A DNA stretch of 50,608 bases. It comes from an uncultured Prevotellaceae bacterium. GTDB taxonomy: Bacteria > Bacteroidota > Bacteroidia > Bacteroidales > Bacteroidaceae. The stretch lies in contig OMZE01000035.1 of the NCBI GenBank assembly GCA_900315455.1, positions 1 through 50,608 of the forward strand, in the 5' to 3' direction. The notes under the pieces were generated by a model. It was not told where the DNA came from. It saw only the letters and a program-made list of their open reading frames with translations, and searched no databases. Shown here one piece after another: positions 1 through 50,608 of this stretch (positions within the stretch are counted from its first letter, which is position 1; each line of letters opens with the position of its first letter). The position numbers and the translations under genes are program-made.

Positions 1-143
1 ATTACATCTTTATCTTTTTAACGTATGATTATCGGATTTATTACAGGAATAAGAGTAAATGAAAACTATGAAAATCTTTAATTTGATGATATTTAAGATA
101 AATAATCAGACAAAGCAAAATAACATACCGACAAGAGTGGACT

Positions 144-165
144 TGTGGAGCAAATGTGGAGCAAA
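144..165. repeat. Two perfect tandem 11-bp copies next to tRNA-Leu
   Basis: TGTGGAGCAAA occurs twice head to tail. It lies about 80 bp beyond the 3' end of the minus-strand tRNA-Leu, in an AT-rich stretch (1-245) where I see no convincing gene. Sequence next to a tRNA is a common integration site, so this could be part of an old attachment region. No integrase is visible in the window, so that is only inference. Confidence 0.5.
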
Positions 166-186
166 TCAACACCCTATACAAAAGCG

Positions 187-229
187 AAAATCTCGCAAGT
201 TGCTTGTTTACAGCGTCTTGCGAGATTTT
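187..229 (-). terminator. Hairpin downstream of tRNA-Leu
   Basis: A perfect 13-bp inverted repeat, AAAATCTCGCAAG paired with CTTGCGAGATTTT, has a 17-nt loop. It lies just past the 3' end of the minus-strand tRNA-Leu. Read on the minus strand the stem ends in GATTTT followed by a T-rich stretch, consistent with an intrinsic terminator. Confidence 0.6.
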
Positions 230-245
230 AAATGATTTTAAAAAG

Positions 246-327
246 TACCCAGAGCCGGGGTCGAACCGGCACGGGTTGCCCCACTGGTGTTTGAGACCAG
301 CGCGTCTACCGATTCCGCCATCTGGGC
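246..327 (-). tRNA. tRNA-Leu (anticodon CAA)
   Basis: On the minus strand the sequence folds as a class II tRNA. The acceptor stem GCCCAGA pairs with TCTGGGT (the first pair is G-U). There is a D-loop with GGTAGACGC, and the anticodon arm CTGGT-CTCAAAC-ACCAG gives anticodon CAA. A long variable arm and the T-arm GGTTCGACCCC follow. The long variable arm and the CAA anticodon identify leucine (codon UUG). No CCA is encoded; the end was set at the discriminator A. Confidence 0.95.
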
Positions 328-375
328 TTTTTGCGGTGCAAAGGGCAAATTTTTATCAGGAAAAACACTAAAAAC

Positions 376-407
376 TTGTTTCTGTCGTTATGTTTATGTA
401 ATTTTGT
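376..407 (+). promoter_or_regulatory. Promoter of manC
   Basis: TTG at 376-378 and TAATTTTGT at 399-407 match the Bacteroidetes -33 (TTTG/TTG) and -7 (TAnnTTTG) elements, with a 20-bp spacer. The -7 box lies about 28 bp before the ATG at 435. Confidence 0.65.
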
Positions 408-434
408 GCGCTAATTTTAAATCTATATGAGTTT

Positions 435-1535
435 ATGCCTACCGATTCGAAGAATTATTGTGTGATTTTAGCAGGAGGAAGAGGGAAAAGATTGTGGCCA
501 AGCAGTCGCATGGGACATCCCAAACAATTCATTGACCTGTTTGGTACTGGCCGCACTCAACTTCAACAGACCTTCGACCGTATCGCGAAAATCATACCTT
601 TAGAAAATATATTTGTCACCACCAACGATGAGTTCCAGCCCATCGCCCGCGAGCAGTTGCCCATGCTTCCCGAGGAGAACTTCCTCGGCGAGCCGGTGAA
701 CCGCAACACCGCACCCAGCGTGACATGGGGCTGTTACCGTATCCTTACACTTTGTCCTGATGCCAACGTCATCGTCATGCCATCCGACCAGGCCATTATT
801 GGCGAGGAAGCCTTTGAGCGCTGCGTGCAGTCGGCCCTCGGCTTCGTTGCCCAGCACGACGGCATCATCGTGATGGGCGTACGCCCCTCGCGTCCCGAAC
901 CCGGATATGGCTACATCCAGATGGGCGACGAGAGTCTGGAGATCAACCTTCACAACGTGAAGTCGTTCAGCGAGAAGCCCGAACGTGAGTTTGCGCAGAT
1001 GTTCATGGACAGTGGTGAGTTTTTGTGGAACACCGGCATCTTCGCCTCGAGCGTGCACCACCTGTTGCAGCACTTCAAGGCTACCATGCCCGCCATCTTC
1101 CGCCAGATAGAGATGGACGGCTTCAGTTTCGAGAACGCCAACATCAACGACGAGGCCCAGTTGGTGTGGGACTACTTCTCGCTCTTCCCCAACCTCTCGA
1201 TAGACTACAGTGTGCTCGAGAATTCCGACGATGCCTATGTGATGCTGTGTGACTTCGGGTGGGCCGACCTGGGCACCTGGCATTCCATCTACGAGGCGAA
1301 GAGCGTTGGCGAGGGCGACAATGTGGTGCTCGACAGCAACGTCATCTTGGAGAAATGCAAGGACAACATCATCAAGTTGCCCAAAGGCCGCCTGGGTGTG
1401 TTCAGCGACCTTGAAGGGTATATCGTGGTGGAAAACGAAAATGTGCTGATGATCTGCAAGAAAAGCGACTCATCAGCACAAATACGTAAGTTCGTCAACG
1501 AGGTCCAGGTACGCCTGGGTGAAGAATTCATTTAA
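435..1535 (+). CDS. manC: Mannose-1-phosphate guanylyltransferase
   Basis: This 366-residue enzyme should make GDP-mannose from mannose-1-phosphate and GTP in the cytoplasm, supplying mannose and fucose for surface glycans. The nucleotidyltransferase signature LAGGRGKRLWPSSR is at residues 12-25, followed by PKQF near 30. The later motifs SEKPE and LWNTGIF belong to the NTP_transferase and GDP-mannose pyrophosphorylase family. The length matches the single-domain form, without the fused isomerase domain found in some ManC proteins. An ATG at 427 is out of frame, so 435 is the start. It has its own promoter and overlaps the end of the opposite-strand HIT gene by 8 bp. Confidence 0.93.
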   Translation: MPTDSKNYCVILAGGRGKRLWPSSRMGHPKQFIDLFGTGRTQLQQTFDRIAKIIPLENIFVTTNDEFQPIAREQLPMLPEENFLGEPVNRNTAPSVTWGCYRILTLCPDANVIVMPSDQAIIGEEAFERCVQSALGFVAQHDGIIVMGVRPSRPEPGYGYIQMGDESLEINLHNVKSFSEKPEREFAQMFMDSGEFLWNTGIFASSVHHLLQHFKATMPAIFRQIEMDGFSFENANINDEAQLVWDYFSLFPNLSIDYSVLENSDDAYVMLCDFGWADLGTWHSIYEAKSVGEGDNVVLDSNVILEKCKDNIIKLPKGRLGVFSDLEGYIVVENENVLMICKKSDSSAQIRKFVNEVQVRLGEEFI

Positions 1536-1920
1536 ATTCCGCACGAATCCTCGCTGCGATATCTTCAAATTCCTCTTGAGAGAGTTTCAATTTCGGGTTG
1601 GAGAAAAGCATGTCTTTCTCACTCTGCATTGGCACGAGGTGGATGTGGGCATGAGGAACCTCCAACCCAAGCACTGCCATGCCAACCTTCACGCACGGGA
1701 AAGCCTTCTTGATGGCAATAGCCACGCGCTTGGCGAAGACATGCATCTCTGCCAGTTCGTCGTCGTCAAGGTCGAAGATATAGTCTACCTCACGGCGAGG
1801 AATGACCAGCGTATGTCCTTTTACAAGCGGGTTGATGTCGAGAAAGGCATAGAATTTCTCACTCTCTGCACATTTGTAACTGGGAATCTCACCAGCAGCG
1901 ATTTTCGAGAAAATACTCAT
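1528..1920 (-). CDS. HIT family (histidine triad) protein
   Basis: A 130-residue protein of the HINT/HIT nucleotide hydrolase family, which cleaves nucleoside phosphoramidates and similar compounds. The triad H90-A-H92-I-H94 within PHAHIHLVPM is visible, as are the N-terminal IFSKI.AGEIP motif and GHTLVIPR near 35-42. The start is set at ATG 1920. An upstream extension of the frame runs through a low-complexity heptad repeat and is not credible. The gene lies downstream of greA on the same strand and may be read from the greA promoter. Its 3' end overlaps the manC end tail to tail. Confidence 0.93.
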   Translation of the reverse strand: MSIFSKIAAGEIPSYKCAESEKFYAFLDINPLVKGHTLVIPRREVDYIFDLDDDELAEMHVFAKRVAIAIKKAFPCVKVGMAVLGLEVPHAHIHLVPMQSEKDMLFSNPKLKLSQEEFEDIAARIRAEFK

Positions 1921-1929
1921 AATATTTTG

Positions 1930-1961
1930 ATTGAAAATTGAAAATTGAAAATTGAAAATTG
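1930..1961. repeat. Heptad tandem repeat in the HIT gene leader
   Basis: ATTGAAA is repeated four times and followed by ATTG, ending 9 bp before the HIT start codon. It is followed by GGCCTTCGGTC. The same heptad, with a GGCC-rich partner, recurs at 37889-37940. This repeat type is known from intergenic DNA of related bacteria; its function is unknown. Confidence 0.85.
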
Positions 1962-2064
1962 GCCTTCGGTCGAATGTCGGCTGCGTTTCAGCATATGAAC
2001 AAGTTCTTCTGCATTCAACTTGCACGGCATTTACCGCTCTCTCTTCTATCTTGCTTATGAAGGC

Positions 2065-2529
2065 TTAGATGGAGATTTTGTCAATCCTCAGCCTTATTGT
2101 ACCGCGGGGAATCTGGATTTCCACCTCATCGCCCACTTTTTTGTTGAGCAGTCCCTGAGCAATAGGCGTCTTGATGGAGATTTTGCCCGCACGCAGGTCG
2201 GCCTCGTTCTCGCTCACGATGGTATACGACATTTTCGTATTGGTGGTGAGGTTGGTCATCTCCACCTTAGAGAGGATCTGCACGGCCTCGGAACTCAAGC
2301 GCGACACATCTACGACCTTGGCCTCTGAGATGGCCAGTTTGAGACGGTTGATTTTATCCTCAAGGTGTGCCTGTGCCTCTTTGGCGGCATCATACTCTGA
2401 ATTCTCGCTAAGGTCGCCCTTGTCACGGGCCTCGGCGATGGCTGCCGAAGCCTTCGGGCGTTCCACTGACTCTAAGCGGGTGAGTTCGGCTATCATCTTG
2501 TCATAGCCTTCTTGCGACATGTAAGTCAT
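2065..2529 (-). CDS. greA: Transcription elongation factor GreA
   Basis: A 154-residue protein that rescues backtracked RNA polymerase by stimulating transcript cleavage. The N-terminal coiled coil starts near residue 5 and contains EARDKGDLSENSEYDAAKE, the acidic-tip region of GreA. The C-terminal FKBP-like domain contains the typical TPIAQGLLNKKVGDEVEI stretch. Length is normal. The start is set at MTYMSQEGYDKM (2529), matching GreA N-termini; MSQEG at 2520 is the alternative. A promoter lies upstream at 2636-2667, and the HIT gene follows on the same strand. Confidence 0.95.
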   Translation of the reverse strand: MTYMSQEGYDKMIAELTRLESVERPKASAAIAEARDKGDLSENSEYDAAKEAQAHLEDKINRLKLAISEAKVVDVSRLSSEAVQILSKVEMTNLTTNTKMSYTIVSENEADLRAGKISIKTPIAQGLLNKKVGDEVEIQIPRGTIRLRIDKISI

Positions 2530-2635
2530 GATGTTATGGTTTTTAAAGGTAATCAATTAGCGAACAAAAAAATGATGAATCCCAACAATCGATGTCGGAA
2601 TTCAGCTATTCTTCTGTCTTTATGTTATATCTGTG

Positions 2636-2667
2636 GCAAAGGTAGTGCTTTTTTTTTAATCCAACAA
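2636..2667 (-). promoter_or_regulatory. Promoter of greA
   Basis: On the minus strand TACCTTTGC (2644-2636) matches TAnnTTTG, and TTG at 2667-2665 lies 20 bp upstream. It is back to back with the promoter of the plus-strand desulfidase gene, leaving only 17 bp between the two. Confidence 0.65.
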
Positions 2668-2684
2668 TTTTTTTCAGCCAAAAG

Positions 2685-2716
2685 TTGAAGGTTAGACAAA
2701 GATTTGCTAAATTTGC
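2685..2716 (+). promoter_or_regulatory. Promoter of the cysteine desulfidase-like gene
   Basis: TTG at 2685-2687 and TAAATTTGC at 2708-2716, 20-bp spacer, about 34 bp before the ATG at 2751. Confidence 0.65.
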
Positions 2717-2750
2717 ATTCAAATACTAAACACAGAACATCTATCTTCTT

Positions 2751-4037
2751 ATGCTGCCTAAGAAAGAAAGACAGGCTATCATTGAGTTGATGCATGAGCA
2801 AGTGGTCCCCGCAGTAGGATGTACAGAGCCCATAGCAGTGGCGTTGTGCGTGGCCAAGGCCAAAGAATTGCTCGGCACCACGCCTGAAAAAGTGGAACTG
2901 AGGCTCAGTGCCAATATCGTGAAAAACGCGATGGGTGTGGGCATCCCCGGCACTGGAATGATAGGCCTGCCCATCGCCGTGGCCCTCGGTGCCTTGATAG
3001 GGAAGTCGGAATACCAACTCGAAGTGCTGAAAGACTGCGACAAGGCTGCGGTGGCCAGAGGGCGGCAGTTTATTGACGAAGGGCGCATCAGCGTCGCCCT
3101 GGAAGAGGAAGATCCCGACAAACTCTATATCCGTGTGGTGTGCCGTGCCAATGGCCATGAGTCGGAAAGCATCATCAAGGGTCACCACACCCACTTCGTT
3201 TTCTTGCGCCACGACAGCGACGTATCGCTCGACCGGCGTGACAGCGTGAATGCCGAAGAGGAAAAAGACACCACGCCCCTCACTCTGCACAAGGTGTATG
3301 AATTTGCCACTACTACCGAAATCGAGGAGATTGACTTCATTCTCGAAGCCAAGCACCTGAACGAGGCAGCATCGGAAGACGGTCTTCGCGAGAACTACGG
3401 CCACCAGTTGGGAAAGACACTCTGCAGTCCGCTGGGGAAAGGCATCATGGGCGAGACCATCTTCTCGAAGATTCTCTCCAAGACCAGTTGTGCCTGCGAT
3501 GCGCGCATGGCCGGTGCGATGATTCCCGTGATGAGCAACAGTGGCAGCGGCAACCAGGGCATTTGTGCCACCATGCCCGTGGTGGTGTTTGCCGAGGAAA
3601 ACCACAACACCGAAGAAGAACTTGTGCGTGCCCTCACGCTCAGCAATCTCGCTGCCATCTACATGAAGCAGAACCTCGGTTCGCTCTCCGCCCTCTGTGG
3701 ATGTGTGGTGGCCAGTACTGGCAGCAGTTGCGGCATCACCTACCTGATGGGTGGCGGTTTCGACGAGGTGTGCTGGGCGGTGAAGAACATGATTGCCAAC
3801 CTCACCGGCATGATTTGCGACGGAGCCAAACCCAGTTGTGCCCTGAAACTCACCACCGGCGTGGGAACTGCCGTGATGAGTGCCATGCTCGCCATCCAGC
3901 ACAAACACGTCACCTCGGTGGAAGGCATCATCGACGACGACGTAGACCAAAGTATCCGCAACCTCACCGCCATTGGCAGTCGCGGCATGGACCTCACCGA
4001 CCGCTATGTGCTCGACATCATGACCAATAAGAAATAA
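2751..4037 (+). CDS. L-cysteine desulfidase / UPF0597 family protein
   Basis: A 428-residue protein of the YhaM/CyuA (UPF0597) family, related to the iron-sulfur serine dehydratase alpha domain. Members break L-cysteine into pyruvate, ammonia and sulfide using a [4Fe-4S] cluster. Visible marks are VGCTEP at residues 22-27 (first candidate cluster cysteine), IPGTGMIGLPIAVALG in the N-terminal half, and Cys- and Gly-rich segments such as NSGSGNQGI and SSCGITY later on. No signal peptide is seen, so it is cytoplasmic. dsbD starts only 9 bp downstream, so the two are probably cotranscribed; both concern thiol chemistry. Substrate assignment rests on the family only. Confidence 0.88.
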   Translation: MLPKKERQAIIELMHEQVVPAVGCTEPIAVALCVAKAKELLGTTPEKVELRLSANIVKNAMGVGIPGTGMIGLPIAVALGALIGKSEYQLEVLKDCDKAAVARGRQFIDEGRISVALEEEDPDKLYIRVVCRANGHESESIIKGHHTHFVFLRHDSDVSLDRRDSVNAEEEKDTTPLTLHKVYEFATTTEIEEIDFILEAKHLNEAASEDGLRENYGHQLGKTLCSPLGKGIMGETIFSKILSKTSCACDARMAGAMIPVMSNSGSGNQGICATMPVVVFAEENHNTEEELVRALTLSNLAAIYMKQNLGSLSALCGCVVASTGSSCGITYLMGGGFDEVCWAVKNMIANLTGMICDGAKPSCALKLTTGVGTAVMSAMLAIQHKHVTSVEGIIDDDVDQSIRNLTAIGSRGMDLTDRYVLDIMTNKK

Positions 4038-4046
4038 ACCTCACCT

Positions 4047-6140
4047 ATGATTCACCCACACAGCAACAGCAAGACCTCCAGTGTGATGAGGCTGCTATTA
4101 TTCACCCTTACCCTGCTCCTCACCACGACAGCCGGTGCACAGGAGATGCCCGTGAAATTCTCCGTCCAGCAGAAGCAGGTGTCGCCCACGGAAGTTGATG
4201 TGGTGTTCACTGCCAAGATTGACAAAGGCTGGCACGTCTATTCCACCAACATCCCCGATGGTGGACCGACAGCGGCAACCATGCACACCGAGAAAGCCGA
4301 GGGCGCGCAGCCCATGGGAGGCCTCATCAAGCAAGGCAAGGAAGTCAGCGAAGATGACCAGATTTTCGGCATGCGTCTGAGTTATTTCGAGAATGCCGTG
4401 ACCTTCATCCAGAAATACAAAATCACAGCCAAGACCTACAACATCAAAGGCTATCTGGAGTATGGCGCCTGCAACGACGAGATGTGCATGCCGCCTTCGA
4501 CAGTGGAATTTGAGTACTCGGGAAAAGGTCCGGAAGAGGCACCCGCTGCCGAGCCTGCCAAGGATGAGGCCGCCACACCCGCTGCCGCTGATGCTGCCCT
4601 TGCCACCGCCTTGGCTGCAGGCACGCCAACCGACACCGCTGCCGCCGACTCCCTTGCCGCAACAGTGCCTGCCGTGATAGACAGTGCCCTCGTCGCCTCG
4701 TCACAAGACAAATGGTGGCAGCCCTCAGTTGACGAACTGAAAACACTCAACGGAGGCAATATCTCCGACCGCTCATGGCTCTATATCTTCCTCATGGGAC
4801 TGCTCTACGGTCTGCTCGCCGTGTTCACCCCCTGTGTGTGGCCCATCATCCCCATGACGGTAAGTTTCTTCCTGAAACGCAGCAAGGACAAGAAGAAAGG
4901 CATACGCGACGCCATCACCTATGGCATCTCCATCATCGTCATCTACCTGGCCCTCGGACTTCTCGTCACCGCCATCTTCGGTGCCCAGACACTCAACGAC
5001 CTGGCAACGAACGCCGTGTTCAACCTCATCTTCTGCGCGCTCCTCGTGGTGTTCGCCCTCTCGTTCTTCGGGTGGTTCGAACTCACACTGCCCTCGTCGT
5101 GGACCAACAAGGTAGACAACAAAGCATCGGAGACCAGCGGACTGCTCTCCATCTTCCTCATGGCCTTCACCCTCACGCTCGTCAGTTTCTCCTGCACCGG
5201 ACCCATCATCGGTCTGCTGCTCGTTGAAACCACCACATCGGGCAACTGGATGGGCCCTGCCATCGGCATGCTCGGCTTCGCCATCGCGCTGGCACTGCCA
5301 TTCACCCTCTTCGCACTCTTCCCCACATGGCTGAAACAGGCACCAAAGTCGGGCTCGTGGATGAACACCATCAAGGTGGTGCTGGGCTTCATCGAACTGG
5401 CCTTCGCACTGAAATTCTTCTCCGTGGCCGACCTCGCCTATGGCTGGCGCCTGCTCGACCGCGAAGTGTTCCTCGCCCTGTGGATAGCCATATTCCTCTT
5501 CCTCGGTCTTTACCTCATCGGAATACTTAAGTTCCAGAGCGACCAAGGCAGCGACAAGGCCATGCCCGTGCCCTGCATCATGCTCGGACTGGTGTCGATA
5601 GCCTTCGCCGTGTATATGGTTCCCGGACTATGGGGTGCGCCCTGCCGTGCCGTGAGCGCCTTCGCACCACCCCTTTACACCCAGGACTTCAACCTCAACA
5701 CCAAAGAAGTGCGCGCTGCCTATACCAACTACGAGGAAGGCATGGCTGCCGCCAAGGCCTCTGGCAAGCCCGTGATGCTTGACTTCACCGGCTTTGGCTG
5801 CGTCAACTGCCGCAAGATGGAGATTGCCGTGTGGACCGACCCCACCGTGGCCGACAAACTCAACAAAGACTATGTGCTCATCTCGCTCTTTGTCGACGAC
5901 AAGACACCACTCGACCAGCCCATCGAGGTGCAATATAATGGCAAGAAACGCACCCTTCGCACCATCGGTGACAAGTGGAGTTACCTGGAGGAGATGAAGT
6001 TCGGCCATCTCACGCAGCCCCTCTACGTGCTCGTCGACAACGACGGCAACCCCATGACCCGCTCGTTCAGTTATAAAGAGGATGTAGGTGAATACCTGAA
6101 ATTCCTCGGAGAGGGACTGAAGAAGTATAAATCGAATTGA
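4047..6140 (+). CDS. dsbD: Thiol:disulfide interchange protein DsbD
   Basis: This inner-membrane protein carries electrons from cytoplasmic thioredoxin to the periplasm. After the signal peptide an alpha domain has the pair C142-NDEM-C147. A hydrophobic membrane core contains FTPCVWPIIPM and SCTGPIIG, the two DsbD membrane cysteines. The C-terminal thioredoxin-like domain has GFGCVNCRKME (C585/C588). Between the alpha domain and the first membrane helix is an unusually Ala/Pro/Thr-rich linker (about residues 155-220). The start is uncertain: ATG 4086 would begin directly with the signal peptide MRLLLFTLTLLL, while 4047 adds 13 residues. It follows the desulfidase gene closely. Confidence 0.93.
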   Translation: MIHPHSNSKTSSVMRLLLFTLTLLLTTTAGAQEMPVKFSVQQKQVSPTEVDVVFTAKIDKGWHVYSTNIPDGGPTAATMHTEKAEGAQPMGGLIKQGKEVSEDDQIFGMRLSYFENAVTFIQKYKITAKTYNIKGYLEYGACNDEMCMPPSTVEFEYSGKGPEEAPAAEPAKDEAATPAAADAALATALAAGTPTDTAAADSLAATVPAVIDSALVASSQDKWWQPSVDELKTLNGGNISDRSWLYIFLMGLLYGLLAVFTPCVWPIIPMTVSFFLKRSKDKKKGIRDAITYGISIIVIYLALGLLVTAIFGAQTLNDLATNAVFNLIFCALLVVFALSFFGWFELTLPSSWTNKVDNKASETSGLLSIFLMAFTLTLVSFSCTGPIIGLLLVETTTSGNWMGPAIGMLGFAIALALPFTLFALFPTWLKQAPKSGSWMNTIKVVLGFIELAFALKFFSVADLAYGWRLLDREVFLALWIAIFLFLGLYLIGILKFQSDQGSDKAMPVPCIMLGLVSIAFAVYMVPGLWGAPCRAVSAFAPPLYTQDFNLNTKEVRAAYTNYEEGMAAAKASGKPVMLDFTGFGCVNCRKMEIAVWTDPTVADKLNKDYVLISLFVDDKTPLDQPIEVQYNGKKRTLRTIGDKWSYLEEMKFGHLTQPLYVLVDNDGNPMTRSFSYKEDVGEYLKFLGEGLKKYKSN

Positions 6141-6170
6141 GATTTAGAATTTTGACATTATTATATTTTT

Positions 6171-7013
6171 ATGAAGACAAATTACGAAATCCGTTATGCG
6201 GCCCATCCCGAGGACGCAAAAAGTTATGACACCCAGCGCATACGTCGCGACTTCCTCATAGAGAGGGTGTTTGCCGACGACGAAGTGAACATGGTATACT
6301 CCATGTACGACCGCATGGTAGTGGGAGGTGCCATGCCAGTGAAAGAAAAACTGAAACTCGAGGCCATCGACCCCCTCAAGGCCCCTTACTTCACCACACG
6401 CCGTGAGATAGGCATCTTCAATGTAGGTGGAGCAGGCACCGTGAAGGTGGGCGACGAGACCTTCGACCTGGCTTTCAAGGAAGCCCTCTACATCGGCAGT
6501 GGCGACCGCGACGTGGTATTTGCGAGCAATGACGCCGAGAAACCCGCTAAATTCTACTTCAACAGCACTACCGCCCACAAGTCATATCCCTGCAGGAAAG
6601 TGACCAAGGCAGATGCTGTGGTAGCACACATGGGAAGTCTGGAGATGAGCAATGAGCGCGACATCAACAAGATGATTGTCAACCAGGTGCTCCCCACCTG
6701 CCAATTGCAGATGGGCATGACCGAACTGGCCACCGGCAGTGTATGGAACACCATGCCCGCCCACGTGCACAGCCGCCGCATGGAAGCCTACTTCTACTTC
6801 GAGGTGCCCGAAGACCAGGCCGTATGCCACTTCATGGGCGAAGTGAACGAGACGCGCCATATCTGGATGCGCGGCGACCAAGCCGTGCTGTCGCCCGAAT
6901 GGAGTATCCACAGCGCCGCCGCTACACACAACTACACCTTCATCTGGGGCATGGGCGGCGAAAACCTCGACTATGGCGACCAAGACTTCTCACTCATCAC
7001 CGACTTGAAATAA
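6171..7013 (+). CDS. kduI: 5-dehydro-4-deoxy-D-glucuronate isomerase
   Basis: This 280-residue cupin-fold isomerase converts 5-keto-4-deoxyuronate into 3-deoxy-D-glycero-2,5-hexodiulosonate, a step in using the unsaturated end of lyase-cut pectin. The opening EIRYAAHPEDAKSYDTQRIR and the metal-site region PAHVHSRRMEAYFYFE (from about residue 193) are typical of KduI. Length is exactly that of the family. It lies 23 bp before kduD, as a classic pair. No promoter box was found in the 30 bp after dsbD, so read-through from upstream is possible. Confidence 0.96.
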   Translation: MKTNYEIRYAAHPEDAKSYDTQRIRRDFLIERVFADDEVNMVYSMYDRMVVGGAMPVKEKLKLEAIDPLKAPYFTTRREIGIFNVGGAGTVKVGDETFDLAFKEALYIGSGDRDVVFASNDAEKPAKFYFNSTTAHKSYPCRKVTKADAVVAHMGSLEMSNERDINKMIVNQVLPTCQLQMGMTELATGSVWNTMPAHVHSRRMEAYFYFEVPEDQAVCHFMGEVNETRHIWMRGDQAVLSPEWSIHSAAATHNYTFIWGMGGENLDYGDQDFSLITDLK

Positions 7014-7036
7014 ACATCCTAAATAAAACAACATCT

Positions 7037-7840
7037 ATGACAACAAATCCATTCTCCCTCGAAGGGAAAAATGCCTGGATCACAGGCGCATCCTACGGTA
7101 TCGGCTTCAACATCGCCAAGGCTTTCGTGGCAGCCGGCATCAAGACCATCATTTTCAACGACATCAACGAAGTCGCCCTTGAGCGCGGTCTCAACAACTA
7201 CAAAGAGGCCGGCATCGACAACGTGAAGGGCTACGTGTGCGACGTGACCAAGGAAGACGACGTGAAAGCCCTCGTGGAGCGTATCCACGAAGAGGTAGGA
7301 CAAATCGACATCCTCGTCAACAACGCCGGCATCATCAAGCGCATCCCCATGCACGAGATGAAACGTGCCGAATTCCAGCAAGTCATCGACATCGACCTCG
7401 TAGGACCGTTCATCTGCTCATCGGCCGTGCTGCCAGAGATGATGGAACGCCGTGAAGGCAAGATCATCAATATCTGCTCTATGATGTCGGAACTCGGCAG
7501 GGAAACCGTGTCGGCATACGCCGCAGCAAAAGGCGGACTGAAGATGCTCACCCGAAACATCTGCTCAGAGTATGGCGAATACAACATCCAGTGCAACGGC
7601 ATCGGCCCCGGCTACATTGCCACACCACAGACAGCCCCGCTGCGCGAGCGTCAGCCCGATGGTTCACGCCATCCCTTCGACTTGTTCATCTGTGCCAAAA
7701 CACCTGCCGGACGCTGGCTCAACCCCGAGGAACTCGGTGGACCTGCCGTATTCCTCGCCTCAAAAGCCTCCGACGCTGTCAACGGACATATCCTCTACGT
7801 CGACGGAGGAATCCTTGCATATATTGGCAAACAGCCATAA
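7037..7840 (+). CDS. kduD: 2-dehydro-3-deoxy-D-gluconate 5-dehydrogenase (SDR)
   Basis: A 267-residue short-chain dehydrogenase that reduces the KduI product to 2-keto-3-deoxygluconate (KDG). The Rossmann motif TGASYGIG is at residues 16-23. NNAG, the catalytic Ser region (ICSMMSELG) and Y-AAA-K are all present. The start is ATG 7037, just before MTTNPFSLEGK; a longer upstream reading overlaps kduI and is a shadow. The pair supplies KDG to the kinase encoded at 37942-38970. A hairpin follows the stop codon. Confidence 0.95.
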   Translation: MTTNPFSLEGKNAWITGASYGIGFNIAKAFVAAGIKTIIFNDINEVALERGLNNYKEAGIDNVKGYVCDVTKEDDVKALVERIHEEVGQIDILVNNAGIIKRIPMHEMKRAEFQQVIDIDLVGPFICSSAVLPEMMERREGKIINICSMMSELGRETVSAYAAAKGGLKMLTRNICSEYGEYNIQCNGIGPGYIATPQTAPLRERQPDGSRHPFDLFICAKTPAGRWLNPEELGGPAVFLASKASDAVNGHILYVDGGILAYIGKQP

Positions 7841-7855
7841 ATTCATCATCATAGA

Positions 7856-7900
7856 GCCACAGAGACACAAAGGATATTCCTCTGTGTCTCTGTGACTTTT
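7856..7900 (+). terminator. Hairpin terminator after kduD
   Basis: CACAGAGACACAAAGG (7858-7873) pairs with CCTCTGTGTCTCTGTG (7879-7894) over 16 bp with one mismatch and a short AT loop. ACTTTTG follows. It sits 17 bp past the kduD stop. Confidence 0.7.
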
Positions 7901-7920
7901 GTATAGGCAATGGTATCAAC

Positions 7921-7954
7921 AAAAAATCAGGCAACCTCCTATGGGGTTGCCTGA
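7921..7954 (-). terminator. Terminator of the HU gene
   Basis: TCAGGCAACC (7927-7936) and GGTTGCCTGA (7945-7954) form a perfect 10-bp stem with an 8-nt loop. Read on the minus strand it is followed by six T residues, a textbook intrinsic terminator 28 bp past the HU stop codon. Confidence 0.9.
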
Positions 7955-7982
7955 CTCATTTCTCAGAATTATTTTTACAAAA

Positions 7983-8255
7983 TTACTTCAAAGCATCTGC
8001 CAATTCAGCACCAGCCTTAAACTTAGCCACCTTCTTCTCAGGAATCTCGATAGCCACTTTATCGCGGGGGTTGATACCCTTGCGGGCAGCACGGGTGTTT
8101 ACACTGAAAGTGCCGAAGCCGATAAGAGCAACCTTATCGCCTGCTACGAGAGCCTCTTTGATAGCCTCTACTGTTGCGTCCAATGCCTTCTTGGCATCTA
8201 CCTTTGTAAGATTTGATTTCTCGGCAATCTTGTCGATCAATTCTGTTTTGTTCAT
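7983..8255 (-). CDS. HU family DNA-binding protein
   Basis: A 90-residue nucleoid protein that binds and bends DNA as a dimer. The family order is intact: the helical N-terminus MNKTELIDKIAEKSNL, then GFGTFSVNTRAARKGINPRD. That stretch contains the beta-arm with R-x-x-R-x-G-x-N-P, and the C-terminal helix follows. Single gene with its own promoter and terminator, convergent with kduD. Confidence 0.95.
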   Translation of the reverse strand: MNKTELIDKIAEKSNLTKVDAKKALDATVEAIKEALVAGDKVALIGFGTFSVNTRAARKGINPRDKVAIEIPEKKVAKFKAGAELADALK

Positions 8256-8306
8256 AATTTTGATTTATTAAATGGTGATTACTAATAACTCTCTGACTAT
8301 TTGGTG

Positions 8307-8338
8307 GCAAATATAGAAGTTTCATTTCATAAATCAAA
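8307..8338 (-). promoter_or_regulatory. Promoter of the HU gene
   Basis: On the minus strand TTTG at 8338-8335 and TATATTTGC at 8315-8307, 19-bp spacer, about 52 bp before the start codon. Confidence 0.65.
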
Positions 8339-8420
8339 CAAAAACAAGAAAAAAAAAAGCAAAAAACTGAAAAAAAGTGGGTATAGCCTTGATTTTATGC
8401 GGAATAACAGATATTTTTAG

Positions 8421-8429
8421 TAATTTTGC
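8421..8429 (+). promoter_or_regulatory. Candidate -7 box for the rhomboid gene
   Basis: TAATTTTGC matches TAnnTTTG and lies 31 bp before ATG 8461. No good -33 element is seen at the usual distance. Its position inside the longer upstream reading supports the internal ATG as the true start. Confidence 0.5.
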
Positions 8430-8460
8430 CGACGTTTTAACAACCAACAGACAATATATT

Positions 8461-9378
8461 ATGCGCAGCATACCTACCATTACCAAGAACCTTCTGATAA
8501 TAAACGTTTTGGCATTCGCCGCCTATTACGTGCTCAGAATGCAGGGTATCGACCTCAACGATATCCTCGGTCTGCACTTCTTCCTGGCATCGGATTTCAA
8601 GATTTATCAACTCTTCACCTATATGTTTATGCATGGCGGACTGGAGCACTTGTTCTTCAATATGTTTGCCCTCTGGATGTTCGGTTGTGTGGTGGAGCGC
8701 ATTTGGGGACCAAAGAAATTCCTTTTTTATTACATTTTCTGCGGCATCGGCGCAGGTCTTGTGCAAGAAGTGGCACAGTATATCGAACTCTACTACACAC
8801 TTTCGCAGCAAGGCAATATAGGATTCACGTCACTCATTTCCACTGTCTGGGGCGACCCCAGCATAGCCCAGGCACTCAACACCTGGACCACCGTGGGCGC
8901 TTCGGGAGCCATCTATGCCATCCTCCTGGCTTTCGGCATGTCGTTTCCCGAAGAGCGCATCTTCATCTTCCCCCTGCCCATCCCCATTAAGGCCAAGTGG
9001 TTTATTGTCATCTACATCGCCATCGAAGTCTTTACCGCATTCTTCACTACGAGCAACGTGGCCCACTTCGCCCACCTCGGCGGAATGCTCTTTGGCTACC
9101 TGCTTATCAAATACTGGCGGCGCCATCCCGAGAACAGTTACTTCGGCGCTGACAGCGGTTCGCCCATCTTCGAGAAGTTGCGCAAGAACTGGGAGAAGCA
9201 CACCGGCAAGAATGTTGGCGGTGACAAGAGCGGCAATCCCGACTGGGACTACAATGCCAGCAAGAAAGCCGAGGAGGAAGAGATAGACCGCATACTCGAC
9301 AAGATACGCAAGAACGGATATGCCAGTCTGTCGAAAGAAGAAAAGCAGAAGTTGTTTGAAAGCAGCAACAAGAAATAG
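8461..9378 (+). CDS. Rhomboid family intramembrane serine protease
   Basis: A 305-residue membrane protein predicted to cleave transmembrane substrates inside the bilayer. Several hydrophobic helices run from about residue 15 to 220. The catalytic serine is in GASG (S148) and the catalytic histidine in AHLGG (H205). MHGGLEHLFFNMFALWMFG carries the conserved His/Asn region of the oxyanion site. The C-terminal ~80 residues are hydrophilic and charged (KKAEEEEIDRILDKIRK), a cytoplasmic tail typical of Bacteroidetes rhomboids. The start at 8461 places the promoter box upstream. The next gene starts 2 bp after the stop, so the two form an operon. Substrate unknown. Confidence 0.92.
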   Translation: MRSIPTITKNLLIINVLAFAAYYVLRMQGIDLNDILGLHFFLASDFKIYQLFTYMFMHGGLEHLFFNMFALWMFGCVVERIWGPKKFLFYYIFCGIGAGLVQEVAQYIELYYTLSQQGNIGFTSLISTVWGDPSIAQALNTWTTVGASGAIYAILLAFGMSFPEERIFIFPLPIPIKAKWFIVIYIAIEVFTAFFTTSNVAHFAHLGGMLFGYLLIKYWRRHPENSYFGADSGSPIFEKLRKNWEKHTGKNVGGDKSGNPDWDYNASKKAEEEEIDRILDKIRKNGYASLSKEEKQKLFESSNKK

Positions 9379-9380
9379 AG

Positions 9381-10466
9381 ATGGGCTTCATCAGGAAATT
9401 CAAGAAATTCACATTACGAATCATTGCCACGGCCAACATCCTGGTCGTGGCTGTGCTTTGTGCCACGGGCTACGCCGGTTATATAGACCCCACGGCACAC
9501 CCTTCATGCGAAGTGCTCACCCTGGCCTTCCCCATCCCCCTCTTGCTCAACCTTGGATTCCTGCTCTTCTGGCTCATTTTCCACTATAAATACGCGTGGA
9601 TACCCATTGCCGGTTTCCTGGTCTGCGCCTCACCAGTGCGCACCTATTGTCCCTTCAACTTCGGCAAGGACGCCCCTTCCGACGGGGTGAAGGTGATGTC
9701 GTTTAATGCCCATGTTTTCAACTATATCAACAACGGGAAAGACCTGCCCAACACAGCGGTAGACTACGTCTGCAACAGCGGTGCCGATATTGTGTGTCTT
9801 CAGGAAGCCTCTATCCAAAGAAACAAGGAACGTCTAAAAGCACAACTGAAGGCGGTATATCCCTACAAAGAGGACGAGAGAGACAAGAACCGTGAACTCA
9901 TTTCCGTTTACAGCAAATACCCCATTATCCGCCATGAGGTGGTCAACCTCTGCGGAGAGCGTAACCTTTGCGGGGCTTTCTACATCGACATGGGCACCGA
10001 CACCCTGCTTGTAATCAATTGCCATTTTGAAGCAACCCGTCTGAGTGATGAGGAGCGCGACGAATTCGGCAAGTTCGTCAAGCGAAAGACCGACCATATC
10101 AACAAACGCTCCATCTTCCACAAACTCCAGGCCATAGGACCAAAGCACACCCGACAAGCCAAGGATGTATTGGACTATATCAAGCGGCAGAAGATGAAAA
10201 GCGTGGTGCTCTGCGGCGACTTCAACGACTCGCCGCTGTCGTATGCCCACCATCTGCTGGCAAAGGAATTGACCGACTGCCATACCGCCACTGCCACTGG
10301 TCCGGGATTCACCCATCGGGCCCACGGCATGCTGGTGCGCATCGACAACATCATGTGTTCGCAAAACCTGGAACCTTTCGGCTGCAAAGTCGACTCTAAA
10401 GTCAACATCAGCGACCACTATCCCATCACTTGTACCCTAAAAAAACGGCAAAAGTCCAAAAAATGA
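9381..10466 (+). CDS. Membrane-anchored endonuclease/exonuclease/phosphatase family protein
   Basis: A 361-residue protein with two or three N-terminal hydrophobic helices (about residues 12-90), then an EEP-fold catalytic domain. Fold motifs seen in order are VMSFNAHVF, IVCLQEAS (metal-binding Glu), INCHFEA, LCGDFNDSP (catalytic Asp/Asn) and SDHYPI (catalytic His). The fold hydrolyses phosphodiester or phosphomonoester bonds; whether the substrate is nucleic acid, lipid or sugar cannot be told. The domain should face the periplasm if the anchor topology is usual. It sits 2 bp after the rhomboid gene. Confidence 0.88.
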   Translation: MGFIRKFKKFTLRIIATANILVVAVLCATGYAGYIDPTAHPSCEVLTLAFPIPLLLNLGFLLFWLIFHYKYAWIPIAGFLVCASPVRTYCPFNFGKDAPSDGVKVMSFNAHVFNYINNGKDLPNTAVDYVCNSGADIVCLQEASIQRNKERLKAQLKAVYPYKEDERDKNRELISVYSKYPIIRHEVVNLCGERNLCGAFYIDMGTDTLLVINCHFEATRLSDEERDEFGKFVKRKTDHINKRSIFHKLQAIGPKHTRQAKDVLDYIKRQKMKSVVLCGDFNDSPLSYAHHLLAKELTDCHTATATGPGFTHRAHGMLVRIDNIMCSQNLEPFGCKVDSKVNISDHYPITCTLKKRQKSKK

Positions 10467-10483
10467 ATAATTTCCGACTGAAA

Positions 10484-10516
10484 TTTCGATAAGTGTGAAA
10501 AAATCACTATCTTTGC
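10484..10516 (+). promoter_or_regulatory. Promoter of secDF
   Basis: TATCTTTGC at 10508-10516 is a clear -7 element; TTTC at 10484-10487 lies 20 bp upstream as a weak -33. The leader to the ATG at 10570 is about 50 nt. Confidence 0.6.
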
Positions 10517-10569
10517 ACGCTAATACGCAAATTGGCAGAAAACAACGGATTAAATAACATAAAACAGAA

Positions 10570-13500
10570 ATGCAAAACAAAGGAATTGTAATTGTTACAG
10601 CGGTCTTATTGACCCTGGCAAGTATCTTCTATTTGTCGTTCTCTGTGGCTTCAAGTTACTACGACAAGAAAGCCGCAGAAATCAAGGACCCCATCGCCCA
10701 GCAAGACTACAAGGACTCCGTGAAATATCTCGGTGTCTACTCCTACCAGAAATGTCTGGAGACACAAGTCGGTCTGGGTCTGGACCTCAAGGGCGGTATG
10801 AACGTCATCCTCGAGGTATCGGTTCCCGACCTCATTGAGAACCTTGCCGGTTACAAGAAAGACCCCGCTTTCCTCAAGACGATGAAGGCTGCGAGAGCTG
10901 AAGAGGAAACCACACAAGAGGACTTCATCTCATTGTTCATCAAACACTACCAAGCCAATGCCCCCGGCCATAGGCTCGCAGAAGTTTTCGCTACCCAGCA
11001 ACTTCCGGAAGTAAAGACCAACAGCAGCGACAGCGAGGTGGAGAGCATTCTCCGCAACAAAGTTTCGGAGACAGTGGCAGATGCCAAGAACGTCATCACC
11101 AACCGTATCGACCAATTTGGTGTGGTACAGCCCAACATACAGATGCTCGAAGGTCAGGAAGGCCGCATCATGGTGGAAATGCCTGGTGTGAAAGATCCCG
11201 AGCGTATGCGCAAACTCTTGCAGGGTAGCGCCAACCTCGAGTTCTGGGAGACCTATGCCTCTCAGGAAATCGCACCCTACCTGCAGCAACTCGACAGCCG
11301 TCTGGCCAATGGCGAGACCGCTCCTGCCGACAGCACTGCTGAGGCCACTGCCGAGGCTGCCACGGCTGAGGCTGCTCCTGCAGAGGACAAGGGTCTGACC
11401 CTTGGCGACAACAAGGCCGACACTACCAAGGCCGTTGCCCAAGCCGACGACAAGAAGGCTGCCGACCTGGCTGCCCGTGAGCACCCGTTGCTGAGCAAAC
11501 TCAGCGTGAACGGCGATGCCGGCTGTATCGTGGGTATGGCCAATGTGGTAGACACCGCTGCCATCAACGCCTTCATCCACTCCGACCTTGCCAAATCGAT
11601 TCTTCCTGCCGACGTGAAACTGCTTTGGAGTGCCAAGCCCTCCGACCGCATTCCCAACAACAAGCGCATTTACGAACTCTACTGTCTGCGCATGACCGGC
11701 AGCGACAACCGCGCACCCCTTGAGGGCGACGTGATTGAGAGTGCCAAGGACGACTTCGACCACTTCACCGGCAAGCCCGTGGTGACCATGCAAATGAATG
11801 AGGATGGCGCGCGCGAGTGGGCCAACCTTACCAAGAAGAACGTGGGCAAACCCGTGGCCATCGTGCTCGATGACCTGGTATACAGTGCTCCTAACGTGAA
11901 CCAGGAGATTACCGGTGGTAACTCACAGATTAGTGGTAGTTTCACCGTGGAGGACACCAAAGACCTCGCCAACACCCTGAAGTCGGGACGTATGAAGGCT
12001 CCCGTGCGCATCGTGCAGGAAGAGGTGGTAGGACCGTCGCTCGGTGCACAGTCTATCCGTCAGGGTATCATCTCGTTCATCGTGGCTTTCATCGTGCTGA
12101 TGCTCTACATGATTCTCATGTATGGTTTCATCCCTGGCATGATGGCCAACAGCGCCCTTATCATCAACCTCTTCTTCACCATGGGTATCATGGCGTCGTT
12201 CCAGTCGGCACTCACCATGCCGGGTATCGCCGGTATCGTGTTGACCCTCGGTATGGCAGTGGACGCCAACGTGCTTATCTATGAGCGTACGAAAGAAGAG
12301 TTGAAAGCCGGAAAGAACACACGTCAGGCCCTGCAGGCAGGTTACAGCAACGCCTTCTCGGCCATCTTCGACTCCAACCTTACCTCCATCATCACCGGTA
12401 TCATCCTTGCCTTGATTGGTACAGGCCCTGTGAAGGGCTTCGCTGTAACCCTCATCATCGGTATCTGCTGCTCCTTCTTCACTGCCGTGTTCCTTACCCG
12501 TCTGGTGTACGAGCACATGATGAAGAAAGACAAGTGGCTCAACCTTTCGTTCACCACTCCGTTCTCGCGCAACTTCATGCAGAACATGCACGTGAACTTC
12601 ATGAGCAAGTATAAGACCTCTTACACCATCTGGGGCATCCTCGCTCTCATCTTCATCGGTTTCTTCGCCATCCGCGGACTCTCAAAGAGTATCGACTTCA
12701 CCGGTGGTCGCAACTATATCGTGACCCTCGCCAAGGAGACTCCTGTGGAGAGTGTACGTACTGCCCTGTCGGGTGTCTTCGTCAACAACATCGGCGAGAA
12801 TGCCGGCAAGGAAGCCAACACCAGTGTCATCGCCATCGGTACCGACGGCAAGACTGTGCGTGTGTCGACCAACTGGAACATCGAGTCGAACAGTCCGACT
12901 ATGGACGACGAGGCTGAGAGCAAACTCTTCAGCGCACTGAAGAAAGCCGGTGTGGTGACACAAGCCAATGAGGCCGACTTCAAGGATCCTGATGTGCGTG
13001 AGGGTGGTTCTATCATCAGCAGCACAAAGGTGGGACCGTCTATCGCCCGCGATGTGACCAACAAGGCCATCATCTCTGTGATTGTAGCCTTGATTGCCAT
13101 CTTCCTCTACATCCTGCTCCGTTTCCGCAACGTGGCCTTCTCTATCGGTTCTATCGTGGCTCTGGCCTTCGATACCCTGATTGTAGTAGGATTCTTCTCT
13201 GCCTTGTGGGGCATCGTTCCCTTCTCGCTGGAGATCGACCAGACGTTTATCGGTGCCATCCTTACCGTGATCGGTTACTCCATCAACGACAAGGTGGTGG
13301 TGTTCGACCGTGTGCGTGAGAACCTGCGTCTCTACCGCAAGCGCGACCTGCAGACACTCTTCAACGATTCGCTCAACCAGACATTGGCCCGTACCATCAA
13401 CACCTCTGTCTCTACGTTGATTGTGTTGCTGTGTATCTTCATCTTCGGTGGTGCCAGCATCCGCAGTTTCTCGTTTGCCATGATTCTCGGTGTCATCTTC

Positions 13501-13605
13501 GGTACACTGTCGTCTATCTTCATCGCTGCTCCCACGGCTTATCTCACCATGGGTCGCAAGATCAAGGAAGAAGGAGTAGAAGAAAACACTGTAGTAAAAG
13601 CATAA
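10570..13605 (+). CDS. secDF: Protein translocase subunits SecD and SecF, fused
   Basis: A 1011-residue fusion of SecD and SecF, which use the proton gradient to help pull exported proteins through SecYEG. SecD motifs: LGLDLKGGMNVILEV near the start, NRIDQFGVVQPNIQ, and after the periplasmic domain PVRIVQEEVVGPSLG followed by membrane helices with GMAVDANVLIYERTKEE. SecF motifs: SIDFTGGRNYIV, VGPSIARDVTNKAI and GYSINDKVVVFDRVREN. The fusion is usual in Bacteroidetes. The periplasmic part of SecD carries an Ala/Glu-rich insertion at about residues 250-310 that looks like a flexible linker. It has its own promoter and a strong hairpin after the stop. Confidence 0.96.
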   Translation: MQNKGIVIVTAVLLTLASIFYLSFSVASSYYDKKAAEIKDPIAQQDYKDSVKYLGVYSYQKCLETQVGLGLDLKGGMNVILEVSVPDLIENLAGYKKDPAFLKTMKAARAEEETTQEDFISLFIKHYQANAPGHRLAEVFATQQLPEVKTNSSDSEVESILRNKVSETVADAKNVITNRIDQFGVVQPNIQMLEGQEGRIMVEMPGVKDPERMRKLLQGSANLEFWETYASQEIAPYLQQLDSRLANGETAPADSTAEATAEAATAEAAPAEDKGLTLGDNKADTTKAVAQADDKKAADLAAREHPLLSKLSVNGDAGCIVGMANVVDTAAINAFIHSDLAKSILPADVKLLWSAKPSDRIPNNKRIYELYCLRMTGSDNRAPLEGDVIESAKDDFDHFTGKPVVTMQMNEDGAREWANLTKKNVGKPVAIVLDDLVYSAPNVNQEITGGNSQISGSFTVEDTKDLANTLKSGRMKAPVRIVQEEVVGPSLGAQSIRQGIISFIVAFIVLMLYMILMYGFIPGMMANSALIINLFFTMGIMASFQSALTMPGIAGIVLTLGMAVDANVLIYERTKEELKAGKNTRQALQAGYSNAFSAIFDSNLTSIITGIILALIGTGPVKGFAVTLIIGICCSFFTAVFLTRLVYEHMMKKDKWLNLSFTTPFSRNFMQNMHVNFMSKYKTSYTIWGILALIFIGFFAIRGLSKSIDFTGGRNYIVTLAKETPVESVRTALSGVFVNNIGENAGKEANTSVIAIGTDGKTVRVSTNWNIESNSPTMDDEAESKLFSALKKAGVVTQANEADFKDPDVREGGSIISSTKVGPSIARDVTNKAIISVIVALIAIFLYILLRFRNVAFSIGSIVALAFDTLIVVGFFSALWGIVPFSLEIDQTFIGAILTVIGYSINDKVVVFDRVRENLRLYRKRDLQTLFNDSLNQTLARTINTSVSTLIVLLCIFIFGGASIRSFSFAMILGVIFGTLSSIFIAAPTAYLTMGRKIKEEGVEENTVVKA

Positions 13606-13619
13606 GTTATTCTTGCTAT

Positions 13620-13663
13620 CATAAAGAAATCCCCGCTGGCCAACCAGCGGGGATTTCTTTATG
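13620..13663. terminator. Bidirectional terminator between secDF and the ADP-ribosylglycohydrolase gene
   Basis: A perfect 20-bp stem, 13620-13639 with 13644-13663, has a 4-nt loop. The core is CCCCGCTGG/CCAGCGGGG and the flanks are A/T-rich, giving a U-tract in either direction. It sits between two convergent genes. Confidence 0.88.
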
Positions 13664-13698
13664 CTTCATCTCTAACAAATGCTATTAAGCAGAAAAAA

Positions 13699-13734
13699 CT
13701 ATAGTAACTATAGTATCTATAGGCACTATATATT
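13699..13734. repeat. Four-unit 9-bp tandem repeat with CTATAG cores
   Basis: CTATAGTAA, CTATAGTAT, CTATAGGCA and CTATATATT follow each other with a strict 9-bp period. Three CTATAG palindromes are intact. The repeat lies just past the stop of the minus-strand ADP-ribosylglycohydrolase gene. Role unknown. Confidence 0.7.
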
Positions 13735-13750
13735 ATTAATAAGGTATTGC

Positions 13751-14545
13751 TTATTCACGCCATTTATCGGCCATGTAATTGTAGAAATCCTCGATGACCA
13801 CCGACATTTCATGGGGCAGATAGGCATTGGCACGCTCAATCATCCAGTCGGGCACGTCGTAGTAGGCCTCAGCGATGGAACCAGCGATGGCTGTTTTGGT
13901 GTCGGTATCGCCCCCTGCCATGACCGACAGCCGGATGGTCTCTTCGAAACTATGCGCGTCGAGGAAGCAACGGATGGCCATGGGCACCGTTTCCTGACAA
14001 GTGCCGTCGAAATGGCCCTCACTGCCTATTTTGTATACATCGGCAAGGGAAGGAATGACATAGCCGAACCCCCGTTTTACAGAGCGCTCCACCTCGAACT
14101 TATCGATGCGGCAGGTGCGCAACCAGTAGATGAGGGCAGCCACACATTGTGCACCCTTTATTCCCTCAGGATGGTCGTGGCTCACCATGGCAGTCTGGCG
14201 TGCCACGTCGAGCACCTCGTTGTAGTCATCTATCAGCCACCCCACACTGCTCACGCGCATGGCAGCACCATTGCCGTAACTTCCTGTGGGCTGAGGGTCG
14301 TCGGACCGCACCCAATTGTAGAACCTGTTGCCATACGCCCCCATAGGATGAGGATAGCGCCGGCACCACTCATGGAGGGTCCATTTAAAATCTTTCTTGT
14401 GAATCAGAGCATCGGCAACAGCGATGGTGCAAATGGTGTCGTCGGTGTAATTGCACTCATCGGTAAACAGTTCGAAACCCTTTTTGGGTGCCGAAGAGAA
14501 CTCGAAACGTGAGCCGATGATATCGCCAACAATTGCTCCGAACAT
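13751..14545 (-). CDS. ADP-ribosylglycohydrolase family protein
   Basis: A 264-residue protein of the DraG/ARH family, which removes ADP-ribose from proteins or metabolites using two Mg ions. The metal-binding motif YTDDT lies in the N-terminal part and GGDTDT, the C-terminal metal site, at about residues 210-216. GAIVGDIIGSRFE opens the protein as is usual. No signal peptide, so cytoplasmic. Its leader contains a 7-bp tandem repeat just before the start codon. tRNA-Arg lies upstream on the same strand, so it may be read from the tRNA promoter. No matching ADP-ribosyltransferase gene is seen nearby. Confidence 0.93.
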   Translation of the reverse strand: MFGAIVGDIIGSRFEFSSAPKKGFELFTDECNYTDDTICTIAVADALIHKKDFKWTLHEWCRRYPHPMGAYGNRFYNWVRSDDPQPTGSYGNGAAMRVSSVGWLIDDYNEVLDVARQTAMVSHDHPEGIKGAQCVAALIYWLRTCRIDKFEVERSVKRGFGYVIPSLADVYKIGSEGHFDGTCQETVPMAIRCFLDAHSFEETIRLSVMAGGDTDTKTAIAGSIAEAYYDVPDWMIERANAYLPHEMSVVIEDFYNYMADKWRE

Positions 14546-14553
14546 CGTATTGG

Positions 14554-14574
14554 GTTTGAGGTTTGAGGTTTGAG
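14554..14574. repeat. Heptad tandem repeat in the ADP-ribosylglycohydrolase leader
   Basis: GTTTGAG occurs three times in tandem (CTCAAAC in the direction of the gene), ending 9 bp before the start codon. Another period-7 repeat of different sequence sits at the same distance from the HIT gene start. Confidence 0.8.
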
Positions 14575-14641
14575 ATTTATCATGCTTTGCATGATGTGTA
14601 AGAACTCAAATCTTGTGGTTTTTGATGCTTTTCACTGGTTG

Positions 14642-14713
14642 TAGTTCCACCGGGAATCGAACCCGGATCTAATCTTTAGGAGAGACTTATTCTATCCATT
14701 GAACTATGGAACC
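14642..14713 (-). tRNA. tRNA-Arg (anticodon CCT)
   Basis: On the minus strand the acceptor GGTTCCA pairs with TGGAACT (one G-U pair). The D-arm has TTCAATGGATAGAA, and the anticodon loop CTCCTAA gives anticodon CCT. The T-arm is CCGGGTTCGATTCCCGG. It reads AGG arginine codons. No CCA is encoded. A promoter lies 12 bp upstream. Confidence 0.95.
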
Positions 14714-14724
14714 CCATTTCGCCT

Positions 14725-14757
14725 GCAAAAGTACGAATAAGTGAGCGAAATTCCAAA
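14725..14757 (-). promoter_or_regulatory. Promoter of tRNA-Arg
   Basis: On the minus strand TACTTTTGC (14733-14725) and TTTG (14757-14754) are 20 bp apart. Transcription would start just before the tRNA 5' end at 14713. The -33 box lies inside the loop of the metG terminator hairpin. Confidence 0.7.
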
Positions 14758-14785
14758 TAATAATTGGTTTTTCGCTCACTTATTC
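14735..14785 (-). terminator. Hairpin after metG, overlapping the tRNA-Arg promoter
   Basis: GAATAAGTGAGCGAAA (14735-14750) pairs perfectly with TTTCGCTCACTTATTC (14770-14785) around a 19-nt AT-rich loop. It begins 33 bp past the metG stop. A smaller hairpin (CCCGGT/ACCGGG, 14793-14813) lies between. The U-tract is weak, so terminator function is likely but not certain. Confidence 0.6.
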
Positions 14786-14818
14786 CTACTTACCCGGTTT
14801 TTCTTTTACCGGGGAAGT

Positions 14819-16882
14819 TTATTTCACCTGACTTCCCGGTTTCACCTCCTTGAGCAATGTGGTGACACTCAGGTCGCCGTCGAAATTCTCTGCCGAGAGA
14901 ATCATGCCCTGGCTCTCGATGCCCATGAGTTTGCGCGGTGCCAGATTGGCGATGAAGAGCACGTCGCGCCCGATAAGTTCCTCGGGCTGGTAGAACTTCG
15001 CAATGCCGCTCACGATGGTGCGGTCGGTGCCACTGCCATCGTCGAGGGTGAATTTCAGCAGTTTGTTGGCTTTCTTCACCTTCTCGCAGTTCTTCACATG
15101 TCCCACCCGGATGTCGAGTTTCTCGAAATCGGAGAAATCGATGACAGGCTTGATTTCGGGAGCCTTGTATTCAGCAGCCATATTGGCTTTCTTCGTTGCC
15201 TCGAGTTTGTTGAGTTGAGCAGTAATGACCTCGTCTTCTATTTTCTCGAAGAGCAATGCCGGCTCTGCCAACTGATGCCCAGGCTTGAGGATATCCGTTT
15301 CGCCCAACTGGTTCCATTCGAAGGTATCGATATTAAGCATTTCCCTCAGGCGTTTGCTGCTGAAGGGCAGGAACGGTTCGAAGGCGATGGCGAGGTTGGC
15401 CACCAACTGGAGCGAGATATACAGGATGGTCTCCACCCGTTTCGGGTCGGTCTTCCACACTTTCCAAGGCTCACATTCCGTGATATAGCGGTTGCCGATA
15501 CGAGCCAGGTTCATTGCCTCTTTCTGTGCCTCGCGGAACTTGAACACATCGAGCAGGCTCTCCACGTTCTTCTTCACATCCTTGAACTCCTCGAGCGCGG
15601 CTTTGTCTACCTCGTTGAGTTCACCGCAAGCGGGCACCACCCCACCCCAGTATTTCTTGGTGAGTTGCAGGGCACGGTTCACGAAGTTGCCGTAGATGGC
15701 CACCAGTTCGTTGTTGTTGCGGTCTTGGAAATCCTTCCAAGTGAAGTTGTTGTCTTTAGTCTCAGGGGCGTTGGCGGTGAGCACATAGCGCAGCACATCC
15801 TGTTTTCCCGGCAGGTCGACGAGATATTCGTGGAGCCATACTGCCCAGTTCTTCGATGTGGAGATTTTGTCGTCTTCGAGGTTGAGGAACTCGTTTGCCG
15901 GCACATTGTCGGGCATGATATACTCACCATGGGCATGCATCATCACCGGGAAGATGATGCAGTGGAAGACGATATTGTCTTTGCCGATGAAGTGGACGAG
16001 GCGTGTATCCTCGTCTTTCCACCATTTCTCCCACGACCCCCATCGCTCGGGATTGGCATCGCAGAGTTCCTTGGTATTCGAGATGTAACCAATAGGAGCG
16101 TCGAACCACACGTAGAGCACCTTACCTTCGGCATCCTCTACAGGCACTGGGATACCCCAGTCGAGGTCGCGAGTCATCGCACGTGGCTGCAGGTCCATTT
16201 CCAGCCAACTCTTGCACTGTCCGTATACATTGGAGCGCCATTCCTTGTGTTCCTCGAGAATCCACTGCCGGAGCCACTCCTGGTATTCGTTGAGCGGCAG
16301 GTACCAGTTTTTCGTATCGCGCAGCACCGGAGTAGAGTCACTTCGCTTGCTGCGTGGATTGATCAACTCTTCAGGCGAGAGGTCGCGCCCACAGCCGTTC
16401 TCACACTGGTTACCGTATGCCAGTTTGTGGCAATAGGGACATTCGCCCTCGATATCGCGGTCGGTGAGGAAGGCATGCACTTGTTCATCGTAATACTGTT
16501 TGCTGGTTTTCTCGATGAGTTTACCTTCATCGTAAAGTTTACGGAAGAAATCGGAAGCCAGTTTGTGGTGTGTGGCCGATGTGGTGCGAGAGTAGATGTC
16601 GAAAGATATCCCAAACTCCTCAAACGACTTCTTGATAAGGCTGTGGTAGCGGTCTACCACATCCTGCGGTGTAATGCCCTCTTTTCTCGCCCGCAGGGTG
16701 ATGGGCACGCCATGCTCGTCGCTGCCACCGATAAACACCACGTCCTGCTTCTTCAGGCGCAGGTATCTCACATAGATGTCGGCTGGCACATAGACACCAG
16801 CCAGATGACCGATATGCACGCCACCATTGGCATAGGGCAAGGCGGCAGTGACGGTCGTACGCTTGAATTTCTTCTGTTGCAT
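14819..16882 (-). CDS. metG: Methionyl-tRNA synthetase
   Basis: A 687-residue enzyme that charges tRNA-Met. The HIGH motif is in [13 protein letters not shown] near residue 20, and a zinc knuckle with [17 protein letters not shown] lies at about residues 145-160. The KMSKS equivalent is KISTSKNW, a form usual in this phylum. The anticodon-binding helices follow. The C-terminal ~110 residues are a tRNA-binding domain ([16 protein letters not shown], then [18 protein letters not shown]). The start is ATG 16882 ([17 protein letters not shown]); the longer reading runs through promoter DNA. Two promoter-like boxes lie upstream. Confidence 0.96.
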
Positions 16883-16901
16883 TGTTATTTTCAAATTTTC
16901 T

Positions 16902-16934
16902 GCAAAGATAATGCAAATCGAGAGCAAAACGAAA
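16902..16934 (-). promoter_or_regulatory. Proximal promoter of metG
   Basis: On the minus strand TATCTTTGC (16910-16902) lies about 19 bp before the start codon, with TTTCG (16934-16930) 19 bp upstream as a weak -33. The leader would be very short. Confidence 0.55.
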
Positions 16935-16986
16935 AGAATTCATTCTTTTCTTTTGCCGAGATGCTGCTTATCTTCGCCATGGAGTG

Positions 16987-17018
16987 GCAAAATTAGTGAA
17001 AGCCGAAGACACAGCAAA
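16987..17018 (-). promoter_or_regulatory. Distal promoter of metG
   Basis: On the minus strand TAATTTTGC (16995-16987) with TTTG (17018-17015), 19-bp spacer. The -33 box lies inside one arm of the upstream hairpin at 17002-17056. Confidence 0.5.
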
Positions 17019-17056
17019 GCAAAAGGCGAAGTTTTTTGCTTTGCTGTGTCTTCGGC
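17002..17056 (-). terminator. Long perfect hairpin after the CE12-type esterase gene
   Basis: A perfect 23-bp stem, 17002-17024 with 17034-17056 (arm begins GCCGAAGACACAGCAAAG), has a 9-nt loop. It starts 28 bp past the esterase stop. Read on the minus strand the 3' side is moderately T-rich. It probably ends the rhaM-esterase transcript; the length of the stem is unusual. Confidence 0.65.
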
Positions 17057-17084
17057 GCCTCCTCATTTCGCCGCAAAGCGGCAC

Positions 17085-18278
17085 TCAATTGCCATCAGGC
17101 TTTCTCGTATCGAGGCTAATGGCATCATACCATCTGAAGAGATTGAAATCATCAGGGTGTGCCGGGTCGAAGGGTTTCCAGTCGTCGCGAAGCCCATTCA
17201 CTACGGGCAGATTGAGGTCTATCATCCCTTGCACCACCATTTTTGCCACCTCGTAAGCCCCATAAGGGTTGAAGTGCGTATTGTCGGCAAGAGGCTGGTC
17301 TTGTCCGGGATAGGTATTGGCAGGATAATGCACCAACGCACGTTTGCTGTCTTCATATCCCAATGTCTCAAAGAAAGTACGTGTCTTCTCATTGAGGTCG
17401 ATGATGGGCACATTCTCCCTTTCAGCCACCGAGCGCATGGCTGCCGGGAAGTCGCCATGGGTGTCTTTGATATGCTGGTTGTCGTCTTGCCAGAAACGGC
17501 GCTGTGTAGGTGTGCAGAAGATAATATGTCCACCGGCCTGCCTCACCTTGTCGACAAACACCTTCAGGTTATATATATAATGATACCATGCCCCGTCGCC
17601 AGGAAGGTGCTCTTTCTCGTCATTGTGTCCGAACTCACACACCACATAGTCGCCGGGCCGCATCATGGTAAGGATTTTCTCTAAACGGTTGCCGGCGAGG
17701 AATGAGCGGGCAGTGAGTCCGCTCTCGGCATGATTGGAGACTGCCACCCTGGAGTCGAACCAGCGTGGTATCATCTGTCCCCAACTTGCCCAAGGCTCTG
17801 CATTCTGGTCTACCACAGTGGAGTTACCACAGAGAAAGATGGTGGTGGCTGTGGTGTCGGGCTCTATTCTGATACGCGACACTGCCGGAGCCGGGCCATT
17901 GAACTCCAAGGTGAGGCTGTCGTCCCAGTTGAGGTAACTTTTCTCACGGTCTTTCAGCCGCACGGTCTCCTCACGTACGCCATCCTTGGTAGTCATCAAG
18001 AACCGCGGTGATCGTTTGTTGACGATGAAAGAACAATCTATTAATTGTCCGCGCGCGGTCTTTACATCCTCCACCATCAGGCGCCTTGATTCCGCCCTTA
18101 CCACCGTCTCGGCTTTCCGTTTCTTGCTGCCTACGGTGACGGTAATCCGGTAATTGCCATCGGGCACCTGCACGGAGAAATAACTCGCGCTGTTGATGTT
18201 GACGTCGAAAGAGCCGGTTTGCGCCATGGCCGTCAGCATGGCAAGGCACGAAGCCAACAATGTCAATGCTTTTTTCAT
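17085..18278 (-). CDS. Secreted rhamnogalacturonan acetylesterase-like SGNH hydrolase (CE12 type)
   Basis: A 397-residue exported esterase, probably removing acetyl groups from rhamnogalacturonan. The signal peptide MKKALTLLASCLAMLTAMAQ is followed by a beta-rich N-terminal domain (to about 145) of the type that precedes the catalytic domain in CE12 proteins. The SGNH domain has FLCGNSTVVDQ (nucleophile S153, GNS instead of GDS), FGHND (block III Asn) and the catalytic pair region NTHFNPYGA near the C-terminus. The start at 18278 puts the signal peptide at the N-terminus; the longer reading is rhaM in another frame. It lies 5 bp after rhaM in the same transcript. Confidence 0.88.
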   Translation of the reverse strand: MKKALTLLASCLAMLTAMAQTGSFDVNINSASYFSVQVPDGNYRITVTVGSKKRKAETVVRAESRRLMVEDVKTARGQLIDCSFIVNKRSPRFLMTTKDGVREETVRLKDREKSYLNWDDSLTLEFNGPAPAVSRIRIEPDTTATTIFLCGNSTVVDQNAEPWASWGQMIPRWFDSRVAVSNHAESGLTARSFLAGNRLEKILTMMRPGDYVVCEFGHNDEKEHLPGDGAWYHYIYNLKVFVDKVRQAGGHIIFCTPTQRRFWQDDNQHIKDTHGDFPAAMRSVAERENVPIIDLNEKTRTFFETLGYEDSKRALVHYPANTYPGQDQPLADNTHFNPYGAYEVAKMVVQGMIDLNLPVVNGLRDDWKPFDPAHPDDFNLFRWYDAISLDTRKPDGN

Positions 18279-18283
18279 GGCCG

Positions 18284-18601
18284 TCAGTCTAAATGAAACA
18301 TTTCCTCCAGGGGTATGGAGACAGGAGAGTTGTCGGGGTTCACCTCCATGATGTCGGCCATCATGTCCCACCATTTCTGTGTAATGGGGTCCACGTCGGA
18401 AGTGTCTTGACTGTTGGCATCGCTGGTGCATTCCTGGTAACCGAACAAGATATTCGTTTCTTTGTCCCAATAGATGCTGTAGTTGCATACTCCTGCCTCC
18501 TTAATCATCTCTACCAGTTCAGGCCAGATGGCGGCATGGCGGCGGGCATACTCTTTCTCGCATCCCGGTTTCAATAACATCTTAAAAGCAAATCGTTTCA
18601 T
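18284..18601 (-). CDS. rhaM: L-rhamnose mutarotase
   Basis: A 105-residue enzyme that interconverts the alpha and beta anomers of L-rhamnose, feeding the isomerase route. Length and motifs match the family: MKRFAFKMLLKPG start, H22 in YARRHAAIWPELV (the catalytic His position of E. coli RhaM), NYSIYWD near 40-46 and the paired tryptophans in QKWWDMMADIM. The start is placed at 18601; an ATG two codons earlier is an alternative. First gene of a two-gene operon with the CE12-type esterase, divergent from susC. This shows that the locus handles rhamnose. Confidence 0.93.
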   Translation of the reverse strand: MKRFAFKMLLKPGCEKEYARRHAAIWPELVEMIKEAGVCNYSIYWDKETNILFGYQECTSDANSQDTSDVDPITQKWWDMMADIMEVNPDNSPVSIPLEEMFHLD

Positions 18602-18630
18602 AGGCATTGTTTGTGATAATGAAGTATGCC

Positions 18631-18662
18631 ACAAAAATACGTCATTTTTTATGGCCACGCAA
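18631..18662 (-). promoter_or_regulatory. Promoter of rhaM-esterase
   Basis: On the minus strand TTG (18662-18660) and TATTTTTGT (18639-18631), 20-bp spacer. The box and its downstream bases read TATTTTTGTGGCA, identical to the box before the sensor gene at 28567-28575. Confidence 0.6.
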
Positions 18663-18732
18663 CGGAAAAACGTCCTATTTTCATCGATATTCATACAAAA
18701 ACACATGGAAATCGGACGAAAAGACCTATTTT
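18663..18732. promoter_or_regulatory. Direct repeat in the rhaM/susC divergent region, candidate regulator site
   Basis: Two related 19-20 bp copies, at 18663-18681 and 18713-18732, share CGGA, an A-rich centre and CCTATTTT. They are about 50 bp (five helical turns) apart, between the rhaM and susC promoters. This is a plausible binding region for the hybrid sensor at 24304-28533, but only by inference. Confidence 0.35.
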
Positions 18733-18749
18733 TCTCTTCAATATAAAGG

Positions 18750-18758
18750 TACTTTTGC
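18750..18758 (+). promoter_or_regulatory. -7 box of the susC-susD operon
   Basis: TACTTTTGC matches TAnnTTTG and lies 83 bp before the susC ATG. No TTG is found at the -33 distance; a T-rich tract is there instead. That fits a promoter needing an activator. Confidence 0.6.
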
Positions 18759-18841
18759 ATCGCATCATCCTTCTAACACCTAAACCGAAATACAAAAACA
18801 AACATAATAACAACCAAAATCATTCACCTAATTAACAACCT

Positions 18842-21800
18842 ATGTCAAAGAAACACATTTTTTTAATGCTTTTCATCACCGTTGGCATGCTCTTCGGCGT
18901 GTCGCAGGCGATGTTTGCGCAAAGTGCGCAGAAGCAGAAAGTGACAGGAACGGTGACCGACGAGGCCGGAGAACCCCTCATCGGCGTGACGGTCATCGAG
19001 AATGGGGCCAGTGTGGGTGCCATCACCGACCTTGACGGCCGCTACACCCTCGATGCCGCCCCCAATGCCACCCTCACCTTCAGTTACGTGGGCTACCTCA
19101 CCCAGAAAGAGAAAGTGGACGGACGTTCCAACATCAGTATCACCCTCAAGGAGGACAACGCCCTTCTCGATGAAGTGGTGGTTGTGGGATACGGTATCCA
19201 GCGCAAGAGCGATGTCACCGGTGCCCTTACCCGCGTCAGCGAGAAGCAACTCAACTCCCGTCCGGTGAGCAATGCCTTCGAAGCCCTTCAAGGTAAGGCT
19301 GCCGGTGTCGACATCACCACCAGTGAGCGTCCGGGTACGGTGGGTAGCATCCACATCCGTGGTAGCCGCTCCATCACGGCTTCAGGCTCACCCCTTTATG
19401 TTGTTGACGGAGTGCCCCTCCAGGCTGGTGGCATAGAAACTCTCAACCCCCGCGACATCGAGTCGATCGACATTCTCAAAGACGCCTCCTCCACCGCTAT
19501 CTATGGTAGCCGTGGTGCCAATGGTGTGGTGCTCATCACCACGAAGCGCGGTCAGGAAGGCAAGACCCAACTCAGTTACTCTGGTTCGCTGACCTTTGAG
19601 AAGATTGTCGACAAGAGTCCTGCCATGAGTGCCAGCGACTACATCACCTGGCGCCGCTGGGCAAAATACAACCAAGACCCCAACACCTATTCTCCCGGTG
19701 ACCAACCCACCGAAGACCAAGACAAATCGTTCTTCGACGGTGACCAGACAGCCCTTGCCAACGTGCTGAAGGGATGGTCGGGAGGTTCATGGGACGGTTC
19801 GAAGGTGACCGACACCGACTGGACCGACTTCGTGACCCAGACCGGTCTCACCCAGGAGCACACGGTGAGTGTGCGTGGCGGTTCGAAAAACGTTGCCGGT
19901 TTTGCCTCTTTCGGCTACCTGAACAACAAGGGTACTCAGAAAGGCCAGAACTACGAGCGCTACAACTTCGCTGCTTCTGCCGACGTGCAGGCCAAGCGCT
20001 GGTTCAAGGCCGGTGGTTCATTCAACGCCTCCTATTCCGTACAGAAATACGGATTCTCCCGCACCGGACAGTCATCAAGTTCGGGTCCGACCGACATCTA
20101 CAGTGCCGCCAAGGCCATTCTCCGCTACACGCTGCCCTATGACAACAACGGCGAGATTATCACCATGCCCGGTGGCTCCACCACCAACACCTATACCGTC
20201 ATCGACGAGTGGAAGAAATCGAACGACAACCGCGAAACCTTCCGCGCACTCGGTAGTTTCTATGGTCAGATTGATTTCGGCGGTATAGCCGAAGAGTTGG
20301 CTGGAATGCAATATAAAATCCAGTTTGGTCCCGACTTCCGTTACTATCGTCTTGGCAACTTCCTTGACAGCAGTTCCGCCACCCGTGCCGGCAGCAAGAA
20401 CTATGCACGCCGCAACGATGAGCGCCACTTCGCATGGACCCTCGACAACATGCTGCTCTACAACAAGATTTTCGGCGACCACAGCATTGGCATCACCCTC
20501 TTGCAGAGTGCCTCGAAGAGCAACACCGAGTCGAGCAGCATGAACGAGATTGGTGTCACCATACCTTCGTTCCTCTGGAACAACATGGGTGCCATCGACA
20601 TCACCGACTCACAGTATCAGGCAGGCATGGGAACAGGTCTCTCTGAGTATTCCCTCGAGTCGTACATGGCCCGCGTGAACTACGCCTTCATGGATCGCTA
20701 CCTGCTCACTGCCTCCGCCCGTTGGGACGGTTCCTCCGTCCTTGCCCAAGGCAACAAGTGGGACTTCTTCCCCTCGATGGCCATCGGATGGCGCATGGAG
20801 CAAGAGAGTTGGCTGCGTGACCTCACCTGGCTCGACCAACTGAAACTCAGACTTGGTGTCGGTGTCACCGGCAACGCCGCCGTCAGTCCTTACGGTACCC
20901 TGGGTGTAATCAGTTCTTACTGGATGCCCTTCAGCACCGGAAACTCACAGATTTTCGTCACCAACGAACCTTATTATACTTCAGGTTCCAACTCGATGCC
21001 TAACAAGAACCTGGGTTGGGAGAAGACCACACAGTGGAACTTCGGTATCGACTTCAGTTTCCTGAAAGGCCGCATCAATGGTACTATCGACCTTTACACG
21101 TCGCAGACCAAAGACCTGCTGCTCAGCATGAGTGTTCCCGCACTCTCCGGTTATCCTTCGATGCTCGCCAATATCGGTAAGACCAAGAACAAGGGTATAG
21201 AATTCACCCTCAACACCATCCCCGTGATGTTCAACGACTTTGTATGGAACTCCAACCTGAACCTCGCCTGGCAGAAAGACGAGATTGTGGAACTCTCCAA
21301 CGGCAAGGAAGACGACATCAACAATGCCTGGTTCATCGGTGAGAGCATTGCCGTGTACTACGGATTCGAAGCCGATGGCATCTGGCAGGAGAGCGATGCT
21401 GCCGAGATGGCCCTTTTCAACGAGAACGGACATAAGTTCACCGCTGGTAACGTGAAACCCGTTGACCAGGACGGCAACCATAAGATTGACGCCGACGACC
21501 GTGTGATTATCGGCAACCGCAATCCACGCTTCACCGCAGGATGGTCGAACTCACTGAGTTGGAAGGGCTTCGAACTTGCCCTTGAACTCCAGGGCCGCTT
21601 CGGATATACCGTCAGCACAGGCGGTGAGGGACAACTTGGTATGTACCAGCAGCGTGAAATCGACTACTGGACACCCAGCAATACTGGCGCTGAGTGGCAG
21701 AAGCCTATCTACAACCAGTCGGGTGGTGACCCCTATTCCGGACTTCTCGGTTTCAAGGACGCCTCGTTCATCAAGGTGCGTAACCTCTCACTGGCCTATA

Positions 21801-21967
21801 ACTTCAGCAAGAGCGTGGTCAACAGCCTCGGCATCAACGGCCTGAAGATCTATGCACAAGGCAAGAACCTCGGAATGCTCTACTCTTCTGTCGACTTCAT
21901 GGACCTCGATACAGGCGCCACCTACTTCAACCGTGGCTTCACCGTAGGCGTTCTCGTTGACTTCTAA
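18842..21967 (+). CDS. SusC/RagA family TonB-dependent outer-membrane transporter
   Basis: A 1041-residue outer-membrane beta-barrel that imports oligosaccharides with its SusD partner, driven by TonB. The signal peptide ends near MFAQS. A carboxypeptidase-like beta-sandwich follows (VTGTVTDEAGEPLIGV), then the SusC signature DEVVVVGYG near residue 115. The plug domain has ALQGKAAGVDI, YVVDGVPL and the hallmark STAIYGSRGANGVVLITTK. The barrel occupies the rest and ends in an aromatic residue (LVDF). susD starts 40 bp downstream. The surroundings (rhaM, GH105, CE12) suggest that rhamnogalacturonan fragments are the cargo. Confidence 0.96.
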   Translation: MSKKHIFLMLFITVGMLFGVSQAMFAQSAQKQKVTGTVTDEAGEPLIGVTVIENGASVGAITDLDGRYTLDAAPNATLTFSYVGYLTQKEKVDGRSNISITLKEDNALLDEVVVVGYGIQRKSDVTGALTRVSEKQLNSRPVSNAFEALQGKAAGVDITTSERPGTVGSIHIRGSRSITASGSPLYVVDGVPLQAGGIETLNPRDIESIDILKDASSTAIYGSRGANGVVLITTKRGQEGKTQLSYSGSLTFEKIVDKSPAMSASDYITWRRWAKYNQDPNTYSPGDQPTEDQDKSFFDGDQTALANVLKGWSGGSWDGSKVTDTDWTDFVTQTGLTQEHTVSVRGGSKNVAGFASFGYLNNKGTQKGQNYERYNFAASADVQAKRWFKAGGSFNASYSVQKYGFSRTGQSSSSGPTDIYSAAKAILRYTLPYDNNGEIITMPGGSTTNTYTVIDEWKKSNDNRETFRALGSFYGQIDFGGIAEELAGMQYKIQFGPDFRYYRLGNFLDSSSATRAGSKNYARRNDERHFAWTLDNMLLYNKIFGDHSIGITLLQSASKSNTESSSMNEIGVTIPSFLWNNMGAIDITDSQYQAGMGTGLSEYSLESYMARVNYAFMDRYLLTASARWDGSSVLAQGNKWDFFPSMAIGWRMEQESWLRDLTWLDQLKLRLGVGVTGNAAVSPYGTLGVISSYWMPFSTGNSQIFVTNEPYYTSGSNSMPNKNLGWEKTTQWNFGIDFSFLKGRINGTIDLYTSQTKDLLLSMSVPALSGYPSMLANIGKTKNKGIEFTLNTIPVMFNDFVWNSNLNLAWQKDEIVELSNGKEDDINNAWFIGESIAVYYGFEADGIWQESDAAEMALFNENGHKFTAGNVKPVDQDGNHKIDADDRVIIGNRNPRFTAGWSNSLSWKGFELALELQGRFGYTVSTGGEGQLGMYQQREIDYWTPSNTGAEWQKPIYNQSGGDPYSGLLGFKDASFIKVRNLSLAYNFSKSVVNSLGINGLKIYAQGKNLGMLYSSVDFMDLDTGATYFNRGFTVGVLVDF

Positions 21968-22007
21968 TCAATTGGCATAACATAATCATCAAAAAGAAAA
22001 GATCAAT

Positions 22008-24146
22008 ATGAGATATTTCAATAATTTACTGGTTTGCGGTGCATTGTCGATGCTTGCCCTGGTTGGCGTCACATCGTGTAGCGACGACTTCCTGGATGAG
22101 AATGCCGGGCACAAGGTGACCGACGCACTGCTGAATGATGAGACGGGTGCCCTGAAGATGGCTGCCGGACTCTACGGAAACATCCGTTGGCATTTCGGAT
22201 ACGAATGGGCTTACGGCATTACCCTCTATGGAACAGACGAGTTCACCAATGGTGCCGACCTCACCTCGGAGTGTTGGAACACCTATGACCCACGCCTCAA
22301 CCCACTCGACCTGACCACCGCCCTGGGTGCCGCCAATAAGAACTGCCCCGCCGTGTCGGCTCTCTGGAATGAAATGTACTACGGTATCTCCACCGCCAAC
22401 CTGGTGATAGAGAAAGCCGTGAACGTGGAGAACGAAGACTCCCGCAACAAAGCCCTTGGCGAGGCCTACTTCCTCCGCGGCTACAACTACTACCGCCTGT
22501 TCGCGCAATATGGCGGCGTGGTGCTGCAGACTACTCCTGCCAACGGTGATGTGAGGAAAGACTACCAACGTGCTTCCGAAGAGGAGACCCTCAATCAGGT
22601 AATCAGCGACTTTGAGCAAGCCTACCAGATGCTTCCAAAAGACAAATGGCGCGGCAACGGCACATGGACACGCTATACCGCCGCCCACTTCCTCGCCAAG
22701 GCCCTGCTCTTCAGGCAGAGCGAGCGTTGCAGCAAATGGAACGGCAGTTACAACAAGGAGCAAGACCTGACCCGTGTCATCGCCCTTTGCGACGAGGTCA
22801 TCGCTGCCTGCCCGCTGGCAGCCGACTACTGGGACCTCTATGCCCGCTGGACCGGTGTTGACTGCAAGAACGAAGGACTTAGCGAAATCCTGATGGCTGC
22901 CGAGCACAATGACGACAGTTCAACCCAAGGCCGTTTCGGCAACCGTACCTACAACTACTTCGACCCGCAGTTCTCCAACTTCTCCGGAGCATGGGTACAG
23001 CGCGGCCAGTATATCGGTGGCATGGACTTCCAGCGCTGCCGTCCCACGGAGTACACCTACGCCATCTTCGACAACGTGAACGATGCCCGTATGTGGAAGA
23101 CCTTCAAGACCGTCTATGGACTGAACAATATCGCACAGGATGCTGAGACCGTGAAATCCACCTATGGCATTACCGACGCTCAAGTGCCCGACCTTGGCGA
23201 CGAGGGTATCATCTTCATTCTCAACAAGAAAGACGACAACCGCTTCGACAACAACCAATATGGCACACTCGGCACCTCGAAGACCGTCCACGACTTCGTG
23301 AACCCCCTCACCGGCAAATGGGTGCCCAATGCCTTCGCTGTATACCAGAACGGCAAGTATGTGATGAACACCTACAACGGCTCACCTTCGAGCACCAACG
23401 TGTTCTGCGGTATCAACAAGACCGCCGACGGCTCACGTACGGGTGAGAAGGGCGATGCCCACCGCGATGTCATCATGGCACGCACCGGCGAGACCTATCT
23501 CGTGAAGGCTGAGGCACAGGTGCGTCTGGGCAAGTACCAGGAAGCCATTGCCACCGTTAATGTGCTCCGCGCCCGCGGCCAGTGGAAGCAGGGTGAGGAC
23601 CGTGGCTACTACACCGACGGCTCGATGGCATTCCTGAAGGCCGACGGCGGCGACAAGGACAATTCCACCGCCACTGCCAACTCGGTGAAGAAGAACAAGG
23701 ACAGGAACGGCAAGGTGCTCAACAACACCGAGGCTTACTACGCCTCGATGACCCACACCAACACCTACTACCTGTCGACTGGTATCGAGAAAACCACCGA
23801 TGCTTCGGATCTTCAAATCAAGAGTTACACCCAACTGCCTCCAGAAGACGAAGCCATCCTGAGCGCACTGGGCTGCTCCGGCGACTACGACCGCATGCTC
23901 AACTTCATCTTCAACGAGCGCACACGCGAGTTGCTGGGTGAGTGGAACCGCTGGGAAGAGTTGAGCCGCGCCGGCCTGCTCGTGAAGCGCGCCAAGGCCT
24001 TCAACCCCGAGGCTGCTCCCAATATCACGGCCAACAAGCATGAGTTGCGTCCCATCCCGCAGGTATTCATCGATATCTTGCAAAACCCTGATGGCACCAA
24101 CCTGAGCGACGCTGAGAAAGCCGCATGGCAGAATCCAGGATATTAA
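22008..24146 (+). CDS. SusD/RagB family outer-membrane glycan-binding lipoprotein
   Basis: A 712-residue lipoprotein that sits as a lid on the SusC barrel and binds glycan. The lipobox is in LVGVTSCSDDFLDE (lipid-bearing Cys near residue 25). The TPR-like SusD core includes EAYFLRGYNYYRLFAQYGGV and the C-terminal SusD domain RMLNFIFNERTRELLGEWNRW. Longer than many SusD proteins (about 550-650 residues), probably from inserted loops around the binding face. It follows susC in one operon and a hairpin follows the stop. Confidence 0.95.
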   Translation: MRYFNNLLVCGALSMLALVGVTSCSDDFLDENAGHKVTDALLNDETGALKMAAGLYGNIRWHFGYEWAYGITLYGTDEFTNGADLTSECWNTYDPRLNPLDLTTALGAANKNCPAVSALWNEMYYGISTANLVIEKAVNVENEDSRNKALGEAYFLRGYNYYRLFAQYGGVVLQTTPANGDVRKDYQRASEEETLNQVISDFEQAYQMLPKDKWRGNGTWTRYTAAHFLAKALLFRQSERCSKWNGSYNKEQDLTRVIALCDEVIAACPLAADYWDLYARWTGVDCKNEGLSEILMAAEHNDDSSTQGRFGNRTYNYFDPQFSNFSGAWVQRGQYIGGMDFQRCRPTEYTYAIFDNVNDARMWKTFKTVYGLNNIAQDAETVKSTYGITDAQVPDLGDEGIIFILNKKDDNRFDNNQYGTLGTSKTVHDFVNPLTGKWVPNAFAVYQNGKYVMNTYNGSPSSTNVFCGINKTADGSRTGEKGDAHRDVIMARTGETYLVKAEAQVRLGKYQEAIATVNVLRARGQWKQGEDRGYYTDGSMAFLKADGGDKDNSTATANSVKKNKDRNGKVLNNTEAYYASMTHTNTYYLSTGIEKTTDASDLQIKSYTQLPPEDEAILSALGCSGDYDRMLNFIFNERTRELLGEWNRWEELSRAGLLVKRAKAFNPEAAPNITANKHELRPIPQVFIDILQNPDGTNLSDAEKAAWQNPGY

Positions 24147-24241
24147 TCATAAAACTCTAGTAGTTATTCATTGCCAAACTAAAAATCAAACATTGATTCA
24201 TATTTGATAGGTTATTTTTAGGTTTTAGGTAAAAAAGAGCC

Positions 24242-24272
24242 GCGTTGGTCGTCTGTGACAGACGGCCAACGC
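24242..24272. terminator. Bidirectional terminator between susD and the sensor gene
   Basis: GCGTTGG-T-CGTCTG pairs with CAGACG-G-CCAACGC around a 3-nt loop (14 pairs, one of them G-U). TTGTTTTG follows on the plus side. On the minus side GGCTCTTTTTT follows, so it can end both convergent transcripts. Confidence 0.85.
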
Positions 24273-24303
24273 TTGTTTTGTCGGGCAATGAATCCTTTTT
24301 CGT

Positions 24304-27300
24304 CTACCCCTTCTGGTACTTCGACGGAGTGACCCCGAAATACTGTTTGAAACAGCGACTGAAATAGAGTGAATCGGAGAACCCCACCTGATAGGCCACC
24401 TCGGCCACGGTAATCATCTCGCCACTATGCAGGAGTTCTGCCGCCCGCGACATGCGTTTCTGGCGTATATACTCCTTGGGCGTCTTTCCCGTCACCTCCA
24501 TCATCTTGCTGTAGAATTGTGAGCGGCCGTAGCCCGTGGCCTGTGCCAAGTCGTCGACCACGAAATCGGGATTGGAAAGATTGCTGTTGATTTTCATGTC
24601 CACAATCTCACGGAACTTGCGGTCGCGCTCACTGCTGAGCAATGGGGTATCGTCAGCGACCTGCCCTGGTTTTTCACTATCTTTCGTTGTCGAGGCATAT
24701 GCCTTTCTCAGCCGGTCGCGCTGTTCTATCAAGTTGATGCACTTGCTCACCAGCAAGGCCACGTTGAAAGGCTTGGGGAGATAGGCATCGGCACCAAACC
24801 GTGCGCCCTGCAGTTGTTTCTCTATGCTTCCGAGGGCCGTGAGCAAGACAAAGGGAATGTCGAAGATGGCATCATCGGCACGCACCCGCTTCAGCAGTTC
24901 AAGCCCATCCATCTGGGGCATCTTGATATCGCTCACCACCAAGTCGATGGTGGGCGATTGCTTGATGCGCTCCAATGCCTCGCTGCCGTTTTGCGCCACT
25001 TCGACGGTAAAGTAGGGAGCCAACTCGCACCGGATATATTCCCTCAGGTCTTCATCATCGTCGACGACAAGCACCCTGCGGTCGTTGAGAGGCTGCGCCA
25101 CCAGTTCGCGGTAGTTGCGCCACTGCCTGTCGTCATCGTGGTCGTTGTCGGCCATGTGGTCGAGCACGCTCTCTTCTGCGAACTCATCAGGCTGGTAACT
25201 ATCTGCCGACTCCGGGATTTTCACCGTGAAGATGCTTCCGCCCAAAGGATTCTCCTCGAAAGCGATTTCTCCGTGATGCGCAAGAGCCAGTTGCTCGGTG
25301 AAATTAAGACCTATGCCACTGCTGTTGGCCACGTTGTTGGCTTGCATAAATCGGGTGAAGAGTTGCGACTGACGGTCCTTGGGCACCCCCACGCCAGTAT
25401 CCTCCACACGGATGATGAGTTTTCCTTCGTCCTTCCTCACCCTTACGGTGACATCACCTTTCCGAGGGGTGTACTTGAAGGCGTTGCTGAGCAAGTTATA
25501 CACTATCTTGTCAATGCATCCCCTGTCAATAAACATCGTATAATGCTGGGTAAAAGGCACGAAGAGCAAGTTCATCTCACGGTTTTGCGCCAAGTCGCTG
25601 AATGTCATGGTGATATCGCGCAAGAAACGGATGACGTCGGTTTCCTGCAGCCGCAAGGATAGTTTGCCGCTCTGCAACTTATGCATCTCGAGCAACTGGT
25701 TGACAAGTCTCATCATCCGCTCGGTGCTCCGCCGCATATTGCTCACAGGTTGGCGCAGGTTGGCAGGCAAATCCCCTGCCTTCTTCATGCGGTCCATCGA
25801 ACCCTGTATGAGTGTGAGCGGTGTGCGGAACTCATGGCTGAGGTCCATGAACAATTTTTGCTTGAAGTCGCTGATTTCCTTGTCCATGCGAATGCGGTTG
25901 CGCATGGAATAGGTGATAAGGAGCAGTCGTATGATATACCATGCCAGGATGCCCACCACAGCGAGGTAGATGAGCCACGCCCACCACGTATTCCACCATG
26001 GCTGACCGATGACGACCCTCATGGTGGCTTCTTTCCCGGCGTCTTCTCCCACTATCCTCACATGGAACACATAGGTGCCCGGTGCCAAATCCTTATACAC
26101 CGCCTCATTCCCACGTGTAGGCTGGCTCCAAGCCTTGTCTACCCCTGTGAGTATGTAAATATATTCCGTATGGTGTGGGAAGTCGAACTTCATATCCGAG
26201 AAGCGGAAAGTGAGTGAGTTTTGGCGGTGGGAGAGACGGATATCCTTGCCCGACTCATATTCCGAGAACATCGTGCCATTGACGAGGAGGTTGGTTACCA
26301 CAAGATGTCTCCCCTCGCTGCTGCCCAACTGTGTGGTCTGAGGGTTGAAACAGACAATGCCGTTGTTGGTGCCCAGCACCAGGGTGCCGTCGGCCATTCT
26401 GCAGGCAGAGTTCTCGCTGTATACGTCACCCAGTTTGTCGGCTGAGAGGAAATAGGTGGAGAACGACTTGGTCTTGGGGTCGAGCCTCGACAGACCATAG
26501 TTGGTGCCTATCCACAGTTTTCCCGTGACATCCGCCACGATAGAGTTGGCAGTATTGTCGGCCAGGCCGTGCCGGATGTCATATTGGATAAACCAGAGTT
26601 TCTCCAAACTGCCATCGTCCATCACCTTATAGATTCCGCCACCCGCCGAAGCGAGCCACACGTTGCCGTCGTTGTCTTCAAAGATATCCCTGATTTCAAA
26701 ATAGCCCAACTCACTGTTACTGGAATTGTAATAGTAATAGTTATTGGGGTTTTTGATGATTTCCTCGGGGTAGAACGCCACCACCCCGTCGCCACATCCA
26801 GCGAAGATGATTCCCGAACGCGTCTGCAGGAGTTTAGTGACATTCTTCATGAGAGGGGTTTCCTGCAGGAACCTACGAAACTTGTAGGTGCCATCGGGTT
26901 GTGGAACGGCAAGGCACAGTGCTCCCATGTTCACTGCCACCCACATCCGTTGCTTGCTGTCGCAGAGCAGGTCGAACACCTTTCCCTGAGGCAGCGATGT
27001 GGAATCACTGGGATTATTGACATAGAACCGTCCGTCGACGCTCACCCCTTTGTTGCGCGTGCCAATCCATGTATGTCCTTTCGCGTCGACACATACCGAC
27101 AACATGTCGTCGTCGACACCAATGCTGGTGGGCTGCAGCGTTCTGGTGTCTTTCAACAAGAAAGTCCCACCCATGAGATTACCCGCCCACACCCGGTGGT
27201 CGGCGGTCTGACGCACCGACCTGAAGAGGTTCACGTAGTCGGGCGAGGTATTGGCTGCAGCATAGCAGCGCCTCACCCCTGCCGGCATCGTCGTGATGAC

Positions 27301-28533
27301 ACTGATACCCATGTTCTCTTGCGACACCCATATGTTGCCCGACCTGTCAATCAGTTGCCCATAGAGATAGTCGCTCTTGATGGGTGCCATCCCTGTCTTG
27401 GGCGAGAAGTGCATCTGCTGTCTCGTCTCTGGGTCGTAGACGAAGAGACCGTTTCCTATGGTGGTAATCCATATTCTCCCATTCTGATCTGTTCCCACCA
27501 TATAGGGCAATATGCCCCTTTTCCGAAGCAGTTGCCCGCTGAGCACATTGAACGAGTAAATCTCGTGGCGCTTCTTGTCGATATAATAGACATTGACGTT
27601 GTTGTCGCCGATGTAGGAGTTGCCGGCATTGTCTTGATAAACCCTTCCTTCCGGCATCTGCAAGTCGTTGACACCCACTTTTCCTGTGTGGGCTGAGAAT
27701 GTGTAGGTGGTGGTATTGGTGATGACCAACAACCGCTCGTCGTTCACTGCCGCCAGTCCTCGGATAGTGTTGCCGGGCGTCCATGCCGGGAAGGCCGTGA
27801 TGTCGGCATGCAGCCTGCCGTTAGTGTCAACGTGAAGAATGCGGTTATCGGAGGTGGCGAAATAGATATGAGGTCCCATTTCCACGGCCCAGAGATAAGC
27901 ATGCTTGCTGTCGATGTTGCGCAAAGACGTAGAGCCTCTTTCCTTCATGTAGAGTCCCTTACTGGTACCTATCCATACTTTGTGGTGACTGTCGGGAAGG
28001 ATGAAGCGCACATCGTTGCTGGGCAACAGGCCATTTTGCTCATTATACTCATGGCTGGTCACCTTGCCGTTGCGGTATTTCACCTCGATACAGCCCGAAT
28101 AGGTATACCAAAGCCAGGTGTCGCCATCGGGGGTGAACACGCAGTCGCAATAGTTTTTCTGGTCGTTGCCATCGGGGATGAATCGCACGAAACGTCTCAG
28201 GTTGGTGTCGTAGCAACTATAGCGCTCGCCCTGCAAGCGGATGAAGAGCAGTCCGTTGGGGTTCTGATAGAGCCACCGCAGTCGGTTGCTCAGCAACAGT
28301 GCATTGTTTCCACTCTCGGCATGGCGCAAAACATCGGAGGAGTAACCATCATAGCGGCACAGCCCATCCGAAGTAGCCATCCAAATATATCCCTGTGGGT
28401 CTTGTACGATATTGATGATGGAGTTGCTGGGCAGTCCATCTTCTGTGTTCAGGTCACGGTATTTCAATTCCATCTGTGCCCATGCCGTAAACAAATGGAA
28501 ACAGACCGAGATCAGTATCAGTAGTTTTTTCAT
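24304..28533 (-). CDS. Hybrid two-component system sensor/regulator (HTCS)
   Basis: A 1409-residue one-protein two-component system that senses glycan fragments in the periplasm and controls the polysaccharide locus. Order: signal peptide, two-component propeller repeats (from LNTEDGLPSNSI through about 730), a Y_Y_Y domain and a transmembrane helix near 845-865. A histidine kinase follows with DLSHEFRTPL (H about 899) and its ATPase (VEDTGVGVP). A receiver domain has VVSDIKMPQMDG (D about 1200), and a C-terminal AraC-type HTH ends in CFKQYFGVTPSKYQ. The start is ATG 28533; an upstream TTG is in frame but less likely. Convergent with susCD, divergent from GH105. Confidence 0.96.
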   Translation of the reverse strand: MKKLLILISVCFHLFTAWAQMELKYRDLNTEDGLPSNSIINIVQDPQGYIWMATSDGLCRYDGYSSDVLRHAESGNNALLLSNRLRWLYQNPNGLLFIRLQGERYSCYDTNLRRFVRFIPDGNDQKNYCDCVFTPDGDTWLWYTYSGCIEVKYRNGKVTSHEYNEQNGLLPSNDVRFILPDSHHKVWIGTSKGLYMKERGSTSLRNIDSKHAYLWAVEMGPHIYFATSDNRILHVDTNGRLHADITAFPAWTPGNTIRGLAAVNDERLLVITNTTTYTFSAHTGKVGVNDLQMPEGRVYQDNAGNSYIGDNNVNVYYIDKKRHEIYSFNVLSGQLLRKRGILPYMVGTDQNGRIWITTIGNGLFVYDPETRQQMHFSPKTGMAPIKSDYLYGQLIDRSGNIWVSQENMGISVITTMPAGVRRCYAAANTSPDYVNLFRSVRQTADHRVWAGNLMGGTFLLKDTRTLQPTSIGVDDDMLSVCVDAKGHTWIGTRNKGVSVDGRFYVNNPSDSTSLPQGKVFDLLCDSKQRMWVAVNMGALCLAVPQPDGTYKFRRFLQETPLMKNVTKLLQTRSGIIFAGCGDGVVAFYPEEIIKNPNNYYYYNSSNSELGYFEIRDIFEDNDGNVWLASAGGGIYKVMDDGSLEKLWFIQYDIRHGLADNTANSIVADVTGKLWIGTNYGLSRLDPKTKSFSTYFLSADKLGDVYSENSACRMADGTLVLGTNNGIVCFNPQTTQLGSSEGRHLVVTNLLVNGTMFSEYESGKDIRLSHRQNSLTFRFSDMKFDFPHHTEYIYILTGVDKAWSQPTRGNEAVYKDLAPGTYVFHVRIVGEDAGKEATMRVVIGQPWWNTWWAWLIYLAVVGILAWYIIRLLLITYSMRNRIRMDKEISDFKQKLFMDLSHEFRTPLTLIQGSMDRMKKAGDLPANLRQPVSNMRRSTERMMRLVNQLLEMHKLQSGKLSLRLQETDVIRFLRDITMTFSDLAQNREMNLLFVPFTQHYTMFIDRGCIDKIVYNLLSNAFKYTPRKGDVTVRVRKDEGKLIIRVEDTGVGVPKDRQSQLFTRFMQANNVANSSGIGLNFTEQLALAHHGEIAFEENPLGGSIFTVKIPESADSYQPDEFAEESVLDHMADNDHDDDRQWRNYRELVAQPLNDRRVLVVDDDEDLREYIRCELAPYFTVEVAQNGSEALERIKQSPTIDLVVSDIKMPQMDGLELLKRVRADDAIFDIPFVLLTALGSIEKQLQGARFGADAYLPKPFNVALLVSKCINLIEQRDRLRKAYASTTKDSEKPGQVADDTPLLSSERDRKFREIVDMKINSNLSNPDFVVDDLAQATGYGRSQFYSKMMEVTGKTPKEYIRQKRMSRAAELLHSGEMITVAEVAYQVGFSDSLYFSRCFKQYFGVTPSKYQKG

Positions 28534-28566
28534 TGCCAAACTTTGCTGTCTTCAAGCATTCTTGCC

Positions 28567-28575
28567 ACAAAAATA
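28567..28575 (-). promoter_or_regulatory. -7 box of the sensor gene
   Basis: TATTTTTGT on the minus strand (TAnnTTTG), 33 bp before ATG 28533. A palindrome CCTGAA-aa-TTCAGG (28585-28598) occupies the -33 region. The box shares TATTTTTGTGGCA with the rhaM promoter. Confidence 0.5.
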
Positions 28576-28603
28576 GGAAAAAAACCTGAAAATTCAGGCA
28601 TTT

Positions 28604-28634
28604 CGTACAAATTTACCGATAAAACGTACATATT
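28604..28634. promoter_or_regulatory. Direct repeat in the sensor/GH105 divergent region
   Basis: CGTACAAATT (28604-28613) and CGTACATATT (28625-28634) are 21 bp apart, two helical turns, centred between the two divergent promoters. A candidate site for the sensor's AraC-type domain; inference only. Confidence 0.4.
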
Positions 28635-28661
28635 GGAAGTTTTTGGGCATGACTAAAATCC

Positions 28662-28670
28662 TACATTTGT
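28662..28670 (+). promoter_or_regulatory. -7 box of the GH105 gene
   Basis: TACATTTGT matches TAnnTTTG, 21 bp before the ATG at 28692. The TTTTTG upstream is closer (16 bp) than the usual -33 distance, so activation by a regulator is plausible. Confidence 0.5.
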
Positions 28671-28691
28671 GGTAAAAATCGGAAAACCATC

Positions 28692-29810
28692 ATGAAAAAA
28701 GCCTTCATCCTACTGACTATGACCCTCATCACCACAGTAGTCGTTGCACAGACACGCAGTGCCGACGACGTGCTGTCGGTGGCCCGCAAAGTGAACAACC
28801 ATTTCATGGCCAAGCATGCCGACCCCACGCTCGACACCAATGTGGGTCGTATCCGGCCGAGCAGCCTTTGGACCCGTGGCGTGTATTATGAAGGTCTGAT
28901 GGCGCTCTACGACATAGACCCCGACAGCCGCTACATCACCTATACCGACCTTTGGGGCAACCACCACCATTGGACTCCCCGCAACGGCATCACGACAACC
29001 GATGCCGACGACCAGTGCTGTGCCCAGACCTATATCGACCGATACATGATGACGCGCGACGAGCAGATGATTGTGCATGTGAAGGAGAATCTTGAGCACC
29101 AGATGGCTTCGGGGAAGATAGGCTACTGGACCTGGATTGACGCCATACAGATGGCCATGCCCGTCTACAGCAAGATGTATCGTGCGAGTGGCGACCGCCG
29201 CTATATCGACCACGCCATGAAGATGTATACCTGGAGCCGCGACACCTGTGGCGGTGGCCTGTTCAACACTGCTGAGGGACTGTGGTGGCGCGATGCCGAC
29301 TATGTGCCGCCATATAAGGAGAGCGACGGCCAGAACTGCTACTGGAGCCGTGGCAGTGGATGGGTGTATGCCGCCCTGGTGAGGGTAATGAGCGACTTGA
29401 ACAAGAAAGACAAGTACTACAAGCGTTTGAAGAAAGACTTCATCATGATGAGCGAAGCATTGCTGCGCTGCCAGCGTGAGGATGGTCTGTGGAACCCGTC
29501 GCTCGTCTCGCCTGTCACCTATGGTGGAAAGGAACTCACGGGAACAGCCCTTTTCCTCTACGGCATGAGTTGGGGCATCAACCACGGACTGCTGAAAAGT
29601 AAGAAATACCGTGGGGCATGCGACCGTGCCTGGGAGGGCATGGTGCGCGACTGCGTGCATGCTGACGGTTTCCTGGGGTATGTGCAGGGCACCGGCAAGG
29701 ATCCGTCGGCGGGTCAGCCCGTCACCTATACCAAGGTGCCTGATTTCGAAGACTATGGCACAGGTTGTTTTCTCCTTGGTGCCACGGAATACTACAAACT
29801 GATACGTTAA
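28692..29810 (+). CDS. Unsaturated rhamnogalacturonyl hydrolase, GH105 type
   Basis: A 372-residue exported glycoside hydrolase that should remove the unsaturated galacturonic acid left at the end of fragments by rhamnogalacturonan lyases. Its product enters the KduI-KduD-KdgK route. The signal peptide ends in VVVAQT. The (alpha/alpha)6-barrel motifs include DADDQCCAQTYIDRY (with a candidate catalytic Asp), GYWTWIDAIQMAMPVY, NCYWSRGSGWVYAALVR and TGTALFLYGMSWGI. Length matches YteR/YesR-type enzymes. It is divergent from the hybrid sensor and followed by a strong terminator, so it is a single-gene transcript. Confidence 0.93.
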   Translation: MKKAFILLTMTLITTVVVAQTRSADDVLSVARKVNNHFMAKHADPTLDTNVGRIRPSSLWTRGVYYEGLMALYDIDPDSRYITYTDLWGNHHHWTPRNGITTTDADDQCCAQTYIDRYMMTRDEQMIVHVKENLEHQMASGKIGYWTWIDAIQMAMPVYSKMYRASGDRRYIDHAMKMYTWSRDTCGGGLFNTAEGLWWRDADYVPPYKESDGQNCYWSRGSGWVYAALVRVMSDLNKKDKYYKRLKKDFIMMSEALLRCQREDGLWNPSLVSPVTYGGKELTGTALFLYGMSWGINHGLLKSKKYRGACDRAWEGMVRDCVHADGFLGYVQGTGKDPSAGQPVTYTKVPDFEDYGTGCFLLGATEYYKLIR

Positions 29811-29829
29811 GCCTGTATATCATCATTTT

Positions 29830-29884
29830 TCACGGTCACCGGCGACAGCCAAGCATGTTGTCACCGATGACCGTGATTTTTTTT
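29830..29884 (+). terminator. Terminator after the GH105 gene
   Basis: TCACGGTCA (29830-29838) pairs with TGACCGTGA (29868-29876), with further pairing inside. A run of eight T residues follows. Confidence 0.88.
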
Positions 29885-29915
29885 CGTGGGAAGCAGACTT
29901 TTGTCGGATTTTTTA

Positions 29916-29924
29916 TATATTTGC
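29916..29924 (+). promoter_or_regulatory. -7 box of the SH3 gene
   Basis: TATATTTGC matches TAnnTTTG. TTTTG lies upstream at 29899-29903 but is closer than usual. The leader to 30018 is about 90 nt and contains AAAAGGG/CCCTTTT, able to pair. Confidence 0.5.
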
Positions 29925-30017
29925 ATCAAAAAGCAAAAGGGATGACAGTTTGCCTCTCTCCCTTTTCTCTATAATGACATATTTACTTCTTATTTTATTC
30001 ACAAAAAAACGACTGAC

Positions 30018-30518
30018 ATGAAAAGAATCATCTTCCTTATGGTTGTGGTGCTCTCGGCAATGAGCATTCATGCCCAACAGTATTATGGACGCGTGTCCGA
30101 TTCCGACGGCTACTCCAACATCCGCCGCGGTCCCGGTACCGGCTATGCCATCGTGAGAACCTACCGCTCGGGCGACTACCTGTATTACACGCCCCAGAAA
30201 AATGGATGGAGCAAGGTCTACTCGGGCAAGAGCAGCAACACATTCATGGGATACATGAGCACCAACCTCATCGTGCGTGTGAATCCGCAGACAGGAGCCA
30301 CACAACAAACTTCCTCACTGAGGAGCGGCATTATCATCGACCCCGTAGACAGTTATGTGAACGTGCGTCGCGGTCCGGGCACCAACTATTCCATCTCCAG
30401 CCGCCTCAACGTGGGCACCTCCATTTACTACCAGCCCGTCAATTCCAGTTGGGCAAAGGTATACAACCGCAACAAGGCCTTTCTCGGCTATGTGGCTTTG
30501 AGCCGCATCAGGAGATAG
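30018..30518 (+). CDS. Secreted protein with two bacterial SH3 domains
   Basis: A 166-residue exported protein. The signal peptide MKRIIFLMVVVLSAMSIHAQ is followed by two SH3b repeats, about residues 22-85 and 105-166. Each carries the SH3b mark N(I/V)RRGPGT-Y (YSNIRRGPGTGYAI and YVNVRRGPGTNYSI) and a later GYV/GYM strand. Such domains usually bind peptidoglycan or other cell-wall ligands. No catalytic domain is present. It stands alone between two terminators, next to but probably not part of the polysaccharide locus. Function unknown beyond the domain. Confidence 0.88.
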   Translation: MKRIIFLMVVVLSAMSIHAQQYYGRVSDSDGYSNIRRGPGTGYAIVRTYRSGDYLYYTPQKNGWSKVYSGKSSNTFMGYMSTNLIVRVNPQTGATQQTSSLRSGIIIDPVDSYVNVRRGPGTNYSISSRLNVGTSIYYQPVNSSWAKVYNRNKAFLGYVALSRIRR

Positions 30519-30534
30519 AATATCTTATAATTAC

Positions 30535-30577
30535 ATCTCCTCTTTCGCATATTGATGAACTATGCGAAAGAGGAGAT
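30535..30577. terminator. Bidirectional terminator
   Basis: A perfect 17-bp stem, ATCTCCTCTTTCGCATA (30535-30551) with its complement at 30561-30577, and a 9-nt loop. It lies between the SH3 gene and the convergent double esterase gene. T-rich flanks on the plus side. Confidence 0.85.
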
Positions 30578-30597
30578 TTGTGTTTATTATCCATCCA

Positions 30598-32235
30598 CTA
30601 CTTCAGGTACCTGGCCAATGAAGAATGGATTTGGCGCAGTCCTGTGCGCACACTTTGTGCATTGGCCTTGGCACCCTTGAGAGAGGAATGGGTGTGGTCG
30701 TTGTTGAAAAAGGCAGCCACCCGCCGCTCTCCCATCTTGTCGTATTTGTCGGCGGTGATGTTGTGCAGGTCGACGAACTCCACCCCCGTTTGTTCCACCA
30801 CCTCACGATACCATTTCCCATAGGTGTCGTTGCGGCGCTCAATATGTCCGTCGCGCCAGATATGGCGTGGTGTGAGTGAGACGAGGATGGGCGTACCCCC
30901 CTTCTCCCTCACGTCGTTGATGAACTTGCGCAGGTACCACCCAAAAGAGTAGACCACCTCGTACTTGCCGTTAGACTTCAGGTGATAGACATGGCAGGTG
31001 TCGGCAGTGCCCGTGATGGCAGCCCGTTCCTTGAGGCTGTCGATGGCACCCACGTCGTTGTGTCCAAACTGTATGAGCACATAGTCGCCAGGCTGTATGC
31101 TGTTGTAGACCTGGTCCCAACGGCCTTCGTTGAGGTAGGTGCGGCACGAGCGTCCCGCCTTGGCGCAGTTGGCCACGGTGATTTTCCTTGTGTCGAAGAT
31201 GTCGCTGGCCACGGCTCCCCATCCCCACATGCCATCCTCGTCACTGTCGAGGTTCTTTACCGTACTGTCGCCAGTGAGGAACACCACAGGCTTGCCCTCC
31301 TCGCGTTGTACGTCGACCACAGGGAGTTCCACACCCACGAGACACGATTTCAAAAATGTTATCCACGGATGGGAGCATGCTGCTATACCCTCGGCAGCAC
31401 TCCGCGCGTTCATCATGGCACCAAACCTGCTGGTGTGAATCTTGTCGCCGAAGAAATAGTAGTTCATCTTCTCGGGTCCGAAGCCCTCGAGTTTGGTGGC
31501 AGAGATGTCGTTAAGGTCGATATAGGGCACTTGTTCCTCATCGGCCACCTGCCGGCACCACTCGCTGTGTATTTTCCTCACCACCCTGCCGTCTTCCCAT
31601 GCGTTGCGCGGCGTGAGCGACATGAGCACGGGGAAAGCCCCTGCCGCCCTCGTCTCGTTGATGAAGCGTCGCAGGTATCCACCGTAACTATATACATCTT
31701 CCGCACGGTAGGTTGTGTCGTTGCCATGAATCTCCTGCACGCTGACATGCAGCACCGTGTCGTTATCGATGCCGGGGATGCTGGCACGCGCCCTGCCGGT
31801 GTCGTAGGGTCCGTTGTCGTTGTGCCCGATGCTGATGATTACCCAGTCGCCGGGTTTCAGTGCCTTTCGGATATCGGGCCACAGCAGTCGGTAGAAGGTG
31901 CGGCTGCTGGTACCCCCGAGCGCCTGATTTTCCACGGTGATTTTCTCTTTGTCGAAGAAATCCTCAGCATAGTATCCCCATCCCCATTGTCCGTTGTTGC
32001 CATTTCCCAGCGTGCCATTGCGCATCGTACTGTTTCCGATGAGGAAGAGCACGGGATTGTTGCCTTTTCGGCTGCTCCCCGGCCTTACCCGTGCCTGACG
32101 CACCTTGTCGAGGCTGTCGAGGGTGAGGTCTTTCACATGGTTCACGTCTTCCAAGCCCTGCCGGTTGCCCTGTGCCATGCCGCCCAAGCAAGAGAGCATC
32201 GTTAATATGAGCACTAAAAATTTCCTCATAGGCAT
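30598..32235 (-). CDS. Double-domain rhamnogalacturonan acetylesterase-like protein (two CE12-type SGNH domains)
   Basis: A 545-residue exported protein made of two successive SGNH hydrolase domains resembling CE12 acetylesterases. Domain 1 (about residues 60-290) has FLIGNSTMRNG (S69), SIGHNDNGP and KIHTSRFGAMM (H267). Domain 2 (about 315-545) has FLTGDSTVKN (S324), QFGHNDVG and DHTHSSLKGAKA. Both halves also share the stretch SLTPRxxWxDG, showing an internal duplication. Both keep nucleophile and His, so both may be active. The signal peptide lies in the first 22 residues. The start is 32235 or 32229 (MRKF). It follows an SGNH gene by 23 bp in the same transcript. Confidence 0.87.
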   Translation of the reverse strand: MPMRKFLVLILTMLSCLGGMAQGNRQGLEDVNHVKDLTLDSLDKVRQARVRPGSSRKGNNPVLFLIGNSTMRNGTLGNGNNGQWGWGYYAEDFFDKEKITVENQALGGTSSRTFYRLLWPDIRKALKPGDWVIISIGHNDNGPYDTGRARASIPGIDNDTVLHVSVQEIHGNDTTYRAEDVYSYGGYLRRFINETRAAGAFPVLMSLTPRNAWEDGRVVRKIHSEWCRQVADEEQVPYIDLNDISATKLEGFGPEKMNYYFFGDKIHTSRFGAMMNARSAAEGIAACSHPWITFLKSCLVGVELPVVDVQREEGKPVVFLTGDSTVKNLDSDEDGMWGWGAVASDIFDTRKITVANCAKAGRSCRTYLNEGRWDQVYNSIQPGDYVLIQFGHNDVGAIDSLKERAAITGTADTCHVYHLKSNGKYEVVYSFGWYLRKFINDVREKGGTPILVSLTPRHIWRDGHIERRNDTYGKWYREVVEQTGVEFVDLHNITADKYDKMGERRVAAFFNNDHTHSSLKGAKANAQSVRTGLRQIHSSLARYLK

Positions 32236-32258
32236 TTCATATTATCGTTGACACTTGT

Positions 32259-33074
32259 TCAGAACGTGCAGGGCAGAGCCAGCAACTGATACATGACAGT
32301 GCGCGCCATCCGCACTTGTCCGGCATCGTTGGGATGGAGTTGGTCTTTTTCATTATGGCAATACACAATTTGCTCGTCGACGAGGGGGAAGAAGCCGCAG
32401 GTGGCATTGAGGTCGATGACGGGCACTGCCCAAATATTGGCAGCCTCCTTCACGCTCTGCACATAGGCGTCCACCCATTCGCCAATCTCATTGGTGTAGG
32501 CTTCAGTGGGTTGGATGTTTTGCTCATTGCCGTAGAAGTAGCCACGGTGTATGGGTGTGATAAGCACCACTTGCTTGGTAGGAAACATCTCCTTCACCCG
32601 TTTCATGGCGATGTTGATGCGTCCCCGGTAGGTGTCTTTGTTCATCGAGGGCTCGCGGTGACGGCGCAACACGGTTGCCCGTGGACGGTGCACGGCAGCC
32701 TCTACCGAGTCTTCGGCGATGGTATACCAATCTCCGATAGGCACGGCGGCATTGAAGTCGTTGGTTCCGATAAAGATGAGGATGGCATCGAAGTCATCAC
32801 CATGCTCCGCCTTGAGTTTCTCGGCCTGGTTGGGGATGTCGTTCCACTGGCGACCGCTCACAGCATAGACAAAGGGCTCGATGTCGAGCCAGGTCTGCAG
32901 CCAGTGCCACCATTTCTTCTGTGAGCCATTGTTGCGGGGGTCGGTGATACTGTCGCCAAAATATGCCACCCTTTTCCCTTGCCAGGGGTGCTGGAATGTC
33001 ATTACCGCCTGTGCTGCGGCGGGCAAGCCGAGGGTCAGCAAGGTGGCAAGAAGTAGTGCTTTGATCGTTTTCAT
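32259..33074 (-). CDS. Secreted SGNH/GDSL hydrolase
   Basis: A 271-residue exported esterase of the lipase-like GDSL class. The signal peptide ends at PAAAQAV. Block I is YFGDSITD (S42), IFIGTNDFN is block III, and HPNDAGQVRMA near the C-terminus supplies the Asp/His pair. The family deacetylates sugars or cleaves other esters; a carbohydrate ester is likely from its position before the double CE12-like gene, but the substrate is not shown. The start is ATG 33074; the longer reading runs into intergenic repeats. The 202-bp region upstream holds a palindrome and G-rich tandem repeats. Confidence 0.86.
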   Translation of the reverse strand: MKTIKALLLATLLTLGLPAAAQAVMTFQHPWQGKRVAYFGDSITDPRNNGSQKKWWHWLQTWLDIEPFVYAVSGRQWNDIPNQAEKLKAEHGDDFDAILIFIGTNDFNAAVPIGDWYTIAEDSVEAAVHRPRATVLRRHREPSMNKDTYRGRINIAMKRVKEMFPTKQVVLITPIHRGYFYGNEQNIQPTEAYTNEIGEWVDAYVQSVKEAANIWAVPVIDLNATCGFFPLVDEQIVYCHNEKDQLHPNDAGQVRMARTVMYQLLALPCTF

Positions 33075-33110
33075 GAGGTTTAAGTGAAGTTTGTTGTTCT
33101 TTATTGGAGG

Positions 33111-33129
33111 GTTGCGACATAGTCGCAAC
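33111..33129. repeat. Palindrome GTTGCGAC-ATA-GTCGCAAC
   Basis: A perfect 8-bp inverted repeat with a 3-nt centre, 37 bp upstream of the SGNH gene start and immediately before the G-rich tandem repeats. Confidence 0.7.
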
Positions 33130-33155
33130 ATACTTGACGGCCTTAGATACAGGGG

Positions 33156-33260
33156 CAACTTGGGGGGACAGCCTTGCCAACTTGGGGGGACAGCCTTGCC
33201 AACTTGGGGAACAGCCTTGCCAACTTGGGGGGAGCAGCCTTGCCAACTTGGGGGCCCCTG
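33156..33260. repeat. G-rich tandem repeat, about 22-bp unit, 4 full and 1 partial copies
   Basis: Units of 22, 22, 21 and 23 bp with core CAACTTGGGGGGACAGCC (first two identical), then a partial fifth copy ending in GGGGGCCCCTG. The repeat fills the space between the LtaS-like gene and the SGNH gene. The unit is not a multiple of three and varies by single-base insertions in the G-run, arguing against coding. Confidence 0.9.
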
Positions 33261-33276
33261 GGTGTTGCCGTTATGG

Positions 33277-35211
33277 CTATTTGCTCCGCCGCTGCATGAA
33301 CTCTGCTGTCTGCACCATGGCGAAGACGTAGTCGCGCAGGGTGTTGAAATGCGGATTGGAGGAGGTGGGTGTCAGTTTGCCCTCGGGGGTGACATCATAG
33401 CAGAAGTCGCGCCCGAGTGAAGGGTTGTAGATATAGCAAGCCACGCTGTCGCGTGCCACTACCTGCGTGTCGGAGGTATAGAACACCTTGTCGCGCTTCT
33501 GGCGCAGAAGGTCGATGCCGAAGCCGTCGTAGTCGTAGCCGATGTGCATCAGTCCAAGCAAGGTGGGCATCACGTCGACCTGTGTTCCCAGTCCGTTGTA
33601 GATGGCAGGCTCGATGCCCGGCCCAAAGATCATCAAGGGGATGTGGTTGTACGACTGCGGCAGTTCGGAGTCCATCTCGCCCACCAGTTTCCCATGGTCG
33701 GCAAGGACAACGAAGATGGTGTTGTCATACCACGGCTGTTTCCGTGCCTCGCTGAGGAACTGTCCGATACACCAGTCGGCATACTCCACGATTTGCGTTT
33801 CCGGTTCCTTGGTACGTGTCTTCATCCAACTGGGCACAATGTATGGCGGGTGGTTGCTGATGGTGAGGATTGTCGCCATGAACGGTTTCCCATTCTTTGC
33901 CGTTTGGTTGATGACCGGCAGCGCATAGTCGAAGAGGTATTTGTCGGGCACGCCAAAACTATTGGCCACCTCGTCGGCAGGGTAGTTCTCCTGTGCATAA
34001 ATCTCGTCGTAGCCATTGGTGCGGAAGAAGGCATTCATGTTGTCGTATTGCGACTCATGTGTCATGAAGAAGAGGTTGTGGTAGCCCTGCTGCTTGAGTA
34101 CGGTGGGCAGTCCGCTGCGCCGTGGCGTCACCGTTCCCTTCATCAGGTTGCGCATCATCAGTGCCGGGAAAGAGTAGAGCGTAGCGGTGAGTCCGTGGTT
34201 GGTGTGTATGCCAGCCGAATAGAAATGGGTGAAGGCAAGGGAGTGATGGTAGAGGCTGTCGAGGGTCGGGGTGAGCGGTTGCTGCTGTCCGAAGGTCTGC
34301 ATGAGACTTGCCGACATCGACTCCATGAGAATGATCACTACGTTGGGTGTCGTCGCCATGCTGTCGGCGACAACCCGCCTGTGGAGCACCGCCGTGCTGT
34401 CGACCACCCCTGTGATGCCCAGCGACTGCCGGGCATGGGCCACGGCCTTGCCATAGGGCATGAGGTGCAGTTCGGCGTTCTCTTTCCTCAGGTCGTCGAG
34501 CGTGCTGGTGAGCAGGTTGAAGGTAGGCGAGATGCCCAGTTGATTGAGGAACGGGTCCTCGCAATAGTATGCCTGACTGATTTTGATGGGGTTGTAGCCA
34601 ACCCTTCCCCTTATACCGAAGATGCAAAGGCCAATGAGAGCAGCCGAGAGCACCAACTTTGCCACGACATATCCCCATCCCTTCGCGGGTGGAGCCTCAT
34701 TGATACACCTGTCGGTTCTCCTGCGCCACCACCTGACAGCAAAGGCGAAGAGCAGCACCGTGACAAGGAACAAGAGGATATAGGGCCAATAGGATGCCTC
34801 GCCCACCAACATGCCTGTGGTGGTACCCACATACCCGAACCATCCAAAGATGGACGAGTCGAGGTTCTTGAAGAAATAAGCGAAATAGGGGATATTGGCG
34901 GCAGAGATGCCCATGAGTATGGTGAAAAACACCACTACCCACACGGCAGCCGCCCGCCGCAGCACCTTGGCATAGCAGCCGAAGACAGCCGGCAGCAAGA
35001 GCACGGCAAGCGGCAAAACCATCACATAGCATGCCACGACATTGTCGAACCACAGTCCTTTGACGAAAGCCGTGGTCACAGGTGCGCCACCGTCTTTCGC
35101 CATCATGGAGTGGAGAGCGGTAAACTGCACCAGACGGTAGACAGAGAGCATGAGGAGGCCTGCCACATGCAAGCCTACCAGAAAGGCTATCAGTCGGAGG
35201 AATCTTTTCAT
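33277..35211 (-). CDS. LtaS-like membrane phosphotransferase / sulfatase-fold protein
   Basis: A 644-residue protein with about five N-terminal transmembrane helices (to about residue 200) and a periplasmic alkaline-phosphatase-fold domain. VVIILMESMSASLM starts the domain. The nucleophile position in HTNHGLTATLYSFPAL is Thr (about 340), as in LtaS-type lipoteichoic acid synthases, not the Cys/Ser of true sulfatases. VVLADHGKLVGE and SYNHIPLMIFGPG supply metal ligands. In Gram-negatives such proteins move phosphoglycerol or phosphoethanolamine onto lipids or glycans; the acceptor is unknown here. The zinc-ribbon gene precedes it by 10 bp. Confidence 0.88.
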   Translation of the reverse strand: MKRFLRLIAFLVGLHVAGLLMLSVYRLVQFTALHSMMAKDGGAPVTTAFVKGLWFDNVVACYVMVLPLAVLLLPAVFGCYAKVLRRAAAVWVVVFFTILMGISAANIPYFAYFFKNLDSSIFGWFGYVGTTTGMLVGEASYWPYILLFLVTVLLFAFAVRWWRRRTDRCINEAPPAKGWGYVVAKLVLSAALIGLCIFGIRGRVGYNPIKISQAYYCEDPFLNQLGISPTFNLLTSTLDDLRKENAELHLMPYGKAVAHARQSLGITGVVDSTAVLHRRVVADSMATTPNVVIILMESMSASLMQTFGQQQPLTPTLDSLYHHSLAFTHFYSAGIHTNHGLTATLYSFPALMMRNLMKGTVTPRRSGLPTVLKQQGYHNLFFMTHESQYDNMNAFFRTNGYDEIYAQENYPADEVANSFGVPDKYLFDYALPVINQTAKNGKPFMATILTISNHPPYIVPSWMKTRTKEPETQIVEYADWCIGQFLSEARKQPWYDNTIFVVLADHGKLVGEMDSELPQSYNHIPLMIFGPGIEPAIYNGLGTQVDVMPTLLGLMHIGYDYDGFGIDLLRQKRDKVFYTSDTQVVARDSVACYIYNPSLGRDFCYDVTPEGKLTPTSSNPHFNTLRDYVFAMVQTAEFMQRRSK

Positions 35212-35221
35212 TGTCGACCTG

Positions 35222-36334
35222 TCATTCGCCCGCAGGAGCCACTGGTTTGATGTCTACTTTCTCGTTGACGTCAATGGCACTGGGCGCAGGTACGATATCC
35301 ACCTTGGGGATGATGGGCTCGGTCTTTGGCGCACTCACCGCCTCGTCAGTTTTCGGTGCGTCACGTTTCTCCACCGGTGCCTTGGGCTTCTCGTCGGTCT
35401 TTGTCTGTGGAGCCACCACAGGCTCGCCATCGGCGCCACTCACTCCTGTCAGACGGTCGCCGTTGGCATCATAGGTCGCACGGCGCAGGTCGGTGGTTAC
35501 CACATATTCGTCTTTCTCGTGTGTCACACGCCCCTTGTCTATCACCTCGAGCGACATGTCGTCGGCACTCAGTCGGTAGAGACCGAATTCCGTATTTCCG
35601 GCATTGCGAGCCGCCACGATAACGATATAATGCTCATTGGGTGTGAGATAGGCACTCAGCACGCCACTGCCGCTGTAGTTGACCACGGCCTTCGGGTTGA
35701 GTTGCTGCAGTTCGATGACGGAGTCTTTCTTCGTGGCGGCATCGAAGACACACAGTTTGCCTTCTTGCAGATAGAGCAGGCAATGGCGTTTCTTGTCGGG
35801 AAATTTCGCCACGATGGTGGAACTCTGCACCAGTTCCACCTCCATACTGTCGACCACCTCTTTCAGGGAATTGTCGGTTGAGTCGTTGATGGAGAACGTC
35901 TCCTTCTGCATCATTTGCACGGCAATATAGATACCCAGCACGATGGCAGCGAGGAGGATGATGACGGTGCCGATAAAGATGGTTGATTTGGAGTAGCGCT
36001 TGCCGATTTTCTCATTGAACTCCTTCTTTACCTTCTCCGTGTCGTGTTTCAGGTGTTCAAGATAGGCATGGTGGTGCTCTTCGGCAGGTTGTGCCTCGGC
36101 CTCGTCGACAGTCTGGTCTTCCCCATCATCGACAGGGACCTGCGGCACCTCTTCTTCAACAGGCACTTCCACTGTTTGTTCGTCGGCTTGCTCCACGGTA
36201 TCCTCGCCGATGAGCCTGTCGGTATCCTCGTCGACAGAGGAGAAGAGGGTCTCGCTCTTGCAATACGGGCATACCTGCGCATATTTATATATCGGCCTGT
36301 TACATTCCGGACAGTTTCTCGTTCTATCGTTCAT
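35222..36334 (-). CDS. Zinc-ribbon single-pass membrane protein
   Basis: A 370-residue protein I cannot assign to a known function. An N-terminal zinc ribbon has CPECNRPI and CPYCKSE (two CxxC pairs, residues 8-27). An acidic Glu/Val/Pro-rich stretch follows, and one transmembrane helix (STIFIGTVIILLAAIVLGIY) lies near 135-155. The outer domain contains CLLYLQEGKLCVFDAATKK-type strands, and the tail is Pro/Lys-rich and low-complexity. The zinc ribbon should be cytoplasmic and the larger domain periplasmic. It sits between cysS (27 bp upstream) and the LtaS-like gene (10 bp downstream). Confidence 0.8.
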   Translation of the reverse strand: MNDRTRNCPECNRPIYKYAQVCPYCKSETLFSSVDEDTDRLIGEDTVEQADEQTVEVPVEEEVPQVPVDDGEDQTVDEAEAQPAEEHHHAYLEHLKHDTEKVKKEFNEKIGKRYSKSTIFIGTVIILLAAIVLGIYIAVQMMQKETFSINDSTDNSLKEVVDSMEVELVQSSTIVAKFPDKKRHCLLYLQEGKLCVFDAATKKDSVIELQQLNPKAVVNYSGSGVLSAYLTPNEHYIVIVAARNAGNTEFGLYRLSADDMSLEVIDKGRVTHEKDEYVVTTDLRRATYDANGDRLTGVSGADGEPVVAPQTKTDEKPKAPVEKRDAPKTDEAVSAPKTEPIIPKVDIVPAPSAIDVNEKVDIKPVAPAGE

Positions 36335-36361
36335 GGTGGGGTATGTTGTGGCTAAAGGGGG

Positions 36362-37852
36362 TTATTTGTTGAGTTTCCACGTCACGCCATCCTTGGTGTC
36401 CTTCACCTCGAATCCTGCATTGCTGAGCGCATCCCTGATTTGGTCGCTAGTAGCCCAGTCTTTCGCAGCCTTGGCTTTGGCACGGAGTTCGAGCACCATG
36501 TCGACGACATGTCCGAAGGCCTCCTCGCGCGCACTGGAGGAGTTGCCTTTCTCTGCCTTCAGTCCGAGGAGGTCGAAGGCGAAGAGCCGCATGGTGTCGG
36601 CGAGTTCCTTCAAGTCGTCGGCACTGATGGTGCCTTTGTGGTCGAGGAGGATATTCACCTGCCGGCAAGCCTCGAAGAGGGTGCTGATGACGACTGGGGT
36701 CTGGAAATCGTCGTTCATGGCGTCGTAGCACTTCTGGCGCAGCGTGCTCACCAATTGGTGGGTGTCTTTATCAGAGGCAGGAGCCGTGACCACGCGGTCG
36801 AGGTCGGCGATGCCACTGAGCAGTCTTTGCAATCCTTTCTCGCTGGCTTTCAGGGCATCGTCGGAGAAGTCGACGGTTCCCCTGTAATGTGCTGAAAGAA
36901 TAAAGAAACGGATGGTCATGGGCGAATAGGGCTGTGTGAGCGAGGGATGTGTGCCCTGGAAGAACTGCTCGAGGGTAATGAAATTGCCGAGGCTCTTCCC
37001 CATCTTCTGCCCGTTGATGGTAATCATGTTGTTGTGCATCCAGTATTTCACCATCTGGTCGCCCTGGCTTGCCACGGCCTGTGCTATCTCGCACTCATGG
37101 TGTGGGAAGATGAGGTCCATACCGCCACCGTGGATGTCGAAGTGGGCGCCAAGGTACTTACGCCCCATGGCAGTGCACTCGCAGTGCCACCCTGGGAAAC
37201 CGTCGCTCCACTGGCTCGGCCAGCGCATGATGTGCTCGGGCTGTGCTTTCTTCCAGAGGGCGAAGTCGGCCTGATTGCGCTTCTCTCCCACTCCATCGAG
37301 TTCGCGGCTGGCGTTGATGACATTGTCGAGGTTGCGCCCAGAGAGGATGCCGTAGGGGTGTTTCTCGTTGTACTTCTCGATGTCGAAATACACGCTACCG
37401 TTGCTCTCGTAGGCGAAGCCGTTGTCGAGGATTTCCCTGACAAGTTGCTGCTGTTCGATGATATGTCCGGTAGCGTGTGGCTCGATGCTGGGAGGCAGCA
37501 CATTGAGGGCCTCCATGGCCTGGTGGTAGCGGTTGGTATAATACTGTGCTATCTCCATGGGCTCGAGTTGTTCGAGCCGTGCTTTCTTGGCTATCTTGTC
37601 ATCGCCGTCGTCGGCATCGTGCTCCAGGTGTCCTACGTCGGTGATGTTGCGCACATAGCGCACCTTATATCCCAGGTGCTTGAGGTATCTGAACACCAAG
37701 TCGAAGGTGATAGCGGGTCGGGCGTGTCCCAGGTGTGGGTCGCCATAAACGGTGGGTCCACACACATACATCCCCACGTTGGGTGCATGGAGTGGCTTGA
37801 ACGGTTCTTTTCTTCGGCTGAGGGTGTTGTAAATGATAAGTGTCTGTTCCAT
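36362..37852 (-). CDS. cysS: Cysteinyl-tRNA synthetase
   Basis: A 496-residue enzyme that charges tRNA-Cys. The first zinc ligand is in [20 protein letters not shown] (HIGH equivalent HLGH). WHCECTAM and [10 protein letters not shown] hold the other zinc ligands and active-site residues, and KMGKSLGN is the KMSKS loop (Gly replacing Ser). Length normal. It is downstream of kdgK on the same strand across 89 bp of repeat-bearing DNA, and upstream of the zinc-ribbon gene by 27 bp. No separate promoter box was recognised. Confidence 0.96.
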
Positions 37853-37888
37853 TTAATTAAGGGGAGTTATGGGAAATATGGTAGATAT

Positions 37889-37940
37889 GGCCGCAGGCCA
37901 GAATAATTTTCAATTTTCAATCTTCAATCGGCCGCAGGCC
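37889..37940. repeat. Composite repeat: two GGCCGCAGGCC copies around an ATTTTCA heptad run
   Basis: GGCCGCAGGCC at 37889-37899 and again at 37930-37940 flank about 2.5 copies of TTTTCAA followed by variant units. The second GC box ends one base before the kdgK stop codon. The same combination, heptads joined to GGCCTTCGGTC, is found before the HIT gene at 1930-1971. Confidence 0.8.
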
Positions 37941-37941
37941 G

Positions 37942-38970
37942 TTATGTTCTCATGAGCCATTGTATCTCGTCGTCGGTAGCGAGACAGGCATCGCCCTCGA
38001 AGGTGTATTTCAGCGTCGAGGTGGCGAGGGCATAGTCGAGGATGCGCTGGTTGTCGTCGGGATAGGCGAGCATGGCATGTATCTGTCCGGCAGCGAAGGC
38101 ATCGCCCACGCCCATGGGGTCTACCATGTCGGCAATATCGTAGATGCGGGTGTGGTAGAGTTTTCCCTCGCTCCACATCAGTGCAGTGAGCAGGTGGTGA
38201 CTGGCATTCACCTGGTTGCGCATGCCCATGAGCCATTTCTTGCATCTTGGGAAGCGCTTCACGATATCCTGGAACCACTCGCGATAGGGTTCAAGGTCCA
38301 TCTTGTAGGAAGTATCGATGGCTTTGAAGGGAATTTTGGGATGACCGGTGAGGAATTCAAACTCGATGACGTCGCCGAACATCACGTCGGCATATTCGAG
38401 CATACGGCTGAGCGTTTCCACGGGCTGTGCACCGGGATAGCGCCACAGGTTCTTACGGTGGTTGATGTCGAAGGAGATGGTAATGCCCATCTCATCTGCC
38501 ACCTGGAGAGCCTCGAAAGTGGTATCGGCAGCGTCCTGATTGAGGGCGGCGGCGATGCCGGAGGTATGGAAGACAGAGGCGCCACGAAGCACCTCGTGCC
38601 AGTCGATCATCCCAGGCTTGAGTTGCGCAAAGGCGGAGTTGGCACGGTCGTAGGTCACCGAGGAGTTGCGCAGTGAGGCAGCACCCTCGAAGTAGTAGGC
38701 TCCCATGCGGTCGCCATCCATCATCACATGGTCTACACCCAACTGATATTGCTGGAGCATCATCTTGGCAGCCAGTCCGATTTGTGTATTGGGCAATCGG
38801 GTCACATAATCCACGTTATCACCGAGTGTAGCGAGCGAGATGGCTACATTGGCCTCGCTCCCACCGAAGTTGCCGAGCAGTTCTTCACGTTGTGTGAACC
38901 GCCTATGGGCGCTCTTCGAGAAGCGTAGCAGCAACTCTCCAAAGGTTACGATGCGTTTGTTGTCTGTCAT
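37942..38970 (-). CDS. kdgK: 2-dehydro-3-deoxygluconokinase (PfkB family)
   Basis: A 342-residue ribokinase-fold kinase that phosphorylates KDG, the product of KduD, to KDPG. TFGELLLRFS opens the fold and GGSEANVAISLATLG is the first PfkB signature region. DPMGVGDAFAAGQIHAML holds the catalytic Asp and anion hole. SFDINHRKNLW is typical of KDG kinases rather than fructokinases. The start is ATG 38970; an in-frame TTG upstream is unlikely. No KDPG aldolase is seen in the window. It has its own promoter divergent from the CoA-transferase gene; cysS follows. Confidence 0.9.
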   Translation of the reverse strand: MTDNKRIVTFGELLLRFSKSAHRRFTQREELLGNFGGSEANVAISLATLGDNVDYVTRLPNTQIGLAAKMMLQQYQLGVDHVMMDGDRMGAYYFEGAASLRNSSVTYDRANSAFAQLKPGMIDWHEVLRGASVFHTSGIAAALNQDAADTTFEALQVADEMGITISFDINHRKNLWRYPGAQPVETLSRMLEYADVMFGDVIEFEFLTGHPKIPFKAIDTSYKMDLEPYREWFQDIVKRFPRCKKWLMGMRNQVNASHHLLTALMWSEGKLYHTRIYDIADMVDPMGVGDAFAAGQIHAMLAYPDDNQRILDYALATSTLKYTFEGDACLATDDEIQWLMRT

Positions 38971-38988
38971 TTTCAAAACATTTGTCGT

Positions 38989-39023
38989 GCAAAATTATGA
39001 AAAAAAAAGATAGGAAGTCCAAA
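38989..39023 (-). promoter_or_regulatory. Promoter of kdgK
   Basis: On the minus strand TAATTTTGC (38997-38989) with TTTG (39023-39020), 22-bp spacer, about 19 bp before the start codon. Confidence 0.55.
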
Positions 39024-39046
39024 AACCCAAAATAAAGTGCGAATAA

Positions 39047-39079
39047 TTTGCGGTTTTGGCTGATTTCGACTAACTTTGC
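39047..39079 (+). promoter_or_regulatory. Promoter of the CoA-transferase gene
   Basis: TTTG at 39047-39050 and TAACTTTGC at 39071-39079, 20-bp spacer, 34 bp before the ATG. Confidence 0.7.
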
Positions 39080-39112
39080 AGCCGTTATTTATCAAAAACA
39101 CAACATCCTGAT

Positions 39113-40618
39113 ATGGCTTATACACTTCTGACTGCTGCCGAGGCAGCGTCGCTTATCAAAAACGGTGAGAACCTTGCGCTCAGCGGCTTTACACCTGCGG
39201 GAGTAGCAAAGGCAGTGACAAAAGAACTGGCTAAAATTGCTACAGCCGAGCATGAGGCCGGACGTCCTTTCAAGGTGGGCATCTTCACTGGCGCCTCCAC
39301 CGGTCAGAGCACTGATGGCGACCTGGCTGTTGCCCAGGCCATCAAGTATCGTGCACCCTACACCACCAACCCTGATTTCCGCAAACATGTGAACATGGGT
39401 GAGATTCCTTACAACGACCTTCACCTGAGCCACATGGCACAGGAGTTGCGCTATGGTTTCTACGGTGACGTAGACTGGGCCATCCTCGAGGTTTGCGACA
39501 TTGAGGATGCCGGCGATTTCTACAAGGCCTATCTCACTGCCGCCGGTGGCATCAGTCCCACGGCAGCCCGTCTGGCCAAGCGAGTGATTCTGGAACTCAA
39601 CTCTTTCCATAACCCCAACGCCAAGTTTATCCACGACGTGTATGAGCCCCTCGACCCGCCTTACCGTCTTCCCATCCCCATCACGAAGGTGAGCGACCGC
39701 ATCGGTAAACCCTATGTAGCCATCCCGAAAGAGAAACTCGTGGGCGTGGTGGAGTGCAACATCCCCGACGAGGCCCGCGCCTTCAAGGACAGCGACCCCG
39801 TGACCGACCGCATCGGTTACCTCACTGCCGAGTTCTTGGTGGATGAGTTGCATGCCGGACGTATCCCCAAGGAATTCCTGCCGCTGCAGAGTGGCGTGGG
39901 TTCCACAGCCAATGCCATCCTCGGCGCACTGGGTGCCGACAAGCATGTGCCCGACTTCAACATCTACACCGAGGTGATACAGAACTCGGTGGTTGAGATG
40001 ATGCTCACCGGCCGCGTGAAGGATGCCTCGGCTTGCTCGCTCACTGTGAGCAACGAGTGCCTGATGCAGGTATACGACAACATGGATTATTTCAAAGACC
40101 ATCTCACACTGCGCCAGAGCGAGATATCCAACTCTCCTGAGATTATCCGCCGACTGGGTGTGATAGCCATCAACACCGCCATCGAGTGTGACCTCTACGG
40201 CAACGTGAACTCCACGCAGATCAGTGGCGTGAAGATGATGAACGGCATCGGTGGCTCGGGCGACTTCGAGCGCAATGCTTACCTGAGCATATTCACCTGT
40301 CCGTCGACAGCGAAGGGCGGGCTCATCAGTTCCATCGTACCGTTTGTGAGCCATCAGGACCATTCGGAGCACGATGTCAACGTTATCGTCACCGAACAGG
40401 GTGTTGCCGACCTGCGCGGCAAGAGTCCGATGCAGCGTGCACAACTCATCATCGACAACTGCGCACATCCCGACTACAAGCAATTGCTCACCGACTACCT
40501 GAAGATCAGCAAGGGTGGCCATACATGCCATTGTCTGCCCGCCGCATTCGCCATGCACGACACTTTGGCACGCAAGGGCGACATGCACCTTACCGACTTC
40601 GCCGAGTACGTGAAATAG
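39113..40618 (+). CDS. Acetyl-CoA hydrolase/transferase family (succinyl-CoA:acetate CoA-transferase type)
   Basis: A 501-residue cytoplasmic enzyme of the Cat1/AarC family, which moves CoA between succinate, acetate or propionate. This is a central step in succinate/propionate fermentation and acetate handling in this group. Visible motifs are SGFTPAGVAKAV near residue 25, the likely active-site glutamate in NIYTEVIQNSVVEM, and GIGGSGDFERNA with the Gly-rich loop. TEQGVADLRGKSP completes the family signature. Length is typical. Single gene with clear promoter and terminator. Exact CoA donor and acceptor are not decidable from sequence alone. Confidence 0.9.
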   Translation: MAYTLLTAAEAASLIKNGENLALSGFTPAGVAKAVTKELAKIATAEHEAGRPFKVGIFTGASTGQSTDGDLAVAQAIKYRAPYTTNPDFRKHVNMGEIPYNDLHLSHMAQELRYGFYGDVDWAILEVCDIEDAGDFYKAYLTAAGGISPTAARLAKRVILELNSFHNPNAKFIHDVYEPLDPPYRLPIPITKVSDRIGKPYVAIPKEKLVGVVECNIPDEARAFKDSDPVTDRIGYLTAEFLVDELHAGRIPKEFLPLQSGVGSTANAILGALGADKHVPDFNIYTEVIQNSVVEMMLTGRVKDASACSLTVSNECLMQVYDNMDYFKDHLTLRQSEISNSPEIIRRLGVIAINTAIECDLYGNVNSTQISGVKMMNGIGGSGDFERNAYLSIFTCPSTAKGGLISSIVPFVSHQDHSEHDVNVIVTEQGVADLRGKSPMQRAQLIIDNCAHPDYKQLLTDYLKISKGGHTCHCLPAAFAMHDTLARKGDMHLTDFAEYVK

Positions 40619-40645
40619 AAATTCTCACACCTTGCATTATTTTCA

Positions 40646-40687
40646 GACGGGGATGGGCCACTGATGGCTCATCCCCGTCGTTTTTTG
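40646..40687 (+). terminator. Terminator after the CoA-transferase gene
   Basis: GACGGGGATG-GGCCA pairs with TGGC-TCATCCCCGTC (40646-40679), followed by a T-run. About 27 bp past the stop codon. The next ~105 bp before the convergent gene hold only a small hairpin (CACTGT/ACAGTG). Confidence 0.9.
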
Positions 40688-40793
40688 GAAACACGGATTT
40701 TTCTTGTCGAGTCCACTTTGAAGAGGCACTGTCAGAAACAGTGAGCCGAATGGTACTCCCTGGACCTTAGTTAAAATGGCGGGAGGGCCGAAG

Positions 40794-42566
40794 TCATATC
40801 TTCTTGATGAAATCGTTGAAATCCTTCGATGTTCCCTTTTTCTTGAAGATTTTCAAGTAGAGTCTCGACCGAATGCTGTCGACACCCTGTGGCGACTTGT
40901 CCATGAGACTGCCTATCTCCTTGGAACCGAATTTCAGTTTCGTTAGCCAACAGACTTTTTCCTCCATGGCATTCAGCATTAAAGCGTCGGGAACGATTTG
41001 CAGGAAAGTGGGAAAGGCAGTCATGATACTTTCTTCCAACCGTTTCCAGTCTTCGTCGGATGGTGTCGTCGCCCTTTTCAGATGGGTTTTGAACAATGCG
41101 ATGACATCCTGCAAGCCGGTTTTGGCTTCCAGTTCCGCCGCTGGGATATCGAGAATCGCCAAAAGGTCTTTTTTCAATAGGGCAATGCCATCTTGTACCT
41201 TCTTGATATCGAGAGCCATTTCATCACTCTTTTTCAAGAAGTTGTCGATGGTCTTGTTCACCTCGTTCGTTTTTTCAAGTGGCATCCTGTCGATGTCTTG
41301 CCCGTGCTCGTCAAATGCCTTTTCCAAAGAAAGGCTGCGGTTTCTTTCTTCCGCCCGCCGCTTCATGAAGAAAGTGTAGCCCCACAGCAGCAATGAGAGC
41401 AGTGCCACACACGCCAATGTCAACACCCATACCCAAAGCGACTTTCTCTGGTTCTCTTCCTGAAGCCGCATGTTGTCCTGTTCCTTCATCGAATAGTCGT
41501 AGATGGCGGCAGCCTTCGCCAAGGCCTCAGAGGCCGTGATGCGGTTCATGGAGTCGATACACAGCACGTAGTTCTCGAAGTCGCCCCTCGCCGCTGCCAC
41601 ATCACCACGCATCAAGTCGATGCGCGTGCGATTGCGGTAGGCAATCGTTTTGCCTTGAATGGTGCCCACTTCCAAAACCTTTGCTATATAGAAAAGGGCG
41701 GAGTCGGGCTGATTTAAATGAAAATAAATCCTTGTGGCATTGGTGTAGATGGCACTTTCCTCGTGTCGATAAATATTTTTCAGCAATGGCCTTAGATACA
41801 CCTTGGCTGAATCGTAGCGCACCATCTCAATGTTATTGTCGGTAAGCGAACAGAGGATGTTCCTTATCATCATCGTGTCGCGCTTGGCCTCCGCCAACCG
41901 CAGAGCCTTGTGCAGACAGGTGTCGCATGTAGCCTTGTCTCCCACCATCTGGTAAGAGCCACCGATGTCACGGATACTGTATATCATGCTCATGGTGTCC
42001 TTTGAGGCAATACCGTAACGATATCCATCTTCAAAAAAACGTCTTGATTCCTCATACAGCATCTGCTGGGAATACAAATAGCCGGATTGACTACAAATCC
42101 AACCGTTCAGGACATTCGCGGAATCACTTGCTATCAACTCATGCGCACGGTGGAAATACCTCAGGGCCGAGGGCGCGTCGTGTTGTTTGGCAGAATGTCG
42201 CCCGGCATAATAGAGCGCGACGGGAAGCATCGCCTTATCGCCTTTGTTCTCGTAGTATTCCAGGATGTTAGGAATCTCATCCTCGCCGTCATAAGGCTGT
42301 CTTGCCCTGTCATACGCCTTGACGCACATCAGTTTGAAGGCCATCCGCGAAGCCTCGTCCTGTAGCAGCATCGAATCCCTGACCTTTTCCAACAAATTGA
42401 TGGCACTGTCGTTGTATTGCGTGGCGTTGGTCATGCTGTCGACCGTGGCCAAAACGCCCTCAAGCCTCTGATGCCTGTTGGTTGAACAACACGAAAGGAT
42501 GGTTGCCAGCACCGCCATCACGAGTATGGGGCACTGGCGTATATGTAGATTATTTTGGTAAGTCAT
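40794..42566 (-). CDS. Membrane-bound TPR regulator with C-terminal HTH
   Basis: A protein of about 590 residues of a regulator type common in Bacteroidales. The N-terminus has a lipobox-like LATILSCCSTN. A long run of TPR-like helices follows (ALYYAGRHSAKQ, ALRYFHRAHELI and others to about 350). Then come a transmembrane helix (LWVWVLTLACVALLSLLLWG) and a coiled coil. The C-terminal ~80 residues end in KFGSKEIGSLMDKSPQGVDSIRSRL, an HTH resembling LuxR-type recognition helices. It probably links a periplasmic signal to transcription. The start is chosen at 42566; 42590 and 42518 are alternatives. It overlaps the preceding small gene. Confidence 0.82.
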   Translation of the reverse strand: MTYQNNLHIRQCPILVMAVLATILSCCSTNRHQRLEGVLATVDSMTNATQYNDSAINLLEKVRDSMLLQDEASRMAFKLMCVKAYDRARQPYDGEDEIPNILEYYENKGDKAMLPVALYYAGRHSAKQHDAPSALRYFHRAHELIASDSANVLNGWICSQSGYLYSQQMLYEESRRFFEDGYRYGIASKDTMSMIYSIRDIGGSYQMVGDKATCDTCLHKALRLAEAKRDTMMIRNILCSLTDNNIEMVRYDSAKVYLRPLLKNIYRHEESAIYTNATRIYFHLNQPDSALFYIAKVLEVGTIQGKTIAYRNRTRIDLMRGDVAAARGDFENYVLCIDSMNRITASEALAKAAAIYDYSMKEQDNMRLQEENQRKSLWVWVLTLACVALLSLLLWGYTFFMKRRAEERNRSLSLEKAFDEHGQDIDRMPLEKTNEVNKTIDNFLKKSDEMALDIKKVQDGIALLKKDLLAILDIPAAELEAKTGLQDVIALFKTHLKRATTPSDEDWKRLEESIMTAFPTFLQIVPDALMLNAMEEKVCWLTKLKFGSKEIGSLMDKSPQGVDSIRSRLYLKIFKKKGTSKDFNDFIKKI

Positions 42567-42900
42567 TTGTACGTTTATTGGTGTTGTCATAGCGCTGGTG
42601 GTTCAATGATTCTGGCGCATGGTGCAGCACATAGGTGTGGTTCAGCGAGATGGTGTCCTCTATCAGCACGTTCCCCTGGATGTCCTTCACCACCACATCC
42701 ACCTGGGAAATAGTGCTGTCGCACGAAAAAGTAATCGATGTGTCGTCATAAGTCACACGGGGAATGGGTGCGCCACCCCCATTACCTCCATTCCATCCTC
42801 CACCAATATTACCACATTGCAACACCACTTCGCCCGAACTGGCCATCATGGCTATAGGTAGCAATAATAGCCATGACAAAATAAACAATTTTGTTTTCAT
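42550..42900 (-). CDS. Small secreted protein, DUF3244-like
   Basis: A 116-residue exported protein. The signal peptide MKTKLFILSWLLLLPIAMMA is followed by a Gly/Asn-rich stretch (GGGWNGGNGGG) and a short beta-sandwich-like segment (ISQVDVVVKDIQGNVLIEDT). That segment resembles small DUF3244 proteins often found beside TPR regulators. The C-terminal ~25 residues (HAPESLNHQRYDNTNKRTN) do not look like the usual closing strands, so the end may be frameshifted or truncated. Its stop overlaps the regulator start by 17 bp or more, suggesting translational coupling. Function unknown. Confidence 0.65.
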   Translation of the reverse strand: MKTKLFILSWLLLLPIAMMASSGEVVLQCGNIGGGWNGGNGGGAPIPRVTYDDTSITFSCDSTISQVDVVVKDIQGNVLIEDTISLNHTYVLHHAPESLNHQRYDNTNKRTNDLPK

Positions 42901-42936
42901 CTTTTTTATCTTTGATTAAAGAGATACAATAAATAA

Positions 42937-42968
42937 GCAAAATTACACATTTCTTTGCATAACAACAA
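42937..42968 (-). promoter_or_regulatory. Promoter of the small secreted protein/TPR regulator pair
   Basis: On the minus strand TAATTTTGC (42945-42937) with TTG (42968-42966), 20-bp spacer, 37 bp before the start codon. Confidence 0.6.
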
Positions 42969-42973
42969 CAAAA

Positions 42974-43070
42974 ATCCTACGCATTTTCTACGCATTTTTT
43001 CGCATTTAATTTATTTTTTTTAATTTATGCATAAAAAGGTTAAGCGTAGGATGCGTAATAAATGCGTATT
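42974..43070. promoter_or_regulatory. Cluster of TACGCA/TGCGTA repeats between divergent promoters
   Basis: ATCCTACGC (42974-42982) is a perfect inverted copy of GCGTAGGAT (43044-43052). Around them are further partial copies: TACGCATT at 42989-42996, CGCATTT at 43001-43007, ATGCGTA at 43051-43057 and AATGCGTATT at 43061-43070. They fill the space between the promoters of the regulator pair and of the S74 gene. A binding array for a regulator is the simplest reading; inference. Confidence 0.55.
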
Positions 43071-43076
43071 GATTTC

Positions 43077-43109
43077 TTTGGATTATTATGACACTATTCA
43101 TATATTTGC
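43077..43109 (+). promoter_or_regulatory. Promoter of the S74 gene
   Basis: TTTG at 43077-43080 and TATATTTGC at 43101-43109, exactly 20-bp spacer, 37 bp before the ATG. Confidence 0.75.
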
Positions 43110-43145
43110 TGACAAACAATTATTTACTTTCAAAATCTACATTTT

Positions 43146-44282
43146 ATGAAAAAACTTATATTGATATTAATGACTTTTGTTAGCCTTGGCATTTCCGCCC
43201 AACTCAAGGTCTACAGCGACGGGAGCATGACCCTGGACCGTGACACCTCATTCACGGGATGCAGGTTTACCGTGGGAAACATACCGACTATCGTCAGCAA
43301 CATTCCTGTGGCATCACCAGAAAACATAGGCATTTACGGCATCGCCACGCCACAGACCAGCACATTCAATACTGGCGTGGCAGGTGTGGCGGTGGCAAAC
43401 ACCGTTACCACCGGACGTTCTTTTGGTGTCTGCGGCATCGCCGGTAACTGCACCTCGGGATACAACTATGGCGTGTTCGGTACCCTGCTGGGAACGGCAA
43501 ACGGCGCGGCGGTGTATGGTTCGACACAGAAGCCCACGGGCAGCCTGGTGCCGGGAAAGTATGCCGCTTATTTCCATGGCGACATGGTGGTGACGGGGAC
43601 GGCAACCATTACCAGTCTCAACACCCCTTCGGACATACGGCTGAAGGAGAACGTGCAGTACGTGGGGAATGGCGAGGGGCGAGCCGACATCCACTCGCGG
43701 ATGATGGATGTGCACGTCATCTCATACAACCTGAAGAAGCCAGCCCCCGAGGTGGGCGACACCGTGACTGCCACTGCCATGGACGACACCCCGGCCAAGA
43801 CCTTCTTCGGCGTGTCGGCACAGGAACTGAGGGAACTGTTCCCCGACCTTGTGGAGGAAGGGCAGGACGGATACCTCTCAGTGAACTATATCGAACTCAT
43901 ACCCATGCTCATCTGCTCGGTGCAGGAACTCTCCACAGAGGTCGACAGGCTGCGCAGGGAACTGGACGCGAAAGAAGACGCAAGGCTTGACAACGGCGAT
44001 GGTGAAAACAGCGACATCCTACGCGAATGTGCGCTCTACCAGAACACGCCCAACCCATCCTCGTCACAGACGGTGATCAGGTACAAACTCCCGGCCGAGG
44101 CCACCGATGCCTCCATCTACATCCTCAACCTCCAGGGAACGCTCATCAAGCAGATACCCGTCAGTCCGTCACAAAACAGCGTCACGGTATCTTGCACCGA
44201 CCTCGACCCGGGAATGTACTTCTACTCTCTCATAGTGGCAGGGCAGGAAGTGGATTCCAAGAAGATGATTGTAAGCATGTGA
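43146..44282 (+). CDS. Secreted protein with S74 self-processing (tail-fibre chaperone) domain and T9SS sorting domain
   Basis: A 378-residue exported protein. After the signal peptide (ending GISAQ) comes a Gly/Thr/Ala-rich beta-repeat region, to about residue 155, like a trimeric fibre shaft. The peptidase S74 chaperone domain begins at NTPSDIRLKENV (S162, K167; the SD-x-R-x-K motif of self-cleaving tail-spike chaperones). It runs through FFGVSAQELRELFPDLV and the closing coiled coil (LSTEVDRLRRELDAKED). The C-terminal ~80 residues, from YQNTPNPSSSQTVIRYKLP to the end, are a type A T9SS sorting domain. It is thus sent through the outer membrane. Its last 36 codons recur as a remnant at 47629-47736. 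Confidence 0.87.
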   Translation: MKKLILILMTFVSLGISAQLKVYSDGSMTLDRDTSFTGCRFTVGNIPTIVSNIPVASPENIGIYGIATPQTSTFNTGVAGVAVANTVTTGRSFGVCGIAGNCTSGYNYGVFGTLLGTANGAAVYGSTQKPTGSLVPGKYAAYFHGDMVVTGTATITSLNTPSDIRLKENVQYVGNGEGRADIHSRMMDVHVISYNLKKPAPEVGDTVTATAMDDTPAKTFFGVSAQELRELFPDLVEEGQDGYLSVNYIELIPMLICSVQELSTEVDRLRRELDAKEDARLDNGDGENSDILRECALYQNTPNPSSSQTVIRYKLPAEATDASIYILNLQGTLIKQIPVSPSQNSVTVSCTDLDPGMYFYSLIVAGQEVDSKKMIVSM

Positions 44283-44417
44283 TCGATAGAAATAAACAGA
44301 AGTAAATGTTATATAATCTGTCTTACAGAAAGAAAGATTCTATCAAAGAATTACGTGGCTATTTGTTAAATGTGCTAACATTTGTTAACAAAAGCACATG
44401 TGTGCTTGGCTTATTTC

Positions 44418-44425
44418 TATTTTTG
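44418..44425 (+). promoter_or_regulatory. Candidate -7 box before the first C25 protease
   Basis: TATTTTTG matches TAnnTTTG, 18 bp before the ATG. The 160-bp gap also contains two ATTTGTTAA copies (about 44361 and 44380) and GTGCT/AGCAC arms, possible operator elements. No clear -33. Confidence 0.4.
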
Positions 44426-44442
44426 TAAATGATTAACAACGA

Positions 44443-46719
44443 ATGAGATACGACATGAAGAAGACCATATTTTTGTTGCCATTCTTAATGCTTGCCTCTT
44501 TGTCATCTATGGGACAGAACGTGAAGCATGTCTCATTGGATTTCAGCATGGATGATTTCAGGATAGAGCAAGACAATGCTGGAAATGCTTTCGTGTTGTC
44601 AGACGCTCACAATTGTTTCCTAAAGTCAGACACCTTGTTGCCTGCTCTCCCATACATAGGATACAATGTACTTATTGGCAGCACCGATAAATACGACAAT
44701 CATGTTTGTTCAGACTCAAAGTCTTTATTCCGCAGCAATGTCACCATGGCCAATAACCCAGAAGCCATACCAACTAACATACTGCCTTCTGCAAATGGGA
44801 CAAAACATGCTGCATCTTATTCCCAAAGGACTTATCCCTCCGAATTTGTAGAATTTGCCGGTATGAATGAATGTGACGGCTACAGGATCCTGACTTTCCA
44901 TGTTTGTCCTTTTGAATATGACGCAACTTCCAAAAGACTGTCTCTCAGGACACACATTGACTTAGACATTCAATTAAGGCCATCCCCTTCCACCTCGTCG
45001 TCAAGGACTGGCAACAGGGAAGACGTGAGAAATATCATAAGACGAATTGTCGTCAACCCGGAAGACCTTAGTGAGCAGAATGTGCCGGCAGGCGACAGGT
45101 CATGTAACGTTTTAACAAAACAACAAGGTTTCGAGTATGTCATAGTGACCAGCAACCAATTCAAGAGCACTTTCCAAGAACTGGCCAATTGGAAAAGCCG
45201 CAAGGGGATACGTTCGAAAGTCATCACTGTGGATGATGTATTGACATACGAAGGTGCCACGACAAAAGAGAAAATCAAACGTGCTCTCGCGGATATCAGC
45301 GGCCTGTCTTACGTACTGCTTGGAGGAGACACGCTTAATGTACCCACTTGTATGTGCTATATTGGCTATCGTGAAAATACAGACAGCATCACACCCGCAG
45401 ATGTCTACTATTCATGCCTGGAAACCAAGAACTGGGACAATAATGGAAATGGTTTTTATGGTGAACTGAATGACTCTGTTTGCTTGCTCCCTGTTCTTCA
45501 TGTCTCAAGGGCTCCGGTATCAACCGTTGAGGACGCCCAAGTTTTTGTCGATAGGATCATCAATTACGAGAGCGCGCCAGATACCACCAACTGGAAAGAC
45601 AACATATTGATGTGTGGGACATCATTAGGTTGCTATGATAATTCAGGGCAAAGTGACGCGAGTATCTGGGGCCAAATGATTTATGGTCAAAATATAGACC
45701 CATTTTGGGTTGATGAACAGTGTATATATTTTTACGATACATTTACGAGTTTTGACGGAAATGCAGACCATAATTTCACCGCAGATAATCTCCAAATCGA
45801 ACTTGCCAAAGGATATACATTTGTCGATGTGTTGACTCATGGTGAAAAATTATATTGGCAAATGGAACAGGGTAATAGTTATCATTGCGACAAAGCTAAA
45901 ATTTTGATAAATTGTGGCTATTCCATAATCACTACAACTGCTTGTCTTACGAATGCCTTTGATTATTACACAGCTTTCGGCAGATGTCTCAGCCAACGTT
46001 TTATTAATAACCCAAATAGTGGTATTTTGGCATATTTGGGTACTTCCCGTGAGAATTGGGGTTCAGGGGGAGAACCATTCATTATGTTGTCTGGTGGTGA
46101 AGCATTTGAAGGAAGGGTTTATAAAAATATATTTGAAAATAAATATCATCGATTGGGAAAGGCTTTGACTGCCGTAAAAGAAGTGTATAGGGAATCTGCT
46201 ATGGCTCGTTATAATACAGCAAGAAAGCTTTTTATGGGGTATAACTTAATGGGGGATCCTGAAATGCCAATATACCTGTATAAACCAAAATCATTCCAGA
46301 ATGTCAGCATTCAAGTTGTCAATGACAGCATATATGTTGATGCGGGTACAGGTGGCTTTGATATTTGTTTCATCAACACAAGTGATTCGACAGACTATTA
46401 CATTGCAAGAGACATTGTCGATTCCTTGGCTGTATTCGGTCGCCTAGACGGAGTTTTTGATGTCTGCATTACCAAACCGGGTTATGTTCCATACATTACG
46501 ACATGTGGCGATACCTATCTCCAGAACATCACTTTGACGGGAATGAAAACATACGAGACTGGCAATGCCATGATTGGTTCTAACGTAACAAATAAAGTAG
46601 TTCAGGGACCAGTTATCACCAACAGTGGGAACACTACGCTTAAAGCAAGTCAAAGTGCCACTATCACCAAAGACTTCGAAGTAAAATTAGGAGCAAAATT
46701 CACAATAACTAATGAATAA
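44443..46719 (+). CDS. Gingipain-like C25 cysteine protease (first copy)
   Basis: A 758-residue exported protease. The signal peptide (FLLPFLMLASLSSMGQ) is followed by a prodomain to about residue 225, then the C25 catalytic domain beginning FEYVIVTSNQFKSTFQELA. The catalytic pair is in VLTHGEKLYW (H466) and TTTACLTNAFDYY (C501), 35 apart, close to the gingipain spacing. MGYNLMGDPEMPIY ends the domain. Then comes an Ig-like segment and a C-terminus with GNTTLKASQSATITKDF and LGAKFTITNE. This is not a type A T9SS tail but resembles the tail of the second C25 copy. The start may be the second Met (44455). The companion gene follows by 14 bp. Confidence 0.9.
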   Translation: MRYDMKKTIFLLPFLMLASLSSMGQNVKHVSLDFSMDDFRIEQDNAGNAFVLSDAHNCFLKSDTLLPALPYIGYNVLIGSTDKYDNHVCSDSKSLFRSNVTMANNPEAIPTNILPSANGTKHAASYSQRTYPSEFVEFAGMNECDGYRILTFHVCPFEYDATSKRLSLRTHIDLDIQLRPSPSTSSSRTGNREDVRNIIRRIVVNPEDLSEQNVPAGDRSCNVLTKQQGFEYVIVTSNQFKSTFQELANWKSRKGIRSKVITVDDVLTYEGATTKEKIKRALADISGLSYVLLGGDTLNVPTCMCYIGYRENTDSITPADVYYSCLETKNWDNNGNGFYGELNDSVCLLPVLHVSRAPVSTVEDAQVFVDRIINYESAPDTTNWKDNILMCGTSLGCYDNSGQSDASIWGQMIYGQNIDPFWVDEQCIYFYDTFTSFDGNADHNFTADNLQIELAKGYTFVDVLTHGEKLYWQMEQGNSYHCDKAKILINCGYSIITTTACLTNAFDYYTAFGRCLSQRFINNPNSGILAYLGTSRENWGSGGEPFIMLSGGEAFEGRVYKNIFENKYHRLGKALTAVKEVYRESAMARYNTARKLFMGYNLMGDPEMPIYLYKPKSFQNVSIQVVNDSIYVDAGTGGFDICFINTSDSTDYYIARDIVDSLAVFGRLDGVFDVCITKPGYVPYITTCGDTYLQNITLTGMKTYETGNAMIGSNVTNKVVQGPVITNSGNTTLKASQSATITKDFEVKLGAKFTITNE

Positions 46720-46733
46720 AACCAAATAGACAT

Positions 46734-47588
46734 ATGAGAAACCATTTTGAATTATATGGATGTGGAACACGTATCATGATGGTGTTTGTGTTTTGCAGCC
46801 TTGGTATATCGAACGCCATGGCCCAAGAGGAACGTGAATATGTGCCGTTTGTGGAAGAAGGAAAGGTTTGGTATTGTGGATATTACCATCCATGGCCCGA
46901 TTATCCGATACGACCTTTTGAGGATCCCAATGGAGAAGGTATAGACTGTACTTTTACCATGTGTGGCGACACACTTGTAAATGACATGGATTATAAAAAG
47001 GTAATCTGCCAGTTTGAGGAATACTATGGTGACGAGGAACAACACTACTACTGTGCTGTCAGAGAAGAAGACTATCAGGTGTTCATCATTGAGGAAGAGG
47101 AAACAGAGGAAAAACTTATCTATGACTTCAGCAGCCCCGGGGAACTATTTACACTAACCTATAATGGTAATCAGTTAGTTCGATCAGACGGCAAACATCG
47201 TTGGCAGTTCCTGCCTGGACAGTTGGAATATTGGCTTATCCTTCCTAGTTATGAATTAGATTGGAGATACCGCATAGGCCGTTGGGTTGAAGGCGTGGGT
47301 GCTCCTTTTGTCAATCCATTTGCTTTTGAACTCAACCCTATTTTTTACGACGAGCCGATATTTGGGAAACATATCGCTGTGCGTTCATGTATAAAAGACG
47401 GGCAGTATATTTTTAATTCTGATTGGATGGCTGTGCCGATTGATGATCCGGAAGCAATTGACAAAAGCATTTATACCAATAACTCCCCCAAAGACCCTCG
47501 ACTCTACGACCTCCAAGGCCGCCAGTTGCGCCACGCACATGCCAAGGGAGTGTACATACAGGATGGGAAGAAACGGGTGGTGAAATAA
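46734..47588 (+). CDS. Secreted companion protein with short sorting-like tail (first copy)
   Basis: A 284-residue exported protein of unknown function. The signal peptide region ends near SNAMAQE. The body begins VEEGKVWYCGYY, has CGDTLVNDMDYKKVI, AVREEDYQVFII and EKLIYDF, a pattern of a Prevotella/Bacteroides-type expanded secreted family. The end, PRLYDLQGRQLRHAHAKGVY followed by QDGKKRVVK, resembles a short T9SS-type C-terminal tail. It follows the first C25 protease by 14 bp and is probably cotranscribed. The partial gene at the window end is its paralogue. An accessory or inhibitor role for the protease is possible but not shown. Confidence 0.78.
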   Translation: MRNHFELYGCGTRIMMVFVFCSLGISNAMAQEEREYVPFVEEGKVWYCGYYHPWPDYPIRPFEDPNGEGIDCTFTMCGDTLVNDMDYKKVICQFEEYYGDEEQHYYCAVREEDYQVFIIEEEETEEKLIYDFSSPGELFTLTYNGNQLVRSDGKHRWQFLPGQLEYWLILPSYELDWRYRIGRWVEGVGAPFVNPFAFELNPIFYDEPIFGKHIAVRSCIKDGQYIFNSDWMAVPIDDPEAIDKSIYTNNSPKDPRLYDLQGRQLRHAHAKGVYIQDGKKRVVK

Positions 47589-47610
47589 CGGGGCTGAGAC
47601 GCAGCGATTC

Positions 47611-47736
47611 AGTCGTCAACCCGTTAGAAACAGCGGCACCGTATCGTGTGCCGACCTCGACTCGGGAATGTACTTCTACTCTCTCGTAGTGGCAGGACAG
47701 GAAGTGGATTCCAAGAAGATGATTATAAGCATGTAA
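47611..47736 (+). pseudogene. Remnant of a second S74/T9SS-tail gene
   Basis: From 47629 the frame reads NSGTVSCADLDSGMYFYSLV and continues through AGQEVDSKKMIISM to a stop at 47736. It aligns without gaps to the last 36 codons of the S74 gene (44175-44282), with only about 10 differences in 108 bases by eye. Weaker similarity extends to about 47611. No start codon or upstream domains remain and it lies after the stop of the companion gene, so it is a 3' gene fragment. It sits directly before the second C25 gene, the same place the intact S74 gene has before the first. Confidence 0.85.
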
Positions 47737-47754
47737 CAATATAAAAAACGAGTA

Positions 47755-50082
47755 ATGTTCAGAACAATTATAATTCTATTCATATTATTTGCTTTCTCCA
47801 TTCTAGGTGTCTTTTCACAATCAACACTAAAATTACCATCTATGCAATTAGTGAATGGAGAAGAATCCACAATTCCACAAAGAACAGTGCATTTTTTGGA
47901 TGATGGGGTATTGGTTTCATATTCCTTTAATGGAATAAATATATCTAATGACCCTATGTTTATCACTGCAAAAAGAATGCATATTATGGGCTTGGGGAAT
48001 AATTGTGAGCAAGCAGAGCCAGATTATCCTATGAGATGGGATTCTTTTGTTATCCCAAACGGAAAAACAGCAGTTGTTGAATTGTTGGATAGTAATTTTG
48101 TAATAGCCCCTATAGAAATGTCTCCTGCACAGCCTCTTTTAATGCAAAATAGCAATAATTTAGATTCTATAAATATTGTTTTACCAATTTCTCCATTTTC
48201 TGGTTATTTTCCGAATTCAGTTTGTAACAATGTATCCTGGAATTCCTATCGCGGAATAAATATCCTTTCTGTTTGTATATGTCCTATTAAATATAATTAC
48301 CAGAGCCAAGATGTCCAAATATTTAACTCTTTTACCTATAAAGTTCACTTTTCCGATATCCCCAACTATACCAATGAGCAATCTATTTCTTTCAGTCCAG
48401 AAGACAACTTTATATTTAATACTACAATAAACGGAAGTAGTGAATTGGTTAAAAGTGAAATTGCTGAGAGAACAGATTCTGTAGAAGACTTCTTTATCAT
48501 TGCTAAGGTAGGTTACGAAAATCCTGTGGAGAAACTAGCTGAATGGAAACGCAAATTAGGATTTCGTGTTCATGTTATATACAGCAATTGTTGGACACCA
48601 AATTTAATTAGAGATACTTTAAACTATAAATTACAAACTTGTGAAAATCCATACTATTTACTATTTATTGGTAACAATAATATCGTGCCGACTGAACAAC
48701 ATAGGATGAATACAACCCATTCTTCTTCATTCAATTATTATACAGATGGATTTTATACTCCTGACTCTATTTCCATAATGTCAGGCAGATTACCAGTTGG
48801 AAATGTTCAAGAAGCAGAAATAATCATAGACAAACTCATATATTATGAGCGTTATCCGATATCAGATAATCTTTTTTATGACAAAGGCCTTCATTTAGCT
48901 GTATTTCAAGACAACAAAAATCAACAAAATCAAAATATTCCTGATGGATATGAAGATTTTTGGTCTACTCGTGCATCAGAAATGATTAGAAAAGTGTTAG
49001 TACAAAAAAATAAGATTATTAACCGTTATTATGTAAATACAAATACAACCGTTACCCCAACCCATTATAATTCAAGATATGGAAATTATGCTGAAATACC
49101 ACAAGATGTTGTAACTTTAATTAATAATGGAAGTACTACACAAGATGTAATTAACAATATTAACAATGGGTGTTATTATATTCTGAGCATTCTTCATGGC
49201 GGCCCAGATGGATGGTGGACTATACCTTTTTATGAAGGCGACATTCCATATCTCAACAATCACAACAAACCACCAATTATTTTCAGCATGAGTTGCCAAA
49301 CAGGTACTTTCCTTGATGACAATAATATAGCACAACGATTTCTTTCATACCCTAATGGTGGGTGCATTGCTTTTATTTCACCCTCCGCTGATACTCATGC
49401 GGCATATACAGAAGCGTTGGCATTAGGAATGTTTGATGCAATTTGGCCCGATTCTTCTTTAGTTTTAAAATTAAAAAGAAGTAGTATCGGGGAGTTGACG
49501 ACTCCTATTCCAACATATAGGTTGGGACAAATATTAAATCAAGGGCTGGCACGAATGGAGGAGATTTGTGAACATACTTGGCTGAGTTATCAAAAAAGGA
49601 TTTTCCATTGTTTAGGAGATCCTAGCATGTTTTTTCCAACATGTCAACCAACCCCATTCGAAAACATTTCTATTACACGTACATTATCGAATGTTCACGT
49701 AGATACAGGAACAAATTATCCTACAAAGATTTCTTTCTATAACAAATCAACTGGAGATATTAAAGTAAAATATGGAACTCAAGCCGACTATACTACTTCT
49801 GAAAACAATATTCACAATATAAGTGTAAGTGTTTCTTACCATAATAAGATACCATTTGTAGAGGATCCTTCTGAACTCATTTGCCTGCAAAATACAACAA
49901 TTCATAGTAATCAAACGATTGCTGGTGCTTACGTGATTTCAGGTAGTCAAGTAACAACTAACAGACCTTTTGGACCTGTTGTTTTTGAGGGAAATAACAT
50001 TGAAATTAAGGCGGAATCGGTTGAATTTCAAGGCGAGACAACCATTTCCTTTGGTTCAACATTTGAAATAACCAATCCATAA
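47755..50082 (+). CDS. Gingipain-like C25 cysteine protease (second copy)
   Basis: A 775-residue exported protease, much more AT-rich than the genes to its left (about 35% GC by eye). Signal peptide to about residue 22, prodomain to about 245, then the catalytic domain from DFFIIAKVGYENPVEKLAEW. Catalytic residues are H481 in ILHGGPDGWW and C514 in FSMSCQTGTF, 33 apart, the same spacing as the gingipain His/Cys pair. HCLGDPSMFFPT closes the domain. The tail ends VEFQGETTISFGSTFEITNP, matching the first copy's ending style. Overall identity to the first copy is low, so the copies are old or separately acquired. A companion paralogue starts 5 bp after it. Confidence 0.9.
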   Translation: MFRTIIILFILFAFSILGVFSQSTLKLPSMQLVNGEESTIPQRTVHFLDDGVLVSYSFNGINISNDPMFITAKRMHIMGLGNNCEQAEPDYPMRWDSFVIPNGKTAVVELLDSNFVIAPIEMSPAQPLLMQNSNNLDSINIVLPISPFSGYFPNSVCNNVSWNSYRGINILSVCICPIKYNYQSQDVQIFNSFTYKVHFSDIPNYTNEQSISFSPEDNFIFNTTINGSSELVKSEIAERTDSVEDFFIIAKVGYENPVEKLAEWKRKLGFRVHVIYSNCWTPNLIRDTLNYKLQTCENPYYLLFIGNNNIVPTEQHRMNTTHSSSFNYYTDGFYTPDSISIMSGRLPVGNVQEAEIIIDKLIYYERYPISDNLFYDKGLHLAVFQDNKNQQNQNIPDGYEDFWSTRASEMIRKVLVQKNKIINRYYVNTNTTVTPTHYNSRYGNYAEIPQDVVTLINNGSTTQDVINNINNGCYYILSILHGGPDGWWTIPFYEGDIPYLNNHNKPPIIFSMSCQTGTFLDDNNIAQRFLSYPNGGCIAFISPSADTHAAYTEALALGMFDAIWPDSSLVLKLKRSSIGELTTPIPTYRLGQILNQGLARMEEICEHTWLSYQKRIFHCLGDPSMFFPTCQPTPFENISITRTLSNVHVDTGTNYPTKISFYNKSTGDIKVKYGTQADYTTSENNIHNISVSVSYHNKIPFVEDPSELICLQNTTIHSNQTIAGAYVISGSQVTTNRPFGPVVFEGNNIEIKAESVEFQGETTISFGSTFEITNP

Positions 50083-50087
50083 ACGGC

Positions 50088-50608
50088 ATGAGGACAAGAC
50101 AAATACTGCTAACCGTCATCACGTTGTTGCTCAACTATCAAGTCTTGCATGGTGAAATATACAACCTATTTCTTGAGGAAGGAAAAGAGTGGCTATGCCA
50201 TACAATAGAAAACGACGACGAGGAATACGACACTCGGTATTATCTTAGGGGAGACACCATGCTATTAGGTAAAACATACGCCTGTATGTATGCTTACAAT
50301 TACAAGAACAAGGGCAAGACTGAATTTCTGGCAGCCCTAAGGGAACAAGGTGACTCAGTGATGTGTATAAACCGAAACACCTCAAAAGAGTACTTGCTCT
50401 ATGATTTCGGGCTTAACCACGTGTCAGGCGTGCGAGACGGCGTGAATGTGGGCTATTCCCGGCAGGATTACTGTGAGATGTCATTATGCGACACCATTAC
50501 CGTGGGTGGAAAGGATTTCAGAAGAATCTACCTAAACTTGTATTTCTATGGTGGGGAGAACTCGACGTTTTGGGTAAGCGGTGTAGGGTCAAACACATCA
50601 CCTCTTGA
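50088..50608 (+). CDS. Secreted companion protein (second copy), cut by window end
   Basis: The open frame from ATG 50088 runs to the window edge (173 codons, no stop). Signal peptide MRTRQILLTVITLLLNYQVL, then FLEEGKEWLCHTIEN, LRGDTMLLGKTYACM, AALREQGDSVMCI and EYLLYDFGLN. These line up with EEGKVWYC, CGDTLVNDMDYKKV, AVREEDYQVFI and KLIYDF of the companion at 46734-47588, so the two are paralogues. It follows the second C25 gene by 5 bp, as the first companion follows the first protease. Base composition returns towards the window average here. The C-terminal tail is not visible. Confidence 0.8.
   Translation, partial: MRTRQILLTVITLLLNYQVLHGEIYNLFLEEGKEWLCHTIENDDEEYDTRYYLRGDTMLLGKTYACMYAYNYKNKGKTEFLAALREQGDSVMCINRNTSKEYLLYDFGLNHVSGVRDGVNVGYSRQDYCEMSLCDTITVGGKDFRRIYLNLYFYGGENSTFWVSGVGSNTSPL

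Follow-up and report, generated by a model that had tools for sequence, protein, structure and literature searches.

A recurrent Bacteroidales locus of an S74 protein with a type IX sorting tail, a variable and mostly tail-less effector, and a companion: a candidate for type IX secretion in trans

Genes of the window and its tail repeat

The window, that is, the whole stretch of DNA analysed here, is one entire contig (C79; 50,608 bases) of an assembly of 4.76 Mb in 93 contigs with 8% contamination; a plasmid origin was considered and rejected, as megablast returned no plasmid match. A regulator and a small secreted protein on the minus strand are followed on the plus strand by a gene with an S74 domain and a type IX secretion system (T9SS) tail, hereafter the carrier, and by two successive pairs of a C25 protease and a companion gene (Table 1). 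All five open reading frames of the preliminary description are present, with protease–companion gaps of 14 and 5 bp, and the features it reported for their products (the His/Cys pair kept in both proteases; the motifs EEGKxW, GDT, RE, and YDF in both companions) were recovered. The second companion is incomplete because contig C79 ends at base 50,608.

Table 1. Position and annotation of the features of the carrier locus in the window
Feature	Position	Strand	Basis
TPR regulator, BT3442-like	40794..42590	-	NCBIfam NF053779, 59.6 bits, far under the cut-off of 940
Small secreted DUF3244-like protein	42550..42900	-	Pfam PF11589, 18.4 bits; cut-off of 25 not reached
Carrier, 378 aa: apparent signal peptide (by eye), probable beta-rich stalk, S74 domain, T9SS type A tail	43146..44282	+	
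S74 (intramolecular chaperone) domain of carrier; Ser162-Lys167 dyad, predicted cut between P161 and S162	43629..43853	+	
T9SS type A sorting tail of carrier	44049..44273	+	PF18962, residues 302-376
C25 protease a (C25a)	44443..46719	+	PF01364, 8.5e-51, 173.8 bits; no T9SS tail found
Catalytic His466 and Cys501 of C25a	45838..45945	+	Alignment columns
Coathanger-like beta stack, C-terminal in C25a	46531..46716	+	Alignment and genome-wide stack search
Companion 1, short T9SS-type tail at end	46734..47588	+	
Orphan T9SS-tail remnant of a carrier gene	47605..47736	+	DNA repeat, last ~43 codons
C25 protease b (C25b), His481 and Cys514	47755..50082	+	PF01364, 1.4e-42, 146.8 bits; Propeptide_C25, 23.8 bits; no T9SS tail found
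Coathanger-like C-terminal stack of C25b	49894..50079	+	Alignment and stack search
Companion 2, cut off by contig end	50088..50608	+	

The carrier of the window scores above the Pfam cut-offs for both Peptidase_S74 (27.6 bits; cut-off 22) and Por_Secre_tail (36.2 bits; cut-off 27). NCBIfam and Pfam searches with C25a and C25b returned no match to TIGR04183 (for C25a, at E ≤ 1) or PF18962. The coathanger model NF045639 (GCX_COOH, 3-coathanger stack; cut-off 26 bits) matched C25a at 13.1 bits and gave no match to C25b; it is exceeded in the relatives L037, L046, L156, L157, L165, and L167. Three C25 genes occur in the source genome: these two and a longer one with a PorU-sized frame of 1253 aa. 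Gingipains and PorU belong to the same catalytic family (peptidase family C25), with the same His/Cys pair and a gingipain-like prodomain; the proteases of the window differ from them in that no T9SS tail was found on the protease, the C-terminus is coathanger-like, and a carrier is encoded next door.

The carrier was initially described as a self-processing S74 protein, and the window copy does retain an intact S162/K167 dyad after P161. This arrangement, a Ser-Lys dyad behind a proline, corresponds to the reported cleavage site of MyRF and endoNF (PMC8326128), and the S74 profile matches the structures 8jov, 6f45, and 7dc3. The carrier thus resembles the S74/ICA domains of phage tailspikes and MyRF in this dyad but differs in the T9SS tail behind the domain and in the frequent absence of the dyad among its relatives. 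Por_Secre_tail (PF18962, E ≤ 0.001) was found in 57 of 58 carriers, while Peptidase_S74 (PF13884) was detectable in 31; the dyad is replaced in L033, L034, L035, and others, or not alignable, in many relatives. The constant part is therefore the T9SS tail rather than S74 processing, and self-processing, though compatible with the window copy, does not define the group. A mechanism in which autocleavage is the key step, such that a trimeric carrier is exported, cuts itself before S74, and frees a stalk-bound enzyme, would make sense of the MyRF/endoNF-type Pro-Ser site in the window copy (PMC8326128); given the patchy detection of S74 and the replaced dyads, we consider it improbable.

The arrangement had also been read as a duplicated cassette with an S74 remnant heading the second copy, and this reading does not hold. 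C25a and C25b are only ~22% identical in aligned stretches, the companions 28% identical over 98 aa, and the supposed remnant lacks an S74 domain, retaining only the end of a T9SS tail. What recurs is a stretch of 107 nt (44174-44280 and 47628-47734; 92% identical). Its first copy lies at the 3' terminus of the S74 gene, and the likeness stops at the stop codon. GC content is 37–45% in one gene set and 31–37% in the other; together with the low protease and companion identities, this difference rules out a recent tandem duplication.

Recurrence of the locus and range of its effectors

The predicted association of S74/T9SS genes with C25 proteases was borne out in the source genome and 59 relatives, where a C25 gene lies within 2.5 kb of 6 of 43 S74 rows (42 genes), versus 0.25 expected. 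Profiles built from the first finds and run on 378 genomes of the genus identified carriers in 61 (77 rows) and short C25s in at least 26 (at least 30 rows, two candidates per genome being scored); S74 genes that lack a T9SS tail were treated as a separate group. Of the 77 carrier rows, 62 were examined, window included, the other 15 being mostly partial or low-scoring; the split carrier of L116 was counted as one, and one (G204) of the eight carrier-free C25 rows was left out. The locus commonly opens with a TPR regulator and a DUF3244-like gene, followed by the carrier, a variable effector, and often a companion. Of 52 evaluable carriers, 37 have the regulator among the three genes upstream (divergent in two of these) and 31 have the DUF3244-like gene there; most relatives with a regulator have it on the same strand. 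Both are divergent in the window.

Among 314 genomes of the order, a carrier and a C25 gene lie close together on one contig in at least seven, each of another family (G058, G473, G459, G609, G053, G690, and G486); the C25 gene comes first in G690, and two companion-core genes separate carrier and protease in G459. Twenty loci beyond the genus, picked by carrier score or C25 neighbourhood, were examined. There the carriers adjoin C25, C1, M12, M43-like, C10 (with Spi prodomain), C13, S8, and GH16 proteins; many of these loci also have a companion-core gene, and the partners of the carrier are accordingly not limited to peptidases. A GH16-like protein follows the carrier in L155 (under the cut-off), L161, and L165; in L166 the gene behind the carrier encodes a large protein, probably the sortilin-like one mentioned below, whose end resembles a stack. 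The carrier–C25 pair of G053 is followed by a small lipoprotein and then, twice, by a C25 3' fragment with another small protein; arrays of small lipoprotein-like genes in this genome, each preceded by a C25 3' fragment (L037, 8979-11431; L046, 118-3636), resemble orphan effector–immunity modules.

The suggestion that the three proteins work together thus stands insofar as the genes belong together, S74/T9SS and C25 adjacency recurring in the genus and in other families, but C25 is only one of several interchangeable effectors. This recurrence also bears on the simplest alternative, an ordinary tandem duplication of unrelated surface genes without functional link. Surface genes often cluster, and the window does contain the 107-nt repeat, but copies sharing about 22% identity, and an association found in many genomes and several families far above chance, make this explanation very improbable. 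A literature search of listings and abstract openings, with most subscription papers outside its coverage, found no paper pairing S74 with T9SS or C25 and no description of a tagged surface carrier with swappable enzymes in Bacteroidales.

Across 60 carriers, the next gene encodes a C25 protease in 22 (one a stub), a papain (C1) in 13, an Rhs arrangement in 6, an LRR_5-like protein in 5, an S8 protease in 4, a trypsin-like protein in 3, and an M12 protein in 2, with other genes or a contig end in 5. These labels were assigned with Pfam, the home-made C25 and C1 profiles containing the stack and also picking up S8, trypsin-like, and one sortilin-like protein; the Rhs label is backed by Pfam in two of the six arrangements, and two trypsin-like genes were taken, on the basis of identity and N-terminus, to be those of L070 and the first of L116. 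A C25-family gene follows the LRR_5-like gene in three of the five cases (one was tested, and lay under the Pfam cut-off). The LRR_5-like protein between carrier and C25 gene in L093, L097, and L113 is ~380 aa long; the C25 protein of L097 and L113 measures ~1590 aa, with FG-GAP repeats in L097. In the Rhs loci (L074, L083, L098, L100, L107, and L117), the carrier is followed by a stack protein of ~110 aa with an Rhs-like YD motif at its end. Behind it, in five of six (L117 is cut), come a protein of ~2000 aa, which Pfam identifies as SpvB/FG-GAP/RHS in both cases tested, and a putative immunity gene of 120–160 aa, present in L074 as two related copies.

Sequence comparison of carriers within genomes suggests how such variety may arise. 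Four of six same-genus genomes with two or three carriers have the last 240 nt of these genes 84–96% alike and the upstream part 56–74% alike; G105 and G181 are exceptions, with tails 66 and 70% alike, whereas G053, which belongs to another family, has carriers alike in both parts (99 and 95%). The mean similarity of carrier 3' ends between genomes is 64%. For eight of nine carrier pairs, the stop codon marks the point where similarity drops to the background level. The pattern fits a role of the carrier 3' end as a recombination anchor. Conserved 3' ends of both carrier and effector may serve as anchors for the swapping of downstream genes, which would explain the orphan tail between the two C25–companion pairs of the window. 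Locus L116, in which one carrier is followed by a trypsin-like protein with companion and then a papain with companion, has the same layout as the window.

Sorting tails and the coathanger stack

A protein exported by the T9SS is ordinarily recognised by a tail of its own. None of the 11 C25s tested in carrier loci (among them C25b, sited behind the tail remnant) has a TIGR04183 tail at E ≤ 0.1, versus all seven carrier-free C25s tested (Fisher P 3e-5), three of whose tails score above the curated cut-off and four below it. An eighth carrier-free C25, L036, ends in a coathanger stack. Por_Secre_tail was detected at E ≤ 0.01 in 0 of 19 C1-, trypsin-, and sortilin-type effectors and in 1 of 25 C25, S8, and M12 effectors, the single bearer, judging from the sequences, being in all likelihood the M12 protein L087. 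A stack is present in both M12 effectors; L078 has a T9SS tail as well, and L087 probably does too. A home-made T9SS-tail profile, which missed known tails in L078 and L123-L128, was not used as evidence.

At their C-terminus, the C25s encoded next to carriers have a beta-rich repeat akin to the NCBIfam 3-coathanger stack, as do the S8 effectors. Papains and two trypsin-like proteins end in a distinct and weakly related subtype (hhalign 77%), the trypsin-like L069 is without a recognisable stack, and the Rhs loci encode the stack as a separate protein of ~110 aa. When the 378 genus genomes were searched with a stack profile, 25 matches fell in open frames >400 aa, and 22 of these are immediately preceded by a carrier. 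Some circularity remains in this count, as carrier-linked genes were the source of both the stack and the carrier profiles; the three exceptions are C25b (tail remnant upstream), G032:C63, and G089 (carrier downstream). Seventeen carrier-bearing genomes outside the genus contain 16 GCX_COOH proteins in frames >300 aa, of which 10 lie beside a carrier among those listed, 2 at contig ends, and 4 away.

The stack might alternatively be an independent sorting signal, for the T9SS or another route, with the carrier a co-regulated adhesin or fibre rather than an export partner. The fibre-like character of the S74 carriers speaks for this, as does the existence of a separate NCBIfam model (GCX_COOH) for the stack as a C-terminal domain; 4 of the 16 longer GCX_COOH proteins just described are not near a carrier among those listed, and T9SS C-terminal domains of types A, B, and C differ in sequence (PMC10202324). 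Yet an autonomous signal would not need the position directly after a carrier that nearly all full-length stack proteins of the genus occupy (22/25), the tested carrier-free C25s bear a T9SS-type tail instead, and the stack of the Rhs loci is a separate small protein beside the carrier. We regard an independent signal as unlikely, although with an appreciable chance of being correct.

The reading we prefer is that the carrier provides export in trans. Encoded just before the effector, the carrier would combine a stalk, an often-eroded S74 trimerisation/chaperone domain, and a T9SS tail, while the effector, a hydrolase or Rhs protein mostly without a T9SS tail of its own, would present the coathanger stack at its end. 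Docking of the stack on the carrier would take place in the periplasm; export and anchoring of the carrier–effector complex would fall to the T9SS, with the carrier acting as the export signal. Both docking and export in trans are predicted here from the tail dichotomy and gene adjacency.

The companion family and comparison with known systems

Because 27 of 96 labelled companion genes were matched by their common short tail alone, counts for this family are based on a core profile that excludes the tail. A companion-core gene lies directly after 16 of 23 C25 genes in carrier loci and 6 of 8 without a carrier, as well as after 7 of 12 C1, 2 of 3 trypsin-like, and 1 of 2 M12 genes; none was found directly after S8 genes (0/3), the 1590-aa C25s (0/2), or Rhs genes (0/5). 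Proteases as a whole are followed by a companion core in 32 of 53 cases, versus 0 of 5 for Rhs (P 0.014). The mere background rate beside C25 genes that would mark a scattered family was not observed, although only two of the seven companion-domain genes of the source genome are beside C25. The domain is also found away from proteases, fused to LRR proteins and in tandem repeats. The companion also led to two named records, Prevotellaceae bacterium HUN156 and the uncultured Bacteroidales MAG RUG13701.

Companions also occur where only the 3' end of a protease is left. Twenty-eight short stack matches comprised 20 such stub loci (18 evaluable), one match in L088, and seven that were left out. 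A companion-core gene lies directly downstream of the stub in 15 of 18 loci, or 13 of 16 without the near-copies L131 and L140; it directly follows the TPR regulator in several. The loci without a companion core directly downstream are L129, L142, and L146 (tail only). These counts indicate that companions usually survive protease loss, in the manner of orphan immunity genes. On a companion-core tree, partners of C25 cluster, with 14 changes versus 19.7 after shuffling (10 of 1000 as low). There were 6 changes versus 9.1 for C25 against C1 plus trypsin-like partners (4/1000) and 6 versus 7.5 for C25 against C1 alone (84/1000), the latter a separation that is not clear; the second and third trees excluded L131 and L140.

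A short T9SS-type tail ends 56 of 64 companions by pattern; such tails are like the short T9SS C-terminal domains of Prevotella intermedia that are reported to be cleaved and glycosylated (PMC11969387). The companions of L151 and L153 look, by eye, like lipoproteins. A profile search of solved structures returned a tail-only match to 4kca (E 7e-4) and one match at E 0.99, and an AlphaFold2 model built from five sequences was unusable (mean pLDDT 37.1, pTM 0.33).

Of the roles first suggested for the companion (substrate, chaperone, or inhibitor), the data lean towards an inhibitor or immunity protein, as judged from its position, its persistence beside decayed proteases, and the clustering of C25 partners. 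The companion could instead be a co-effector, an adhesin, or a substrate processed by the protease, which we hold to be a considerable possibility, if short of probable: most companions have a short T9SS-type tail of their own (56/64 by pattern), some are fused to LRR domains or repeated in tandem, and five of seven in the source genome are away from C25 genes. Against these roles stand retention beside 15 of 18 protease stubs, absence from the five Rhs loci, the tree, and the lipoprotein-like appearance (by eye) of the two companions above.

Known systems offer partial parallels. Polymorphic toxin systems, including the TANFOR toxins of Bacteroidetes, likewise join a constant delivery part, a variable effector, and a downstream immunity-like gene, and genes with T9SS tails are neighbours of TANFOR toxins; but delivery and toxin domains there share one polypeptide (PMC7073777), whereas here, in the window and the tabulated loci, they are separate genes and the effectors are mostly peptidases. 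The position and retention of the companion would fit an immunity role of this kind. The KLIKK–potempin pairs of Tannerella forsythia (PMC4404884; PMC7296668) are alike in that unrelated secreted proteases each have a small partner gene, an adjacency also seen here. The partner in those pairs is a lipoprotein reported as a specific inhibitor, whereas for the companion we infer inhibition. Different KLIKK proteases share near-identical C-terminal domains of their own, with no carrier gene in the passages seen, and the KLIKK ending of these domains is not present in the C-terminal sequences of the proteases described here. Their mutually dissimilar lipoproteins are encoded before the protease, whereas here one companion family follows several protease classes. 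By analogy, the locus appears to resemble both systems in function, but it fails their defining features.

Taken as a whole, the locus may be a modular Bacteroidales surface-effector system in which a carrier lends export and anchoring in trans to an interchangeable effector and the companion is a surface inhibitor, a model to which we give nearly an even chance. The companion would reach the cell surface via its own short T9SS-type tail and shield the producer from its own protease. More tentatively, and as something possible rather than probable, we propose that type IX secretion may operate here in trans. Enzymes that lack a T9SS signal of their own would be exported and displayed in complex with a dedicated S74/T9SS carrier that reads a common coathanger tag; through the exchange of cassettes, one carrier could be re-armed with a member of any of nine or more hydrolase families or with an Rhs toxin, in many cases together with a surface immunity protein. 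If so, a carrier lending its signal to tagged enzymes would change prediction of the T9SS secretome and explain the tail-less secreted proteases of these bacteria; the stack would provide a natural tag for surface display, and the companion family would represent a new class of bacterial protease inhibitors.

Elsewhere in the source genome (C9:2468-4567; L032), a companion starts 12 bp behind a gene with a similar short tail which, from its signature, we take to be a serpin, with a TPR regulator and an LRR-like protein beside it. Contigs C62, C66, C77, and C79 of this genome end in or near companion genes, perhaps because the repeated short tails break assembly.
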